NCBI RefSeq assembly: GCF_016863275.1
Contig: NZ_BOOO01000011.1
Location: 1-56,199, forward strand
Direction of reading: 5' to 3'
DNA: 56,199 bases
Origin: Planotetraspora mira
Lineage (GTDB): Bacteria; Actinomycetota; Actinomycetes; Streptosporangiales; Streptosporangiaceae
In this document: in pieces, positions 1 to 56,199 of the stretch
Layout: each line of letters starts with the position of its first letter
How positions within the stretch are numbered: the stretch's first letter is position 1
Translations under genes and position numbers: made by a program
Notes under the pieces: model-generated
What the model saw: only the letters and a program-made list of their open reading frames with translations
Told to the model about the DNA's origin: nothing
The model's database searches: none

Positions 1-54
1 GCGTGATCATGCACACCTCCGGAGAGATTGCACCTGACCGGCGGCGATGTCGCC

Positions 55-127
55 CGTGATCATGCACAGGTTCGGCCATTGAGTGGTTGAGCTGCGCGAA
101 CGCGATCCGTGATCATGCACAGGTTCG
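55..127 (+). repeat. Left arm of 73-bp inverted repeat
   Basis: This arm pairs with 400-472. The first 43 bases (55-97) are an exact inverted copy of 430-472. Bases 98-106 differ from their partner at three positions, and 107-127 match again apart from the outermost base. Each arm contains two motif units and the segment between them. Confidence 0.9.
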
Positions 128-399
128 TGGTTTTCCCGGATGACCTGGGGAAATTCTCCGCGTGATCATGCGCGCTTTCGTGGAAGCACGTGCGGGCCAG
201 GGCGTATGTGGTGCGTGATCATGCACTGGCTCCGGGTCGGCGATGCGTGCGAGATCTGATTATGTGTGATCAGACCGTGGGGACGCCTTGGACGCTGTCG
301 GTGCATGATCACGGAACGCGTGTTACCAGCTCAGGTGGGCGCTCGCCGAATCTGCGCATGATCACGCCTGGCATCTTTCCTGGTCAGTTCGCTGATGTA

Positions 400-472
400 C
401 GAACCTGTGCATGATCACGAATTGTGTTTGCGCAGCTCAACCACTCAATGGCCGAACCTGTGCATGATCACG
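400..472 (-). repeat. Right arm of 73-bp inverted repeat
   Basis: Inverted partner of 55-127. The three internal differences (421-429) all read T where the left arm predicts C on this strand. The arms are 272 bp apart, and the space between is filled by more diverged mirrored units. Confidence 0.9.
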
Positions 473-541
473 CTCGGGGTTGGGGCTGGTCGGTGGCACA
501 TTTCCGAACCTGTGCATGATCACGCCGGATGGGGTGGGGGG

Positions 542-1228
542 TTAGCGGAAGAGGATGTCCCAGTGGGTGGGTTCGTCGGCGTAGACGTCCAAGGCTGAGG
601 GGAGGCCGGGGGCCGGGGGCGGGCGGTAGAGGTCGGCGCCGTCTCCTCTGACCTTCCAGAAGCGGTACGTCTTGGTGATGAAGGAGTCGACGCACGTGTT
701 GTGCGCGATGTCGACCTTGAAGCCGTGCCTGTGGCTGAAATAGCCCCCCGCGTGGCCCTTCTCGGTCCCCCCGGTCACGATGATCGGGCATCCGCTTGAG
801 CGCTTCAGGTCGATGGCCTGCATGAGCGTGCCGTACCTGATGTCCTCCAGTGACGTGCAGGTGCGCCGGTCGGCGTCCACGCAGTGCCCGCTCGACTTCC
901 AGCCGAGGCCGGCGGACAGGAGGTCGTGCATGGCCTGTGTCTGGTTCATCCGCACGGCCGTGATGGAGGTGTCCCAGGTTCGGATCGTCGCGCTGAACGT
1001 GCCCACCAGCGACTCGGAGACGGCCGGTGGATCGGCCCCGAGAGGCAGCGACGGAGGTTGCGGCGCCTCGGCGGTCGACCGGGGGGCGCCCGCCGCGAGA
1101 GGGACCGAGCTGACCTTGGGCGTCGGCGTCCGGGAAACAGGTGTCGCCTCACTCGGTCGTGCGAGCAGGAGCAGTGCGAAGGTGCATGCCGCACCTGCCA
1201 GGACCGACCATGACGGATGTATGCCCAT
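542..1228 (-). CDS. Secreted M15-like (VanY/VanX-type) peptidase-fold protein
   Basis: A 228-residue protein with an N-terminal signal sequence (MGIHPSWSVLAGAAC, then a Leu-rich core ending near SEATP), a Pro/Ser-rich linker, and a C-terminal domain. Two motifs fit the zinc site of M15 D-Ala-D-Ala peptidases: SHRHGFKVD, matching H-x-x-G-x-x-x-D, and EPTHW near the C-terminus, matching the ExxHW element. It has conserved Cys residues (GHCVD, RTCTS, SGCP, NTCVD) that could form disulfides outside the cell. I chose the ATG at 1228 because GGGGAG lies just upstream and the signal peptide starts there; a longer reading from 1411 adds a non-secretory leader. It could be a peptidoglycan-trimming enzyme or a non-enzymatic relative. 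It is divergent from the TetR gene and ends beside the repeat array. Confidence 0.75.
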   Translation of the reverse strand: MGIHPSWSVLAGAACTFALLLLARPSEATPVSRTPTPKVSSVPLAAGAPRSTAEAPQPPSLPLGADPPAVSESLVGTFSATIRTWDTSITAVRMNQTQAMHDLLSAGLGWKSSGHCVDADRRTCTSLEDIRYGTLMQAIDLKRSSGCPIIVTGGTEKGHAGGYFSHRHGFKVDIAHNTCVDSFITKTYRFWKVRGDGADLYRPPPAPGLPSALDVYADEPTHWDILFR

Positions 1229-1354
1229 GTGCTCCCCGATGGCTGTTCGCCTGTTCGTGACGGGGGAGCTCGCCATGATGATCGATGCCACGTTCCGGGC
1301 GCGGTCATTCCTGCCAGAGGCCGGAATTTGCCGGTGACCGTCGATCATGTGGAT

Positions 1355-1365
1355 GGTCCATGACC
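1355..1365. promoter_or_regulatory. Small inverted repeat upstream of TetR gene
   Basis: GGTC-CAT-GACC is a perfect inverted repeat about 20 bp before the -10 of the TetR gene, with a second small palindrome CGGTGACCG at 1332-1340. Both lie in the divergent intergenic region and are candidate operators (inference). Confidence 0.35.
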
Positions 1366-1383
1366 GGACACGGGTGAAAGCCG

Positions 1384-1389
1384 TACAGT
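1384..1389 (+). promoter_or_regulatory. -10 element of a leaderless promoter
   Basis: TACAGT is followed by six bases and then the GTG start at 1396, with no Shine-Dalgarno sequence. This is the usual layout of leaderless actinobacterial genes. Confidence 0.55.
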
Positions 1390-1395
1390 GACGAA

Positions 1396-2043
1396 GTGGC
1401 CGAGAAGACACGCCAGCTGATCGTCGATACGGCCCTTCGGCTGTTCAAGGAGCGCGGTTTCGAGGCGACGACCATGCGTGCGATCGCCGCAGAAGCCGGC
1501 ATATCCGTGGGAAACGCCTACTACTACTTCGCGTCCAAGGAACAGCTCGTCCAGGCCTACTACGACCGGGCCCAGGCGGAGCACGAGGCGGCCTGCTGCG
1601 AGGTGCTGGCGGCCGAACGGTCCTTCGCCGGACGGCTCGGCGGTGTGCTCCGGGAATGGGTGCGGATCTCGGAGCCCTACCACGAGTTCGCCGTGAAGTT
1701 CTTCAAGCACGCGGCCGAGCCCACCAATCCGCTGAGCCCCTTCAGCCCGGAGTCGGCGCCCGCTCGCGAGTCGGCGATCGGCATCTACCGCCAGGTGGTC
1801 GACGGCTCGGAGAACCGCATCGACTCGGCGCTGCGCGAAGAGCTGCCCGAACTGCTCTGGTTGTTGTCGATGGGCATCGTGCTCTTCTGGGTCCACGACA
1901 CCTCGCCCGAGTGCGAGCGCACCTACCGCCTGATCGACCGTACGGTCTCCCTGGTGGACAGGCTCGTCGCCTTGTCGTACCTGCCGGGTATCCGAGGGGT
2001 GACCAGGGATTTCATCGACGTGGTCCGAGAGCTGCGGGCATGA
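1396..2043 (+). CDS. TetR/AcrR family transcriptional regulator
   Basis: A 215-residue regulator. The N-terminal helix-turn-helix (about residues 5-52) has the family signature: ALRLFKERGFEATTMRAIA, then GISVGNAYYYFASKEQL. The C-terminal part (55-215) is the ligand-binding helical domain and is not specific enough to name a ligand. The GTG start follows a -10-like TACAGT by six bases, suggesting a leaderless mRNA. It lies 59 bp upstream of the LLM oxidoreductase on the same strand, so it may control that gene, itself, or the divergent M15-like gene. Confidence 0.93.
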   Translation: MAEKTRQLIVDTALRLFKERGFEATTMRAIAAEAGISVGNAYYYFASKEQLVQAYYDRAQAEHEAACCEVLAAERSFAGRLGGVLREWVRISEPYHEFAVKFFKHAAEPTNPLSPFSPESAPARESAIGIYRQVVDGSENRIDSALREELPELLWLLSMGIVLFWVHDTSPECERTYRLIDRTVSLVDRLVALSYLPGIRGVTRDFIDVVRELRA

Positions 2044-2102
2044 TCCGCCAGGCATACCGGCCGGTTGGTAAGGTCAGCTGAAAACGACGTAAAGAGGTGG
2101 CC

Positions 2103-3062
2103 GTGGACCGCTGGGGCATCACGATTCCTTTCTTCGACGAGACGCTGAACGAGTCCAGGTCCCTCATCGCGGAGTTGCCCGAGTTGGGTTACACCGACGC
2201 GTGGTCGGCCGAGGTGAACGGCGCCGACGGATTCGTCCCGCTCGCCCTGGCCGCGGAATGGGCGCCCTCCCTCCGTCTCGGCAGTGCCATCGTGCCGGTG
2301 TCGACGCGAGGGCCCGGCCTGCTCGCCATGTCCGCGGCGACGATCGCCGATCTGGCACCCGGGCGGTTCGTCCTCGGAATCGGAGCGTCGTCGCCCGCGA
2401 TCGTGGAGCGCTGGAACGCCGGAGTGTTCGTCAAGCCGTACGCGCGGACCCGCGACACGCTGCGGTTCCTGCGTGCCGCGCTGGCGGGGGAGAAGGTCTC
2501 CGAGCACTACGAGACCTTCGAGGTGAAGGGATTCCGGCTGGAGCGGGCGCCGGCGGTGCCGCCGAAGATCGTGCTGGCCGCGCTGCGTCCCGGCATGTTG
2601 CACCTGGCCGCCCGGGAGGCGGACGGCGCGATCACCAATTGGGTCTCGCCTCAGGACGTACGGAAGGTCCGGGCCGAGCTCGGAGAGCGGACCGAGCTGA
2701 TCGCGCGCCTGTTCGTGATGGTCAGCGAGGACGCCGTCAGGGTGCGGGAGGTCGCACGGCGCATGCTCGCGGGCTACCTCACCGTCCCGGTGTACGCCGC
2801 CTTCCACGAATGGCTCGGCAGGGGCGAGGTGCTGCGGCCGATGCACGAGGCGTGGGCGGCAGGTGATCGGCAGGCCGCGGTGAAGGCGATCCCCGACGAG
2901 GTCGTCGACGACCTGATCGTGCACGGCGATGCGGCCACCTGCCGGGCCCGCATCAGGGAGTATGTGGCCAACGGCCTGGACACCCCCGTCCTCGCGCCGC
3001 TTTCCGGTGGAGACGTCCCGCTCGACCAGGCGGTACGGGAGTTGGCGCCGACGCTGGAGTAG
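2103..3062 (+). CDS. LLM-class F420-dependent oxidoreductase
   Basis: A 319-residue luciferase-like TIM-barrel protein. It shows the family pattern: an N-terminal GITIPF strand, the segment WAPSLRLGSAIVPVSTRGP, then LAPGRFVLGIGASSP for cofactor binding, and a C-terminal EYVANGLDTPVLAPL strand. Homologues use coenzyme F420 and act on varied substrates; the substrate here cannot be read from sequence. AGAGG at 2093-2097 sits five bases before the GTG at 2103, so I prefer this start to the GTG at 2097. It probably follows the TetR gene in one unit. Confidence 0.9.
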   Translation: MDRWGITIPFFDETLNESRSLIAELPELGYTDAWSAEVNGADGFVPLALAAEWAPSLRLGSAIVPVSTRGPGLLAMSAATIADLAPGRFVLGIGASSPAIVERWNAGVFVKPYARTRDTLRFLRAALAGEKVSEHYETFEVKGFRLERAPAVPPKIVLAALRPGMLHLAAREADGAITNWVSPQDVRKVRAELGERTELIARLFVMVSEDAVRVREVARRMLAGYLTVPVYAAFHEWLGRGEVLRPMHEAWAAGDRQAAVKAIPDEVVDDLIVHGDAATCRARIREYVANGLDTPVLAPLSGGDVPLDQAVRELAPTLE

Positions 3063-3129
3063 CGCTCCACCACAGGAGCCCCACACGTGAGCCCCGACCC
3101 GGGGACGCCGACGAGACACGGAGGCAGGG

Positions 3130-4137
3130 ATGCGGAGGATCTCGGCTCTCCTGGTGGCGGTGGGCGTCGCGATGACCGCGTGCTCGCCGCCCGCTCCCGA
3201 ACGGCCGAAGCCCTCGCCGGTGCAGGCGGCGCGATCCGTCACCGGTCGGCCGTCCACAGGCTGTGGACAGCCGCCGCCCACCGGCGGCAGGAACCAGGTG
3301 ACCGTCCACGGGACGCGCCTCGACTACCTGCTGAGCATGCCCGCGGGCTTCACCAACACGGCGCCGGCGCCCGTCATCCTCGACTTCCACGGGCTGGGAT
3401 CCGACGCCGCACAGGAGAACGCGTATACGCGCCTGTCGATCGCCGGAGCGAACCTGGGCTATGTCGTCGTGACCCCCGAGACCGCGTCCGGCCTGGCGGG
3501 CTGGATCATCCCGGGCTTCGGCGGGGCCGCCGGGGCCCGGCCGGGTGACCAGGAGATCGAGGTGAAGGCGGCCGCGGCGCTGCTCGACCACATCGAGGCG
3601 AGCCTGTGCGTCGACCGTACGCGGGAGTTCGCCGCCGGCATGTCGAACGGCGCGGGAATGGCCGCCGCGCTCGTCTGCGGCCTCCATGGACGGCTCGCGG
3701 CGGTCGCGCCCGTCAGCGGCATCACGATCGCGAAGCCCTGTGCCCGCCCCACGCCCACCACGATCATCACCTTCCACGGGACGGCCGATCGGGTCGTGCC
3801 GTTCGACGGGGGGCAGGTGGGCCTGCCCGCCCGGATCGGCGGAGTCGAGGTGCCCGCGTGGCTGCGCGACGCGCGCCTTCCCTCGTTCGACACGACCGTC
3901 GACCGTTGGACGGAGTCGATGGGCTGCGGCCAGGGAACGCGGAGTGAGCCCGCCGGTGACGTCGTCCTGCGGACATTCCGCTGCGCCGGCGGCGCGACCG
4001 TCGAGGCGTACGTCGTCGAGGGCGGCGGTCACACCTGGCCCGGGGGCATCCCGCTGGCACGTCTCGGGAAGACCACGCGTCTCGACGCGACCGGACTCAT
4101 TCTGCGGGCCTTCACCCGGCACCCGGCGAAGCGGTAG
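3130..4137 (+). CDS. PHB depolymerase/LpqC-type esterase lipoprotein
   Basis: A 335-residue alpha/beta-hydrolase lipoprotein. The signal peptide ends in VGVAMTAC, a lipobox-like site with Cys18 as the lipidated residue, followed by a Pro-rich linker. The catalytic triad is visible: Ser172 in GMSNG, Asp220 in HGTADRVVPF and His301 in GGGHTWPGG. DFHGLGS (85-91) gives the oxyanion-hole segment. The family includes poly(3-hydroxybutyrate) depolymerases and feruloyl esterases; the real substrate is unknown. GGAGGCAGGG precedes the ATG. It probably sits on the outer face of the cell membrane. A hairpin at 4168-4202 follows the gene. Confidence 0.9.
   Translation: MRRISALLVAVGVAMTACSPPAPERPKPSPVQAARSVTGRPSTGCGQPPPTGGRNQVTVHGTRLDYLLSMPAGFTNTAPAPVILDFHGLGSDAAQENAYTRLSIAGANLGYVVVTPETASGLAGWIIPGFGGAAGARPGDQEIEVKAAAALLDHIEASLCVDRTREFAAGMSNGAGMAAALVCGLHGRLAAVAPVSGITIAKPCARPTPTTIITFHGTADRVVPFDGGQVGLPARIGGVEVPAWLRDARLPSFDTTVDRWTESMGCGQGTRSEPAGDVVLRTFRCAGGATVEAYVVEGGGHTWPGGIPLARLGKTTRLDATGLILRAFTRHPAKR
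3252..3268. other. Perfect palindrome of DnaA-box-like halves inside CDS
   Basis: GTCCACAG-G-CTGTGGAC inside the linker codons of the esterase gene. Each half resembles the actinobacterial DnaA box TTGTCCACA in its last six to seven bases. It may be chance. Confidence 0.4.
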
Positions 4138-4167
4138 CAAGCATTTTAGGAGCTCATATCTCGGGAT

Positions 4168-4202
4168 GACCTTCGACTGAGGCCGAGACGCACTCGAAGG
4201 TC
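4168..4202 (+). terminator. Hairpin after esterase gene
   Basis: GACCTTCGA pairs with TCGAAGGTC over a 17-base loop, 31 bp after the stop codon. There is no long T tract, as is usual in actinobacteria. Confidence 0.5.
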
Positions 4203-4347
4203 TTCCAAGACGCAACACCTCATTCTCGCCCCTGTTACACTCGATGCCACGGTAATGCGCCATGGAATATGAATGAATGTTCCATTCGGCTCGCTCGTTC
4301 CACCGTGTGACGAATTCGAGAGTTCTCGCTTCCCGGGAATGGGTCAA

Positions 4348-4872
4348 ATGGCAAAGGTTTCTCTGAGGCCGGTCCGTGATGAGGATGTGTCACTGTTCGA
4401 AGCCGAGATCTCAACTCCCGAAGGGGCGGGAGAGCATGCGTGGTTCGGATATCGCTCGTTCAACGGAATGAGAACGAAGATAGCCGAAGAGGGGCTTTTG
4501 GGGCCCGACTTGGGTGGACTCACGGTTGAGGCGGACGGTTCCGTGGCGGGCTGGGTGACCTGGCTGAAACACTATTGGGGACCTGAGATCACTTCGTGGA
4601 GCTGGTCCATCGGCATCACGATATTCGCTGCCTTCCGAGGGCGTGGCATCGGCACGGAAACACAGATCCAGTTGACCGAATACTTGTTCTTGCACACACG
4701 GGCTGAGCGTATTCAGGCGTTCACCGATGCCGACAACCGTGCCGAGCAGCGTGCACTGGAGAAGGCCGGGTTCCAGCGAGAAGGAGTGATACGAAATGCG
4801 CAGTGGCGAATGGGCGGCTGGCACGACCAGTGGCTTTATTCGATACTGCGGGAGAATTTCAACGACAAATAG
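4348..4872 (+). CDS. GNAT family N-acetyltransferase
   Basis: A 174-residue GNAT protein starting MAKVSLRPVRDEDVSLFE. Motif A with the acetyl-CoA pyrophosphate loop is seen at AAFRGRGIGTETQIQL (R/Q-x-x-G-x-G/A), followed by the beta-5 region RIQAFTDADNRAEQRALEKAGF, typical of RimJ/RimL-like enzymes acting on protein N-termini or small amines. The start is uncertain: ATGs exist at 4273, 4339 and 4348, and I took the one where family homology begins. Base composition is lower in GC than surrounding genes (35 of 60 bases in 4801-4860 are G or C), which suggests recent acquisition. Confidence 0.88.
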   Translation: MAKVSLRPVRDEDVSLFEAEISTPEGAGEHAWFGYRSFNGMRTKIAEEGLLGPDLGGLTVEADGSVAGWVTWLKHYWGPEITSWSWSIGITIFAAFRGRGIGTETQIQLTEYLFLHTRAERIQAFTDADNRAEQRALEKAGFQREGVIRNAQWRMGGWHDQWLYSILRENFNDK

Positions 4873-4893
4873 GAGGGACGCCTCCCGGGGTGC

Positions 4894-5658
4894 TCACGCC
4901 CGGGGGTTCCTGGTACGGAAGGCCTTTATCGCGTCTTCCGTGACGCTGGGCAGACGATGCATGAAAGGGAACGTACGTTCATGTATGTCTCCCAGTCCGT
5001 CCATGACCTGAATTCTCACATCGAATCTCTCTAATTCCGCAAGTCCTCTGATGGTGAACCACGCGAACCTGCCGCCCTCCTTGTAGCTCGAGGCAGGTGG
5101 GACGGGGGCACCCTTCGTGTTCCATCGAAGAAAATAGTCTTCGCCGTCCTTCAGGCCACGCGAACGCAGTTGATCGTTGACCACGGCCAAAGGCACCCAG
5201 GAGCGCGAGTCGTTCATATCGAGTCGTCCGGCGTCCTCGTCGCCTTTGAATTCGACGTAATACTCGAATCTCTCGACCACGACCGTTCCCGGCCCCGCGT
5301 TGAACAACCAGAATCGCCATTGATCACTGTCCGGCTTGAACAGCCCGTCGGCATCGTCGATGGAAAAGCCGATGACCGGGCGCAGGACCCGGGCATATTG
5401 AAGACGAGCGATGAGGAGTCCGGTCGCCAGCACAAGGATGTTCGCAGTGGTCGACGTGTCCACCATGCTGAATCTGAACGGCCAGGACGTGAGCGATTTC
5501 TGGTCCATGTTGTGGCGGACGACTTCCCATATCAAATTGAAGGCGAATATCGCGATGGCGATCACGGGAAAGACGAAGAACAATCGCGAACGACGGATGG
5601 TTCTCTGGGCCCCGAATTCGTCATCTCCGGCCTGAGGCGACGGAGAGGTCTTGGCCAT
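4894..5658 (-). CDS. Two-TM membrane protein of unknown function
   Basis: A 254-residue protein. Two hydrophobic segments lie near the N-terminus (LFFVFPVIAIAIFAFNLIW and TTANILVLATGLLIARL), followed by a soluble domain of about 165 residues that looks beta-rich and contains FNAGPGTVVVERFEYYVEF. The layout resembles small bacterial membrane proteins with a cytoplasmic or external beta domain, but I do not recognise a family. The ATG at 5658 has AAGGGG six bases upstream and is preferred to the TTG at 5676. It converges with the GNAT gene (21 bp between stops) and shares its lower GC. Confidence 0.75.
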   Translation of the reverse strand: MAKTSPSPQAGDDEFGAQRTIRRSRLFFVFPVIAIAIFAFNLIWEVVRHNMDQKSLTSWPFRFSMVDTSTTANILVLATGLLIARLQYARVLRPVIGFSIDDADGLFKPDSDQWRFWLFNAGPGTVVVERFEYYVEFKGDEDAGRLDMNDSRSWVPLAVVNDQLRSRGLKDGEDYFLRWNTKGAPVPPASSYKEGGRFAWFTIRGLAELERFDVRIQVMDGLGDIHERTFPFMHRLPSVTEDAIKAFRTRNPRA

Positions 5659-6135
5659 CCAGGGCCCCTTTCGCAATGATCAGGATGGAGTGCCGACGCT
5701 GAAGCGTGCCCGAGGAACCTAGTAATCAAATAAGCACATGAGGCATATGCCGTCAATGTCGACAGTGCCCTCGCATCGCCCTGAGGTGGGCCTCGAGCGG
5801 GCGCTGAAAGCGATAAGGGCGTCCCAAAACGGCGCACGTCATCCGGCGTCGAATGATCGTTGGAGATTTTCCCAGATGACCGCTCGGGCTCACATGCGTT
5901 GGATGCGAGGCTCTTGTCGGTCTACTCAATGAGAATTCCGCACTCGTGGCCGCGCCCCACACGCCACTGCGTTGTCGACTGACCCTTCCCTCCGCCCCGG
6001 TCGCGCATCCATCGGTATTCACGCCTGCCGCGACGCAGCGCCCTGCCGGATGCTTCCTGCCGGCTGGAACCGCGCGAACGCCCGCGACGTTAAAGGGATG
6101 GCAAAGGGGGCAGTTCATCTCCTGGAGGTGGCGGC
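5659..6135. other. Gene-free region
   Basis: It holds the promoter of the membrane protein on the left and that of the DUF1232 gene on the right. The left 300 bases are relatively AT-rich. Short reading frames here lack ribosome sites and coding bias; I see no RNA gene or repeat. Confidence 0.5.
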
Positions 6136-6582
6136 ATGGCGAAGGCGGGACGTGCGGCGGCGACGTGGCGTGCGTATCAGGAGGTGTCCCGGCCCGGTTC
6201 GCCCGGCCTGATGGCGCGGGTCAGGGCGCTGCCCAGGATGATCCGCGGTTCCATGAGGGGCGACTACCCCGGACTCTCCCGGAGCAAGTTGGGGATGCTC
6301 GGCCTGGCGGTGGCCTACATCATCTCTCCGGTCGACGTGATCCCCGACTTCTTCATCGGCATCGGCATCGTCGACGACTTCGGCGTCTTCCTCTGGCTCA
6401 TGACCTCGCTGCTCGGTGCGAGCGGCCAGTACGTCCAGTGGGAGCGGGCTCGCATGTCCAGGGCCGGCGGCATCCCCAAGGGCGGAGTGCGCAGCCAGAG
6501 CGTGCACGACCAGAGCGTGCACGGCCATGATGTGCCCGGCCGCGGGACGACCAAGGGGAAGGGCCGCCGGGGGGTCCGCTAA
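6136..6582 (+). CDS. DUF1232 (YkvA-like) membrane protein
   Basis: A 148-residue protein with the DUF1232 signature: LGLAVAYIISPVDVIPDF followed by GIGIVDDFGVFLWLMTSLL (about residues 56-95), a membrane hairpin with the conserved SPVDxIPDF turn. The C-terminal tail is basic and Gly-rich with a small repeat (QSVHDQSVHGHD). The ATG has a strong ribosome site (GGAGG seven bases upstream). The family has no firm function. It appears monocistronic and ends in a hairpin that includes its stop codon. Confidence 0.88.
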   Translation: MAKAGRAAATWRAYQEVSRPGSPGLMARVRALPRMIRGSMRGDYPGLSRSKLGMLGLAVAYIISPVDVIPDFFIGIGIVDDFGVFLWLMTSLLGASGQYVQWERARMSRAGGIPKGGVRSQSVHDQSVHGHDVPGRGTTKGKGRRGVR

Positions 6583-6589
6583 AACCCCC
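6570..6589 (+). terminator. GGGGGT/ACCCCC hairpin with T tract
   Basis: A six-base-pair GC stem, an eight-base loop containing the TAA stop of the DUF1232 gene, then TTT. Candidate intrinsic terminator overlapping the end of the gene. Confidence 0.5.
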
Positions 6590-6687
6590 TTTACGGGTCG
6601 GGTATTCTCGTAATCCTCGCTTTTGGTGCATTTGCGGCATCAGTGGCGAGAGTTGCCCGCCCCCGATCGAAGTGAGCCGTTCCCGCC

Positions 6688-7413
6688 ATGTCCGCACTTG
6701 CCCCGGCATCCACCATCGACTCCGCGCGTGCGGGCTGGGACGCCTGGCGGGCCGCAAGGCTCGCCTCGGTGACCGCGCCCACGGGCAACCTGGCTCTGGT
6801 CGAGACCCGCTGGCTGCCGTCCGGCACGGAGGTGTCCCTCGAGGAGGCGCTCGACGGCCGGCCGGACAGCGTGACGGCCACCCGACTGGAGCGCAGGCAC
6901 ATCGGGACCGGCGAGCCCGAGCGGGGCATTCGCCTCTGGGACGCGGACTCTGCGGCGATCCGCCACTTCGACACCGTCGAGGTCTTCCCGTTCGCGCCCG
7001 AGTGGGTGATCGAGGCGACCTTCACACCGGTGTCCGAGGCGCGCGCGGTGCCCTTCGAGCACATCCGCGACAACGGCGGCACCCGTGACCTGGTGGTCCC
7101 CGGCGACATCACCTTCACTCTGAACGGCGCCTTCCACAACCTGAGCGCCTTCGACGACGACGGGACGTTGCTGCTGGTCTTCGGCGACCCGACCAACGGG
7201 CGGGTCACCTACGGAGGCGGCCGTTTCCTCCAGGTGCCCCGGGAGCCGGGCGCCGAGACGGTCGTCCTCGACTTCAACCAGGCCTATGTGCCGCCCTGTG
7301 GCTTCTCGATCCACTACAACTGTCCCCTTCCCCCGGCACAGAACCGCTTCGGCGTTCCCGTCGAGGCCGGCGAGAAGCTCCCCGTCTTCACCGGCGGTTT
7401 CCTTCCGCACTGA
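6688..7413 (+). CDS. DUF1684 family protein
   Basis: A 241-residue cytosolic protein with the DUF1684 hallmarks: FPFAPEWVIEATF in the middle, TFTLNGAFHNLSAFDD, then FLQVP and the C-terminal block LDFNQAYVPPCGFSIHYNCPLPP (split here over residues about 204-226) and the ending NRFGVPVEAGEKLP. No enzymatic role is established for this family. The ATG start fits the N-terminus of homologues. The stop codon lies in the first copy of an 11-bp tandem triplication. Confidence 0.88.
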   Translation: MSALAPASTIDSARAGWDAWRAARLASVTAPTGNLALVETRWLPSGTEVSLEEALDGRPDSVTATRLERRHIGTGEPERGIRLWDADSAAIRHFDTVEVFPFAPEWVIEATFTPVSEARAVPFEHIRDNGGTRDLVVPGDITFTLNGAFHNLSAFDDDGTLLLVFGDPTNGRVTYGGGRFLQVPREPGAETVVLDFNQAYVPPCGFSIHYNCPLPPAQNRFGVPVEAGEKLPVFTGGFLPH

Positions 7414-7437
7414 GGCCGCACTGAGGCCGCACTGAGG
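7405..7437. repeat. Three tandem copies of an 11-bp unit spanning a stop codon
   Basis: CCGCACTGAGG occurs three times head to tail. The first copy supplies the last residues and TGA stop of the DUF1684 gene. Confidence 0.9.
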
Positions 7438-7476
7438 AAGACCGTCCCCGCATTCCCTCGCACCACCCGCACGGCA

Positions 7477-7494
7477 GGCGGCCGCACGGCCGCC
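7477..7494 (+). promoter_or_regulatory. Leader hairpin just upstream of the binding-protein ribosome site
   Basis: GGCGGCC-GCAC-GGCCGCC is a perfect seven-base-pair hairpin that ends four bases before the AGGAG ribosome site of the transporter's first gene. It could end upstream transcripts or affect translation. Confidence 0.5.
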
Positions 7495-7507
7495 ACCAGG
7501 AGAAACA

Positions 7508-9034
7508 GTGAACAGGAAGACGACGTCGCTCATCGGCGCCGCCGCGGCGCTCGCCCTCGCCCTCACCGCCTGCGGCGGGACGGGCTCGACGAGTTCCGGT
7601 GGTGGCGGTGCGACCGCCGGCGCGTACGACAAGGACGCGACGATCCAGATCGGGTCCCTCTACGAGCCGCAGAACCTCGACAACACCGAGGGCGGAGGCC
7701 AGGGCGTCACCGAGGCGTTCAACGGGAACGTCTACGAGGGCCTGTTCCGGCTGACCGACGACGGCAAGGTCGACAACCTCCTCGCGCAGGACTACAAGGT
7801 CGGCTCGGACGGCCTCACCTACACCTTCACCCTGCGCGACGGCGTGAAGTTCCACTCCGGCAAGGCACTGACGTCGGCCGACGTGAAGTACAGCATCGAG
7901 AAGGTCATCGCGCCCGACTCGCAGTCGGCCCGCAAAAGCAGTTTCGCCGGGATCAAGAAGATCGAGACGCCGGACGACCACACGGTCACCGTCACGCTGG
8001 CGAGCAAGTCGATCTCGTTCGTCTACAACCTCAGCTACGTCTGGATCATCAACGACCAGGCGAAGAGCCTCACGACCTCGGAGGACGGCACCGGGCCGTA
8101 CAAGCTGGGGACCTGGAAGCGCGGCTCCACGCTGAGCCTGGACCGGTTCGCGGGCTACTGGGGCACGGCGCCGACCAACAAGCAGGTCGTGTTCCACTAC
8201 TTCACCGACGCGACCGCGCTCAACAACGCCCTGCTGACCGACGCCGTCGACGTCGTGACCAGCGAGCAGAGCCCCGACGCGCTGGCCCAGTTCAACGGCA
8301 ACCAGAACTACAAGGTCAACAACGGGCACTCGACGACCAAGCTGCTGCTCGCCTTCAACGACAGGAAGGCGCCGTTCGACAAGCCGCTCGTCCGCAAGGC
8401 GATCACCTCGGCGATCGACAACAAGAAGCTGCTCGACTCCATCTGGGGCGAGTACGGCACGCTGATCGGCTCGATGGTTCCGCCCACCGACCCGTGGTAC
8501 GAGGACCTGACGAAGGTCAATCCGTACGACCTGACCCTCGCCAAGAAGGAACTGACGGACGCGGGCTACCCCAACGGGTTCGAGTTCACCCTCGACACCC
8601 CGAACTACGACCCGCACCCCACCGCGGCGACGTTCATCAAGTCGGAACTGGCCAAGGTCGGGATCACAGTGAAGATCAACATCATCACCGCCGACCAGTG
8701 GTACACGAAGGTCTACAAGAACCGCGACTTCGCCGCGACGATGCAGGAGCACGTCAACGATCGCGACGTCGTCTGGTACGGGGATCCCGACTTCTACTGG
8801 GGATACGACAACCCCCAGGTGACCGATTGGGTGAAGCAGGCGGAGGAGTCGGACACCGCCGACCAGCAGACGGCCCTGCTCAAGAAGGCCAACGAGCAGA
8901 TCGCCGCCGACGCGGCCAGCGACTGGCTCTACCTCTATCCGCAGATCGTCGTGGCGTCCTCGTCGCTGTCGGGCTACCCGCTCAACGGGCTCAACTCGCA
9001 GTTCTACGCCTACGGCATCAAGAAGAGCGCCTGA
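7508..9034 (+). CDS. ABC transporter family 5 substrate-binding lipoprotein (peptide/nickel type)
   Basis: A 508-residue extracytoplasmic solute-binding protein. The signal peptide ends in ALALTACGG, with Cys22 as the lipid anchor, followed by a Gly/Ser linker. The SBP_bac_5 domain covers most of the rest: EPQNLDN, then LTYTFTLRDGVKFHSGKALTSAD, the family's diagnostic segment, and later RKAITSAIDNKKLL. Members bind oligopeptides, nickel or other small compounds; the ligand cannot be read from sequence. GTG start with AGGAG five bases upstream. First gene of a five-gene importer operon; a large hairpin separates it from the permeases. Confidence 0.95.
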   Translation: MNRKTTSLIGAAAALALALTACGGTGSTSSGGGGATAGAYDKDATIQIGSLYEPQNLDNTEGGGQGVTEAFNGNVYEGLFRLTDDGKVDNLLAQDYKVGSDGLTYTFTLRDGVKFHSGKALTSADVKYSIEKVIAPDSQSARKSSFAGIKKIETPDDHTVTVTLASKSISFVYNLSYVWIINDQAKSLTTSEDGTGPYKLGTWKRGSTLSLDRFAGYWGTAPTNKQVVFHYFTDATALNNALLTDAVDVVTSEQSPDALAQFNGNQNYKVNNGHSTTKLLLAFNDRKAPFDKPLVRKAITSAIDNKKLLDSIWGEYGTLIGSMVPPTDPWYEDLTKVNPYDLTLAKKELTDAGYPNGFEFTLDTPNYDPHPTAATFIKSELAKVGITVKINIITADQWYTKVYKNRDFAATMQEHVNDRDVVWYGDPDFYWGYDNPQVTDWVKQAEESDTADQQTALLKKANEQIAADAASDWLYLYPQIVVASSSLSGYPLNGLNSQFYAYGIKKSA

Positions 9035-9086
9035 CGGATCCCGCCCCGGCCGCCGTCCCGTACGGCAGGCCGGGGCGGGCCCGTCA
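9032..9086 (+). terminator. Strong intergenic hairpin between binding protein and permease genes
   Basis: CCCGCCCCGGCC (9040-9051) pairs perfectly with GGCCGGGGCGGG (9068-9079), and an outer TGACGG/CCGTCA pair extends the stem. Such hairpins after binding-protein genes usually stabilise the upstream mRNA and let only part of transcription continue (inference). Confidence 0.7.
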
Positions 9087-9111
9087 CCGCCCGCATCACG
9101 ATCGGACCTCC

Positions 9112-10077
9112 ATGACCGCCTACCTGTTGCGCCGGACGGCGTTCCTCGTCGTCTCGTTGCTGCTGGCCGCGGCGGTGTTGTTCCTCCTGCTCCGGCTTCT
9201 GCCGGGCGATCCGGCGAACTCGCTGCTCTCCGTGGGCGCCACTCCGGACCAGATCGAGGCCGCCCGCCACCAGATCGGCACCGATCGCCCGCTGCCGGAG
9301 CAGTTCGTCTCCTGGCTGGGGCAACTGGCCACCTTCGACCTGGGCGAGTCGTTCGTGAGCACGCTCCCGGTCGGCCCGGAGATCGCCGCGAGGCTCGTCG
9401 TCACGGTCCCCCTGACCCTGCTGTCCTTCGTGCTCGCCGTCGTCGTGGCCGTGCCGGTCGGGTTCGTCGCCGCGCACAAGGCGAACACCTGGTACGGCTC
9501 GATCCTCAGCGGGGTGTCGCAACTGGGGATCGCGGTACCGGTCTTCTGGGTCGGGATGTTGCTGATCACCGTGTTCTCGCTCTCCCTCCGGGTGCTGCCG
9601 GCCGGAGGATTTCCCCAGGACGACTGGGCCGACCCGGCGAAGGCGCTGACCTCGCTGACGCTGCCGGTCATCACGGTCGCCCTGGTCATGTCGGCCTCGC
9701 TGATCCGCTACGTGCGCTCGGCCACGCTGGACGTGCTCGGCAGCGACTATCTGCGGACCTCCCGGGCGCTCGGCTCCTCCTTCGCCCGGGCGATGTGGCG
9801 TCACGGCCTGCGCAACGCGGTCGTGCCCGTCATCTCGATCCTGGGCATCGAGTTGGCGAGCACCTTCCTGGGAGCGGTGGTCGTGGAGAGCGTCTTCGCC
9901 CTGCCGGGGCTCGGCGGCATGCTGGTGAAGGGGCTGGCCCAGCATGACTATCCGGTCATCCAGGGCATCTTGTTCGTCAGCACGCTCGTGGTGCTGGTCA
10001 TCGGGTTCGTCGCCGACCTCGTCCAACGCCTCATCGACCCGAGGCTGCGCCACTCCCTCGCCAGGGACGCCCGATGA
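9112..10077 (+). CDS. ABC transporter permease, DppB/OppB type
   Basis: A 321-residue inner-membrane permease with about six transmembrane helices. The N-terminus (MTAYLLRRTAFLVVSLLLA) and the early LLRLLPGDPA segment are characteristic of the DppB/OppB family; the EAA loop that contacts the ATPases is near SDYLRTSRALGSSFARAMWRH. I placed the start at the ATG 9112, where homology to family members begins; reading further upstream gives an unrelated frame-shadow. The stop overlaps the next start (ATGA), showing translational coupling. Confidence 0.94.
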   Translation: MTAYLLRRTAFLVVSLLLAAAVLFLLLRLLPGDPANSLLSVGATPDQIEAARHQIGTDRPLPEQFVSWLGQLATFDLGESFVSTLPVGPEIAARLVVTVPLTLLSFVLAVVVAVPVGFVAAHKANTWYGSILSGVSQLGIAVPVFWVGMLLITVFSLSLRVLPAGGFPQDDWADPAKALTSLTLPVITVALVMSASLIRYVRSATLDVLGSDYLRTSRALGSSFARAMWRHGLRNAVVPVISILGIELASTFLGAVVVESVFALPGLGGMLVKGLAQHDYPVIQGILFVSTLVVLVIGFVADLVQRLIDPRLRHSLARDAR

Positions 10078-10952
10078 GCGTCGAACAGGCCGTCGTCGGC
10101 GCTCCCGAGGAAGACGGCGCGAAGACCACGCCTCGTCACGTGTCCAGGTCCGTGACGCTCACGATCGGCTGCGTGCTCGTCGGCGTGATCGTGATCGTCG
10201 CGGTCGTCTCGCTGTTCTGGGTGCCGTTCGCTCCTGAGGACACCTCGGGCCGGCGGCTCATGCCTCCCGGCCTGCCGCACCTGCTCGGAACCGACAAGCT
10301 CGGGCGCGACCTGCTGACCCAGCTCATGATCGGCGCGCGGATCGCCCTCGCGGCGGGGGCGGGATCGGTCCTGCTCGGCGGAGTCATCGGGATCTCCGCC
10401 GGCCTGGCGGCCGGGTTCGCCACCCGGTGGCTGGACGACGTCGTCTCGGCGCTCCTGGACATCCTCATCGCGTTCCCCACGCTGCTGCTGGCGATGCTCG
10501 TCGCCGCGACGCAGGCGGCGTCCCTCACCTCGGCGATCGTGGCGATCGGGCTGGCCATGTCGGCGATCGTCGCCCGGCTCACCCGGGTGCTCGTCAAGCG
10601 TGTGCTCGCTCAGGACTTCATCACGGCCTCGCGCACGTCGGGGACGTCATGGCCGCGTGTGGTCATCGAGCATGTGCTGCCGAACATCTGGCCCACGTTG
10701 TCGGTCAATCTGGCGCTCCAGTTCGGCCTGGCCGTACTCGCCGAGGCGAGCCTGTCCTACCTGGGGCTCGGTGCTCCGCCGCCGAACGCGTCCTGGGGCC
10801 GCATGTTGCAGGAGGCGCAGGCGAGCGTCTTCATCGCCCCGGTCGGCGTGATCGCCCCCGGCGTCCTCATCGTCGTGCTCGTCATCGGGGTGAACCTGAT
10901 CGCGGACGGCTTCCGCGACGTGGCCGACCCCACCAGGAGGAGGCGCCGATGA
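10074..10952 (+). CDS. ABC transporter permease, DppC/OppC type
   Basis: A 292-residue second permease. After a short cytoplasmic leader it has an N-terminal helix (LTIGCVLVGVIVIVAVVSLFW), the DppC hallmark HLLGTDKLGRDLLTQLMIGAR, and the EAA-loop region AQDFITASRTSGTSWPRVVIEH. It pairs with the preceding DppB-type subunit to form the channel. Its start overlaps the previous stop by four bases, and its stop overlaps the next start in the same way. Confidence 0.94.
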   Translation: MSVEQAVVGAPEEDGAKTTPRHVSRSVTLTIGCVLVGVIVIVAVVSLFWVPFAPEDTSGRRLMPPGLPHLLGTDKLGRDLLTQLMIGARIALAAGAGSVLLGGVIGISAGLAAGFATRWLDDVVSALLDILIAFPTLLLAMLVAATQAASLTSAIVAIGLAMSAIVARLTRVLVKRVLAQDFITASRTSGTSWPRVVIEHVLPNIWPTLSVNLALQFGLAVLAEASLSYLGLGAPPPNASWGRMLQEAQASVFIAPVGVIAPGVLIVVLVIGVNLIADGFRDVADPTRRRRR

Positions 10953-11779
10953 GCCTGCTGGAGGTCTCCGGGTTGCGCGTGCGCTCGGGGGACGGCCGTG
11001 ACCTGATCTCGGACCTGTCCTTCACGGTGGACGCGGGCGGGCGGTTCGGCCTGATCGGGGAGTCGGGGTCGGGCAAGTCTCTGACGGCTCTGACGATCAT
11101 GGGCCTCCTGCCGCCGGGGATGACCGCGTCGGGCAGCGTGGCCCTCGACGTCCCCGGCATGGGGCGGACGGAGATCGTCGGAGCGGGCGAGCGGCTGCTG
11201 AACCGTCTGCGCGGACGGGCCGTGAGCGTGGTCTTCCAGGAGCCGCTCACGGCCCTGGATCCGCTGATGAGGATCGGCCACCAGGTGGCCGGGCCGCTCA
11301 GGCGCATCCAGGGGCTGCGCGGCCGGGCCCTGCGGGAGGCCGTCACGGCCGCGCTCGAGGAGGTTCGACTGGCCGAGCCCGGCCGGATCGCGAAGGCGTA
11401 CCCGCATGAGATCTCCGGCGGCCAGCGTCAACGGGTGGCGATCGCCATGGCGCTCGCCTGCCGCCCCGCGCTGCTGATCGCCGACGAGCCGACGACGGCG
11501 CTCGACGTGACGGTGCAGGCCGAGGTCCTCGCGCTGCTCGACGGCCTGGTCTCGGCCCACTCGATGGCGCTGCTGTTCATCAGCCACGACCTGGCGGTCG
11601 TCTCGGGGATCACCGACCACGTCCTCATCCTCAAGGACGGCGTCGCGGTGGAGTCGGGCGCCGTCCTCGACGTCGTGAACGGACCACGTCACCCGTACGC
11701 CCGGGAGTTGGTGGAAAGCGCGAGGGAACTCGACGCCGCGCTGGACCGGCTGAACGCGCCGGATGGGGGGACACGATGA
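10949..11779 (+). CDS. ABC transporter ATPase, DppD/OppD type
   Basis: A 276-residue ATPase. Walker A is GESGSGKSLT (about 38-47), the signature motif is ISGGQRQRVA, and Walker B is ALLIADEPTTALD followed by the switch His in FISHDLAVV. The C-terminal HPYARELVES resembles the oligopeptide-transporter C-terminal extension, although the full cysteine-rich iron-sulfur tail of some DppD proteins is absent. The ATG at 10949 follows AGGAGGAGG and overlaps the permease stop. The protein probably forms a heterodimer with the next gene's product. Confidence 0.93.
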   Translation: MSLLEVSGLRVRSGDGRDLISDLSFTVDAGGRFGLIGESGSGKSLTALTIMGLLPPGMTASGSVALDVPGMGRTEIVGAGERLLNRLRGRAVSVVFQEPLTALDPLMRIGHQVAGPLRRIQGLRGRALREAVTAALEEVRLAEPGRIAKAYPHEISGGQRQRVAIAMALACRPALLIADEPTTALDVTVQAEVLALLDGLVSAHSMALLFISHDLAVVSGITDHVLILKDGVAVESGAVLDVVNGPRHPYARELVESARELDAALDRLNAPDGGTR

Positions 11780-12567
11780 CCCCGATCATCGAGGCCCGGG
11801 AGGTGGGCTTCGCCTACCGCCGGTCGGCCGCCGTGCTCACGGACGTGTCGGTCGGCGTCATGCCCGGAAGGGGCGTGGCCCTGGTCGGCGAGTCGGGGGC
11901 CGGCAAGACCACGTTGCTGCGCCTGCTGCTCGGGCTCACGCGCCCGACGACCGGGCGGATCCTCTTCGACGGCACGGCGCTCGAACTCGGTGACAGGGCA
12001 CGGATGCGGAGCTTCCGGCGCGACGTCCAGACGGTCTTCCAGGACCCCTACTCCTCGCTCGACCCGCGTCAGAGCGTCGCGAGGATCGTCTCCGAGCCGC
12101 TCCGCTCGCTCGGCCTGCTGAAGGATCTGCCGCGCCCGGCCAGGAGGGCCGCGGCCGGTGAGCGCGTCGCCGCCGCGCTCCACGCGGTCGGGTTGCCCGC
12201 GGACGCCGCGGGCCGATATCCCCACGAGTTCTCCGGGGGGCAGCGGCAGCGGGTCGCCATCGCACGCGCCATCGTGTGCGAACCGCGTGTCCTTCTGGCG
12301 GACGAGCCGGTCAGCGCGCTCGACGTCTCGACCCGCGTGCGCGTCGTCGACCTGCTGGCCGAGTTGCGGGAGACGCGTGGCCTCACCGTCGTGATGGTGT
12401 CGCACGACCTCGCCGTGGTGGCGGCGTTGTGCCCGCAGGTGGCCGTGCTGGAGCGGGGACGCGTCGTGGAGCAGGGCGACACCGCCGCCGTGCTCGGCTC
12501 TCCCCGCCACCCCTACACGCGGCGGCTGGTCCAGAGCGTGCCCCGGCTGCCCGCCAGGCCCTCCTAG
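11776..12567 (+). CDS. ABC transporter ATPase, DppF/OppF type
   Basis: A 263-residue ATPase completing the importer. Walker A is GESGAGKTTLLR, the Q-loop segment is TVFQDPYSSLDPRQSV, which is diagnostic for the peptide/nickel subfamily, the signature is FSGGQRQRVA and Walker B is VLLADEPVSALD, then MVSHDLAVV. Its start overlaps the preceding stop (ATGA). The stop overlaps the stop of the convergent amidohydrolase gene by two bases, so no space remains for a separate terminator. Confidence 0.93.
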   Translation: MTPIIEAREVGFAYRRSAAVLTDVSVGVMPGRGVALVGESGAGKTTLLRLLLGLTRPTTGRILFDGTALELGDRARMRSFRRDVQTVFQDPYSSLDPRQSVARIVSEPLRSLGLLKDLPRPARRAAAGERVAAALHAVGLPADAAGRYPHEFSGGQRQRVAIARAIVCEPRVLLADEPVSALDVSTRVRVVDLLAELRETRGLTVVMVSHDLAVVAALCPQVAVLERGRVVEQGDTAAVLGSPRHPYTRRLVQSVPRLPARPS

Positions 12568-13784
12568 AGCTCCTCCATCCGGAGCCAGGCCCGGGACGGC
12601 AGGGGATGCCCGAACAGGCGTGCGGCGTTGCCGTACGCCACTCTCGCGACGTCGGCGGGGGGCAGGATGCCGAGGTTCTGCGCCACCGTCTTCTGGGTGT
12701 CCGGCCAGGTGGACTCGGCGCGGGGATAGCCGCTCTCCAGCAGGACGTGCTCCATGCCGACCGCCATCCGCACGCCGCCGAGCGCGTTGTCGTCGAGCGT
12801 CCCGAAGAAGAAGTTGCGCCGGAGCACCTCGCTGGGCTTGAGGCCGCCCTCCCAGGTCGTCTCGGCCGCGACCGGATGGTCGAGCGCGTAGTCTGCCCGC
12901 TCGGACAACATCGGCAGCCAGCCGACGCCCCCCTCCGCGATCAGGATGCGCAGGCCGGGGAAGCGCAGGGGCACGCCGGACCAGAGCCAGTCGGCGCAGG
13001 CGAACATCGCGCTCGCCGGGATCAGCGTCGTGATCGCCTCGATCGGGGTGTCCGGCGAGGGCACCGGCGCCCATGACGACCCGCCCGTGTGGAGGCAGAC
13101 GACCGTGCCGGTCTCCTCGCAGGCCGCGAAGAACGGGTCCCAGTGGCCGCTGTGGATCGACGGGAGCCGCAACCGGGTGGGGAACTCGGGGAACACCACG
13201 GCCTTGAACCCGCGTGCGGCGTTGGCCTTGATCTCCTTGGCCGCGATCTCCGGGTCGGGCAGCCAGGGGAGCTGAAGCGCGATCATGCGCTCGGGATAGG
13301 TCCCGGCCCAGACGTCCACGTGCCAGTCGTTCCAGGCCTTGACCAGGGCCAGGCCGAGGTCCTGGTCGCGGGTCCTGGCGAACGGCATGCCCGCCTGGGT
13401 CGCCAGCATCCCGGGGAAGGACAGGGCCGCCCAGATCCCGGCGCGGTCCATGTCGGCGACGCGCGCCTCGATGTCGTAGCAGCCCGGGCGCATGTCCTCG
13501 AAGCGGACGGGGTCGAGCGTCCACTGCTCCTTGGGCAGGCCGGCGCCCACGTCGAGCCCCGCGCAGGGGTAGGTCGCCCCGCCGTACCGCCACACCTGGT
13601 GGCCCGCGTCGGTCTCGACGACCTTGGGCGCGAGGTCCTTGTACTTGTCGGGCAGCCGGTCCTCGAAGAGATCGGCCGGCTCGATGAGATGATCATCGGC
13701 CGATATGATCACGTAGTTCCGCTTCCTCGGCTCCGGGTCGGTGTCGGTTTGCGGCGTAGTCACGGTAGTAAACCGTAAGGCCAT
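12564..13784 (-). CDS. Amidohydrolase family 2 (TIM-barrel metal-dependent hydrolase/decarboxylase)
   Basis: A 406-residue protein of the amidohydrolase_2 superfamily. Near the N-terminus it has VIISADDHLIEPADLFEDRLP, the actinobacterial variant in which the first metal ligand of the HxH motif is Asp (DDH). Later elements are VCLHTGGSS, the catalytic-strand LIAEGGVGW and a C-terminal YGNAARLFG, typical of this family. Members include ACMSD-like decarboxylases and hydrolases; the substrate is unknown. The start is uncertain: ATG 13784 and TTG 13808 are in frame and neither has an ideal ribosome site. It converges on the importer operon. Confidence 0.85.
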   Translation of the reverse strand: MALRFTTVTTPQTDTDPEPRKRNYVIISADDHLIEPADLFEDRLPDKYKDLAPKVVETDAGHQVWRYGGATYPCAGLDVGAGLPKEQWTLDPVRFEDMRPGCYDIEARVADMDRAGIWAALSFPGMLATQAGMPFARTRDQDLGLALVKAWNDWHVDVWAGTYPERMIALQLPWLPDPEIAAKEIKANAARGFKAVVFPEFPTRLRLPSIHSGHWDPFFAACEETGTVVCLHTGGSSWAPVPSPDTPIEAITTLIPASAMFACADWLWSGVPLRFPGLRILIAEGGVGWLPMLSERADYALDHPVAAETTWEGGLKPSEVLRRNFFFGTLDDNALGGVRMAVGMEHVLLESGYPRAESTWPDTQKTVAQNLGILPPADVARVAYGNAARLFGHPLPSRAWLRMEEL

Positions 13785-13868
13785 GGGATAACACCGAACA
13801 AGCTGCAAGGTCTCCGGTTGGTATCCGTTCGTTCACCCGGCGGCGTCTTCACGCTCGGGCCGGGGCGG

Positions 13869-14288
13869 TCACCGTACGGCACAGGCCGGTCCGGGGTAGT
13901 CGCTCACGAGGCCGCCGGCGTCGTAGGACGACGGGTCGGCGGTGAAACCTTCGCTCTCGAAACGGACCGATCCCTGGTCGAGGTGGGTGTACCGCTGGGG
14001 ACGGCGGATCGCCTGAAGATGCGGCACCCCCACCCAGGCCATGGTCGGAGCGACTCGGCCGCCCCCCTTGAGGAGGCCGTGCCGCAGCACCGGCATGGAG
14101 CCGGTGAGGGGCGACAGGCCGAGAGCGCAGTCAAGGGCTCTGTCAAGGTCGTCGAAGCGGCCCGGAGGCGGGCCGTCGATATCGCCCGTCCCCTCCGTCA
14201 CCGCCGTGCCCGTCGCCGCCGGTCCTTCGGCGAAGTCGACTTCCGCGTACTCGGCGCCTGCGTCTTTCATCCAGACGAGGGAGCGCAT
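13869..14288 (-). CDS. Short glycolipid-binding-like protein (PF06475-type C-terminal half)
   Basis: A 139-residue protein. Its C-terminal half follows the pattern of the putative glycolipid-binding family: CALGLSPLTGSMPVLRHGLL, then MAWVGVPHLQAI, QRYTHL and a closing GFTADPSSYDAGGLVSDYPG. Usual family members are about 180-200 residues, so the N-terminal half is shortened and partly replaced by an acidic, Gly/Pro-rich stretch. I took the ATG at 14288; longer in-frame readings overlap the SURF1 gene end and are Arg-rich noise. Family assignment is by pattern recognition only. Confidence 0.65.
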   Translation of the reverse strand: MRSLVWMKDAGAEYAEVDFAEGPAATGTAVTEGTGDIDGPPPGRFDDLDRALDCALGLSPLTGSMPVLRHGLLKGGGRVAPTMAWVGVPHLQAIRRPQRYTHLDQGSVRFESEGFTADPSSYDAGGLVSDYPGPACAVR

Positions 14289-14329
14289 GGGGCCTCCGAA
14301 GCTCGGGGAGAGTGCCTCTCCGTCCAACC

Positions 14330-15115
14330 CTACGGAGTCGGGGCGCCCTCGCGTGCGGGATCGTCGGCGGCGGCCCGCAGGTCGTGTGCCTCGCGGCGCA
14401 TCAGCAGGGCCCACCCGCCCACGGCCACGCCGATGAACAACCACCACTGGACGGCGTAGGCGAGGTTGAGCCCGCCGCCTTCGCTCACGTCAGGCTGGGG
14501 GACCGGTTCCGGCGCCGTCGCCGCCTCGGGTGACTGCCCGGTCAGCTCGATGAAGCCTCCGAACAGCGGATAGGGCAGCGACTTGCCGATGTCGGCCGTG
14601 TTGATGAGCAGGACCTGACCGGCGGGCAGGCCGGGGCGGTTCCTGATGCCGCTGGAGTCCTCGGTCTCGGTGGGCCTCAGCCGTCCCGTGACCGTGACGT
14701 CGCCGGACGGAGGTGGGGGCACCTCGGGAGGCGCGTCGGCGGTCGCCCCCGCCTTGACCCAGCCCCGGTTCACCAGGACGGTCCCCTGGGGGGTCACGAG
14801 AGGTGTGATCACGTAGAAGCCCAGGACGCTGTTCTGGGTGCGTCGCCTCACCACCAGTTCGTGGGTGGCGTCGTAGTGCCCGGCGGCGGTGACCGAACGG
14901 TACTTCACCGTGTTCGGAACGGATCCGCCCACCCGGTCCAGAGTCGCCAGGGGCACCGCCGCGCTGTTCAGATTGGCGGTGATCAGGTCGCCGGCGGCTG
15001 ATTTCTCCTCGAACCGTCCGTACTGCCATCGGCCGAGGAAGACGAAGGCGGGGATGAGCACCAGCACGAGCACGTGAAGCCCGAGCCAGCGCGGTGTGAG
15101 GAGGAACCGGTACAC
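14330..15115 (-). CDS. SURF1 family cytochrome c oxidase assembly protein
   Basis: A 261-residue membrane protein. The first transmembrane helix is at 9-27 (RWLGLHVLVLVLIPAFVFL) followed by GRWQYGRF, the SURF1 signature; the periplasmic domain contains VNRGWVKAG, another family hallmark; the second helix is QWWLFIGVAVGGWALLM near the C-terminus. SURF1 aids heme a insertion into cytochrome oxidase. It precedes the short glycolipid-binding-like gene by 41 bp on the same strand. Confidence 0.93.
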   Translation of the reverse strand: MYRFLLTPRWLGLHVLVLVLIPAFVFLGRWQYGRFEEKSAAGDLITANLNSAAVPLATLDRVGGSVPNTVKYRSVTAAGHYDATHELVVRRRTQNSVLGFYVITPLVTPQGTVLVNRGWVKAGATADAPPEVPPPPSGDVTVTGRLRPTETEDSSGIRNRPGLPAGQVLLINTADIGKSLPYPLFGGFIELTGQSPEAATAPEPVPQPDVSEGGGLNLAYAVQWWLFIGVAVGGWALLMRREAHDLRAAADDPAREGAPTP

Positions 15116-15185
15116 GTGACCAGCGTAGGCAGCCCGCCGTGCGGTCCCGCCCTCAGCCCGGGTCGGGTCCCCCGGAGGAACGCCT

Positions 15186-15659
15186 CTAGGCGGAGCGCAG
15201 CCGGAGGCCGGGGCCCGGCCGGGCGGTGGCCTCGCGCGCGCCGCCGACCTCGTGTCCCTTGGCGCACTGCAGCCTGACCTCGACGGGTTCGCCGCAGTCG
15301 CGGTGTGTGACGACGACCGCGGGGCCCTCCGGGTCGGCCACGTAGCGGTCGCCCCACTGGATCAGCGCGATCATGATCGGGTAGAGGTCGAGGCCCTTCT
15401 GGGTGAGCCGGTACTCGTCCCGCTGCCGCTGACCGGGCTCCTGGTAGGGCTCCTTCCGCAGCAGGCCCTCCGCGACGAGCCCGGCGAGCCGGGCGCTGAG
15501 CACCTGCCGGGGCGCGCCGGTGCGGGCCTGGAGGTCGGCGAATCTCCGCACCCCGTTGAAGGCCTCGCGCAGGACCAGCAGCGTCCACTTCTCGCCGACG
15601 ACGGCGAGCGTCCGCTCGATCGAGCAGTTGTCCACTCGAATGTGCTGCATGTCACGCAT
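15186..15659 (-). CDS. HxlR family winged-helix regulator
   Basis: A 157-residue regulator with the HxlR domain at residues 12-105: CSIERTLAVVGEKWTLLVLREA, RRFADLQARTGAPRQVLSARL and the wing YRLTQKGLDLYPIMIAL. Cys12 is at the position of the redox-sensing Cys in the HxlR proteins such as HypR; two further Cys lie near the C-terminus (HRDCGEPV, LQCAKGH). The latter pair resembles a rubredoxin-like tail found in some members. The ATG at 15659 is preceded by an AAGT-N2-ACTT inverted repeat, probably its own operator. Confidence 0.92.
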   Translation of the reverse strand: MRDMQHIRVDNCSIERTLAVVGEKWTLLVLREAFNGVRRFADLQARTGAPRQVLSARLAGLVAEGLLRKEPYQEPGQRQRDEYRLTQKGLDLYPIMIALIQWGDRYVADPEGPAVVVTHRDCGEPVEVRLQCAKGHEVGGAREATARPGPGLRLRSA

Positions 15660-15686
15660 CGTAATTCCACTGCCTTCCCTTCATCT

Positions 15687-15696
15687 AAGTCTACTT
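15687..15696. promoter_or_regulatory. Candidate HxlR operator AAGT-CT-ACTT
   Basis: The inverted repeat AAGTCTACTT lies 28 bp upstream of the HxlR start. HxlR-family proteins bind AAGTnnACTT-like sites, so autoregulation is likely. Confidence 0.5.
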
Positions 15697-15858
15697 GGAA
15701 GACCCAGATGGCGACCCTCCGGTCTCCGCGGCCCACGCGGCCGTTCAGGGCAGAGGGCGGGGGTGTCGGGGAGGTCCGACGACTGCGACAATGGCAGGGG
15801 TCGCGCGGCGGGTCGAGACCCGAAATCCCGACCACATTTGCAGAATAAGGTTCTGTTA

Positions 15859-15872
15859 GGTCACCATTGACC
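15859..15872. promoter_or_regulatory. Candidate TetR operator GGTCA-N4-TGACC
   Basis: A perfect inverted repeat ends two bases before the GTG of the TetR gene at 15875. A regulator bound here would block its own transcription or translation start. Confidence 0.5.
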
Positions 15873-15874
15873 CT

Positions 15875-16465
15875 GTGAAGAGCGCGAAGCACGGCCGGGA
15901 CGGCCGCACCAGGATCATCGAGGGTGCGCTGCGCAGGTTCAGTCAGGACGGTGTGTCCGCCACGACCCTCGCAAGCCTCCGTGAGGAGAGCGGCGTCAGC
16001 GTGGGAAGTTTCTACCACCACTTCGCGAGCAAGGAACACGTCTTCGGGGTGCTGTACGCCGAGATCCTCCAGGCCTACCAGGAGGCCTTCATCGGCGAAC
16101 TGACCCGTCACGACGACGCCCGGAGCGGGATCGAGGCCATCGTCGCGCTCCACATGGCCTGGTGCGGCGATCATCCGGAGCGGGCGCGACTGCTGATCAG
16201 TGAGCGGCCGCCCAAGCGTGAGGAGCCCGGCGGCCCGGAGGTCAACGACGCGCGGCGGGCGTTCTTCCGCCAGGTCGCCGACTGGTGGAGGCCCCACATG
16301 AAGGAGGGGCTCCTCCAGCCGGTCCACCCGACGATGTGTTACGTCCTGTGGCTCGGGCCGGCCCAGGAGATGTGCCGCCTGTGGTTCGCGGGAGCCCACC
16401 AGCCCACGGAAGAAGAGATCCGCGGGCTCGGCGAGGCCGCCTGGAACAGCCTCCGGATGGCCTGA
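15875..16465 (+). CDS. TetR/AcrR family transcriptional regulator
   Basis: A 196-residue regulator with an N-terminal helix-turn-helix: GRTRIIEGALRRFSQDG, then GVSVGSFYHHFASKEHVFG (residues about 9-57). The C-terminal domain carries two Cys (MAWCGDH, TMCYVLWLGPAQEMC) but no diagnostic ligand motif. GTG start directly after a GGTCA-N4-TGACC palindrome. It is divergent from HxlR and 52 bp upstream of the 2-hydroxyacid dehydrogenase-like gene. Confidence 0.92.
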   Translation: MKSAKHGRDGRTRIIEGALRRFSQDGVSATTLASLREESGVSVGSFYHHFASKEHVFGVLYAEILQAYQEAFIGELTRHDDARSGIEAIVALHMAWCGDHPERARLLISERPPKREEPGGPEVNDARRAFFRQVADWWRPHMKEGLLQPVHPTMCYVLWLGPAQEMCRLWFAGAHQPTEEEIRGLGEAAWNSLRMA

Positions 16466-16504
16466 GGACCGGACCACCCCGATGTGGTGCCGGTTGTGAC
16501 CGGA

Positions 16505-16510
16505 TATCGT
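16505..16510 (+). promoter_or_regulatory. -10 element of a leaderless promoter
   Basis: TATCGT, then seven bases, then the GTG at 16518. No ribosome site is visible. Confidence 0.45.
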
Positions 16511-16517
16511 CTCGATT

Positions 16518-17504
16518 GTGGTATTTGGACATGATCTCGGACGGCCACGGGCGCTCGTCCTGGCCGAACTTCCCGAGCGTGCCCTCGCCCACCTACGTGA
16601 GATCGCCGACATCGTGGAGGAATCCGGAGGCGAGGGCCGGCCGGGCCGCGGGTTCTCCGGCGAGGACCTGGCCGACCTGATCGTCGCGTCGGAGGCGTCG
16701 ATCCTGGTCGTCGCGGGAGACGAGGTGACGGCCCCGGTGCTGGACCTCCCGCTGACCGTCGTCGCCTGCGTCGGGACGGCGGCAGGAGTGGACCTGCGCC
16801 TGGCCGAGCGGCGCGGCGTCCCCGTCTTGTGGGCCCCGGAGCGCGACGCGGACGCGGTGGCCGAGCTGACCATCGGCCTGCTGTTCGCCGTGAGCAGGCA
16901 CATCGCCGCCGGCGACAGGGAGATCCGGAGCGGCGAGGTCTTCAGGGGCGGCGTGACGCCCGGTCACCGGCTCCGCGGCCGGCGCATGGCGGGCTGCACG
17001 TTCGGCATCGTCGGCCTGGGCCGGGTCGGCCGGGCCGTGCGGTGGCGGGCGGAGGGGCTGGGGATGCGGGTCATCGCCGCCGACCCCTTCACGCCAGAGG
17101 CCACCCACGACCTGCGGGACCTGCTGCGAGAGGCCGATGTCGTGTCCCTGCACGTCCCCGTCACGGGGGAGACGCGGACCTTCATCGGCCCCAGCGAGTT
17201 CAACCTGATGAAGAAGGGCGCCATCTATCTGAACACCTCGACGGCGGCCGTCAACGACCTGGCCGCGCTGGTCGACGCGGTCCGCTGGGGTCATCTGGGC
17301 GGTGCGGGCCTCGACCACTTCGAGCGGGAATGGCTGGAGCCGGGGCACCCGATCATGCGCCTGCGGAACGTCGTGCTGACGCCGCACCTCGGCGAGGCCA
17401 CCGACGAGACCGAGCTCAGTCAGGCCGAGTTGCTGGTCGACGACATCGCCAGGCTGCTCCGCGGGGAGGCGCCGCTGCACGCCTGCTGGCCGGCGATGGA
17501 CTGA
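16518..17504 (+). CDS. D-isomer 2-hydroxyacid dehydrogenase homologue without the catalytic Arg
   Basis: A 328-residue protein of the 3-phosphoglycerate dehydrogenase-like family. The NAD-binding motif is GIVGLGRVG (163-171). Of the catalytic triad, Glu269 (in LDHFERE) and His290 (in LTPHLGEAT) are present, but where the family has N-x-(A/S)-R-G the sequence reads LNTSTAAVND, with Thr242 in the place of the substrate-binding Arg. It may use a different substrate or be inactive. The start GTG follows a TATCGT -10 by seven bases. It runs 24 bp upstream of the methyltransferase gene. Confidence 0.87.
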   Translation: MVFGHDLGRPRALVLAELPERALAHLREIADIVEESGGEGRPGRGFSGEDLADLIVASEASILVVAGDEVTAPVLDLPLTVVACVGTAAGVDLRLAERRGVPVLWAPERDADAVAELTIGLLFAVSRHIAAGDREIRSGEVFRGGVTPGHRLRGRRMAGCTFGIVGLGRVGRAVRWRAEGLGMRVIAADPFTPEATHDLRDLLREADVVSLHVPVTGETRTFIGPSEFNLMKKGAIYLNTSTAAVNDLAALVDAVRWGHLGGAGLDHFEREWLEPGHPIMRLRNVVLTPHLGEATDETELSQAELLVDDIARLLRGEAPLHACWPAMD

Positions 17505-17515
17505 TGCGACCGCGA

Positions 17516-17521
17516 TAGATT
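17516..17521 (+). promoter_or_regulatory. -10 element of a leaderless promoter
   Basis: TAGATT, then seven bases, then the GTG at 17529. It overlaps the space after the dehydrogenase gene and gives the methyltransferase its own likely promoter. Confidence 0.55.
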
Positions 17522-17528
17522 TCCTTCC

Positions 17529-19019
17529 GTGCTTCCCCCATCTGACCTGGTCCTGCGGCTCCGCGACGGGTTCGCCGAGGCCGGTTACACGATCGACGGT
17601 GTGCGCGAGCGGCTGGGCGACGTGGCCGCTGCCGCGCTGGCACGTGAGGAGACCGTCCCCGCCCTGCGGGCCACGAGAGACGGCGATCCGCTCGCCACGC
17701 TCATCCGGCTGTGGTGGCTCGGCGCGCCCGTCGAGGCGTCCGCGGCGGCGGGCCTGCCGCTGGACGGCCTGGCCGAGGCGGGCCTGATCGTACGGCTGGG
17801 CGACACCGTGCGCGCCGGGGTCCACCTGCAGCCGTGGGACACGGGCACCGGCGACCCCGCCTGGGTCGTCTCCGACCGGAAGGTCAGGCCGGGGGATCCG
17901 GCGCTGCGGCCCGACCATGTCGTCGGGGCAGGCGGCGCTTCGGCCAACCTCGCCCAGTTCGCGGCCGGCGGGCCGGTCGGCAGGGCGCTCGATCTGGGCA
18001 CGGGATGCGGCGTCCAGGTGCTGCACCTCGCCGGCCGTGCCGACGAGATCGTCGCGACCGATGTGAACGGCAGGGCCCTCGAACTGGCCCGGCTGAGCTG
18101 GCTGCTGTCCGGCGTCTCCGGCGTTTCCGGCGTCTCCGGGGTCGACGCCCGGGAGGGCTCGATGTACGACCCCGTCGACGGGGAGTCGTTCGACCTCGTC
18201 GTCTCGAACCCGCCCTTCGTGATCTCGCCGGCGGGCCGGTTCTCCTATCGCGAGTCGGGTTTCCAGGGCGACGACTTCTGCCGTGATCTCGTCCGGCGCA
18301 CGCCCCGCCATCTCGACCAGGACGGCCACGGCCGGTTCCTGGCCAACTGGCTGCACGTCAAGGGGGAGGACTGGCGCGACAGGGTGGGCGGCTGGCTGAC
18401 CGAGACCGGCTGCGACGGCTGGGCCGTACAGCGTGACGTGCAGGATCCGGCCGAATACGTGGAGCTGTGGCTGCGCGACTCGGCCGAGCAGGGCACGGCG
18501 GCCTATCGGGAGCGCTACGACGAGTGGCTGTCGTGGTTCGAGTCGCTGGACGTCACCGGCATCGGCTTGGGCTGGATCGCCCTGCACAACTCGGGCTCGA
18601 TGGACCCCGTGGTGCGGGTGGAGGAGCTGACCCATCGAGTCGAGCTTCCCGTCGGGCAGTACGTGGGCGACGTGCTCGGCGCGATCGGGACAGGCCATCG
18701 GATCTCGGATGAGGACCTGCTCGACGCCTACCTCACGGTGGCCGGGGAGATCGTCGAGGAGCGCACCGGGGTGCCGGGGGCCGAGGACCCGTCACGGATC
18801 GTCCTGCGGCAGACCCGGGGGCTGTGCCGTACGGCGACGGTCGGAACGGTGGAGGCCGCCCTCGCCGGAGCGTGCGACGGCGACCTGCCCGTACGGCCGC
18901 TGCTGGCCGCCATCGCGGAGATCATCGACGCCGACCCCGCCGAACTGCTGGAACGTGCGCCCGGCGCACTGCGCACGCTCGTCGCCGAGGGCTTCCTCAG
19001 GGTTGCAAACACGCGTTGA
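17529..19019 (+). CDS. Class I SAM-dependent methyltransferase (HemK/RsmC-like)
   Basis: A 496-residue protein. Residues about 1-140 are an N-terminal domain of winged-helix character; the methyltransferase fold follows with motif I at LDLGTGCGVQVLHLA, motif II VATDVNGRALELA and the NPPF tetrapeptide in VVSNPPFVISP, typical of enzymes that methylate exocyclic or amide nitrogens (rRNA, DNA or Gln). A C-terminal domain of about 200 residues lacks a known motif. This three-part layout is common to actinobacterial RsmC/HemK-like proteins. A short in-frame repeat encodes GVSGVSGVSGV just after motif II. Confidence 0.9.
   Translation: MLPPSDLVLRLRDGFAEAGYTIDGVRERLGDVAAAALAREETVPALRATRDGDPLATLIRLWWLGAPVEASAAAGLPLDGLAEAGLIVRLGDTVRAGVHLQPWDTGTGDPAWVVSDRKVRPGDPALRPDHVVGAGGASANLAQFAAGGPVGRALDLGTGCGVQVLHLAGRADEIVATDVNGRALELARLSWLLSGVSGVSGVSGVDAREGSMYDPVDGESFDLVVSNPPFVISPAGRFSYRESGFQGDDFCRDLVRRTPRHLDQDGHGRFLANWLHVKGEDWRDRVGGWLTETGCDGWAVQRDVQDPAEYVELWLRDSAEQGTAAYRERYDEWLSWFESLDVTGIGLGWIALHNSGSMDPVVRVEELTHRVELPVGQYVGDVLGAIGTGHRISDEDLLDAYLTVAGEIVEERTGVPGAEDPSRIVLRQTRGLCRTATVGTVEAALAGACDGDLPVRPLLAAIAEIIDADPAELLERAPGALRTLVAEGFLRVANTR
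18111..18137 (+). repeat. Three 9-bp repeats inside the methyltransferase gene
   Basis: GGCGTCTCC, GGCGTTTCC, GGCGTCTCC in frame, giving a Gly-Val-Ser repeat in a loop of the methyltransferase fold. Confidence 0.85.
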
Positions 19020-19291
19020 TCGGACGTTGACCACCGCGGCCCACTCTGGTGATGGGCACGGGTCTGGGGGGCAACGAGATCCGGACCAAGTCCGGCTGGT
19101 CGTCATGCGAGGCGGCTGGCCGTCACCGGGCGCTCCGGACACAACCGGGCCCCTGTCGTCCGGTGACGGTCTGACGACCGGCCGGGCGATCCCCCACCCC
19201 CCAGCGCGGGCTACGGAACCGGCCCGCGCGGACGCCGGAAGCGGAGACCACGGTGATCAACCACACCCGGATGACGCGCTTGGACGACGAC
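19020..19291. other. Convergent intergenic region
   Basis: It separates the ends of the methyltransferase and the AfsR-like gene. Short GC-rich inverted segments exist (for example TCGTC/GACGA near 19160) but none is a convincing terminator. I see no gene. Confidence 0.4.
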
Positions 19292-22285
19292 CTACGTCTC
19301 GACCTGGTCGAACTCCCGCAGGAGGATCCGGATGTCCTCGGCCTCCGGGGATCCGAGCCTGCTGAAGATGTCGAGGGCCTTGGTTAACGCGTCCCTGCCG
19401 CGCGGCAACTCGCCCGCGCCGCGCAGGGCCTTCCCCAGCGCGGTCAGCGACTGCGCCTCGCCGTACGGGTGAGTGATCTCCCGGCTGACGGTCAGCGCCT
19501 GCTCCGCGTGGCGTGCCGCCTCGGCGAACCGGCCCGCGGAGATGAAGGTCGCCGCGAGGCGGTAGCACACCCGCTGCTCCCAGACGCGCTGGTTGCTGGC
19601 GCGGAAGAAGGACAGGCACTCGGCGTGATGGACGACGGCCTCGTTGAGCCGGCCGACGTAGGACAAGACGATGCCGAGGTGGTAGCGGGCGCGGGCGATC
19701 CCGGCGCCGCTCCCGATCTCGGTGAACATGGCGAGGCCGCGCTCGGAGACCGCGATGGCGTCGTCCGGGCGTCCCAGGCCGAGGTGGTCGCGGGCCGAGT
19801 AGCTCAGGGCGAGGGCCTCACCCGCCGGGTTGCCGACCTGCCGGTAGACCGTGGTCGCGCGGTCGAACCATTCGAGGGCCTCGACGTGGCGGCGCTGCCG
19901 TCCGGCCACGACGGCCAGGGCGTTGCAGGTCTCCCCGAGCACGATCCGGTCCCCGGTCTCCTCGCCGATCGCCCGCGCGCCGAGGAAGCGGTGCTCGGCG
20001 TCGTCGAGCCGGTTCGCCCCGAAGAGCACGCGGCCGAGCACGTACGCGCAGCGCATCTCGCTGTGGCGGTCGCCGACTCGCTGCGCGGCGGCCAGCATGA
20101 GCGCCCCCCGCTGCTCGAACTCGCGCTGGTTGGTCCCCGACTCCAGCAGCGGCTCCATGGCGAGCAGCAGGTCGGCGGCGGGCAGCAGGTCGTCCGCAGA
20201 GCCGGCGGACTCCGCGGCGTGGCCGATGGCGGCGAACAGGTCCTCGGCCTCCGCCGACAACCAGGCCACCGCCTCGTCCGCGGACGCGAACGTGTGGCCC
20301 CGGACGCCGACGTCGACCAGGCTGTCGGCGATCGCGCTGCCCTCGTAGGCCAGGCGGTGCGCCGACCTGGAGGAGGCCAGGTAGAACCCGAGAAGCCGCC
20401 GCAGGGCAAGTGTCCGCTCGGCCGGAGTGTCGGTCTCCTCGGCCTTGCGGCGCGCGAAGAGCTTGAGCAGGTCGTGGAAGCGATAGCGGCCGGGGGCCGG
20501 CGCCTCGAGCAGGCTGGCGTCGACGAGCGACTCCAGCAGGTCCTCGGCCTCGAACGGGCTGAGATCGAGCACGGCCGCCGCGGCGAACGTGGAGATGTCC
20601 GATCCGTTCGGCAGGGACAGCAGGCGGAACGCGCGGGCCTGGTGGTGGTCGAGCTGGCCGTATCCCAGGGCGAAGGTGGCGGAGACCGCGAGGTTGCCGA
20701 TCTTCATCTCATCGAGCCTGCGGCGCTCATCGGCCAGCCGGGGGACCAGGGACGCCACCGTCCAGGACGGGCGCGCCGCGAGCCGGGACGCCACGATGCG
20801 CACCGCCAGCGGCAGGAAGCCGCAGGCGGCGACCACGTCCATGGCGGGGGCGCGCTCCGCGGCCACCCGGTCGGGCCCCGCGACCGCCGACAGCAGCGAG
20901 AGCGCCTCGTCGGGCTCCATCACGTCGAGGTCGATGAGCCGGGCCGCGGGCAGGTCGGCCAGCTTGCTGCGGCCTGTCACGATCGCCGCGCACCCCGTCG
21001 AGCCGGGCAGCAGATGCTCGACCTGCTCGGCGTCGCGGGCGTTGTCGAGCAGCACCAGCATGCGACGGTCGGCCAGCAGCGAGCGGAACAGCGCCGACCG
21101 CTCCGCCAGACCGTCGGGTATGACGTCGACCGGGATGCCGAGGGCGCGCAGGAAGGCCACCAGTGCGGTCTCGGGCGGCGTGGGCTCGTTGCCGTATCCC
21201 CGCAGGTCGGCGTAGAGCTGGCCGTCGGGGAACAGATCCTCGGCCAGGTGGGCCACGTGGACGGCGAGCGTGGTCTTGCCCACGCCGCCGATGCCGGACA
21301 CCGCGGCGACCGGCACGCCCTCTCCGCCGCCGAGAAGCGTCAGCAGCCGGTTGACCAGGCTCTTGCGGCCGGTGAAGTCCGTGACGGCGGCGGGAAGCTG
21401 GGCGGGCTTGGGCATCTCGACGACCGGCTCCGCCTCGGCCTGGTCCTCTTCCGTCGGCTCGGCCGGGGCCTGCCGTACGGGCTCGGCCGGTTTGGCGGGC
21501 GCCAGCGACGGGTCGGCCGCCAGGATGCGGCGGTGCAGGTCCGTCAGCTCGGTCCCCGGCTCGATGCCGAGCTCGTCGATCAGCGCGTTCCGGGTGTCGG
21601 TGAAGACGGACAGCGCCTCCGCCTGCCGCCCGCACCGGTAGTAGGCGAGCATGAGCTGGGCCCGTAACCGCTCACGGAGCGGATGTTGCGCGGTGAGGGC
21701 GATCAGTTCCGACACCACGTCGGCGTGCCTGCCGAGCTCCAGGTCGAGCTCCATCAACGCCTCGACGGTGCCGATGCGGCGCTCGATGAGCCGGTCGCGC
21801 TGCTGCTCGGCGTACGGTCCGACCGCCCCGGCGAGCGGCTCGCCCGACCACAGCCCGAGCGCGCCCCGCAGGAGTTCGGCCGCGTGATCGGCCTTCCCGG
21901 AACGGCGGGCGGTCTCGGCCGCGGAGGTCTCCCGCTGGAAGACGCCGAGGTCGAGCCACGCGGGCTCGACGCGCAGGGCGTAGCCGCGCCCGACGGAGGT
22001 GAGCAGCTCAGGACGAGTGCGACGGGATCGGTCGGGTTCGAGGACCGTGCGAAGGCGCGAGACGTAGGTGCGCAGGGCGCCGAGCGCCCGCGGGGGAGCG
22101 TCCTCTCCCCAGACCGCGTCGATCAGCTCGCCCGGCGTGGCCGCCCTGCCCTCACGGAGGAGCAGCATCGCGAGGATGGAGCGTTGCAAGGGCGTTCCCA
22201 GGTCGAGCTCGACGCCGTCGCGCCAGGCGAGGACGGGTCCGAGCACGGCGAAGCGAAGGCCGTTCTCGGTGGCGTCACCTGGCAT
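19292..22285 (-). CDS. AfsR/SARP-type regulator with NB-ARC and TPR domains
   Basis: A 997-residue regulator. It has an OmpR-type winged helix-turn-helix (about 9-105; LGTPLQRSILAMLLL, ending SVGRGYALRV), a bacterial transcriptional activation domain (about 110-258; CGRQAEALSVFTDTRNALI), an acidic/Pro-rich linker, an NB-ARC/STAND ATPase with P-loop GIGGVGKTT at 331-339, and C-terminal TPR-like repeats from about 700. Such proteins activate secondary-metabolism and development genes. I chose the ATG at 22285 because the DNA-binding domain begins right after it; longer readings run through a terminator hairpin. No biosynthetic cluster is next to it. Confidence 0.93.
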   Translation of the reverse strand: MPGDATENGLRFAVLGPVLAWRDGVELDLGTPLQRSILAMLLLREGRAATPGELIDAVWGEDAPPRALGALRTYVSRLRTVLEPDRSRRTRPELLTSVGRGYALRVEPAWLDLGVFQRETSAAETARRSGKADHAAELLRGALGLWSGEPLAGAVGPYAEQQRDRLIERRIGTVEALMELDLELGRHADVVSELIALTAQHPLRERLRAQLMLAYYRCGRQAEALSVFTDTRNALIDELGIEPGTELTDLHRRILAADPSLAPAKPAEPVRQAPAEPTEEDQAEAEPVVEMPKPAQLPAAVTDFTGRKSLVNRLLTLLGGGEGVPVAAVSGIGGVGKTTLAVHVAHLAEDLFPDGQLYADLRGYGNEPTPPETALVAFLRALGIPVDVIPDGLAERSALFRSLLADRRMLVLLDNARDAEQVEHLLPGSTGCAAIVTGRSKLADLPAARLIDLDVMEPDEALSLLSAVAGPDRVAAERAPAMDVVAACGFLPLAVRIVASRLAARPSWTVASLVPRLADERRRLDEMKIGNLAVSATFALGYGQLDHHQARAFRLLSLPNGSDISTFAAAAVLDLSPFEAEDLLESLVDASLLEAPAPGRYRFHDLLKLFARRKAEETDTPAERTLALRRLLGFYLASSRSAHRLAYEGSAIADSLVDVGVRGHTFASADEAVAWLSAEAEDLFAAIGHAAESAGSADDLLPAADLLLAMEPLLESGTNQREFEQRGALMLAAAQRVGDRHSEMRCAYVLGRVLFGANRLDDAEHRFLGARAIGEETGDRIVLGETCNALAVVAGRQRRHVEALEWFDRATTVYRQVGNPAGEALALSYSARDHLGLGRPDDAIAVSERGLAMFTEIGSGAGIARARYHLGIVLSYVGRLNEAVVHHAECLSFFRASNQRVWEQRVCYRLAATFISAGRFAEAARHAEQALTVSREITHPYGEAQSLTALGKALRGAGELPRGRDALTKALDIFSRLGSPEAEDIRILLREFDQVET

Positions 22286-22374
22286 GTGCCCTTGTCTCCC
22301 AATAACAATTTTCCGACCAAATGATAGATCCCGGAGCGCTTGTCCAATAGTGAGGGGGGCTCTCGTTAACCGAA

Positions 22375-22403
22375 GCGTTGATTCGCCGTCAATCGGGCGT
22401 TGA
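22375..22403. promoter_or_regulatory. Two GCGTTGA heptamers 22 bp apart upstream of the SARP gene
   Basis: GCGTTGA at 22375-22381 and 22397-22403. SARP-type winged-helix domains bind heptamer direct repeats at 11- or 22-bp steps, so this may be an autoregulatory site about 90-118 bp from the start. Confidence 0.35.
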
Positions 22404-22427
22404 GCCCTGATTGGGATGTTGTGACCG

Positions 22428-22464
22428 TGAGGCGGTGGCCCCTGCGGGGGCGGCCACCGCCTCA
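22428..22464 (-). terminator. 13-bp-stem hairpin after GNAT gene
   Basis: TGAGGCGGTGGCC pairs perfectly with GGCCACCGCCTCA over an 11-base loop. It lies 90 bp past the GNAT stop and upstream of the AfsR-like promoter, on the same strand. Confidence 0.75.
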
Positions 22465-22553
22465 CGCAGCTGATATGGGAGGGCGGAGGTCGCCCGGGTA
22501 CGGCGCGGCCCGCCCCTTTCCGACGGAGCCGCGCCGATTCGCAGGATCGGCGA

Positions 22554-23216
22554 TCAGGCCGCTTCCACTTCCACTTCCTCTTCCACGAGGCCCAGCCTCG
22601 CGAGGAGCCGTTCTCGAACGGTGGGCCATTCGAGGTCGAGGATGGAGTAGTACGCCGTATCTCGGACCGTGTCGTCGGCGCCTCGGCTGTCCGCCCGTCG
22701 CACACCGTCAAGTTGTGCGCCGAGGGCTTCGATGGCGGCCCGGGATCGGGTGTTGCGTACGTCGGCCTTGAGGGTGATCCGGTGAACCTGCCAGGTCTCG
22801 AAGGCGTGCGAGAGCATCAGGAACTTGCTCTCCCGGTTGACTCCGGTCCCCTGGGCCGCGGCCGCGAGCCAGGTGTAACCGATGTCCGCCACGGACGGGA
22901 CCTCGCCGATCTTCCCCTTGGCGCCCGGAGGCCAGGGCATGGGGCCCTGCCAGTACTCGAGGTTCATCAGACGGGTGGCACCGACGATTCGGTCGGTGTG
23001 CAGCCACCGAATGGCGAAGGGCATCGTGCGGCCCTCCGCGTGCTCAGCCAGAGCGGCCTCCACGTAGGAGACCATCTCATCCCGGCCTGCGGGAACGCGA
23101 GTGAAGGCATACGTGGAGCGGTCTTCATTCGCAGCGGCGACGAGCTCGTCGATCACCGCCAGGCTGAGCGGTTCCAGGCGCACGGAGCGCCCGGACAGGG
23201 TGACAAAAGCGGGCAT
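22554..23216 (-). CDS. GNAT family N-acetyltransferase (RimJ/RimL-like)
   Basis: A 220-residue acetyltransferase: VTLSGRSVRLEPLSLAVIDEL at the N-terminus, IGYTWLAAAAQGTGVNRESK as the acetyl-CoA binding region (the Q-x-x-G-x-G/A motif appears as AQGTGVN), and RITLKADVRNTRSRAAIEALGA, a strong RimJ/RimL hallmark. The C-terminus is acidic (EEEVEVEAA), encoded by a short GAAGTG-like repeat. An in-frame GTG lies two codons before the chosen ATG; neither has a clear ribosome site. Confidence 0.88.
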   Translation of the reverse strand: MPAFVTLSGRSVRLEPLSLAVIDELVAAANEDRSTYAFTRVPAGRDEMVSYVEAALAEHAEGRTMPFAIRWLHTDRIVGATRLMNLEYWQGPMPWPPGAKGKIGEVPSVADIGYTWLAAAAQGTGVNRESKFLMLSHAFETWQVHRITLKADVRNTRSRAAIEALGAQLDGVRRADSRGADDTVRDTAYYSILDLEWPTVRERLLARLGLVEEEVEVEAA

Positions 23217-23434
23217 GAGCACATGATGGGGGCTCGGAAAGATGCCTGGTACTAAATGACACGAGACATCTTGTAGTGGCTCAGGTTAAGCCCTGGGATG
23301 GATGGTAAAACCGCAGGTCAGACGGGTGAATTCGGACCGCTCAGCCAGGGGTTCCAGGTAAAGATTTGGGCAAAGATCACACACATCCCCGAGGCGCCTC
23401 GTCGAAGGGTCCGGCGTTCCCTGTCGGAGGCGTC

Positions 23435-24697
23435 TCACGCGGCCGTTCCGGTGCGTGCGCCGCCTCCGGAACGCTCGCCGCCACACCTGCCGAGCCCTTC
23501 GAGCGCCTCGTCCAGATGTCTGAGGGAGGCGTCGATCCAGGGCAGTCGCAGCGGGTCGTCCGCGTGCAGGGCCGCAAGTCGCTGCTCGGCCGTCTCGCCG
23601 TACAGCAGGCTGGTGGCGACCCTGATCCTGTTCGTATGTGGACGGTCGCCAAAAGCCGTCCCGGGCAGGACGGCGACGCCGTGCTTCTCGATCAGTTCGG
23701 CGGCGAGTTCTGTCGACGACGCGAACGACGATATTTCGGGGTAAATGTAGAAGCCGCCTTGCGGTGGCTCCACGCGGGCGCCGGATCGGACGAAGCGGTC
23801 GGCGACGGCGCGGACCACGATTCCGTGCAGCCGCCGGCTGTCGGCCACCCGGCGCACCAGTTCGGCCGGCTCGCCGAACGCGTACGCGGCGGCTTGCTGC
23901 ACGGGGGCGGGTGAGGTCGACCAGATCTCGCTGGCCAGCGCGAGCAGCCGGTCGCGGAGGCCTGCCCCGGGCAGCCGGGCCGTCCCGGTCCGCCAGCCGC
24001 CGAGCGCGAGGCTCTTGCTGAGCCCGGTCGTGATGACCGTGCGCTCGGGGGCGAAATCGGCCGGGCTGGCGAACACGGCGGCAGGATCGTGCACGAGGTC
24101 CCGGTAGATCTCGTCCGAGATGATGATCAGGTCCAGCTCCCGTGCCAGGACGGCCAGCCTCCGGACGGTCTCCGGTCTCGCGAGCCTGCCTGTGGGGTTG
24201 TCGGGCAGGGTGACCAGCACCGATCTGACGGCACGGCCTCGCGACCTGGCCTCGGACACGGCCGGGCCGAGCAGGTCCGGGTCCGGAACGCCTCCCTCGC
24301 CGGGGGGCGGGGGCAGCAGGATGGGCCGCACGCCGACGATCTCGGCCTGGGCGGCGTAGCTCACCCAACTCGGCATCGGCAGGACGACGTCGCCGCCGAG
24401 AGCGAGGAGCAGGCCGAACAGCAGGGCCTTGCTGCCGGGGCCGCACACCACCAGGTCGGGGTCCGTGGGCAGACCGCGCCGCCCCCAGTAGCCGGCGGCC
24501 GACTCCCTCAGCGCGGCGGACCCCGCGACCTGGCCGTAGCCGTTGTTCCCGCTGGCCTCGGAGAGCCTGTTCCGCAGTGCCGGGTGCACGGGCAGGCCCG
24601 CTTCCCCGAAGGCGAGGTTGAGGACGCGGTGCCCAGCGCGGCGCCTTCGGACGATGTCCTCGTTCGCCGCCAATGTCGCTGAAAGGATGACATTCAC
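23435..24697 (-). CDS. Fold-type I PLP-dependent aminotransferase
   Basis: A 420-residue aspartate-aminotransferase-like enzyme. Signature segments are NGYGQVAGSAALRES for substrate binding, TLPDNPTGR for the N-P-T-G cofactor contact, LDLIIISDEIYRDL for the Asp/Tyr contacts to PLP, and the Schiff-base Lys in TTGLSKSLALGGWRTG. The C-terminal GGFYIYPE and NRIRVAT (substrate carboxylate Arg) are also present. The GTG at 24697 has GGAGG four bases upstream, which decides the start. It is divergent from a LysR regulator, 94 bp away, a layout that usually means direct control. Confidence 0.93.
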   Translation of the reverse strand: MNVILSATLAANEDIVRRRRAGHRVLNLAFGEAGLPVHPALRNRLSEASGNNGYGQVAGSAALRESAAGYWGRRGLPTDPDLVVCGPGSKALLFGLLLALGGDVVLPMPSWVSYAAQAEIVGVRPILLPPPPGEGGVPDPDLLGPAVSEARSRGRAVRSVLVTLPDNPTGRLARPETVRRLAVLARELDLIIISDEIYRDLVHDPAAVFASPADFAPERTVITTGLSKSLALGGWRTGTARLPGAGLRDRLLALASEIWSTSPAPVQQAAAYAFGEPAELVRRVADSRRLHGIVVRAVADRFVRSGARVEPPQGGFYIYPEISSFASSTELAAELIEKHGVAVLPGTAFGDRPHTNRIRVATSLLYGETAEQRLAALHADDPLRLPWIDASLRHLDEALEGLGRCGGERSGGGARTGTAA

Positions 24698-24716
24698 TAT
24701 GCCTCCAGATATTGGC

Positions 24717-24726
24717 GGAACGTTCC
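24717..24726. promoter_or_regulatory. Palindrome GGAACGTTCC in divergent promoter region
   Basis: A perfect 10-bp palindrome between the aminotransferase and LysR genes. LysR regulators usually bind T-N11-A dyads, so this could be part of the LysR site or bind another protein. Confidence 0.4.
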
Positions 24727-24791
24727 CAGGGTCTCGGGGTATAGGCATCAGCACAAGCGAGGCTTTCAGGTGCCGGGAGTAAGGAAGACCG

Positions 24792-25793
24792 ATGCTCGAT
24801 CTGCGCCGGCTGATCCTGATCTGCGAATTCGCCCGGCGCGGCAGCATCGCGGCGACGGCCTCATCGCTCGGATACAGCGCCTCGGCGGTCTCCCAGCAAC
24901 TCGCCGCGCTCGAACGGGAGGCCGGCGCGGCCCTGCTCGACCGGACGTCCAGGAGCGCGGAACTCACCGACGCGGGATGGCGTCTCGTCGACCACGCTCA
25001 GCGGATCCTCGCGATGGTGGAGTCGGCCGAGTCCGACCTGTCGGCCCACACGGCCACGCCGTCAGGGCGCGTGGTGGTCACCGCGTTCCCCACCGCGGCA
25101 GTGGCCTTCGCGCCCGCGCTCGCGCGCTCGCTGCGGCGCCACCGGGAGTTGTCGCTGCGGCTGCGGCAGAGCCGCTCCGGGCGTGGCATGCGCGAAGTGG
25201 AGTCGGGCGAGGTCGACATCGCCCTGATCGACGACTGGTGGGGGCGGGTGCGCCGCGACACCTCGGTGCGGACCTTCCCGCTGCTGGTGGACCCCCTGGT
25301 CCTCGTGGTGCCCAGGCGGCACCCGATGGCCGATCCCGAGGTGCCCATCGACCTGGCCGCCCTCAGGGAGGAGCCGTGGATGGCCACGCCGGAGGGCGAG
25401 CCGTCCCGCACCGCCGTCGACCGCCTGCTGGCCGCCGCCGGCGGAGCGGCCCCCGTCGCGTGGGAGTTCGAGGGGCTCGGGACCATCCTGAGCCTCGTGG
25501 CCAGGGGGATCGGAATCGCCGCTGTTCCCGCCCTGGCGCTCGCCGCGGGCGTCAGGGGGGTCGCCGTCAGGGATCTTCCCGGTGAACCCATCGAGCGGCA
25601 CGTCTACGCGGTGGCGAGGGAGTCGAGCGTGCACCGGCCGTCCGTCGCCGCGACGCTCCGGGCGATCCACGTCGCCGCGCGCTTCCTCGTGACCGACCTC
25701 GGGCACCTGCGCGGACACCGGGACGACGACGACCCGGACCGCGGCCCTCCGCGTCCCAGCCCTCCGGACGGCGCCGGAGGAGCACCCCTGTGA
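24792..25793 (+). CDS. LysR family transcriptional regulator
   Basis: A 333-residue regulator. The N-terminal winged helix-turn-helix (2-60) reads LDLRRLILICEFARRGSIAATA, SSLGYSASAVSQQLAALEREAG. The effector-binding domain spans about 88-295 (SGRVVVTAF, EVDIALIDDWW, ARGIGIAAVPAL). The C-terminus (about 305-333) is a charged, Pro-rich tail (HRDDDDPDRGPPRP) beyond the usual domain. AAGGAAGA before the ATG acts as ribosome site. It likely controls the divergent aminotransferase. Confidence 0.93.
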   Translation: MLDLRRLILICEFARRGSIAATASSLGYSASAVSQQLAALEREAGAALLDRTSRSAELTDAGWRLVDHAQRILAMVESAESDLSAHTATPSGRVVVTAFPTAAVAFAPALARSLRRHRELSLRLRQSRSGRGMREVESGEVDIALIDDWWGRVRRDTSVRTFPLLVDPLVLVVPRRHPMADPEVPIDLAALREEPWMATPEGEPSRTAVDRLLAAAGGAAPVAWEFEGLGTILSLVARGIGIAAVPALALAAGVRGVAVRDLPGEPIERHVYAVARESSVHRPSVAATLRAIHVAARFLVTDLGHLRGHRDDDDPDRGPPRPSPPDGAGGAPL

Positions 25794-25878
25794 CGGATCA
25801 CCGGGCGGAGTACGTTGCTGTGACGGATTCCCCGGCCCCCTGTCCCCGCCGAATCGGTCATCCGGCAGTACCCGCACC

Positions 25879-25908
25879 GACGTATCCCTGACGTATCCCT
25901 GACGTAGA
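25879..25908. repeat. Tandem 11-bp repeat before SDR gene
   Basis: GACGTATCCCT occurs twice head to tail, followed by a third partial copy GACGTA that runs into the ribosome site of the SDR gene. Confidence 0.8.
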
Positions 25909-25913
25909 GGACG

Positions 25914-26675
25914 ATGATGTCGAGATTTATCGGTAAGTACGCGATCGTGACGGGCGCCGCCCAGGGCATCGGCGCCGCCGTCGCGCGACGGCTAGCGTCG
26001 GAGGGCGCGGTCGTGGCCTGTGTCGACTACACGGCCGACCGCTGCGCCTCGACCGTCGACGAGATCACCCTCGCGGGCGGCACGGCCGTCGCGTTCGGCT
26101 GCGACGTTTCGAGCGGCCCGGCGGTCGAGGCCCTCGTCCCGCAGGTGATCGGCGAGTTCGGCCGCGTCGACGTGCTCGTGAACAACGCCGGGATGACCAG
26201 GGACAACCTGTTGTTCCGCATGTCGGAGGACGACTGGGACCAGGTGCTCGACGTCAACCTCAAGAGCGTCTTCCTGCTCACGCGGGCCGTGCAGAAGCAC
26301 ATGGTCGACCAGAGGTCGGGTGCCGTGGTGAACCTGTCCAGCCGCTCGGCCTTGGGCAACCGCGGTCAGGCCAACTACGCGGCGGCCAAGGCCGGGATCC
26401 AGGGGCTCACCGCGACCCTGGCGCTGGAACTCGGGCCGTTCGGCATCCGGGTCAACGCCGTGGCGCCCGGCTACGTCGCGACCGCGATGACCGAGGCCAC
26501 CGCCTTCCGCGTGGGATCCACGCCTGACGAGCACCAGGCCGCCGCCTCCTCGGTCATCCCGTTGCGGCGGGTGGCCCAACCGGACGAGATCGCCTCCGTC
26601 GTGGCCTTCTTCGCCTCCGACGACGCGTCGTACGTCAGCGGCCAGACCCTCTACGTGAACGGCGGGGGCCGCTGA
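25914..26675 (+). CDS. SDR family oxidoreductase (3-oxoacyl-ACP reductase FabG-like)
   Basis: A 253-residue classical short-chain dehydrogenase. The cofactor motif is VTGAAQGIGAAVA (13-25), followed by DVSS, NNAGMTRDN, the catalytic Ser in LSSRSAL and the Tyr-x-x-x-Lys in NYAAAKAG, then the closing VSGQTLYVNGG. These match FabG-type reductases that use NADPH on 3-oxoacyl substrates, though many paralogues act on other ketones. ATG ATG doublet start with GAGG upstream. The LLM gene follows after 17 bp, so the two are probably co-transcribed. Confidence 0.93.
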   Translation: MMSRFIGKYAIVTGAAQGIGAAVARRLASEGAVVACVDYTADRCASTVDEITLAGGTAVAFGCDVSSGPAVEALVPQVIGEFGRVDVLVNNAGMTRDNLLFRMSEDDWDQVLDVNLKSVFLLTRAVQKHMVDQRSGAVVNLSSRSALGNRGQANYAAAKAGIQGLTATLALELGPFGIRVNAVAPGYVATAMTEATAFRVGSTPDEHQAAASSVIPLRRVAQPDEIASVVAFFASDDASYVSGQTLYVNGGGR

Positions 26676-26692
26676 CCGGGCAGGGGCGCGGG

Positions 26693-27679
26693 GTGCGCGT
26701 CGGCGTCTTCCTCGTCGCCGCGGGCTTCCCCGGCATGGCGCCGGGCGAGGTCCTCCGGAACACGGTCGAGGCCGTCGTGGCCGCCGAGCGTGCCGGGTTC
26801 GCCGACGCGTGGATCGCCGAGCACCACTTCATGTCGTACGGCGTATGCCCCTCGGCCACCACGCTGGCGGCCGTCGCGCTCGGCCGTACGACACGGATCA
26901 CCGTGGGGACGGCGGTGAGCGTCCTGTCGACCTGGCACCCCGTCGCGCTCGCGGAGCAGGCGGCGATCCTCGGCCACGTGTCGGGCGGGAGGTTCCGCCT
27001 CGGCGTCGGCCGGGGCGGGCCCTGGGTCGACCTCGAGGTCTTCGGCACGGGCCTGGACCGGTTCGAGTCCGGCTTCGGCGAGTCGCTCGACCTGCTGTGC
27101 GCGGCGCTCGGGGGTGACTCGGTCGCGGCGGACGGGGCCTTCTTCCGCTTCCGCGAGGTCCCCTTCGTCCCCGCCGTGCGGATGTCGCCCGTCGTGGCGT
27201 GCACGTCGGCCGGCGGCGTCCGGCTCGCGGCCGAACGGGGGCTGCCGATGCTTCTCGGCATGCACATCGACGACGAGGAGAAGGCCGCCATGCTCGACGA
27301 CTACCGGGCCTCGTCGGGCTCCGGAGTGCAGGGGCACGTCGCGGCGGCCGTCGGTCATGTGGCGGACTCGACGGCCCTGGCCGTACGGGAGATGAAGGAG
27401 TCGCTGCCCCGGTGGCTCGGTCCGGGGCTCGCCGGCTACCGGCCTGTGGACGACCGGCCACGCCCGCACCGAAATATCCACAACTATGTGGATAAGTTAT
27501 GCCGGATTCATCCGGTCGGATCGCCCGAGCACTGCGTGGAGACGATCCGGGCCACGGTGGAGCGGACCGGGCTGCGCCATCTCATCCTCCTGGTCGAGGG
27601 AGGCGGCGACCATGCCCGGACACTGGAGAACATCGCCCGCCTGGGCTCCGAGGTGCTCCCCGCGCTGGCGGCCGTCTGA
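26693..27679 (+). CDS. LLM-class flavin/F420-dependent oxidoreductase
   Basis: A 328-residue luciferase-like protein. Hallmarks are ERAGFADAWIAEHHFMSYGV, LGRTTRITVGTAVSVLSTWHPVALAEQAA and SGGRFRLGVGRGGPWVD, as in actinobacterial LLM enzymes. The GTG start follows AGGGGCG. The codons for IHNYVDK near the C-terminus form a small AT-rich patch containing a TATCCACA inverted repeat, unlike the rest of the gene. Next to an SDR, it may act in the same oxidation pathway. A strong bidirectional hairpin follows. Confidence 0.9.
   Translation: MRVGVFLVAAGFPGMAPGEVLRNTVEAVVAAERAGFADAWIAEHHFMSYGVCPSATTLAAVALGRTTRITVGTAVSVLSTWHPVALAEQAAILGHVSGGRFRLGVGRGGPWVDLEVFGTGLDRFESGFGESLDLLCAALGGDSVAADGAFFRFREVPFVPAVRMSPVVACTSAGGVRLAAERGLPMLLGMHIDDEEKAAMLDDYRASSGSGVQGHVAAAVGHVADSTALAVREMKESLPRWLGPGLAGYRPVDDRPRPHRNIHNYVDKLCRIHPVGSPEHCVETIRATVERTGLRHLILLVEGGGDHARTLENIARLGSEVLPALAAV
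27475..27494. other. Inverted pair of TATCCACA (DnaA-box-like) inside LLM gene
   Basis: TATCCACA-ACTA-TGTGGATA. On the minus strand, 27487-27495 reads TTATCCACA, the E. coli consensus DnaA box. It is a local AT-rich patch in a high-GC gene. Confidence 0.5.
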
Positions 27680-27709
27680 CGCGTCGGCCTGAGGCCGGGG
27701 GAGTGAGGG

Positions 27710-27745
27710 GCTCGGAGCGGCCGGAACCGGTCGGCCGCTCCGAGC
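27710..27745. terminator. Bidirectional terminator with 14-bp stem
   Basis: GCTCGGAGCGGCCG pairs perfectly with CGGCCGCTCCGAGC over an eight-base loop, between the ends of the convergent LLM and SCO5389-family genes. Confidence 0.85.
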
Positions 27746-27753
27746 GCTCGGGG

Positions 27754-28140
27754 TCAGCAGTCGACGAGTTCGGGCTTCTGGTTGAGGATCTGGGCGCGGG
27801 GGGTCACGAAGTCCTCGTACGCCTCCGTCGCCGCCGGATGGAAGACGGCCACCCGGTGGCAGTTCTGGAACGCGAGCCGGATGCCGAAGTGCCGTTCGAG
27901 GGCGCCGCGCATGGCGTCGCTCGCGAGGCACCGGAGAAGCTGGCCGCGCGCGGCCTCGTCGGGCGGGGGAACCTGGTTGTCGGCGAACTCGGCGCCCGAC
28001 CGGTCACGCTGCTCGGCCAGTCCGCTGATCGTCGTCCAGGCGTAGGGCAGCGAGTCACGGACGCACGCGATGAACGCCGCGTCGTCGACCTCCCCCGTGC
28101 GGGCCTGGTCGAGCAGATCGTTGGGAACGGTCAGCGACAT
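27754..28140 (-). CDS. SCO5389 family protein
   Basis: A 128-residue protein that closely follows the actinobacterial SCO5389 family: MSLTVPNDLLDQARTGEVDD at the start, IACVRDSLPYAWTTI, FADNQVPPPDEAARGQLLR, LASDAMRGALERHFG and IRLAFQNCHRVAVF near the end. The family is small, cytosolic and widely conserved in actinomycetes, with no settled function. The ATG start matches homologues, and GGAGAAAG lies upstream. Apparently a single-gene unit. Confidence 0.9.
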   Translation of the reverse strand: MSLTVPNDLLDQARTGEVDDAAFIACVRDSLPYAWTTISGLAEQRDRSGAEFADNQVPPPDEAARGQLLRCLASDAMRGALERHFGIRLAFQNCHRVAVFHPAATEAYEDFVTPRAQILNQKPELVDC

Positions 28141-28331
28141 GAGACTTTCTCCTCTCGGAAGGAACCTCTCGGAAGGAACACGGTCTCGGCGACCGGTCCG
28201 GGTCCGCGATGCTCACGGCCCCGGACGACCACGCCGATCGCACGGATCGCACGGATCATGCGAAACCGCGCGACAAACTGAGACGCTAGATCGGACGCGG
28301 GGCGCGTCCATCTGGCCTCAAGGCGACAAGT

Positions 28332-29264
28332 TCATGGGGCGGCTACGGCCGGGCCGTACACGAAGCCGTGGTCGATCTGGGCGGCGAGGTCCTCGCCGGT
28401 CGCCCGGTTGGCCCACGCAAGGGCGTTGCGCAGGTGGAACTCGGCCGCCTGCCTCCCGAACTTCTCCCAGTCCTTGGGCTGCGCGTCGAGCCGGTCGGCC
28501 AGGGTGACGAGGGCCTGGCGGTTGGCGGGTTCGAGGTCCCCGAGGGTGAACGGCCGGCCCTGCTCCATGCCGCGGACGGCACGGGAGTGCTCGAACCACG
28601 TCAGCAGGTCCTCGCCCACGTGGTCACGCAGGAAGCGCACGTCGTCCGCAGACTGGATCTTGTTGCCCACGACCGCGACGGGGACGTCGAAGTCCGCGGC
28701 GTACTCCTGGTACTGCCGGTAGACGCTCACGCCCTGCCGGGTGGGCTCGGCGACCAGGAACGTGAGGTCGAACCGGGTGAACAGCCCCGACGCGAAGGAA
28801 TCGGCGCCTGCGGTCATGTCCACCACGACGTATTCGCCCTGGCCGTCGACCAGATGGTTGAGGTAGAGCTCGACCGCTCCGACCTTGGAGTGGTAGCAGG
28901 CGACGCCGAGATCGTCTTCGGCGAAGGGCCCGGTCACCATGAGTGACAGACCTCCGGCCTGCGTGGAGGGGAAGAAGGGGTCGTCCAGGCGCACGAGCCG
29001 GGATCCGCGACCGGGCGGCGTCGTCTTGACCATCGACGCGGCGTCCTTGATCAGGGGATTGTCGCCGCGGAGGTAGTCCTTGATCTCGGTGACCATGCTC
29101 CCGAGGGGCCTCGGCGTCGCCGTCGCGCCCAGAGCCAGGCCGAGATGCTGGTTGATGTCGGCGTCCACCGCGACGACCGGACCTCGTTGTGCCGCATATC
29201 TGGCGAACAGCGACGACAACGTGGTCTTGCCGCTCCCGCCCTTGCCGACGAACGCCACCCGCAC
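28332..29264 (-). CDS. CooC/MinD-type P-loop ATPase
   Basis: A 310-residue SIMIBI-class ATPase. It starts with MRVAFVGKGGSGKTT, a deviant Walker A of the K-G-G-x-G-K-T type, then VVAVDADINQHLG with the switch Asp, and later YVVVDMTAGADSF as Walker B region. This combination is like CooC, the nickel-loading ATPase for CO dehydrogenase, and related ParA/MinD-like proteins. It lacks the Cys pair (CxC) that CooC uses to bind metal; the single Cys is in GVACYHSK. No CO dehydrogenase, hydrogenase or partner gene is in the window. GTG start. Confidence 0.88.
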   Translation of the reverse strand: MRVAFVGKGGSGKTTLSSLFARYAAQRGPVVAVDADINQHLGLALGATATPRPLGSMVTEIKDYLRGDNPLIKDAASMVKTTPPGRGSRLVRLDDPFFPSTQAGGLSLMVTGPFAEDDLGVACYHSKVGAVELYLNHLVDGQGEYVVVDMTAGADSFASGLFTRFDLTFLVAEPTRQGVSVYRQYQEYAADFDVPVAVVGNKIQSADDVRFLRDHVGEDLLTWFEHSRAVRGMEQGRPFTLGDLEPANRQALVTLADRLDAQPKDWEKFGRQAAEFHLRNALAWANRATGEDLAAQIDHGFVYGPAVAAP

Positions 29265-29358
29265 GGGACCCCACCAATCTGGCTATGAAAACCATTACCG
29301 TTCCTTCGCTGGCAATGATGACACAGAGTGACGGCGGCCGCCAGTCGCAGGAGGGGAG

Positions 29359-30828
29359 TCAGCCGATCGCGGGGGGCGTGAAGAGGGAGAGCGACTTGAC
29401 GAGCGTGGGCCGGAGCCTGTCCCACTGGTCGGCCGTCGTGGTCCAGGTCAGCACGCTCGTGGTGGACTCGGTGGCGATGATCCTGCGGTACTGGTGATAG
29501 GTCACGCCCTTGGCGAGATAGGCCTGCGACCTTCGCTGCGTCCAGGTGAACTCCCAGTCGGCGGCCGTGCCGTACTTGCTGGGGGTCTCCTTGAGCCTGA
29601 TCTTCCGGTACGCCGTCATGGTCGGGCGCAGGCTCACCTGGCCGTCACTGAGCTCCTTCAGCGGATCCGTGCCCGCCTGCGCGATCACCTCGACGGTGAG
29701 CTGTGCGCCGCTCCGGGGGTCGTACCACCGGATCCCGGAGTCGGTGGGCCTGCGCGTCCACGCCGAGGGCGCCGATGCCCGCCAGCCCGCGGGCGACCGG
29801 TACGACTTGAGCTTGAGCGGCTTCGCCGGCTTCTTCGACGGGGTGGGAGACGGTGACGCCGACGGGGAGATGGTGGCCGCGAGCGGGGTCCGCGACACCG
29901 CGGTCCCGGAACCGGGACGCAGGATCGCCCATCCGCCGACCGCTCCGGCGACGAGAACCGCCGCGGCGATCCCCGCGATCAGTCTCGTACGGCTTCTGCC
30001 GGCAGGGCTCGCGGGAACGGGGGCCGCGACCTGGAGTTCCGCGAGTGCGTGCTCGGCCGCTTCGGGGGAGAGCCGCCTGCGCGGTTCCTTCGCCAGCAGC
30101 CCGCGCATGACCGTGCCGAGCGGGCCGGGCACGTCCTGCGGAGCGGTGCCGGGCGGCCTCGCCGTGAGCGCCAGATGGAGGGTCGCACCCAGGGACCAGA
30201 GGTCGGAGGCCGCCGTGGGAGCGGCGCCGCCGGACCGCTCGGGAGCCAGGAAGGCGGACGCGCCGCGGGTGGCGCTGACGGGGTTCCCGTGCGCCGGTGA
30301 CCGCTCGGGACCCGACCGGCCGAACGCCGGGTCGGCCGCCAGGGCGCCGGTGCCGAAGTCGGCGAGCAGGACCCGGCCGTCATGGCCGATCAGGATGTTC
30401 GCGGGCCGGACGTCGCCGTGGCGTACTCCCGACGCGTGCGCGTAGGTCAGTGCGGACAGGACGTTGCGCGCGATCGCCGCGGCCCGCTCGGGCGCGAGCG
30501 GCCCCTCGCTCGCGACGACGCCGTCGAGCGACCGGGAACGGACCAGTTCCATGACGATGTAGGTGGTGCCGTCCTCCTCGGCGACGTCATGGACGGCGGC
30601 GATGTGCGGATGGCGCAGCCGCTCGGCCTGGCGCGCTTCGCGAGCCAGCCGCTGGGCGAGCTCGGCCCTGCGGCCCTCGCGCAACTCCGGGGGGAGCAGC
30701 ACCTGCCTGACGGCGACGGCCCGGTCGAGGAGGGTGTCGTGACCCTCCCAGACGATGCCCATGCTGCCTTGGCCGAGGGCGCGTACCAGCCGATAGCGCT
30801 TGACGATCAGCTGCCCCGCAGCACCCAT
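29359..30828 (-). CDS. Membrane Ser/Thr protein kinase with altered catalytic residues
   Basis: A 489-residue PknB-like protein: kinase domain 10-270, one transmembrane helix (about 276-298, LIAGIAAAVLVAGAVGGWAIL), a Ser/Pro linker and an extracellular domain of about 150 residues. The glycine loop is GQGSMG; DFG (157-159) and APE are intact. However the VAIK Lys is Arg (VAVR, residue 41), and the catalytic loop is HGDVRPAN (137-144) in place of HRDVKPAN. Asp139, Asn144 and Asp157 remain. It may be weakly active or a pseudokinase. The extracellular domain has no recognised fold. Confidence 0.9.
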   Translation of the reverse strand: MGAAGQLIVKRYRLVRALGQGSMGIVWEGHDTLLDRAVAVRQVLLPPELREGRRAELAQRLAREARQAERLRHPHIAAVHDVAEEDGTTYIVMELVRSRSLDGVVASEGPLAPERAAAIARNVLSALTYAHASGVRHGDVRPANILIGHDGRVLLADFGTGALAADPAFGRSGPERSPAHGNPVSATRGASAFLAPERSGGAAPTAASDLWSLGATLHLALTARPPGTAPQDVPGPLGTVMRGLLAKEPRRRLSPEAAEHALAELQVAAPVPASPAGRSRTRLIAGIAAAVLVAGAVGGWAILRPGSGTAVSRTPLAATISPSASPSPTPSKKPAKPLKLKSYRSPAGWRASAPSAWTRRPTDSGIRWYDPRSGAQLTVEVIAQAGTDPLKELSDGQVSLRPTMTAYRKIRLKETPSKYGTAADWEFTWTQRRSQAYLAKGVTYHQYRRIIATESTTSVLTWTTTADQWDRLRPTLVKSLSLFTPPAIG

Positions 30829-30882
30829 CTCGCCTGCCTCTTCACACGGGCAAATATCACTGCAAGCGGGAGTCTTCCATAA

Positions 30883-31275
30883 CTAAAGGGGCGGAAGTGA
30901 ACCACTCGCGATATGCGCAAGAGTGATCTCGGAGAGGGTCGCCTGCTCGTAGTCGCGCAGGGCGCCCCACACGTCCGCGAGCGGCTCCGCCACCCCGGGA
31001 AAACGCTCGCTGTCCTGGGAGACCCCCTCCACCACGATGATGATGTCGGCCAGGCTGATGTCCGCCGCGGGCCGGGCCAGCCAGTAGCCGCCGTCAGGCC
31101 CACGCTGGCTGTTGATCAGCCCGGCGCGGCGCAGCTGGAGAAGGATGTTGTCCAGGAACCGGCGGGGGATGTCCTGCGCCGCCGCGATCTTCTCGGCGGG
31201 CACAGGCCCCGGGGGTGCCGCCGCCAGTTCGGCGGCGGCACGCAGGGCGTACTGCGTTCTGGCCGAAAGCCGCAT
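30883..31275 (-). CDS. Rrf2 family regulator without iron-sulfur Cys
   Basis: A 130-residue Rrf2 protein with MRLSARTQYALRAAAELA at the N-terminus, the recognition region IPRRFLDNILLQLRRAGLINS and the wing RGPDGGYWLARPA. There are no Cys residues, so it does not hold an [Fe-S] cluster as IscR does; it is more like CymR, which represses cysteine/sulfur genes through a partner. It lies 17 bp after cysA on the same strand, so it is the last gene of the sulfate operon and probably regulates it. Confidence 0.9.
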   Translation of the reverse strand: MRLSARTQYALRAAAELAAAPPGPVPAEKIAAAQDIPRRFLDNILLQLRRAGLINSQRGPDGGYWLARPAADISLADIIIVVEGVSQDSERFPGVAEPLADVWGALRDYEQATLSEITLAHIASGSLPPL

Positions 31276-31292
31276 CTGTTATACGCGTCTTG

Positions 31293-32258
31293 TCACACGG
31301 TGGCCAGGACCAGCGATCGGGCACCGGGGGTGGGCCGGACGCTGACGACGTCGCCTGACTTGAGCGCCAGCTGGTCGGCGAACCCCCGCGTCACCTGGAC
31401 CCACGCGTCCCTGCCCTCGACCTGCAGCTCGACCCGCACCTCGAAGCCGAGCCGCACGACCCGGGAGACCGTGGCCGCGGTGCCGCCCTCCACCGGCTCG
31501 GTGCTGATCTCGATGTCGTGCGGGCGGACCAGGCTGCCGCCGATCTCGGTGACCGGCCCGAGGAAGCGCATCACGAACGGGTTGGCGGGGTTGTCGTACA
31601 CCTCGGCCGGGCTGCCGACCTGTTCCACCTCGCCGTCCGCCAGCACGACGATGGTGTCGGCGACCTCGATCGCCTCCTCCTGGTCGTGGGTCACGAAGAC
31701 CGTGGTCACGTGCACCTCGTCGTGCAGACGCCGGAGCCAGGTGCGCAGTTCCTTGCGCACCTGCGCGTCCAGCGCGCCGAACGGCTCGTCGAGGAGGAGG
31801 ACCTCGGGCTCGACGGCCAGCGCCCGGGCCAGGGCCATGCGCTGGCGCTGGCCGCCGGAAAGCTGCGACGGATAGCGGTCGGCCATCTGCTCCAGGTGCA
31901 CGAGCTCGAGCAACTCCATCACGCGCTTGCGGATCTCGTCCTTGGGCCGCTTGCGGATCTCCAGGCCGAAGGCCACGTTGCGGAACACCGTCAGGTGCTT
32001 GAAGGCCGCGTAGTGCTGGAAGACGAACCCCACGTTGCGGCGCTGCGGGGCCAGACGGGTGGCGTCAACGCCGGAGATCCGCACCGTGCCGGTGTCGGGC
32101 TGCTCGAGCCCGGCGATGACGCGCAGCAGCGTCGACTTGCCGCCGCCGCTCGGGCCGAGCAGCGCGGTGAGCGACCCGGACTCGACGTCGATCGAGACGT
32201 CACGAAGGACGGGCGTCGTCCCGAACGACTTGTTCACGTCGCGTACTTCGATGGCCAT
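31293..32258 (-). CDS. cysA: Sulfate/thiosulfate ABC transporter ATPase
   Basis: A 321-residue ATPase. Walker A is [12 protein letters not shown], the Q-loop is [18 protein letters not shown], a hallmark of CysA, the signature is [15 protein letters not shown] and Walker B is [12 protein letters not shown], followed by [13 protein letters not shown]-terminal regulatory domain (TOBE-like) follows from about residue 240 (RPHDIEI). ATG at 32258, two bases after the stop of the preceding cysW gene. It energises uptake of sulfate. Confidence 0.95.
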
Positions 32259-32260
32259 GG

Positions 32261-33043
32261 TCAACCCTTCGGGCGCAGGAGCTTGGTCAGGAGCAGGGTG
32301 ATCACCGCGATCAGAGCGAGGGCCGTGGCGGCGGCGAAGGCCGCCGGCTGGTCGAAGTTCTGGAAACGCTCCTCGACGAACAGGGTGAGCGTCTGGGTCT
32401 GGTCGACCAGCCGTCCGGAGACCACCGCGACGGCGCCGTACTCGCCGAGAGAGCGCGCGAGGCACAACACGACGCCGTAGGCGAGGGCCCAGCGGATGCC
32501 GGGGAGGGTGATCCGGACGAACGCCTGCAGGCGGCTCGCCCCGAGCGTGTGCGCCGCCTGCTCCTGGTCGTCGCCGAGTTCCTCCAGCACGGGCACCACG
32601 GCGCGGACCACGAGCGGCAGCGCCACGAACACCGTCGCCAGCACCATGCCGGGAGTGGAGAAGATGACCTGGACGCCCCAGCTCTCGAGCAGGCCGCCGA
32701 CGGGTGCGAACCTGCCGTACACCAGGATGAGCGCCAGTCCGACGACGACCGGCGACACGGCCATCGGGAGGTCGATGAGCGCGTTGAGCAGCCGCTTGCC
32801 CGGGAACCTGTGCCGGACGAGCAGGACGGCGGTGCCGACGCCGAAGACCGTGTTGGCCGCCACCGCCCACAGCGCGACGGTGAGCGTGACCTGGAAGGCG
32901 TGCACCGCCGACGCGGAGGTCAGCGCCTCGACGAACGGACCCAGGCCGTCGCCGAACGTCCGCCAGATGATCAGCCCCACCGGCAGGACCAGCAGGAAGA
33001 ACAGGTAGAGGACGGCGATCGTGCGCAGACCGTACTTAGCCAC
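32261..33043 (-). CDS. cysW: Sulfate ABC transporter permease CysW
   Basis: A 260-residue permease with about six transmembrane helices. It shows [21 protein letters not shown], the CysW/CysT segment [18 protein letters not shown], and the EAA loop [20 protein letters not shown], then [15 protein letters not shown], distinctive for sulfate/molybdate permeases. The GTG start overlaps the end of cysT by eight bases. Confidence 0.93.
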
Positions 33044-33896
33044 GACGGCTCCCCCAGCGTTGTAAGAGGTCCAGCGAGACCAGCGCGACCAGGGCGACGA
33101 CGAGCAGGACGGTCGAGATCGCCGCCGCGCCCGTGGTGTTGTCGCCTTCGATCTGGCTGAAGATGTTGACGGCCGCGACCTGGGTCTTGAACGGGAGGTT
33201 GCCGGAGATCAGGACGGTCGACCCGAACTCGGCGATCGACCGGGTGAACGCCAGCGCGGTGCCGGACAACATCGCCGGCACGAGGTTGGGCAGGATGATC
33301 CGCCGGAAGGTCTGGAACGGGCTCGCCCCGAGGGAGGCCGCGGCCTGCTCCATCTCCTTGTCGAGCTCCAGCAGCACCGGCTGCACCGTGCGGACGACGA
33401 ACGGAAGAGTGACGAACAACAACGCGAGCACGACGCCGGCCCGGCTGTAGGCCAGGTTGAGCCCGAGGGGGCTCTCCGGGCCGTAGAGCGAGAGGAGCAC
33501 GAGGCCGGCGACGATCGTCGGCAGGGCGAACGGCAGGTCGATGAGCGTGTCGACCACGGCCTTGCCCGGGAACCGGTCCCGGACCAGCACCCACGCGATG
33601 ATCGTGCCCATGACGAGGTTGATCAGCGCCACGAGGATCGAGGCGCCCACCGTGAGCGTGAGGGCGGCCCACGCGTCGGGGGTGGTGACCGCCCGCCAGA
33701 AGTACCCGGGACCTTGGTCGACCGACCGCCAGGCGACCACGGCCAGCGGGATCAGCACGATCAGGCTCAGGTAGAGGACCGCGGAGCCCACGCCGAGCGC
33801 GGTGCCTCCGGGTACTGAGAAGCGCGAACGCGGCCGCGCCCCCCCGCCCGGAGGTCCGGGCGGGAGGGCGGGGGGGACAGCGACGTCGGTGGTCAC
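33036..33896 (-). CDS. cysT: Sulfate ABC transporter permease CysT
   Basis: A 286-residue permease. After a Pro/Gly-rich leader of about 30 residues it has about six helices, the family segment TLIDLPFALPTIVAGLVLLSLYG, the EAA loop LELDKEMEQAAASLGASPFQ and TRSIAEFGSTVLISGNLPFKT, characteristic of CysT (CysU). It pairs with CysW. It starts seven bases after cysP ends. Confidence 0.93.
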   Translation of the reverse strand: MTTDVAVPPALPPGPPGGGARPRSRFSVPGGTALGVGSAVLYLSLIVLIPLAVVAWRSVDQGPGYFWRAVTTPDAWAALTLTVGASILVALINLVMGTIIAWVLVRDRFPGKAVVDTLIDLPFALPTIVAGLVLLSLYGPESPLGLNLAYSRAGVVLALLFVTLPFVVRTVQPVLLELDKEMEQAAASLGASPFQTFRRIILPNLVPAMLSGTALAFTRSIAEFGSTVLISGNLPFKTQVAAVNIFSQIEGDNTTGAAAISTVLLVVALVALVSLDLLQRWGSRRG

Positions 33897-33903
33897 TTGC
33901 CGG

Positions 33904-34911
33904 TCACTTCTCCGTCGCCACTCCGAGCTTGCGCTCGATGTCGGCGACGAGACCGGTCTTGGAGTCGAAGAAGTCCTTGGTGACCTTCGGCCAGCCGCCC
34001 AGGTCGTCGATGGTGAACAGCTGCGGCGGAGTCGGGAAGGTGAACCCGGTTATTCCGTCGATCACCGGCCGGTAGCCGTTCTTCGCGAAGATCGTCTGGG
34101 CCTCGTTGGAGTAGAGGTACTTCAGGAAGGCGGCCGCCTCCTTGGGGTGGGCCGAGTCCTTGGTCACGGCCACCGGGTTCTCGATCAGGATGGTCGAGTC
34201 GGGGACCGTGTAGTCGATCGGCTGGTTGTTCTGCTGCGCGAAGATCGCCTCGTTCTCGTAGGTGATGATCGCGTCGCCCTTGCCGCCCGTGAAGGTCTGT
34301 AGTGACTTTCGGCCGCTGTCGTCCTGGACGGGCACGTGCTGGAGGAGTTGGTCGACGTAGGTGAGCCCGGCCGCCTGGTCGGCTCCCTTGTTCGACTTGG
34401 CGCCGTAGCCGGCGAGCAGGTTCCACCGGGCGCCGCCCGAGGTGAAGGGGTTGGGCGTGATGACCTCGGTGCCGGGCTTGACGAGGTCGTCCCACGTCTT
34501 GATGCCCTTCGGGTTGCCCTTGCGGGTCCCGATGACGGCGATCGACTTGGTCAGGAACCCCTTGGTGGCGTTCTTGTTCCAGTCGGCGGCGACGAGGCCC
34601 GCGTCGACGAGCCGGGTGACGTCGGTCTCGAGCGAGAACTCGACGATGTCGGCCTTGAGGCCGGACGCGACCGCGCGGCTCTGGTCGCCGGAGGCGCCGT
34701 ACGACTGGGTGAAGGTGATGTTCTTGCCTTCGGGCGTCTTCTGGTACGCCTTGATGATGTCCTCGAACGCCGCTTGCGGTGTGGAGTAGGCGACCAGCGC
34801 CAACTGGATCTTGCCGTCCCCCCCGGCAGAGCTTCCTCCCCCGCAGGCGGTGACCAGGGCTGTGGTCGCCACGGCGGCCGCCGCGATACCCCCGAGCCTG
34901 CGCACTCTCAT
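33904..34911 (-). CDS. cysP: Sulfate-binding lipoprotein
   Basis: A 335-residue periplasmic-type binding protein anchored through Cys23 (TTALVTACGGG). It carries the sulfate-binding signatures QSYGASGDQSRAVASGLKADIVEF and NPFTSGGARWNLLAGYG, and the C-terminal SNEAQTIFAKNGYRPV. ATG start with GGGAG seven bases upstream. First gene of the operon cysP-cysT-cysW-cysA-rrf2. The upstream AT-rich palindrome ACTTA-T-TAAGT is a likely operator. Confidence 0.94.
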   Translation of the reverse strand: MRVRRLGGIAAAAVATTALVTACGGGSSAGGDGKIQLALVAYSTPQAAFEDIIKAYQKTPEGKNITFTQSYGASGDQSRAVASGLKADIVEFSLETDVTRLVDAGLVAADWNKNATKGFLTKSIAVIGTRKGNPKGIKTWDDLVKPGTEVITPNPFTSGGARWNLLAGYGAKSNKGADQAAGLTYVDQLLQHVPVQDDSGRKSLQTFTGGKGDAIITYENEAIFAQQNNQPIDYTVPDSTILIENPVAVTKDSAHPKEAAAFLKYLYSNEAQTIFAKNGYRPVIDGITGFTFPTPPQLFTIDDLGGWPKVTKDFFDSKTGLVADIERKLGVATEK

Positions 34912-34932
34912 TGCCCGTCTCCCTTTATCCCT

Positions 34933-34943
34933 ACTTAATAAGT
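34933..34943. promoter_or_regulatory. AT-rich palindrome at the sulfate operon promoter
   Basis: On the minus strand ACTTATTAAGT, an exact dyad around a central T, 22 bp upstream of cysP. In a high-GC promoter this is a strong candidate for the binding site of the Rrf2 regulator in the same operon. Confidence 0.5.
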
Positions 34944-35017
34944 CGGCTTCGTCGTAATTAAAGAGCGACAGGTAGATTCCCGTCAAGTTGAGTGGGTTTT
35001 TGTTATCGCGCCGTTTC

Positions 35018-35033
35018 CCCGCTCTCGGGCGGG
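35018..35033 (-). terminator. Short GC hairpin after LCP gene
   Basis: CCCGC and GCGGG pair over a six-base loop about 13 bp past the stop; on the transcribed strand it is followed by an A-rich rather than T-rich stretch, so this is weak. Confidence 0.3.
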
Positions 35034-35045
35034 CGGGAGGGGGGT

Positions 35046-36404
35046 CTAGCAGATCGCGTCGAGGGGCTGCGGCGTCGTCGCGGGAATCGCCGCAGGTGAC
35101 GGGCTCGATGCGGGCGCGGCGGTTCGGGAGGGGCGTGGCCGTCCGGCGAGCGCCTGGGCGACCCGCTTCTTGATGAGCCACCAGTCGGGATCGGCCGTGT
35201 TGATCAGCGGGGGCACGAACGACAGGCTCCGGATCGCGGTCGCGCGCACCTTCTGCGACAACTCGACCAGAGCCGGCAACAGTTGCTGCGGGAGATCCGT
35301 CCTGACGTACTGCTTCGCCGCGTCCGCGATCCGCTCGAAGCCCCGGAGCACGGTCATCGCGTCGGCCTGCTTGGCGACATCGTTCAGTAGGCACTTCTGC
35401 CGTGCCATGCGCACGTAGTCGTCGCTGCCGGTCCGCGAGCGCCCGAACCACAGGGCCTGCTCGCCGTCGAGCAGGCGCGTCCCCGCGAGGAGCACCCCGC
35501 CCTCCAGCCCGTACGGAATGTCCTGCCTGATGGTGACCCGCACGCCCCCCATGGCGTCGATGACCTGGCGGAAGCCCCGCATGTCCACCATGGCGTAGTA
35601 GTGGACGGGGATCCCGAGTATCTCGCTGACCGTGCCCTTGAGCAGCGCGATCCCTCTGTCGTGCGCCTCCAGTCCCGGGCCTGTCTCCGGATGGTCGGCG
35701 CCCCACTCGTAGACCTCGTTGAGGAGTCCGGGCGTGGTGGTGCCCCCGCCGGGAAACCCCCAGGGGAACATGTCGCGCGCGGGCCCCGGCGGCAGCGGCA
35801 CGTGCTCCAGGTTGCGGGGCAGTCCGAACAGCACGGTCTGCCCGGTGCGGGTGTCGACGCTCGCCACGGTCAGGCTGTCGGTCCGCGCGCCGGGGCGGTT
35901 TCTGGCCGCATCGGCGCCGACGAGCAGGATGTTGAGCCTGGTCCTCCCGCCCCACAGACCGTCCTGTTCGGGGCCGGACGCGAAGAGTGCGGTCAGCACG
36001 TCGCGCGACACGTAGGCGATCCTGCTCGCGACGGCGAGTGGGGCGATCAAAGTGACGCATGTCAGTGCGACGACGCCCCTGGTGAGCCGGCGGGCGCCCA
36101 CGCTCATTTCGGCCGGCCGTACGAGGAGGTAGGACCGCACCACGACGGCCGACCAGAGCACGGCCACCGAGAGCGCGGCGATGATCAGCCGCCCCAGCCA
36201 CTCGGGCTGCACGAGCAGACGGAACAGGGCCGGGCGCAACGCGGTGACCGCGGTCATGCTCGTCCCGAGCACCATCACGTACAACGTCGCGAGGGCGAGG
36301 CCGGCCCGGGTCCGCCCGGCGATCAGGTGGGCGAGCCCCCACAGGATCGCCGAGCCCAGGGTGAGCGCCAGCACCCGGCAGACGGCCGTCCGCTCGCCCC
36401 GCAT
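35046..36404 (-). CDS. LytR-CpsA-Psr family protein with four N-terminal TM helices
   Basis: A 452-residue LCP protein. Four hydrophobic helices occupy about residues 10-130, unlike classical LytR proteins that have one. The LCP domain follows: LNILLVGADAARNRPGARTDSL with the conserved Arg/Asp, LFGLPRNL, the segment FRQVIDAMGGVRVTI and EQALWFGRSRTGSDDYVRMARQ, where the R/R/Q residues bind polyprenyl-pyrophosphate. LCP enzymes transfer wall polymers to peptidoglycan. The ATG at 36404 has GGAG five bases upstream and is preferred over the GTG at 36410. The C-terminus is Ala/Pro/Ser-rich and ends in Cys. Confidence 0.88.
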   Translation of the reverse strand: MRGERTAVCRVLALTLGSAILWGLAHLIAGRTRAGLALATLYVMVLGTSMTAVTALRPALFRLLVQPEWLGRLIIAALSVAVLWSAVVVRSYLLVRPAEMSVGARRLTRGVVALTCVTLIAPLAVASRIAYVSRDVLTALFASGPEQDGLWGGRTRLNILLVGADAARNRPGARTDSLTVASVDTRTGQTVLFGLPRNLEHVPLPPGPARDMFPWGFPGGGTTTPGLLNEVYEWGADHPETGPGLEAHDRGIALLKGTVSEILGIPVHYYAMVDMRGFRQVIDAMGGVRVTIRQDIPYGLEGGVLLAGTRLLDGEQALWFGRSRTGSDDYVRMARQKCLLNDVAKQADAMTVLRGFERIADAAKQYVRTDLPQQLLPALVELSQKVRATAIRSLSFVPPLINTADPDWWLIKKRVAQALAGRPRPSRTAAPASSPSPAAIPATTPQPLDAIC

Positions 36405-36626
36405 TCGCACTCCATGACCTGATCGTTGACCGACAGGCCGGATGTGCCCGCCCTCCGGCCTTTACAGAGGCGAGTGACGAGATCTTGGGCTCTACCTTGG
36501 GAAAACAGCGTCATCGAAGGCGGTGATCTGCTGTGTTTACAGTGATAGTTGTGAAATTTCCGTACAACTGGTGTCGGATGATGCTAAGAAGTTGCGCGAG
36601 CAAGACTGGCTAAAGGAAGGACCGTC

Positions 36627-37580
36627 ATGGTCGACCGTGGCTCTGACGACTCCATGGAGCAGAACGGCTCTTTCGTCCGGCCGTACGTCTCACGAAGCGG
36701 ACAGCACGGACCAGAGGGTGAACAGTTCTGGTCGGAGGATCTCGACGACGCGGCGGACCGCCGCTCCGACGCTCTGGAGGACCGTGGCGGTGATCTCCTC
36801 TCCAACGAATGGAGACGGAAGGCCGATCGTGAACGTATCGGCGGGGAGGACGGATCCGTCGACGACGCCCAGGCCGCGCTCGACTCCGGCGACCCCCACG
36901 GCGAGTGGGGCGATCGCGAGGACTCCCGCGACGACTGGGACTCCAGGCGCGACGCCACCGACGAGTGGGAGGCCACCGACTGGGACCGTGAGGACGCGCC
37001 CGGCGACGCCCCCGAGGCGGGCATGCGCCGCACGCACGAGGACGGTGGCACCGAACCGAGCGGTTTCCTCGGGTCGGGCTGGCGGGACGGAGAACGTCCC
37101 GGTGAGGTTCCCGAGGGCCTGCGCAAGAGCGTGCTGCTGCGCGCCGGCGGTGTCGCGGCGGTCGTGGTCGGGGCGATCTGGGCGCTGACCGTCTGGGTCG
37201 GGCAGCCGTCGGCCACTCCCTGCCCGTCCGGCGGATGTACGGCGAAGCCGCCCGCAGCCTCCTCGAAGGTCGCGGTGGTGCCGGTCGACGATCCCGCCAC
37301 GACGGAGGAAGCGGATCCGGGTGACGTCCTGACGCCGGTGACGACGGCGACGCCCACGTCCACCCCTCACACGACGGCCTCGCCGAGCGCCACCGTCACC
37401 AAGGCTCCGGTCTCGCACAAGCCCACGACCACGGCCACGGCCACGGCTCCCCCGACCTCCACGCCGACGGCGCCCAAGCCGACGCCCACTCCGAAGCCCA
37501 CGCGGACGGCCACGCCGACCCCCACCCCGTCCGGCGATGACGACGACGGCGGCGGTGGTCTGTTCGGCTGGCTGTTCTGA
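36627..37580 (+). CDS. Acidic single-TM protein with Thr/Pro-rich tail
   Basis: A 317-residue protein. Residues 1-165 are highly acidic and Arg-rich, with repeated D-x-W segments (GEWGDREDS, DDWDSRRDA, DEWEATDWD). A transmembrane helix spans 168-192. A short Cys loop CPSGGC (199-204) follows, then a Thr/Pro/Lys-rich stalk (205-300) and a terminus GDDDDGGGGLFGWLF. With AAAGGAAGG before the ATG. I recognise no family; the arrangement suggests a membrane protein with a cytoplasmic acidic domain and an external stalk. It lies between two LCP genes. Confidence 0.82.
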   Translation: MVDRGSDDSMEQNGSFVRPYVSRSGQHGPEGEQFWSEDLDDAADRRSDALEDRGGDLLSNEWRRKADRERIGGEDGSVDDAQAALDSGDPHGEWGDREDSRDDWDSRRDATDEWEATDWDREDAPGDAPEAGMRRTHEDGGTEPSGFLGSGWRDGERPGEVPEGLRKSVLLRAGGVAAVVVGAIWALTVWVGQPSATPCPSGGCTAKPPAASSKVAVVPVDDPATTEEADPGDVLTPVTTATPTSTPHTTASPSATVTKAPVSHKPTTTATATAPPTSTPTAPKPTPTPKPTRTATPTPTPSGDDDDGGGGLFGWLF

Positions 37581-37639
37581 GGTCGCACGCGGTCTCTGAA
37601 CAACCGCCGCGCGCCCGCCGGCGGGCCGAGTGCCATGCA

Positions 37640-37700
37640 GTGAACGAGACGGGCCTGAACGAGAAGGCCTGGACGAGAGGGCCCCGAACGAGAATCGCCC
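37640..37700. repeat. Four imperfect 14-16 bp repeats
   Basis: Units TGAACGAGACGGGCC, TGAACGAGAAGGCC, TGGACGAGAGGGCCCC and GAACGAGAATCGCCC lie head to tail just before the terminator hairpin. Confidence 0.7.
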
Positions 37701-37726
37701 GGCCGAGCATCGCGCTCGGCCGGGCG
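37696..37726. terminator. Bidirectional terminator with 13-bp stem
   Basis: CGCCCGGCCGAGC and GCTCGGCCGGGCG pair perfectly over a five-base loop, followed by TTGTT. It lies between the ends of two convergent genes. Confidence 0.85.
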
Positions 37727-37832
37727 TTGTTCGTCTCGGACGTTCTCCGCTGGGTGTCCTCTGTCTGAGGCGCCCGCCGTCGTAGGTGGTCGCCGCTTCG
37801 GGAGGTCTCCGCCTCAGGTGTCCGGTGAGTCC

Positions 37833-39239
37833 TCAGGAGGCCGTGCAGGTGTCCTGGGTGGCGTCGAAGCCGTCCACATCGTCCAGCGACTTGGGGGACT
37901 TGAGGCCTGTCCAGTCCGCTCCGACGACCAGGACGAGCGACTTCGTGTCGGTGTCGTGAACGGCCTGGGTCTTCGACTTCCTCAGTTCGCCGACGAGACG
38001 CGGCGCCCTGCTCTCGCCGTTGGGCCCGTACTTCACCAACGTCTTCGCGGCCGGCTTCTTCGCCGAGGCGACCTTCACGATGTGGTAGCCGCGCTGCTCG
38101 AGTTGCGCCGCGACCTGCGTGCCGAGGCCCTGCTTGCCCGAGCCGTTCTGGACGATGATCTGGACCTGCGACTTGGGGATCTTCTGCTCGCCGCTCTTGA
38201 CGTTCTCGGCGATCTGGTCGGCCGCGACCATCTTGAACAGGGTTTCCGCCTGGGGCTGGACCCACTCCACCCGGCCCGGGTTCGTGACCGAGTATCGCCA
38301 GGGCGTGGTCACGAAGCGGATCTGCCCCGCGGTCAGGCCCTGGGCGCTCATGGCGAGGTCCTTCAGGACGCCGACGGTGAGGTCGGGGTCCGTGGTGATC
38401 GACTTCGTCATCGCGTCGAGGAAGCCGAACAACGCCTGCGGGTTGGTCAGCGTCTGACCGCTCATCGCCTTCTTCGCCATGGAGGCGAGGAACATCTGCT
38501 GGCGCTGGATGCGGCCGATGTCGGAGCCGTCGCCGATGCTGTAACGGGCCCTGACGTAGCCGAGGGCCTGCTCGCCCTGGAGGATGTGCTTGCCCGCGGT
38601 CAGGTGGAGCAGGGCCTTGGTGTCGTTGATCGGCTGCGGGAGGCACACGGGCACGCCGCCCAGCGAGTCCACCATGGACTTGAACCCGGTGAAGTCCACC
38701 TTGACGAAATGGTCGATGTGGATGCCGGTCAGGTTCTCGATCGTCTTCCAGGTGCAGGCGATGCCGCCGGAGTTGAACGACTCGTTGATCATCCCGACGT
38801 GGGCGCTCTGCCCGGTGACGCCCTTCTTCGCCGGGCAGGACGGCAGGTGCACCAGGGAGTCGCGCGGAAAGCTGATCAGGACGGCGCCGTCCCGGTCCGG
38901 GGAGATGTGGGCGAGGATGATGGTGTCGGTCCGCTCCCCGACGAACTTGCCGTACTTCGCGTTCGCGCCGTTCCGCTGGTCGGAGCCGACGATCAGGACG
39001 TTGAGGGCCTTGCTTATCTTCGCCGGCCGCGTGCCGAGTTCCTGCTGGGTCACCTGCTCGTGCCGGACGTTGCCGCTGAGCTTGAAGTATCCCGAGATCA
39101 GAAAGGTCGACGCGCCGACGAGCACCCCGAGCACCGCGGCCAGCACCGTCCACAGCCACGCCCGCCACTTCGGCACGATGCGAGGCGCCGCCGGGGGGTC
39201 CTCCACTGGTGGCGCGGGCCGGACGTCGACGAGACCCAC
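37833..39239 (-). CDS. LytR-CpsA-Psr family protein with LytR_C domain
   Basis: A 468-residue LCP enzyme. One transmembrane helix (about 25-50; LWTVLAAVLGVLVGASTFLI) is followed by the LCP domain, with LNVLIVGSDQRNG, ERTDTIILAHIS, ISFPRDSL, the segment FKSMVDSLGGV and GYVRARYSIGDGSDIGRIQRQQ, and by a C-terminal LytR_C domain (VQIIVQNGSGKQGLGTQVAAQL). The domain order is that of mycobacterial Lcp1/CpsA-type ligases attaching arabinogalactan-like or teichoic polymers. I place the start at GTG 39239, with AGGAG nine bases upstream; a further GTG at 39347 is in frame. Confidence 0.9.
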   Translation of the reverse strand: MGLVDVRPAPPVEDPPAAPRIVPKWRAWLWTVLAAVLGVLVGASTFLISGYFKLSGNVRHEQVTQQELGTRPAKISKALNVLIVGSDQRNGANAKYGKFVGERTDTIILAHISPDRDGAVLISFPRDSLVHLPSCPAKKGVTGQSAHVGMINESFNSGGIACTWKTIENLTGIHIDHFVKVDFTGFKSMVDSLGGVPVCLPQPINDTKALLHLTAGKHILQGEQALGYVRARYSIGDGSDIGRIQRQQMFLASMAKKAMSGQTLTNPQALFGFLDAMTKSITTDPDLTVGVLKDLAMSAQGLTAGQIRFVTTPWRYSVTNPGRVEWVQPQAETLFKMVAADQIAENVKSGEQKIPKSQVQIIVQNGSGKQGLGTQVAAQLEQRGYHIVKVASAKKPAAKTLVKYGPNGESRAPRLVGELRKSKTQAVHDTDTKSLVLVVGADWTGLKSPKSLDDVDGFDATQDTCTAS

Positions 39240-39864
39240 TCTTCTTGACTCCTGAGGTTCGGACCTGGGCTTACGCCCAAATCGAGAGCCAGCGCGGCAA
39301 ACCGGGGCAAGTGTAGCGATGGATTCTGAACATTCGCTTCCAGGCACCGGCGAGCATGCTGCGAGCGGTGATCAAGCCCCCGCCTTCATCTTTGTAGACG
39401 CGAACGAGCGGCGAAAAGTTGTGAAAAATGTCGGGGAGTCCGATGATCCGCATGCCGAAGTCGCCTTTGGACGCCCGTCCCTGGCGATAGGTGCATGGAG
39501 CAGAGCCTCGCGTGCGCTCGACCATCGACTCGCCACTCCTGCCTGCCGGACCGTCGCGGTGGGGGAGGGCCGGCCCGACGCGGGCCTGCCGGTTCCGGAG
39601 GGTGTGGGGAGCCGTCCCTGACTCGTATGCGACACGGATGAGTCGGCGATGACGCTAGCCGTCCGCGATCTCGTGATCGGCGACTTTTCGCTGCTTTGGT
39701 GAGCGGAGTGTCGTTCTCTTAATCACGGGCCGGGGCGGGCGGGCGGCGTGGACGTTTCCCGAGTTCACCCGCCGACGGGCGCCCGGGTCCGCGGGCGTTG
39801 TTAGGCTCGGACCTCACCGTGCCCGCCAGGGGACATATCGGCCAGTCATGAGGGACAGACGCAC
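39240..39864. other. Divergent intergenic region of about 620 bp
   Basis: It lies between the LytR-type LCP gene (leftward) and manA (rightward). A 60-codon reading frame on the minus strand (39271-39453, beginning MRIIGLPDIFHNF) is slightly coding-like but lacks other support; the rest holds no convincing gene, repeat or hairpin. The LCP promoter and manA promoter should both lie here. Confidence 0.4.
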
Positions 39865-40974
39865 GTGGATCCGCTCTCCAACCCGATCAAGGACTATGCC
39901 TGGGGCTCTCGGACGGCCATCGCCGCCCTGACCGGCCGGGCGGCCACCGGCCCCGAGGCCGAGATGTGGCTGGGCGCCCACCCATCGGGCCCGTCGCGCC
40001 TGGTGCGGGACGGCTCCGAGGCGACCCTCGACCAGGTGATCGCGGCGGATCCGGAGGCCGCGCTCGGGCAGCCGGTCATCGACCGGTTCGGGCGGCGCCT
40101 GCCGTACCTGATGAAGCTGATCGCGGTCGACCAGCCGTTGTCGCTCCAGGTGCATCCCACCTCCGAGCAGGCGGCGAAGGCCTTCGCACGGGGAGACTCC
40201 AACTACTCCGACTCGTGGCACAAGCCCGAGATGATCTGCGCCTTGACGCCGTTCTCCGGTCTGGCCGGATTCCGCCCCTCCGCCCAGTCGGCGATGCTGG
40301 TCGAGCGGCTGCAGGTGGAGGCGCTGCGGCCGGTCGTGTCGCGGCTGTCGGCCGACGACGTGCTCGGCGCCCTGCGCGTGCTGCTGGAGTGGCCCACCTC
40401 CAAGCGTGAGCTGGTGGAGTCGATCGTGTGGGCGGCGGCGTCGGTCCACCAGGCCGACTACGAGCTGGTCTGCCGGCTGGCCCGGCAGTACCCGGAGGAC
40501 CCCGCGGTCCTGGCGCCGCTGCTGATGCACCGGCACGAGCTGGCCCCGGGCCAGGCGCTCTATCTGGGGGCCGGAGTGCTCCACTGCTATCTCGACGGCT
40601 TCGGCGTGGAGATCATGGCCGGGTCGGACAACGTGCTCAGGGCCGGGCTCACCAGCAAGCGGATCGACGTCGAGGAACTGCTGCGGATCACCGAGGCCGG
40701 CGCCCAGCCGCTGCCGGTCGTCCAGGAGGGCGACGCCTACGTGCCGCCCGCGCCCGAGTTCCTGCTGCGCCGGATCACCCCGGGCGACGGTCACGTCCTG
40801 GAGCGGGCGGTGCCCCGGATCGTGGTGTGCACCGAGGGGACCGTAGCCGTCTCCGGGCCGGACGCCACGCAGGTGAAGCTGCACCCGGGGGAGTCGGTGT
40901 TCGTGCCCGCGTCGGACGGGCCGGTAGAGCTGTCCGGCGACGGGACCGTGTTCAGCGCCGAACCTCAGGTCTGA
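39865..40974 (+). CDS. manA: Mannose-6-phosphate isomerase, class I
   Basis: A 369-residue zinc enzyme converting fructose-6-P and mannose-6-P, thus feeding GDP-mannose synthesis for glycans and mannolipids. Family motifs are NPIKDYAWGS at the N-terminus, PYLMKLIAVDQPLSLQVHPT with the Gln/His zinc ligands, the Glu in WHKPEMICAL, and YLGAGVLHCYLDGFGVEIM with the second His, followed by SDNVLRAGLTSKR. GTG start. It is a single-gene unit. Confidence 0.93.
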   Translation: MDPLSNPIKDYAWGSRTAIAALTGRAATGPEAEMWLGAHPSGPSRLVRDGSEATLDQVIAADPEAALGQPVIDRFGRRLPYLMKLIAVDQPLSLQVHPTSEQAAKAFARGDSNYSDSWHKPEMICALTPFSGLAGFRPSAQSAMLVERLQVEALRPVVSRLSADDVLGALRVLLEWPTSKRELVESIVWAAASVHQADYELVCRLARQYPEDPAVLAPLLMHRHELAPGQALYLGAGVLHCYLDGFGVEIMAGSDNVLRAGLTSKRIDVEELLRITEAGAQPLPVVQEGDAYVPPAPEFLLRRITPGDGHVLERAVPRIVVCTEGTVAVSGPDATQVKLHPGESVFVPASDGPVELSGDGTVFSAEPQV

Positions 40975-41092
40975 GCACGAGCGTCCGGGGGCGTACGTGG
41001 CACAGGGGAGGTGCGGCGGCGCGCTCGGGAGGGAGATCGCCGGCAGATAGCGGGCCATGGTTCCCAGGCCGCCGCCCAACGCGGCCTTCAAG

Positions 41093-41109
41093 CGTTACGG
41101 TCGGTAACG
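41093..41109. promoter_or_regulatory. Inverted repeat CGTTAC-N5-GTAACG upstream of deacetylase gene
   Basis: It lies 110 bp upstream of the ATG. The pair GTTAC/GTAAC resembles GTnAC half-sites recognised by the MtrA response regulator of actinobacteria, though MtrA sites are commonly direct repeats. Confidence 0.3.
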
Positions 41110-41218
41110 TTCGCGGAGATTCACGCTAGGTGATGTTTGTCCTACTCTCCGTGAGTCTGGCCGCGACCTCGGGTAGGAAGTCACTCATCGTCATCCGGTG
41201 CCCGTTGGAAGGGGAGCC

Positions 41219-42274
41219 ATGGGACGCTTCAGGGCCGTCGGCGTCGGGGTAGCGTCGCTGAGCGTCGCCGCGCTGTCCGCCGCGTGCATGTCCGGGGGAG
41301 ACAAGGACGCCAAGGTCGACGCGGCTCGTGCCAAGGCGAGCAACATGGCCGCCGCGGCTTCGGAGAAGAAGGCCGAGACCCAGGTCGCGGCCAAGGCGAA
41401 GGCCAACGAACTGGGCCAGATCCCCGTGATCATGTATCACCGGATCATCAAGAACCCGCCGCCAGGTGACGACCGCACTCCCGAGCAGTTCCGCGCCGAG
41501 TTGGAGCGGCTGGCGAAGGAGGACTACGTCCCCATCACCGCGGCCGAGTACGTCACCGGCAAGATCGGCATCCCCGCCGGCAAGCATCCCGTCGTGCTGA
41601 CCTTCGACGACTCCTCGCCGTCGCAGCTCACCCTGGACGGCATGGGCAATCCGATGCCCGACACCGCCGTCGGCATCCTGATGGACGTGGCGAAGAAGCA
41701 CCCGGGCTTCCGGCCCGTCGCCACCTTCTACGTGATCCGCGACCTGTTCGGCATGGCCAAGCCGGAGGAGCAGACGCAGGTCCTCGCGTGGCTCAAGGAC
41801 CACGGGTTCGACATCGGCAACCACACCCACGACCACCTCAACCTGCTCGGCAAGCCGGAGAAGGAGGTCGAGGAGCAGATCGCGTCGGGCCAGAAGATGG
41901 TCACCTCGCTGATCAAGTTCTCGCCCGTCACGCTCGCGCTGCCGTACGGCAACCAGCCCCACAACAAGAAGTGGGCGATGAAGGGATCCGCGGCGGGCAC
42001 GAGCTACGACTTCCGCGGCGTGTTCCTGGCCGGCTACACCCCGGCGCCGTCTCCGTACACCAAGGACTTCGACCCGGTGGGCATCCCGCGCATCCGGTCC
42101 AAGGAGAAGGTCGGCGACTGCGTGAAGTTCTGCTCCACCGCGTGGCTGGACTGGCTGAACGCCAACGCCACCGACCGCTTCACCTCCGACGGCAACGCCA
42201 ACACCGTGGCCTTCCCGAAGTTCAAGGCGCCCTTCGTGGCCGCGCCGTTCGCCGCCCAGGCCCTGCCGTACTGA
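41219..42274 (+). CDS. Polysaccharide deacetylase-like lipoprotein
   Basis: A 351-residue lipoprotein. The lipobox is LSAAC and an Ala/Lys-rich linker follows (about 25-65). The NodB-type domain has LTFDDSS, corresponding to the TFDD motif, and the zinc-binding H-x-x-x-H in GNHTHDHLN, with VIMYHRI at the start of the barrel. It probably removes N-acetyl groups from a surface glycan. GGGGAG before the ATG at 41219 selects this start. The C-terminus (about 300-351) has a CVKFC pair and a Phe/Ala-rich end. Followed by a strong bidirectional hairpin. Confidence 0.9.
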   Translation: MGRFRAVGVGVASLSVAALSAACMSGGDKDAKVDAARAKASNMAAAASEKKAETQVAAKAKANELGQIPVIMYHRIIKNPPPGDDRTPEQFRAELERLAKEDYVPITAAEYVTGKIGIPAGKHPVVLTFDDSSPSQLTLDGMGNPMPDTAVGILMDVAKKHPGFRPVATFYVIRDLFGMAKPEEQTQVLAWLKDHGFDIGNHTHDHLNLLGKPEKEVEEQIASGQKMVTSLIKFSPVTLALPYGNQPHNKKWAMKGSAAGTSYDFRGVFLAGYTPAPSPYTKDFDPVGIPRIRSKEKVGDCVKFCSTAWLDWLNANATDRFTSDGNANTVAFPKFKAPFVAAPFAAQALPY

Positions 42275-42288
42275 GCGGGACCTGACCC

Positions 42289-42348
42289 GGCTGACCCGGC
42301 CCGCCCGTACGGTCCTGAGCGGCTCCGTACGGCCTGGGCGGGTCAGCC
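42289..42348. terminator. Long bidirectional hairpin between convergent genes
   Basis: GGCTGACCC pairs with GGGTCAGCC, and the inner CCGTACGG segments also pair. It overlaps the stop codon of the leftward gene. Confidence 0.75.
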
Positions 42349-43023
42349 CGCGTCGCCCGCCCGGCGGCGGCCCTCCTCGAGGAACGCCGCCAGATCGCCG
42401 GCCTCGCCGAGGTCGGCCATCCTGCGGGCGGCGCCGAACGGCATGTTCCAGAAGTCACCCTCGCGAGGACGCCAGGGCCCCACGTAGGCGTAGGGCTCGC
42501 CGATCGCCGAGTCGCCGAGGGAGACGCCGTAGTTGACCTCGTCGAGGGTGATGCCGAGATCGAAGTGCTCCGGCCAGAGCACGGGGGCCATCTCCTGTCC
42601 GGAGGCGGAGGCCAGGCGGCGAAGCTCGGTGTCGCCCCTGGCGAGGCAGTGCTCGAGATGAGCCGCCGCGTCCGCGTCGACGTCGACGCTCTCGCTCGGG
42701 TCGGCGCCGGAGCCGTCGTGGTAGAGCCCCTCGGGTGCGCCGGCCGCGACGCCCGCCGCCTCCGCCAGCGCGGCGTAGGTGACGCCGTGGAGCGGAAGCA
42801 CGTCTCCGGTCTCGGTCACCAGTGAATCGCCGTCGACGCGCAGGTCAGGCGTCGACACGGTGGCGAATCCCCCGGCGACGACCCGCAGCCGGATGGTGTC
42901 GCTCATCCGGTACTGGGGGCCGGCCATGATCAGCTCGGCCACGCCGTGCAACGCCCGCCTCGTCTGCGCGAGCCCGGCCGGAACGCCTGCGGAAAGGTTC
43001 GCGGATCGATCGTCGTCTCGCAT
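42343..43023 (-). CDS. Conserved actinobacterial protein of unknown function
   Basis: A 226-residue soluble protein. Distinct segments are RALHGVAELIMAGPQYR near the N-terminus, ETGDVLPLHGVTYAALAEAAG in the centre, and WPEHFDLGITLDEVNYGVSLGD with EPYAYVGPW near the C-terminus, suggesting a compact beta-rich fold. No catalytic motif is visible. The ATG at 43023 has GGAGG eight bases upstream; longer readings continue into the opposite promoter and are not supported. Confidence 0.8.
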   Translation of the reverse strand: MRDDDRSANLSAGVPAGLAQTRRALHGVAELIMAGPQYRMSDTIRLRVVAGGFATVSTPDLRVDGDSLVTETGDVLPLHGVTYAALAEAAGVAAGAPEGLYHDGSGADPSESVDVDADAAAHLEHCLARGDTELRRLASASGQEMAPVLWPEHFDLGITLDEVNYGVSLGDSAIGEPYAYVGPWRPREGDFWNMPFGAARRMADLGEAGDLAAFLEEGRRRAGDAG

Positions 43024-43121
43024 TGTCTTGTCCTCCAGGCTCGTGCCGGACGGCGTCGTCGTGCGGTCCGCGGGGCTCCTGATGCCTCGGGGGCGACCGA
43101 GCACCTGAGCCCTTCTACGGC

Positions 43122-43127
43122 TAGCCT
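43122..43127 (+). promoter_or_regulatory. -10 element of a leaderless promoter
   Basis: TAGCCT, then six bases, then the ATG of the small frame at 43134. Confidence 0.5.
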
Positions 43128-43133
43128 GCGGGC

Positions 43134-43211
43134 ATGGACGACGACGCCTCCATCCGCCACAGGGTAGCCGCCGCGACGGAGGGCCCGGTCGTGGACGGCG
43201 CGGCCCGGTGA
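43134..43211 (+). CDS. Possible 25-residue leader peptide coupled to CPBP gene
   Basis: ATG at 43134, TGA stop overlapping the next GTG start by four bases (GTGA). The product begins MDDDASIRHRVAAATEG and ends VVDGAAR, acidic at the start. A -10 TAGCCT lies six bases before the ATG, suggesting a leaderless mRNA. Stop-start overlap implies translational coupling. It could also be a chance frame. Confidence 0.4.
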   Translation: MDDDASIRHRVAAATEGPVVDGAAR

Positions 43212-44017
43212 CGGCGGCGCCCCAGTCCGGGCCCGAGCCCGGCTCCCAGGTGACGGCCGATCTGCGCGGGCTGACCCCCAGGCTCATCGGCCCGGAGATC
43301 ATCGCCGTCTTCTCCGTGTCACTCGGCGCCAGCGCCCTCTTCGCGCTGATCCGTCTGATCGGCGCGCTGACCGCGCCGAAGTCGCTCAGCGGGCAGCAGG
43401 CCGTGCTGGTCGGGTCGCTCGCGCCCGGCAGGCCCTGGCTGGACCTCACCCTTCAGGTGGCCGGGGTCGCCGTGAACGTGGCACCGGTTGGGCTGGTCGC
43501 CTACCTGCTGGCCCGGTCGGGTGAGTCCTTCCGGACGATCGGCGTCGACCTGCGCGAACCGGGACGGGACCTGCTCAGGGGCGCCGCGCTCGCGGCCGCC
43601 ATCGGCGGCACCGGCCTGGCCTTCTACCTGGTGGCGTTCCAGTCCGGCATCAACCTGAACGTCGTTCCCGAGTCGCTGCCCCCGCAGTGGTGGCGGGTGC
43701 CGATCCTGCTCCTCGAGGCCGCCCAGAACGGTGTGCTCGAAGAGGTGCTGGTCAGCGGGTATCTCCTGCACCGGCTCGCTCAGCGCGGCTGGAACCCCTG
43801 GCGCTCGGTGATCGTCGCGTCGCTGCTCCGAGGTTCGTATCACCTCTACCAGGGCTTCGGCGGATTCATCGGAAATGTGGCGATGGGCCTGGTCTTCGGC
43901 CGGCTGTACCAGCGCTGGGGCCGTGCCATGCCGCTGGTCATCGCTCACACGCTGATCGACTCGGTGGCCTTCGTCGGGTACGGCATTCTCCGCGGCAAGG
44001 TGTCCTGGCTCCCTTGA
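43208..44017 (+). CDS. CPBP family intramembrane metalloprotease
   Basis: A 269-residue membrane protein with about six to seven helices. The CPBP (Abi/CAAX protease) motifs are visible: the Glu pair E178-E179 in NGVLEEVLVSGYLLHRL, His212 in LLRGSYHLYQGFGG and His247 in PLVIAHTLIDS, together the presumed active site. Substrates of this actinobacterial subfamily are unknown. The GTG start at 43208 overlaps the stop of a small upstream frame (GTGA). Confidence 0.9.
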   Translation: MTAAPQSGPEPGSQVTADLRGLTPRLIGPEIIAVFSVSLGASALFALIRLIGALTAPKSLSGQQAVLVGSLAPGRPWLDLTLQVAGVAVNVAPVGLVAYLLARSGESFRTIGVDLREPGRDLLRGAALAAAIGGTGLAFYLVAFQSGINLNVVPESLPPQWWRVPILLLEAAQNGVLEEVLVSGYLLHRLAQRGWNPWRSVIVASLLRGSYHLYQGFGGFIGNVAMGLVFGRLYQRWGRAMPLVIAHTLIDSVAFVGYGILRGKVSWLP

Positions 44018-44079
44018 CGGGGACCTGACTGTCCGGGAACTCGCGAAGTCGGCTTGCGCCAATAGGCCGACGTGAGACC

Positions 44080-44703
44080 ATGTGGGGCGTTATGCGCGCG
44101 CGGTTACCCCTCCGTCTCGCCCGATCGGCGTTCTTCGCCATCGTGTGCGTGATGCTGGCCGTCGTCGCGCACCGGCTTGGCGGAGGATCCGCCCCCTCGC
44201 TGAAGACGGCGCTCGCGGCCGGAGCCGTGGTGCTGGCCGTCGCGGCGGGCATGGCCGGACGCGAGCGGAGCGCCCCCACGATCAGCGTCATGCTGGTCCT
44301 CGCGCAGGCGTCCCTCCACGAACTCTTCGAACGCACGACGCCGGCCGTGGTCCCGACGCTTCCCGCCGTCCACGCGCACGGCGGCCTCGGCGTCGACCTG
44401 GGCATGATCATCGCGCACCTCACCGCCACGCTGATCACCGGTTGGTGGCTGGCACGTGGCGAGATCGCGTTGTGGTCGCTGCTGCGCCGGGCCGGCGCGC
44501 GCGCCACGGGCTCGTTGCGCGCCCTTCTCGCGGTGTTCTACCGGGACCCGGCGCCGGTGCTGCCCCGGTCCTTCCGCTTCCCGGCCACCGTCTCGCGTGT
44601 CCGTCCGCTCCGGGTGCTGCTCCACGCCGTCACCCGCCGCGGACCGCCTCGTCCCGCCGCACCGCGCATCCTCGCGCGCGCCGCCGGGACACCCACCGCC
44701 TGA
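44080..44703 (+). CDS. Small multi-TM membrane protein
   Basis: A 207-residue protein with three to four hydrophobic helices: LARSAFFAIVCVMLAVVAHRL, TALAAGAVVLAVAAGMAG, ISVMLVLAQASLHELFE and LGMIIAHLTATLITGWWLA, and a basic, Pro-rich C-terminal tail. His residues occur near helices (AHRL, VHAHGG, AHLT). No family is clear, but such proteins are often next to YcnI-family genes, as here (128 bp upstream). ATG at 44080, with another ATG four codons later. Confidence 0.8.
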   Translation: MWGVMRARLPLRLARSAFFAIVCVMLAVVAHRLGGGSAPSLKTALAAGAVVLAVAAGMAGRERSAPTISVMLVLAQASLHELFERTTPAVVPTLPAVHAHGGLGVDLGMIIAHLTATLITGWWLARGEIALWSLLRRAGARATGSLRALLAVFYRDPAPVLPRSFRFPATVSRVRPLRVLLHAVTRRGPPRPAAPRILARAAGTPTA

Positions 44704-44831
44704 TCCTCGAGTGATCTTCACGTGATCTCCGTCTAGGGCTGCTCAGGGACGCCCCCGGTACGGCTCGCGCGCTGTCGCCGTTCCCGCGAACGGGTCATCG
44801 TCCTTCCCGTATTCCTGAAGTGGAGATCTCC

Positions 44832-45566
44832 ATGGCGTTCAACGCCGCGCTTCGCCGTGCCGGTGCCGTCACCGCAGGCGCCCTCGCCCTCACCATCGGC
44901 CTGGCCGTCCCGGCCCTCGCCCACGTCACGATCAACCCCGGCACCGCCGTGAAGGGCAGCTGGACCAAGGTCGCGTTCCGGGTGCCGAACGAACGCGACA
45001 ACGCGTCCACCACCAAGGTGGAGGTCGACTTCCCGACCGACCACCCGCTGCCCTTCGTCTCGGTCCGGCCGATCCCCGGGTGGGACGTCAAGGTGACCCA
45101 GGGCAAGCTCCCCAAGCCGGTCGTCGACGACGACGGGAACACGGTCACCGAGTCGGTCCTGAAGATCACCTGGAGCGGCGGGAAGATCGACGCCGGTCAG
45201 TTCCAGGAGTTCGAGGTCTCGGTCGGCCCGCTGCCCAAGACCGTCGACGAGCTGGACTTCCCGGCCACGCAGACCTACTCCAACGGCGAGGTCGTGAAGT
45301 GGGCCGACGAGCCCAAGGCCGACGGCTCCGAGGCCGAGCACCCGGTTCCCGCGCTCAAGCTGGTCGCCGGGACCGATGACGACGCCCACGGAGCGGCTCC
45401 GTCCGCGACGCCCACGGCCACGGTGCTCGGCGAAGCCGGGCACGCCTCCGCGGCGTCGGGCACGGACGCGGACTCCACCGCCCGGGCGATCGGAGCCGTC
45501 GGCATCGCCGTCGGTCTCATCGGCACCGCAGTGGGAGTCCTCGGCCTGCGCCGCTCGCGTAGCTGA
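44832..45566 (+). CDS. YcnI family copper-binding protein (DUF1775)
   Basis: A 244-residue exported protein. The signal peptide (1-30) ends in VPALA, so the mature chain starts at His31 (HVTINPG), as needed for the mono-histidine copper site described for Bacillus YcnI. Trp in GSWTKVAF and Glu in VPNERDN match the other residues of that site. The beta-sandwich domain extends to about residue 180, followed by an Ala/Ser/His linker and a C-terminal transmembrane helix (AVGIAVGLIGTAVGVLGL). ATG at 44832, with GGAG six bases upstream. It probably handles copper on the cell surface. Confidence 0.93.
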   Translation: MAFNAALRRAGAVTAGALALTIGLAVPALAHVTINPGTAVKGSWTKVAFRVPNERDNASTTKVEVDFPTDHPLPFVSVRPIPGWDVKVTQGKLPKPVVDDDGNTVTESVLKITWSGGKIDAGQFQEFEVSVGPLPKTVDELDFPATQTYSNGEVVKWADEPKADGSEAEHPVPALKLVAGTDDDAHGAAPSATPTATVLGEAGHASAASGTDADSTARAIGAVGIAVGLIGTAVGVLGLRRSRS

Positions 45567-45572
45567 CCTCTC

Positions 45573-45616
45573 CGCTTGGCCGGTCCCAGGCTTGTACGGC
45601 CGGGGCCGGCCAAGCG
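45573..45616 (+). terminator. 11-bp-stem hairpin after ycnI-like gene
   Basis: CGCTTGGCCGG and CCGGCCAAGCG pair perfectly over a 22-base loop, right after the YcnI stop. Confidence 0.7.
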
Positions 45617-45867
45617 TGTCCACAGGCCAGGTGAGCGGCCACGAGTGGGACGATTCGTAAGAAACCCGTCAAAATCGTGCCCAGTGGCGTATGTGGGGCG
45701 TCAATATCGCCGAGCCGGGACGCGTTCCGCGATTTGCTGGCGCGAGGCGGCTCGTCGGGGCTCGCCCGGCCGGCCGTACCTTGGGATTGGCCGGGGGGAT
45801 TCATGGGCGGGCCCACGGTCGGAATTTCGAGCCCGATCTCGCCCTCTACAGGCTCGGGAGGGTCTGG

Positions 45868-48456
45868 ATGCCACGCGGGCGACTGCGGATCTACCTGGGG
45901 GCGGCTCCAGGCGTCGGCAAGACGTTCGCCATGCTGGGCGAAGGCCGCCGGGCGATGTTGCGCGGCCGCGACGTGGTCGTCGGCTTCGTCGAGACCCATG
46001 ACCGCCCGCACACGGCCGAACTCCTCCAGGGGATGGAGATCATCCCGCGCCGGACCGTCCTGTATCGGGGGACGTCCTTCACCGAGCTCGACGTGGACGC
46101 GGTCATCGAGCGGCGTCCCAAGGTGGCGCTGCTCGACGAACTGGCGCACACGAACGTCCCCGGCTCCCGCAACGCCAAGCGGTGGGAGGACATCGAGGAG
46201 ATCCTCGAGGCGGGCATCGACGTCGTCTCGACGGTGAACATCCAGCACCTGGAGTCGGTCAACGACGTCGCCAGGCAGATCACCGGGGTCCCGCAGCGGG
46301 AGACCGTGCCGGACGAGGTGGTGCGGCGCGCCGACCAGGTCGAGCTGGTGGACATGTCGCCGGAGGCGTTACGCCGCCGGATGGCGCACGGCAACGTCTA
46401 CCTTCCAGAGAAGGTCGACGCGGCGCTGTCGAACTACTTCCGGGTGGGCAACCTGACGGCCTTGCGCGAGCTGGCGCTGCTGTGGGTCGCGGGGAAGGTC
46501 GACGACCAGCTCGACCGCTACCGGGCCGAGCACGGGATCGCGGGCACGTGGGAGACACGTGAGCGGGTGGTGGTCGCCCTGACCGGAGGCCCCGAGGGTG
46601 ACACCCTGATCAGGCGGGCGGCGCGGATCGCGGCCAGGACCAAGGGCGCCGATCTGCTCGCGGTGCACGTCACCCAGGCCGACGGACTGAGCGGCACCGA
46701 CCCCGTCGGCCTCACCACGCAGCGCACGCTCGTGGAGAGCCTGGGCGGGACCTATCACCAGGTCGTCGGAAGCGACGTTCCGCGCGCGCTGCTCGATTTC
46801 GCCCGGGGAGTCAACGCCACCCAGCTCGTGCTGGGGGTCTCCCGGCGCGGCCGCCTGGCCCAGTTGGTCTCACGGGGTGTCGGCTTCACCGTGACCACGC
46901 TGTCCGGCGCCATCGACGTGCACATGATCACGCACGACGAGGTCAGCAAGGGACGGCGTCCCGCGCCTTCCCGGGCCTCGTTGACCAGGAACCGGAGGCT
47001 GGCCGGCTGGGCGCTCTCCCTGCTGGGCGTGCCCGCCCTGACGGCGGCGCTGCTCCCGCTGCGCGGCGAGCTGACCCTGCCGAGCCAGATCCTGCTCTTC
47101 CTGGTGGCCGTCGTCGGGGTGGCCCTCGTGGGCGGCATGTGGCCGGCCGTGACGGCGGCCGTCGGCGGATTCCTCCTGCTCAACTGGTATTTCACCCCGC
47201 CCGTTCACACCTGGACGATCGCCAATCCGGAGAACCTGCTGGCCCTGATCGTGTTCGTGCTCGTGGCGGGTTCGGTGAGCTGGATCGTCGACCTCGCGGC
47301 CCGCCGTACCCGCGAGGCCGCCCGGGCGGGGGCCGACGCCGAGGTCCTCTCGGCGCTCGCCGGGCACGTGCTGCGTGGTGAGGCCGCGCTGCCGTCGCTG
47401 CTCGCACGGCTGCGGGAGATCTTCGGCCTCGCCTCGGTCACGTTGCTCGAACGGCGGCCCGACGTGGAGCCCAGCGTCGGCGACAAGTCCGAGCCGAAGG
47501 CGTGGCGGATCGTCGCCACCACCGGTGGGGTGCCCTGCACGTGTCCGGGGATCGCCGACACCGAGATGTCGATCGCGGACGATCTCGTGCTGGCGCTGCG
47601 CGGGCGGCTGCTCGACGCCTCCGACCGCAGAGTGGTGGAGGCCTTCGCCGCCGAGGCCGCCGTCGTCCTGCGACAGGAACGGCTGGAGCGGGAGGCCGAG
47701 CAGGTCAGGCCCCTCGCGGAGGCGGACAGGATGCGCACGGCGCTGCTCGCCGCCGTCAGTCACGACCTCAGGACGCCGCTGGCCTCGGCCAAGGCCGCTG
47801 TGGAGAGCCTGCGCAGCACGGACATCGAATGGTCGTTGGAGGACCGTGCCGAGCTGCTCGCCACGGCCGACGAGTCCCTGGTCAAGCTCAACCGGCTCGT
47901 GGTGAACCTGCTCGACATGAGCCGCCTCCAGGCCGGAGTGCTCGGGGTCTCCGCGGAGTTGGTGGCGCTCGAGGAGGTCGTCCCCCGGGCCGTCGACGAT
48001 CTCGGTCATCTGAGCGACCGGGTCCGGGCCGAGATCTCGCCGGACTTCCCGGAAGTGATCGCCGACCCGGCCCTGCTCGAGCGGATCCTCGTCAACGTCA
48101 TGTCCAACGCGGTCCGCTACAGCCCGGAGGGCGATCGGACGCTGGTCACCGCGAGCTGGTACGGCGACCAGGTCCAGGTCCGGGTCATCGATCGGGGGCC
48201 CGGTATCCCGCCCGAGGACCACGATCGGGTGTTCATGCCGTTCCAGCGGCTCGGCGACCGAGACAACCACACCGGCGTCGGGCTCGGGCTGGCGTTGTCA
48301 CGTGGTCTGGCGGAGGCCATGGGCGGGACCCTCGTGCCCGAGGAGACGCCCGGGGGCGGCACCACGATGACCCTCACACTGCCGATCTGGTCGGGGGCGA
48401 AAGCCGTACAGAGGGCGAAGGCAGTCGAGAGCGCGCCCGTGATCGACGAGAGCTGA
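45868..48456 (+). CDS. kdpD: KdpD-like osmosensitive K+ channel histidine kinase
   Basis: An 862-residue KdpD. The N-terminal KdpD domain (3-212) has Walker A GAAPGVGKT (11-19) and ALLDELAHTN; a USP-like domain (about 230-350) follows, then four transmembrane helices (about 370-480; LLGVPALTAALLPLRG, FLVAVVGVALVGGMW, FLLLNWYFTPPVHTW, LIVFVLVAGSVSWIV), a GAF-like region, and the kinase core with His632 in AVSHDLRTPL, NAVRYSPEG (N-box), DRGPGIP and TGVGLGLALS. GGGAGG before the ATG selects 45868. KdpD phosphorylates KdpE to induce the Kdp potassium pump; neither kdpE nor kdpFABC is here. Confidence 0.93.
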   Translation: MPRGRLRIYLGAAPGVGKTFAMLGEGRRAMLRGRDVVVGFVETHDRPHTAELLQGMEIIPRRTVLYRGTSFTELDVDAVIERRPKVALLDELAHTNVPGSRNAKRWEDIEEILEAGIDVVSTVNIQHLESVNDVARQITGVPQRETVPDEVVRRADQVELVDMSPEALRRRMAHGNVYLPEKVDAALSNYFRVGNLTALRELALLWVAGKVDDQLDRYRAEHGIAGTWETRERVVVALTGGPEGDTLIRRAARIAARTKGADLLAVHVTQADGLSGTDPVGLTTQRTLVESLGGTYHQVVGSDVPRALLDFARGVNATQLVLGVSRRGRLAQLVSRGVGFTVTTLSGAIDVHMITHDEVSKGRRPAPSRASLTRNRRLAGWALSLLGVPALTAALLPLRGELTLPSQILLFLVAVVGVALVGGMWPAVTAAVGGFLLLNWYFTPPVHTWTIANPENLLALIVFVLVAGSVSWIVDLAARRTREAARAGADAEVLSALAGHVLRGEAALPSLLARLREIFGLASVTLLERRPDVEPSVGDKSEPKAWRIVATTGGVPCTCPGIADTEMSIADDLVLALRGRLLDASDRRVVEAFAAEAAVVLRQERLEREAEQVRPLAEADRMRTALLAAVSHDLRTPLASAKAAVESLRSTDIEWSLEDRAELLATADESLVKLNRLVVNLLDMSRLQAGVLGVSAELVALEEVVPRAVDDLGHLSDRVRAEISPDFPEVIADPALLERILVNVMSNAVRYSPEGDRTLVTASWYGDQVQVRVIDRGPGIPPEDHDRVFMPFQRLGDRDNHTGVGLGLALSRGLAEAMGGTLVPEETPGGGTTMTLTLPIWSGAKAVQRAKAVESAPVIDES

Positions 48457-48696
48457 CGACGACGGCGAGAGAATGTCGCCGAGTTATCACGAAATATGGG
48501 ATTTGCCGCTTAGGTTTCGGGATAAATCATCTGCAGGGTGCTAAATGAATGGGTCTGGCGCGCCTGATTGCGATTGTGGCCGATCTCGGTGCATGGTTGA
48601 CGTGACGCCGCCAATCGCCTGCACGATTGGATGAGCGACACGTCCGGATCCCCCCGGCAAACCGCCTCCACGGGCTGACTTGCGTGGGGATTCCAC
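48457..48696. other. AT-richer intergenic region
   Basis: It has a small hairpin GGCGA-N7-TCGCC near the kdpD end (48471-48487) and lower GC than its surroundings. No gene or operator is evident. Confidence 0.4.
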
Positions 48697-49554
48697 ATGA
48701 GGCATTTATCAGTGCGCATGACATGTCAACAGGAGTTCATACTCAGAGTCATGGACCCTGTCTTACCGGGTGTGAATGCCGCACCCGCCATTTCCGCTCC
48801 GGCGCTGCGCCGGGCTACCGGTCCGTCGAGGAGATCGTGGCCGGACGACCGTCGCAGGCGGCCCGCCGCACATCGGCGAGCCCGGCGTCCATCCGTACGG
48901 CCCGGCGCTGCCCGGCCGGCGGCACAGGGCACCCGTCCGGTGTCCAGGGCCGCGTCGATCCGCTTCCGCGGCGCCCGGCCCGGCGGTGAGCGGGAGATCA
49001 TCTCCGCGGCGCCCTCAGTCCTGGCGATCCCGTCCATGTCGTCGATCTCGTCGATGTCTTCGATGTCGGCCGAGTCGGCCATGACCCCGGTGACCTCCGT
49101 GGCGTCGGTGACGGCCATGCAGTCGATGCAGTCGATGCAGTCCATGCAGTCCCCGCAGTCGATGCAGTCCGTGCTCGCTGTGGCGGCGGTCCTGCTGTTG
49201 CCGTTGGCTTGGCTGCTGATCCTGCAGCGGTCCTCGCGACGGCCTCCGCCGCGACACCTGTCCCTGCGCCGGCCACCGCACTGGCCTCCGCATCGGCCGG
49301 TGCCCGCGTGGCCGCAGCGGGAGTCACGCCGATCTCAGCGGGCCCCCCTGGGGGCCGCGGCGCGGGGATCGGCTCGACCGGCGGGGGCCGACGGCGGCGT
49401 GAATACCGTCGAGTGCTCTCTGGCGGCCTTATTACCTGGGTCTCCGCGTCCGGAAGCCGGAATTCCGGCATCGGTGCACCGCATCCCCGGCTCTTCCGCA
49501 GCCGGCGCGGGCGCGGAGACCTTCTCCACCCTGCTCGCCCGGAACGCGTTCTGA
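48697..49554 (+). CDS. Single-TM protein with Met-Gln-Ser repeats
   Basis: A 285-residue predicted protein of unusual make-up. Residues 35-100 are Arg/Pro-rich; 110-135 is Met/Ser-rich (SMSSISSMSSMS); 141-158 is MQSMQSMQSMQSPQSMQS, built from six 9-bp DNA repeats; a transmembrane helix spans 159-177; the rest is Pro/Arg/Ala-rich. Third codon positions are GC-rich from about residue 20 onward, which supports coding, but no homology is recognised and the start is unsure (GGGGA lies six bases before the ATG). Confidence 0.45.
   Translation: MRHLSVRMTCQQEFILRVMDPVLPGVNAAPAISAPALRRATGPSRRSWPDDRRRRPAAHRRARRPSVRPGAARPAAQGTRPVSRAASIRFRGARPGGEREIISAAPSVLAIPSMSSISSMSSMSAESAMTPVTSVASVTAMQSMQSMQSMQSPQSMQSVLAVAAVLLLPLAWLLILQRSSRRPPPRHLSLRRPPHWPPHRPVPAWPQRESRRSQRAPLGAAARGSARPAGADGGVNTVECSLAALLPGSPRPEAGIPASVHRIPGSSAAGAGAETFSTLLARNAF
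49117..49170 (+). repeat. Six tandem 9-bp repeats (ATGCAGTCS)
   Basis: Units ATGCAGTCG, ATGCAGTCG, ATGCAGTCC, ATGCAGTCC, CCGCAGTCG, ATGCAGTCC, in frame with the Met-Gln-Ser protein. Confidence 0.9.
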
Positions 49555-49566
49555 ACCGCGCGCAGA

Positions 49567-50280
49567 TCATGCGAGGCAGCGGAGCGCGCTCCGTACCCGC
49601 GGATCGAGCGGATGGTCGTCCGGCAGCCTGCCCACGGTCGCCTCGACGAACTCCTCCGGCTCCATCCGGGTGCTCATGTTGTCGATCCGCACCGACACCC
49701 GCCCCGGCCCGGCTTCGACGTGAGCGCCGGATCCGACCTCGTCGAGCACGAACTGGCCGACCCGTGTCCGCCAGTCCAGCCGGGGCCCGGCCTCCTCGCC
49801 GGTCACGGGTGCGCCGACGTCGTCGGCATGCGTCGCGTACTCCGAGGCGTAGTGGAAGGCCTGCAGACCAGCCGGGTAGGGGCCGACGGAGGTCGCGATC
49901 ATGGTGTCGCGGCCGAGGGCCCGCATCCGGCGGCGGGTCTCACCGTTCTTGGTGCGCCACTCCTGCACCACCTCCGCCACCGGCACCCCCTGGCGCCGCC
50001 GTACACACCACTCGTTGAAGACATCGAAGCCCCGGCCCACCCGCTCTCTGCCGAGCATCTCGAAGAATCCGGCGATGTCTCCGTCGAGACAGGCGTGGTT
50101 GTAGAGCTCCTCGCCCGCGAGGTGGCCGAGGACGTCACGGACGGTCCATCCCGCACACCGCGACGGCCGGTCCCAGCCCTGCTCGTCGAGTGACGAGAAG
50201 AAGCGGTCCAGCCGTCGCGCCTCGTCGTCGAAGATCCCGAACGGGTCGAGATCCGCCAGCTGATCCGATTCTGTGGTCAT
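49567..50280 (-). CDS. Maleylpyruvate isomerase N-terminal/DinB-like protein (MDMPI family)
   Basis: A 237-residue four-helix protein of the mycothiol-dependent maleylpyruvate isomerase family: WDRPSRCAGWTVRDVLGHLAG at the N-terminus includes His53, a metal ligand, and HYASEYATHADDVG supplies another His region. MDMPI-family proteins use mycothiol in actinobacteria, but most members have undefined reactions. ATG start; a mostly Arg/Leu-containing tail ends the protein. It converges closely on the Met-Gln-Ser gene, 12 bp between stops. Confidence 0.9.
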   Translation of the reverse strand: MTTESDQLADLDPFGIFDDEARRLDRFFSSLDEQGWDRPSRCAGWTVRDVLGHLAGEELYNHACLDGDIAGFFEMLGRERVGRGFDVFNEWCVRRRQGVPVAEVVQEWRTKNGETRRRMRALGRDTMIATSVGPYPAGLQAFHYASEYATHADDVGAPVTGEEAGPRLDWRTRVGQFVLDEVGSGAHVEAGPGRVSVRIDNMSTRMEPEEFVEATVGRLPDDHPLDPRVRSALRCLA

Positions 50281-50349
50281 GTCCTCAGCGTTACCCGCGT
50301 ACGGCGCGGTCTCACCGGAGCGGAAGGTCGCCCTTGCCGTGCGGCCCGG

Positions 50350-51369
50350 TCACCTGTGCCGGCCACGCGGTTTCATCGGCGTCACGGGCAGGGTGGGGGC
50401 GGGCAGCGGGGACCCGTCGAACCCGTCGACGGTGCCGAAATCCGTTCCCGTGGTCCACTCCTCGCGGTATGCGGCGATCTCCTCAGGAGTGCGGCCGACG
50501 AAGTTCCACCACATGATGATCTCTTCCTCGAACGGCTCGCCTCCGAGAAGCAGCAGCCGCCCCGGCCGGCGGGCTCGCAGCGAGAGATGGTCCCGGCCGG
50601 AGCCGAGATAGAGCAGGGGGCCGGGCTCGAGGAAGGTCTCCGCGCCGTCCCGTGCCTCCTCGGTGCCGGTGCCGGTGGCCGTGCCGGTTCCGGTTTCGGT
50701 TTCGGTTTCGGTGACGACGTCGAAGGCGCCGGTCAGCGCCAGCACCGCGTGCTCGAAGTCCGGGCGCAGTGGAATCCGGATCTCGGCGCCGCCGTCCAGG
50801 CTGATCTCGGCTCCGACCAGAGGGGTGTAGGTCTGCGCGGGGGACGTCGCACCGTCCAGCTCCCCCATGAGGACCGTCACGTTCGCGTCCGCGCCGCCCA
50901 GCACGGGAAGGGCCTGATGGTGCTCGAAGTGCGGGGCGACATTCCGCTGGGACTCGGGAAGGGCGACCCACAGCTGCACCCCGTGCAGGACGGTCTCGCG
51001 CAGCGACTCCTCCGAGTGGGAGATCGCCCGGCCCGCCGTCATGAGGTTGAGCTGGCCGGGCTTGATGAGCTGCTCGCTCCCGACGCTGTCCCGATGCAGG
51101 ATCTCGCCCTGGACCAGCCAGCTGACGGTCTGCAGCCCGGTGTGCGGATGCGGGGGAACGCTCATGAGGTGTGTCGCCGGGCCGTAGTAGTCGATGAAGC
51201 ACCAGGCCCCGACCATCCGGCGGTCTCGGTTCGGCAGGGTCCTGGTCACCTTCATCCCCCGGGTGCCGCCGAGCACGACGTCGCGTCCGGCGAGGAGCTC
51301 CGCGACGGGCCCCTCCGCCTCCGTCCCGGCGCAAATCGTCTCCTGCGGGTCCCGTTCCAGGTTGCTCAT
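50350..51369 (-). CDS. Pirin family protein with hexanucleotide-encoded insert
   Basis: A 339-residue cupin-type pirin. The N-terminal cupin holds HPHTGLQTVSWLVQGEILHRDS, the metal-binding His cluster, with AISHSEES and FEHHQALPV; the second cupin closes with GGEPFEEEIIMWWNFVGRTPEEI. Between them is a Thr/Glu/Gly low-complexity insert (TETETETGTGTATGTG) of about 18 residues encoded by nine hexamers. Pirins may have quercetinase activity or act as cofactors. ATG at 51369, with a leaderless -10. Confidence 0.92.
   Translation of the reverse strand: MSNLERDPQETICAGTEAEGPVAELLAGRDVVLGGTRGMKVTRTLPNRDRRMVGAWCFIDYYGPATHLMSVPPHPHTGLQTVSWLVQGEILHRDSVGSEQLIKPGQLNLMTAGRAISHSEESLRETVLHGVQLWVALPESQRNVAPHFEHHQALPVLGGADANVTVLMGELDGATSPAQTYTPLVGAEISLDGGAEIRIPLRPDFEHAVLALTGAFDVVTETETETGTGTATGTGTEEARDGAETFLEPGPLLYLGSGRDHLSLRARRPGRLLLLGGEPFEEEIIMWWNFVGRTPEEIAAYREEWTTGTDFGTVDGFDGSPLPAPTLPVTPMKPRGRHR
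50661..50712 (-). repeat. Hexanucleotide repeat in pirin gene
   Basis: About nine tandem units of the form CGGTGC, CGGTTC or CGGTTT (plus strand) encode an alternating Thr-Glu/Thr-Gly stretch. Its length may vary between strains. Confidence 0.85.
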
Positions 51370-51376
51370 GCCCAAA

Positions 51377-51382
51377 AATGTA
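51377..51382 (-). promoter_or_regulatory. -10 element of leaderless pirin promoter
   Basis: Minus-strand TACATT, seven bases, then ATG at 51369. Confidence 0.55.
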
Positions 51383-51566
51383 CGGCCTTGACGTGGTCGT
51401 TGCCGGACGAGGTGGGGCCCGGCCCTGGTCGCTCATGGACACGCCCCGATAGATCGGGGGATGTGGGACGGCTCGGACACCGGGTAGCGCCAGACTGGCA
51501 ACATACGGCACGACTGTGACAAGACCTGTGACATGACCTGTGAACGCCTAGGAGTGGAGGGCGACC

Positions 51567-52991
51567 ATGCCTGATGTCTTCGATGTGATCGTGATCGGTG
51601 CGGGCCCGGCGGGAGAGGTCGCGGCGGGACGGATCGCGGCCGCCGGCCTGAGCGCCGCGGTGATCGAGAAGGAGTTGGCGGGTGGGGAGTGCTCGTATTG
51701 GGCGTGCATTCCCAGCAAGGCCCTGCTGCGCCCGCTGGACCTCGCGGGAGAGGTCGCGAGGGTTCCCGGGCTCACGCTGGGCGGTCTCGTCGTCGACGAC
51801 GTGCTGGCCAGGCGTGACGAGATGGTCTCCAACTTCGACGACAGCGGTCAGGTCCAGTGGATCGAATCGGCGGGGGTGGCGTTCTTCCGTGGAAAGGGCC
51901 GCCTGAAGGGGCCTCGCGAGGTGGAGGTCCTCTCGGGTGAGGGATCCTCCTCGTCGTCCTCTCTGACGCTGACCGCCCGCCACGCGGTGGTGGTGGCCAC
52001 CGGCAGCAGCCCGGTGATCCCGCCGATCCCCGGGCTGGCCGAGGCGCGGCCGTGGACCAACCGGGAGGCCACCGGGGTGCGTGCCGTACCGCAGCGACTG
52101 CTGGTCATCGGCGGCGGCGTGGTGGGCTGCGAGATGGCCCAGGCGCTGCACGGGCTGGGAGCGAAGGAGACCACCCTCGTGGTCCGTGGCGGCGCTCTCC
52201 TGGAGCGGGTGGAGCCCTACGCCGGGGAGGCGGTGGCTCGCTCTTTGACCGAGCAGGGAGTCCGGGTCCTCATGCGGGAGACCGTGGAGCGGGTGGAGCG
52301 GCCGGTTCCCGGAGGAGAGATCACCGTGCACCTGGGAGGCGGCGAGATCCTGCGGGTGGACGAGATCCTCGTGGCCACCGGGCGCCGCGCCGTCACGGCG
52401 GACATCGGGCTGTCCACGGTCGGCCTGGACGATCACCAGCCGGTACGCGTGGACGACAGCATGCGGGCCACGGGCGTCGAGGACGGCTGGCTGTACGCGG
52501 TCGGCGATGTGAACGGCATCAGCCTGCTCACCCACATGGGGAAATATCAGGCAAGGGTGTGTTCCGATGTGATCGTCGCCCGGGCCAAGGGGACCGCGGA
52601 CGATCTCCCCGGCATGCGCGACCTGGCCGACCCGATCGGCTCGCCTCAGGTGATCTTCACTGACCCGCAGGTGTGCGCGGTGGGCCGGACCGAGGCTCAG
52701 GCACGGTCCGAGGGGTTCGACGTCCGGGTGGTCGAATACGAGATGGGCGACGTGGCGGGCGGCTCCCTGATGGGCGAGGGCTACCGCGGGCGGGCCAAGG
52801 CCGTGGTGGACGAGCGCCGCCGTGCGCTGCTCGGTGTGACGTTCGTGGCTCCCGCGGCGTCCGATCTGCTGCACGGGGCGACGATCGCCGTCACCGCCGG
52901 GGTGTCCCTGGACGACCTCTGGCACGCGGTCCCCGCGTTCCCCACGGTGAGCGAGGTGTGGCTGCGCCTGCTGGAGGCGTACGGCATGTGA
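51567..52991 (+). CDS. FAD-dependent pyridine nucleotide-disulfide oxidoreductase
   Basis: A 474-residue enzyme of the mercuric reductase/dihydrolipoamide dehydrogenase family. FAD-binding motif VIGAGPAGEVAA (9-20), redox-active Cys42 and Cys47 in GGECSYWACIPSK (C-x4-C present), NAD-binding LLVIGGGVVGCEMAQAL, GDV in AVGDVNG, and a C-terminal HAVPAFPTVSE, the family's active-site His-Glu segment. The substrate is not determined. GGAGTGGAGG upstream of the ATG. It is divergent from the pirin gene, 197 bp away. Confidence 0.93.
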   Translation: MPDVFDVIVIGAGPAGEVAAGRIAAAGLSAAVIEKELAGGECSYWACIPSKALLRPLDLAGEVARVPGLTLGGLVVDDVLARRDEMVSNFDDSGQVQWIESAGVAFFRGKGRLKGPREVEVLSGEGSSSSSSLTLTARHAVVVATGSSPVIPPIPGLAEARPWTNREATGVRAVPQRLLVIGGGVVGCEMAQALHGLGAKETTLVVRGGALLERVEPYAGEAVARSLTEQGVRVLMRETVERVERPVPGGEITVHLGGGEILRVDEILVATGRRAVTADIGLSTVGLDDHQPVRVDDSMRATGVEDGWLYAVGDVNGISLLTHMGKYQARVCSDVIVARAKGTADDLPGMRDLADPIGSPQVIFTDPQVCAVGRTEAQARSEGFDVRVVEYEMGDVAGGSLMGEGYRGRAKAVVDERRRALLGVTFVAPAASDLLHGATIAVTAGVSLDDLWHAVPAFPTVSEVWLRLLEAYGM

Positions 52992-53029
52992 CCGCCTCGC
53001 GGACCGTGCGCGCTGTCCGTCTCACTCTC

Positions 53030-53102
53030 GGGTGATCACGGCGTACGGGTCATCCTTGGGTGGTCACGGGCGTACGGGTCCGTCTCATCCCTGGGTGATC
53101 AC
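53030..53102. repeat. Three degenerate copies of a GGGTGATCAC segment
   Basis: GGGTGATCAC at 53030, GGGTGGTCAC at 53058 and GGGTGATCAC at 53093, the first two followed by GGCGTACGGGT-like sequence. The third copy is the 3' end of the uridine-kinase-like gene; the others look like duplicated ends. Confidence 0.7.
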
Positions 53103-53735
53103 GGCGGGATGGCGCGGATCTTCCATGCGGATCACCACGTCGGCCGTCCGGGAGGGCTCGATCTCCCGCTCGTACCGGTCGTAGGCGGGTAACGTCCACT
53201 GTTCCTCCGCCGCGGTGCGTCGGAGTAGGGCGGCCGGCGACAGCGACAGGTGCACGGTCAGGTCGAACGGCAGCCCGTGGGCGAGCAGGAGCGGGCCGTC
53301 CACGAGCGTGACGCCGCCGGGCGGCAGCGTCACGTAGGCGGCGCGGGTGGCCCGGTCCCTGGCGCTGTCCCACAGCGCGGGAAGGACCTTGCCCGTACGG
53401 CCGGGCTCGAGCGGGCCGAGGACCTCCCGTGTCAGCCCGGCGGTGTCCAGCCATTCGGCGTAGAACACGTCGGGATCCGTACGGCCGAACTCGAACCGGA
53501 GTGAGGCGGGGCGCAGGAAGTCGGCGGCCGACACACGCAGGACCTCGCGCCCGCGGACGCGTAGAGGTGTGACGAGTTCGTCGGCCAGCCCTTGCGGACG
53601 GGTGGGAGGTGCGCCGTCGACGGCGACCCGCACCCACGAGTCGCGAGGCGCGGACGCGATGCGGTCGGCGAGTTCCTCCACAAGGAGCGACGGAGAGACC
53701 GGGCGGGCGCGCACAGGTCCATCATCCCGGTCCAC
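53085..53735 (-). CDS. Uridine kinase-like protein lacking the P-loop
   Basis: A 216-residue protein related to actinobacterial uridine-kinase-like proteins: VRVSAADFLRPASLRFEFGRTDP and VFYAEWLDTAGLTREVLGPL, ending with EIEPSRTADVVIRMEDPRHPAV. Where NTP-binding kinases have G-x-x-x-x-G-K-T/S, this reads VDGAPPTRPQGLADEL, with no Lys or Gly-Lys-Thr. So ATP binding is doubtful and it may be non-catalytic. GTG start is uncertain; an alternative GTG lies seven codons downstream. Divergent from the GAF kinase, 89 bp away. Confidence 0.83.
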   Translation of the reverse strand: MDRDDGPVRARPVSPSLLVEELADRIASAPRDSWVRVAVDGAPPTRPQGLADELVTPLRVRGREVLRVSAADFLRPASLRFEFGRTDPDVFYAEWLDTAGLTREVLGPLEPGRTGKVLPALWDSARDRATRAAYVTLPPGGVTLVDGPLLLAHGLPFDLTVHLSLSPAALLRRTAAEEQWTLPAYDRYEREIEPSRTADVVIRMEDPRHPAVITQG

Positions 53736-53811
53736 GCGGGGAGCGCGGTCGTGGGCGAGCGCGCGGTGCCGCCATTACCCCCTTGGGATGGGCGCTGACC
53801 TGCGCAGGTGG

Positions 53812-53817
53812 GACAAT
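53812..53817 (+). promoter_or_regulatory. -10-like element of GAF kinase
   Basis: GACAAT, then seven bases, then ATG at 53825. A leaderless layout, with G in the first position of the hexamer. Confidence 0.4.
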
Positions 53818-53824
53818 TCACGAT

Positions 53825-55465
53825 ATGGGCGAGAGAGAGCGTCGCCCGATGCGGCTGGGCGAGCCGGAGCTGGAGCCGGGGCCGCAGGCGCGGCGCGACA
53901 TCGTGCCGGCCTCCCGCGACCGCGTGAACGCGTTGCTGGAGGCTCTCCTCGCCGTCGGCGGCGATCTCGATCCCGAGACGGTGACGTTCCGGATCGTGCG
54001 GACGGCCACCTCCCTGGTCGGCGCCCGCTTCGGAGCTTTGAGCATGGTCGACGGCGCACCGTCGCGGTGGATCCCGGCGGAAGGCTGCGATGTCGCCGAT
54101 GTCGCTGACGTCGCCGGCCTCGAACCACCGCGCGTTCTCCCTGCGGACCACCGGCCGGTACGGCTCGCGCGCAACGGTTCCGCCAGGGCGTTCCTGGGTG
54201 TTCCCGTGTGCGTCCGAGGCCAGGTCGTCGGCCGTCTCTGTCTCGTCGAGAAGCAGGGCGGCGGCGACTTCGACGCGCAGGACGAGGCCATGGTCATGAC
54301 GTTGGCCGGCGCGGCCGGTGTGGCGATCGAGAACGCCCGGCTGTACGAGGAGAGCAGGCGCAGAGAGCTCTGGCTGGAGGCGTCCTCGCAGGTCACGACC
54401 GATCTGCTGTGCGGAGTCTCCTCGCATGACGTGCTGGCCGTCATGGCGCGCAGGGCCAGGGAGATGACGGGCGGAGACGTCTCGGCCGTCCTGCTGCCGG
54501 GGGAGGACCGCACGATGTTGCGGGTCGTCATCGCCGACGGCGTGGCGGCCGTACACATCTCGCAGGCGGAGATCCCGGTCGAAGGGTCACTCGGCGGACG
54601 GGCGTTCACGCTTGGCAGGCCCGTCATGGTCGCCGACTACGCCGAGGCGGGCATGCCGGCCGTGGTCATGGGGCGGATGCCCTCCGGGCCGGTCGTCGCG
54701 GTTCCGATCGGTACGGCCGAAGCCGTCCGTGGCGTTCTCTCCGTGTGCAAACGGGCCGGCGGCACCTCGTTCACCAGGGCGGAGTCACGGATGTTGCACG
54801 CCTTCGCCGGGCAGGCGGCGATCGCGCTTGAGCTTGCGGAGTCCCGGCGGGACGCGGAGCGGCTGAGGCTGCTCGAGGACCGCGACCGGATCGCCAAGGA
54901 CCTTCATGATGTGGTCATCCAGCGCCTGTTCGCCGTCGCCATGATGCTGACGAGCACCGTGCGGATGATGGAGCGGCCCGAGGGGGCCGGCCGTCTCCGC
55001 CACGCCATCGACGAACTGGACGAGACCATCCGGCACATCCGCTCGACCGTATTCGCCCTGCAGTCGCCGCGCGAATACGGGGAGATCGGTCTCCGATCGC
55101 AGATCGTCGGTCTCGTGGACGACGCCGGGACACGACTCGGCTTCATGCCGGGCCTCCGGATGGACGGTCAACTGGACAACCAGGTGCCCGAGGAGCTGGC
55201 CGAGCAGGCGGCGGCGGTGCTGCGAGAAGCCCTGTCCAACATCGTCCGCCATGCCAAGGCCTGCCGCGCCGACGTCCGCGTCGAGGTGGCGGACGGCCGG
55301 CTCACCCTGGTCGTACGGGACAACGGGGTCGGGCTGCCCGAAGTCGGCAGGCGCAGCGGTCTGCGCAACCTCGAGGAACGTGCTGTACGGCTAGGCGGTC
55401 GCTTCGAGGCCGTGTCTCCGGAGCAGGGCGGCACGTGCCTGACGTGGAGCGTCCCTCTCACCTAG
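53825..55465 (+). CDS. Two-GAF sensor histidine kinase (DevS/NarL-partner type)
   Basis: A 546-residue cytosolic kinase. Two GAF domains (about 35-170 and 190-335) precede a HisKA_3 dimerisation segment with His361 in AKDLHDVVIQRLFA, and a HATPase_c domain (VLREALSNIVRHAKA, VVRDNGVGLP, GLRNLEERAVRLGG). This is the architecture of DevS/DosT. In the first GAF the stretch before AFLGVPVCVRG is short, and I do not see the HHPPM-like heme-ligand His known in DevS. No response regulator gene is next to it. ATG at 53825. Confidence 0.92.
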   Translation: MGERERRPMRLGEPELEPGPQARRDIVPASRDRVNALLEALLAVGGDLDPETVTFRIVRTATSLVGARFGALSMVDGAPSRWIPAEGCDVADVADVAGLEPPRVLPADHRPVRLARNGSARAFLGVPVCVRGQVVGRLCLVEKQGGGDFDAQDEAMVMTLAGAAGVAIENARLYEESRRRELWLEASSQVTTDLLCGVSSHDVLAVMARRAREMTGGDVSAVLLPGEDRTMLRVVIADGVAAVHISQAEIPVEGSLGGRAFTLGRPVMVADYAEAGMPAVVMGRMPSGPVVAVPIGTAEAVRGVLSVCKRAGGTSFTRAESRMLHAFAGQAAIALELAESRRDAERLRLLEDRDRIAKDLHDVVIQRLFAVAMMLTSTVRMMERPEGAGRLRHAIDELDETIRHIRSTVFALQSPREYGEIGLRSQIVGLVDDAGTRLGFMPGLRMDGQLDNQVPEELAEQAAAVLREALSNIVRHAKACRADVRVEVADGRLTLVVRDNGVGLPEVGRRSGLRNLEERAVRLGGRFEAVSPEQGGTCLTWSVPLT

Positions 55466-55857
55466 CTGTGCGGGAGCGCCCTCACCCAGCTTCGCTTGGC
55501 ACGGCCGTCTAGCGACACGGGTCTATTGGCATGGGGTCTATTGATACGGCGTTCGTTGGCACCGGCCGTCGATTGGCATGGGCGTCGCTTGGCATGGGCG
55601 TCGCTTGGCACGGGGTCTATTGATGTGGCGGGAGCCCTCTAGTGACGCGGGCCGGGGCCCCATTGAATTACGTGCCGATAATTGGCTGGATTTGTCCGCT
55701 CTATTGGCCGCCTCTAGTGGAATCCGACAACGGTGTGCCGTTGATGTCCGGATATCTAACGACGGTCTTGCCTGAGAAATTGTCGCTAATGGCAATGGCC
55801 GGATCGCCCGATCCTGTGAAATTATTCAAACAGATTTTCGATTAGGGGGAGGGTGTC
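55466..55857. other. Gene-poor region with tandem repeats
   Basis: The left half is the degenerate 15-16 bp repeat. The right half (about 55660-55850) is AT-rich (29 of 60 bases in 55741-55800 are G or C). A 67-codon frame across 55642-55845 lacks a ribosome site and coding bias, so I do not call it. Confidence 0.6.
55483..55660. repeat. Degenerate tandem repeat, about 15-16 bp, around CAYGGGCGTCNNTTGG
   Basis: At least ten units run head to tail; two adjacent ones are identical (CATGGGCGTCGCTTGG at 55577-55592 and 55593-55608). Units vary in length (14-22 bp) and diverge to the right. Confidence 0.75.
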
Positions 55858-56199
55858 ATGTCGGGTTCGCGTGTGCGGGGTCCTTCCTCTGGGTCAGGGG
55901 GAATGCCGTGTGGGCCGGAGTGGTGGGCCGAGGTGGCTGCGCGGGCGAGGTCGTGGTCGTCGGATGGCACGTCGGCGTTGAAGGTGTCGGAGTGTCCCGA
56001 GGAAGCCTCGGCTGAGGATGCGTGCCCCGAGGATGCATTTCCGGGGGTCGCGAGTGAGGGGGCCTGTCCTGAGAGTGCCCGTCCTGAGGAGTCGGAGGGC
56101 GGGCGTGCCGGCGGTTCTGATCGGTCGTCGGGGGCGGCCGCGCCTGATGGTTGTTCGTCGTCTGATGAGCCGGGGGTGTCGTCGTGGGGGTTGGTGGCT
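55858..56199 (+). CDS. Partial CDS: acidic, Cys-Pro-Glu repeat N-terminus, possibly of a DUF222/HNH protein
   Basis: The frame is open from the ATG at 55858 to the window end (114 codons). AGGGGGAGGG lies just before it. The product begins MSGSRVRGPSSGSGGMPCGPEWWAEVAARARSW (split here: residues 1-16 Gly/Ser-rich, 17-33 with a CGPEWWAEV core), followed by CPEEA, CPEDA, CPESA and other acidic repeats. Codons use more T and G at third positions than neighbours. Actinobacterial DUF222/HNH-endonuclease genes often start this way, but the diagnostic domains would be outside the window; this is a guess. Confidence 0.6.
   Translation, partial: MSGSRVRGPSSGSGGMPCGPEWWAEVAARARSWSSDGTSALKVSECPEEASAEDACPEDAFPGVASEGACPESARPEESEGGRAGGSDRSSGAAAPDGCSSSDEPGVSSWGLVA

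Follow-up and report, generated by a model that had tools for sequence, protein, structure and literature searches.

The window, that is, the whole 56,199-nt stretch of Planotetraspora mira DNA that was analysed, opens with two converging rows of an 11-bp core, CGTGATCATGC, spaced at 53 bp, and arrays of this kind recur in the genome of this soil bacterium. Both the core and its spacing were conserved while the DNA between the cores changed like neutral sequence, the arrays preferred convergent gene ends and avoided divergent ones, and they were inherited in place, with local duplication of units and with decay in one species. Judged from sequence comparison, the arrays may be binding sites for a putative lineage-specific, cooperative DNA-binding protein that would mark the ends of transcription units, a reading to which we give a little less than an even chance.

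In the mechanism that we propose, a putative sequence-specific oligomerising protein would bind the 11-bp core, with weaker fixed contacts inside the unit at TTCG (unit positions 17-20) and YGACCTG (34-40). Neighbouring molecules, placed five helical turns apart on one face of the DNA (53 bp at 10.6 bp per turn), would join in a row over three to five cores. Arrays mostly begin directly behind a stop codon and often consist of two rows that face each other from the ends of convergent genes; from this position, the row would most likely be a boundary of bound protein that closes a transcription unit and limits read-through or the collision of RNA polymerases. A double-stranded-DNA-binding protein that touches its neighbour is suggested because a linear word and a distance were kept, in both orientations, while the DNA between them drifted. 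As a precedent from the actinobacteria, BldC binds phased direct repeats cooperatively and head to tail, as described in the available part of PMC5859096. No array-binding protein was found, which counts against this mechanism; when the array-adjacent genes were compared for a clue to it, only one group spanned three distant lineages. The members of that group are presumably ABC-transporter ATPases.

The original prediction had placed eleven TGATCA-centred motifs at steps of about 53 bp. All eleven sites were confirmed (TGATCA at 4, 57, 110, 163, 216, 267, 306, 359, 412, 465, and 517), within a whole-window count of 40 TGATCA against 7.5 expected (0/100 shuffles reached 40), but they proved to form two converging half-arrays of five forward and five reverse cores, the site at 267 being only partial (Table 1). 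The steps were 53, 53, 53, and 53 bp in the forward half, 51 and 39 bp across the centre, and 53, 53, 53, and 52 bp in the reverse half, where the full cores gave the same values. Because of the nearby stop codon of the leftward gene, the reverse half-array lies downstream of that gene and in its sense. The left end of the array is cut off, since position 1 of the window is also the edge of a contig (G000:C11:1). The orthologous array of P. silvatica (L313) is longer by one forward unit on the left and shorter by one reverse core, and the stop codon of an aspartate-semialdehyde dehydrogenase gene is formed by its first core; as read in this orthologue, the window array lies between two convergent genes. 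The use of the TGA within the first core as the stop codon of the neighbour was also seen elsewhere, with 16 of roughly 94 array-adjacent 3′ ends ending 5 bases into the core. The two spacers compared in Table 1 are a copy between the two arms. Near-identical units in opposite arms were found at C1:279050 and C1:279366 of P. mira and, in the window, at about 55-107 and 420-472, as if template switching across the palindrome had copied them.

Table 1. Features of the double array at the left end of the window and of the adjacent gene
Feature	Position	Strand	Description
Forward half-array	2..224	+	CGTGATCATGC at 2-12, 55-65, 108-118, 161-171, 214-224; exact 53-bp steps
Centre of the double array	225..302	.	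One partial TGATCA at 267-272
Reverse half-array	303..524	-	Cores (GCATGATCACG on the + strand) at 303-313, 356-366, 409-419, 462-472, 514-524
Spacer of the second forward unit	66..107	+	4/42 differences from the reverse-unit spacer 420-461
Gene without Pfam or NCBIfam family	542..1228	-	Stop codon 17 bp from the array; start codon uncertain

Similar spacing was seen in a larger set of arrays. Among 74 arrays, defined for the step statistics as groups of at least three cores, 271 of 334 steps were exactly 53 bp and 300 were 52-54 bp, and three to five cores were present in 107 of the 131 half-arrays with at least two. Across 421 distinct units, the core was accompanied by further fixed blocks inside the unit, the layout being core, TTCG at 17-20, YGACCTG at 34-40, and a loose linker. 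As the selection of these units required cores with at most one mismatch and steps of exactly 53 bp, the near-invariance of the core among them is partly built in, and the fair test is the interspecies comparison within Planotetraspora given below. In some Planotetraspora units the TTCG block continued into TGATCA, producing a second partial core at +18 (steps of 18 and 35). Two results on helical phase count against the proposed mechanism: conservation inside the unit had no significant 10.5-bp period (p = 0.35), and the two halves were not phased to each other for centres of at least 30 bp (p = 0.89, n = 50). An apparent mutual phasing over 77 arrays (p = 0.0045) was rejected, as it arises only through a common short centre.

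The P. mira genome (9.03 Mb, 100 contigs) contained 583 exact copies of the 13-mer CGTGATCATGCAC, 296 forward and 287 reverse, and no copy of its reversed-letter control, so that the single site first implied became one of many. At about 3.75 exact copies per array, the value on contig C1, we estimate that P. mira carries well over a hundred arrays, roughly 150; 29 were located in the 821 kb sampled, about one per 28 kb. Arrays with CGTGATCATGCAC were present in all five Planotetraspora genomes examined, which are, besides P. mira (G000), those of P. thailandica (G001), G002 (probably P. phitsanulokensis), P. kaengkrachanensis (G003), and P. silvatica (G004); among these four, the numbers of exact copies were 151, 189, 505, and 654. 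The predicted recurrence at 52-53 bp with varied spacers was borne out in these five genomes, in Planotetraspora sp. A-T 1434 (G101), and in Microbispora sp. H11081 (G225). In the material examined, the motif was not confined to this locus, its spacing elsewhere was not random, and the DNA did not prove to be part of a decayed gene or transposon. A unique origin or partition site, which had also been suggested, does not agree with hundreds of copies lying mostly beside gene 3′ ends.

Outside the genus the distribution was patchy. Planotetraspora accounted for 64 of at least 80 loci among the matches listed in a scan of named contigs. Three matches of the genome scan (L029, L040, and L061) look coding by eye and were set aside as chance. 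In the family, 27 of 297 genomes (12 of 68 genera) had spaced core pairs, and in the class 14 of 246 did, with different flanks in the other genera; some of the class genomes had one or two matches that could be chance. Four of 15 Microbispora genomes were rich in them (G159, G225, G232, and G254), the remainder having 0-2 matches. Three of the 14 class genomes, all from one family (G393, G449, and G458), carried dispersed CGTGATCATGGCGTT...CGTGATCATG pairs at steps of about 30 bp, which seem to be a repeat of a different kind. In a genome from another family, a long head-to-tail run was seen (G091:C9:47884-48245); its 22-bp unit, about two helical turns, begins with the same core (CGTGATCATGCAGCCGCTCGGC).

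In our judgement, selection on the intergenic repeats of bacteria is difficult to show directly when the copies are too alike or too old. Here, the fast-drifting spacers between near-invariant cores provided an internal clock, by which sequence and spacing were scored separately, and both were found to be kept. In 10 orthologous arrays of P. mira and P. silvatica, changes were counted at 8/682 core and 252/1877 spacer positions, compared with 150/1155 in array-free convergent gaps and 5.7% at third codon positions; the spacers drifted at the rate of convergent gaps, and the cores changed about eleven times less. The exact 53-bp distance was kept in 42 of 46 cases in P. silvatica (2 changed, 2 unaligned) and in 42 of 55 in P. 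kaengkrachanensis (4 changed, 9 unaligned). Control windows of 53 bp in array-free convergent gaps kept their length in 8 of 31 cases (16 changed, 7 unaligned; 15 gaps) and 2 of 33 (20 changed, 11 unaligned; 17 gaps), respectively. Among alignable cases the difference was 42/44 versus 8/24 (p = 6e-8) for P. silvatica and 42/46 versus 2/22 (p = 3e-11) for P. kaengkrachanensis, in a test that somewhat favours the arrays, whose alignments were anchored by cores. Non-convergent gaps, where sequence evolution was slower too, kept their length in 276/319 and 250/358 cases, and against this background the spacing result was not significant in the former species (p = 0.20) and weak in the latter (p = 0.02), which weakens the case for our preferred reading. 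Because core and spacing were kept while the spacers drifted like convergent gaps, both appear, on sequence evidence, to be selected as DNA.

The arrays examined were intergenic and mostly beside gene 3′ ends. In the first set of 74 (own contigs and named Planotetraspora loci), 28 lay in convergent, 37 in tandem, and 8 in divergent gaps, and one, the window's own, had an unknown left neighbour. For the 821 kb of P. mira, 29 arrays with two neighbours, the window's array excluded, were compared with array-free gaps of at least 100 bp: 9/29 arrays versus 38/322 gaps were convergent (p = 0.008) and 3/29 versus 109/322 divergent (p = 0.011). In a four-genus pool of P. mira, Microbispora, G093, and G388, the latter regions having been fetched for their arrays and the background taken from the same regions, the values were 29/73 versus 49/451 convergent and 6/73 versus 157/451 divergent. 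The pool left out A-T 1434, G054, and the other Planotetraspora species, whose arrays are orthologous, and four arrays that a simple gene finder put inside genes (one in A-T 1434, two in Microbispora, one in G054) were dropped before the counts. Taken alone, Microbispora had no significant convergent excess (4/12 vs. 7/55, p = 0.10) and G388 no significant divergent deficit (2/13, p = 0.18). In A-T 1434, 5/13 arrays were convergent (p = 0.15) and 0/13 divergent (p = 0.03); both classes were empty in G054 (0/7 each), where the convergent zero speaks against a role at transcription-unit ends.

Distance from the stop codon in P. mira had quartiles of -4, 16, and 23 nt (median 16, n = 35), and distance from the start codon quartiles of 36, 62, and 130 nt. 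The median stop-codon distance was 14 in G388, -5 in Microbispora, and a looser 56 in G093, the last value being unfavourable to a boundary function. Among 66 half-arrays from three genomes, 43 followed a stop codon in sense and 23 faced a gene start, a minority that is likewise unfavourable, although one of the 23 (C1:278882) looks misassigned.

Most arrays were found at the same loci in related species, and unit number changed mostly by whole units. Gains and losses were also seen: the 27839 array is missing at the orthologous site in G002, and the 125743 array of P. thailandica at the orthologous sites of four relatives. At this array-free site, G002 and P. kaengkrachanensis fold a strong hairpin over two stop codons and the two others a weaker one, which is an anecdote only. 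Four Microbispora arrays have both neighbours adjacent in fetched Planotetraspora sequence; one, at a xanthine dehydrogenase-like/deaminase-like junction, has an array there as well, and the other three do not, which counts against the preferred reading. A second array neighbour common to the two genera, on one side only, is leuA; that two Microbispora arrays have array-flanking genes in common with Planotetraspora speaks for the preferred reading. In G002, 20 cores were left at 11 loci, compared with 72 in P. mira and 60 in P. kaengkrachanensis (65 at 10 loci in P. silvatica). Polarised on three genomes, core changes of 293 numbered 42 in G002, 7 in P. kaengkrachanensis, and 5 in P. mira; the 42 may be inflated by misalignment after unit loss, of which the core counts are independent. 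The decay in G002 is what the disappearance of a trans-acting factor might leave behind. That one species is losing its arrays also means that their function is dispensable, which counts against the preferred reading.

Core dialects differed among genera, and some Microbispora genomes had arrays in another sequence dialect. A-T 1434 and Microbispora retained the 53-bp unit with altered words, G054 had a 41-bp step with CAGGTCA, the reverse complement of TGACCTG, and G093 and G388 had looser spacing with modal steps of 37 and 34. Consequently, a phasing of five turns is a property of one lineage, not of the motif itself. The cooperative binding on one helical face that had been proposed from the window is in keeping with the conserved core and spacing and the drifting spacers; the mutually unphased halves and the 34-, 37-, and 41-bp steps of other genera set limits to it. 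More broadly, and with slightly less confidence, we consider it possible that convergent site arrays at gene ends form a genome-wide bacterial boundary or insulator system in several Actinomycetes genera, each with a putative dedicated oligomeric protein, in which each genus can have its own dialect although arrays may keep their positions, and in which the spacing of exactly five turns is confined to the Planotetraspora-Microbispora lineage. If the boundary interpretation is true, bacteria would have a novel means of closing transcription units, and we know of no described counterpart of such an insulator-like system. The patchy distribution, the dialects, and the one array-losing species offer a practical route to the protein by comparison of gene content.

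Each unit resembles an imperfect hairpin, and a structural RNA was among the first suggestions. The arms of the 421 units paired no more often than independent columns: the paired fraction was within 0.01 of independence at 10 of 11 stem positions, the exception being 22-32 (0.52 vs. 0.46, p = 0.08), and only stem pair 16-37 had a permutation p < 0.05 (0.022). With mutual information led by neighbouring columns and no stem covariation, a hairpin or structural RNA was rejected. An Rfam search of window 1-1500 found nothing in the array and one sub-threshold match outside it. A 3′ untranslated element read in sense, acting in processing, stability, or Rho-dependent termination, would fit the 43 of 66 half-arrays that follow a stop codon in sense, some with a terminator-like hairpin behind them; it is very improbable given the absent covariation, the 23 half-arrays in the other orientation, and the fact that a linear RNA signal has no obvious need of an exact 53-bp spacing. 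In four genera, the raw folding energies beside arrays were weaker than those of convergent ends that lack an array (p = 2e-6 to 0.018; G388 vs. all ends, p = 0.13). Corrected for base composition, the lack of hairpins, which could have favoured the boundary reading, was not significant (p = 0.052, 0.31, 0.087, 0.66, and 0.95; combined 0.17), and therefore the idea that arrays replace hairpin terminators was dropped and is not claimed here. Several half-arrays were followed by a strong hairpin, which counts against the preferred reading and implies that arrays need not replace terminators.

Two other explanations take the arrays as DNA. They could be anchors that fold or organise the chromosome, a row of protein bridging distant arrays or fixing supercoil domains, with 3′ ends as the places of least harm. 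The density of the arrays, the avoidance of divergent gaps, where promoters lie, the use of both orientations, and the loss tolerated in one species all suit this explanation, and enterobacteria offer parallels in BIME repeats, which bind gyrase, and a 3′-end repeat class that binds IHF, according to the available part of PMC2817692. It does not specifically predict the convergent preference or the short distance to the stop codon, and we regard it as unlikely, if still the most serious rival. Somewhat less probable again is a selfish REPIN- or MITE-like repeat spread by an unrecognised enzyme, of which only copies with core and spacing multiply. Such a repeat would be intergenic, of high copy number, patchy (27/297 family genomes), and gained and lost between species, as the arrays are, and the 60116 array, present in P. 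mira and P. silvatica and absent from G001-G003, is most like the 22283 array and possibly an older copy, although the unit match behind this case lies within background. One of 239 inter-locus unit pairs in A-T 1434 had 8 differences, which also points to spread. In P. mira, however, near-identical spacers (at most 8 differences in 42) made up 15 of 409 pairs within loci, opposite arms included, and 0 of 13,121 between loci (9% of the genome); the other three sets had 0 of 2,797 between loci. Recent turnover was thus mainly local. Orthologous arrays moreover stay put while their spacers drift and their cores do not. Inspection of alignments by eye showed no target duplications. A RAYT-driven REP system was rejected, as the Y1 transposase family PF01797 had no match in P. 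mira; of the genomes tested, 14 of 19 with arrays, P. mira among them, lacked it, and 9 of 16 array-poor ones had it. A transposon with a gene of its own, flanked by two separated arrays, was rejected as well, since the genes in such places look ordinary (presumably cobalamin synthesis, TypA, aldehyde dehydrogenase, and similar functions). A plasmid or phage origin was likewise rejected, as window 1-540 had no match in plasmids or phages; the one viral-contig match is an unrelated short tandem repeat.

Intergenic repeats that lie at gene ends and may bind protein are already known from BIME and related elements, and location at 3′ ends was also found here where gene ends were scored. The arrays are high-copy extragenic repeats like REP and REPIN elements (583 exact 13-mers; intergenic arrays), but the units lack a palindromic stem-loop with compensatory changes. 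Nor do they follow the CRISPR pattern of identical repeats with unrelated spacers, as the repeated word is 11 bp and the spacers have conserved blocks in common. Mycobacterial MIRU-VNTR loci are also actinobacterial tandem repeats, some of 53 bp and many intergenic. MIRU units are near-identical copies, whereas the arrays keep only the core and inner blocks and their spacers differ. The part of PMC4196917 available describes MIRU-VNTR typing only. BIME/REP elements and IHF-binding 3′-end repeats resemble the arrays in being extragenic, of high copy number, in both orientations, and variable in unit number, with a 3′-end class; in the available part of PMC2817692 they bind protein, as we suppose for the arrays. 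In contrast to BIME/REP, the arrays have an 11-bp linear core in place of the palindromic stem-loop, evolution keeps a 53-bp spacing, P. mira has no RAYT, and the sequence and phylum are unrelated. REPINs are inverted doublets, in which they resemble the double arrays. Pseudomonas REPINs are also intergenic repeat populations that persist (available part of PMC3116915); the arrays differ in that each arm holds several units, that RAYT and hairpin covariation are lacking, and that the P. mira sample contains no near-identical inter-locus spacers. Streptomyces BldC sites are likewise phased direct repeats of variable number, at which head-to-tail binding is possible, but, in the part of PMC5859096 available, they lie about one helical turn apart and at promoters, whereas the arrays have five turns, a GATC core, and positions at gene 3′ ends. 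Literature searches for the motif, host repeats, and 53-bp repeats, mostly in titles and abstract openings of the entries listed, yielded no description of the array, and a term search of PMC3733652 gave no passage either; within the reach of these searches, we found no account of the linear core, of a conserved spacing of five turns, or of dialects that differ by genus. Near the other end of the window, at 55567-55614, a 16-bp unit, CGTCGCTTGGCATGGG, is repeated three times head to tail (93% matches).
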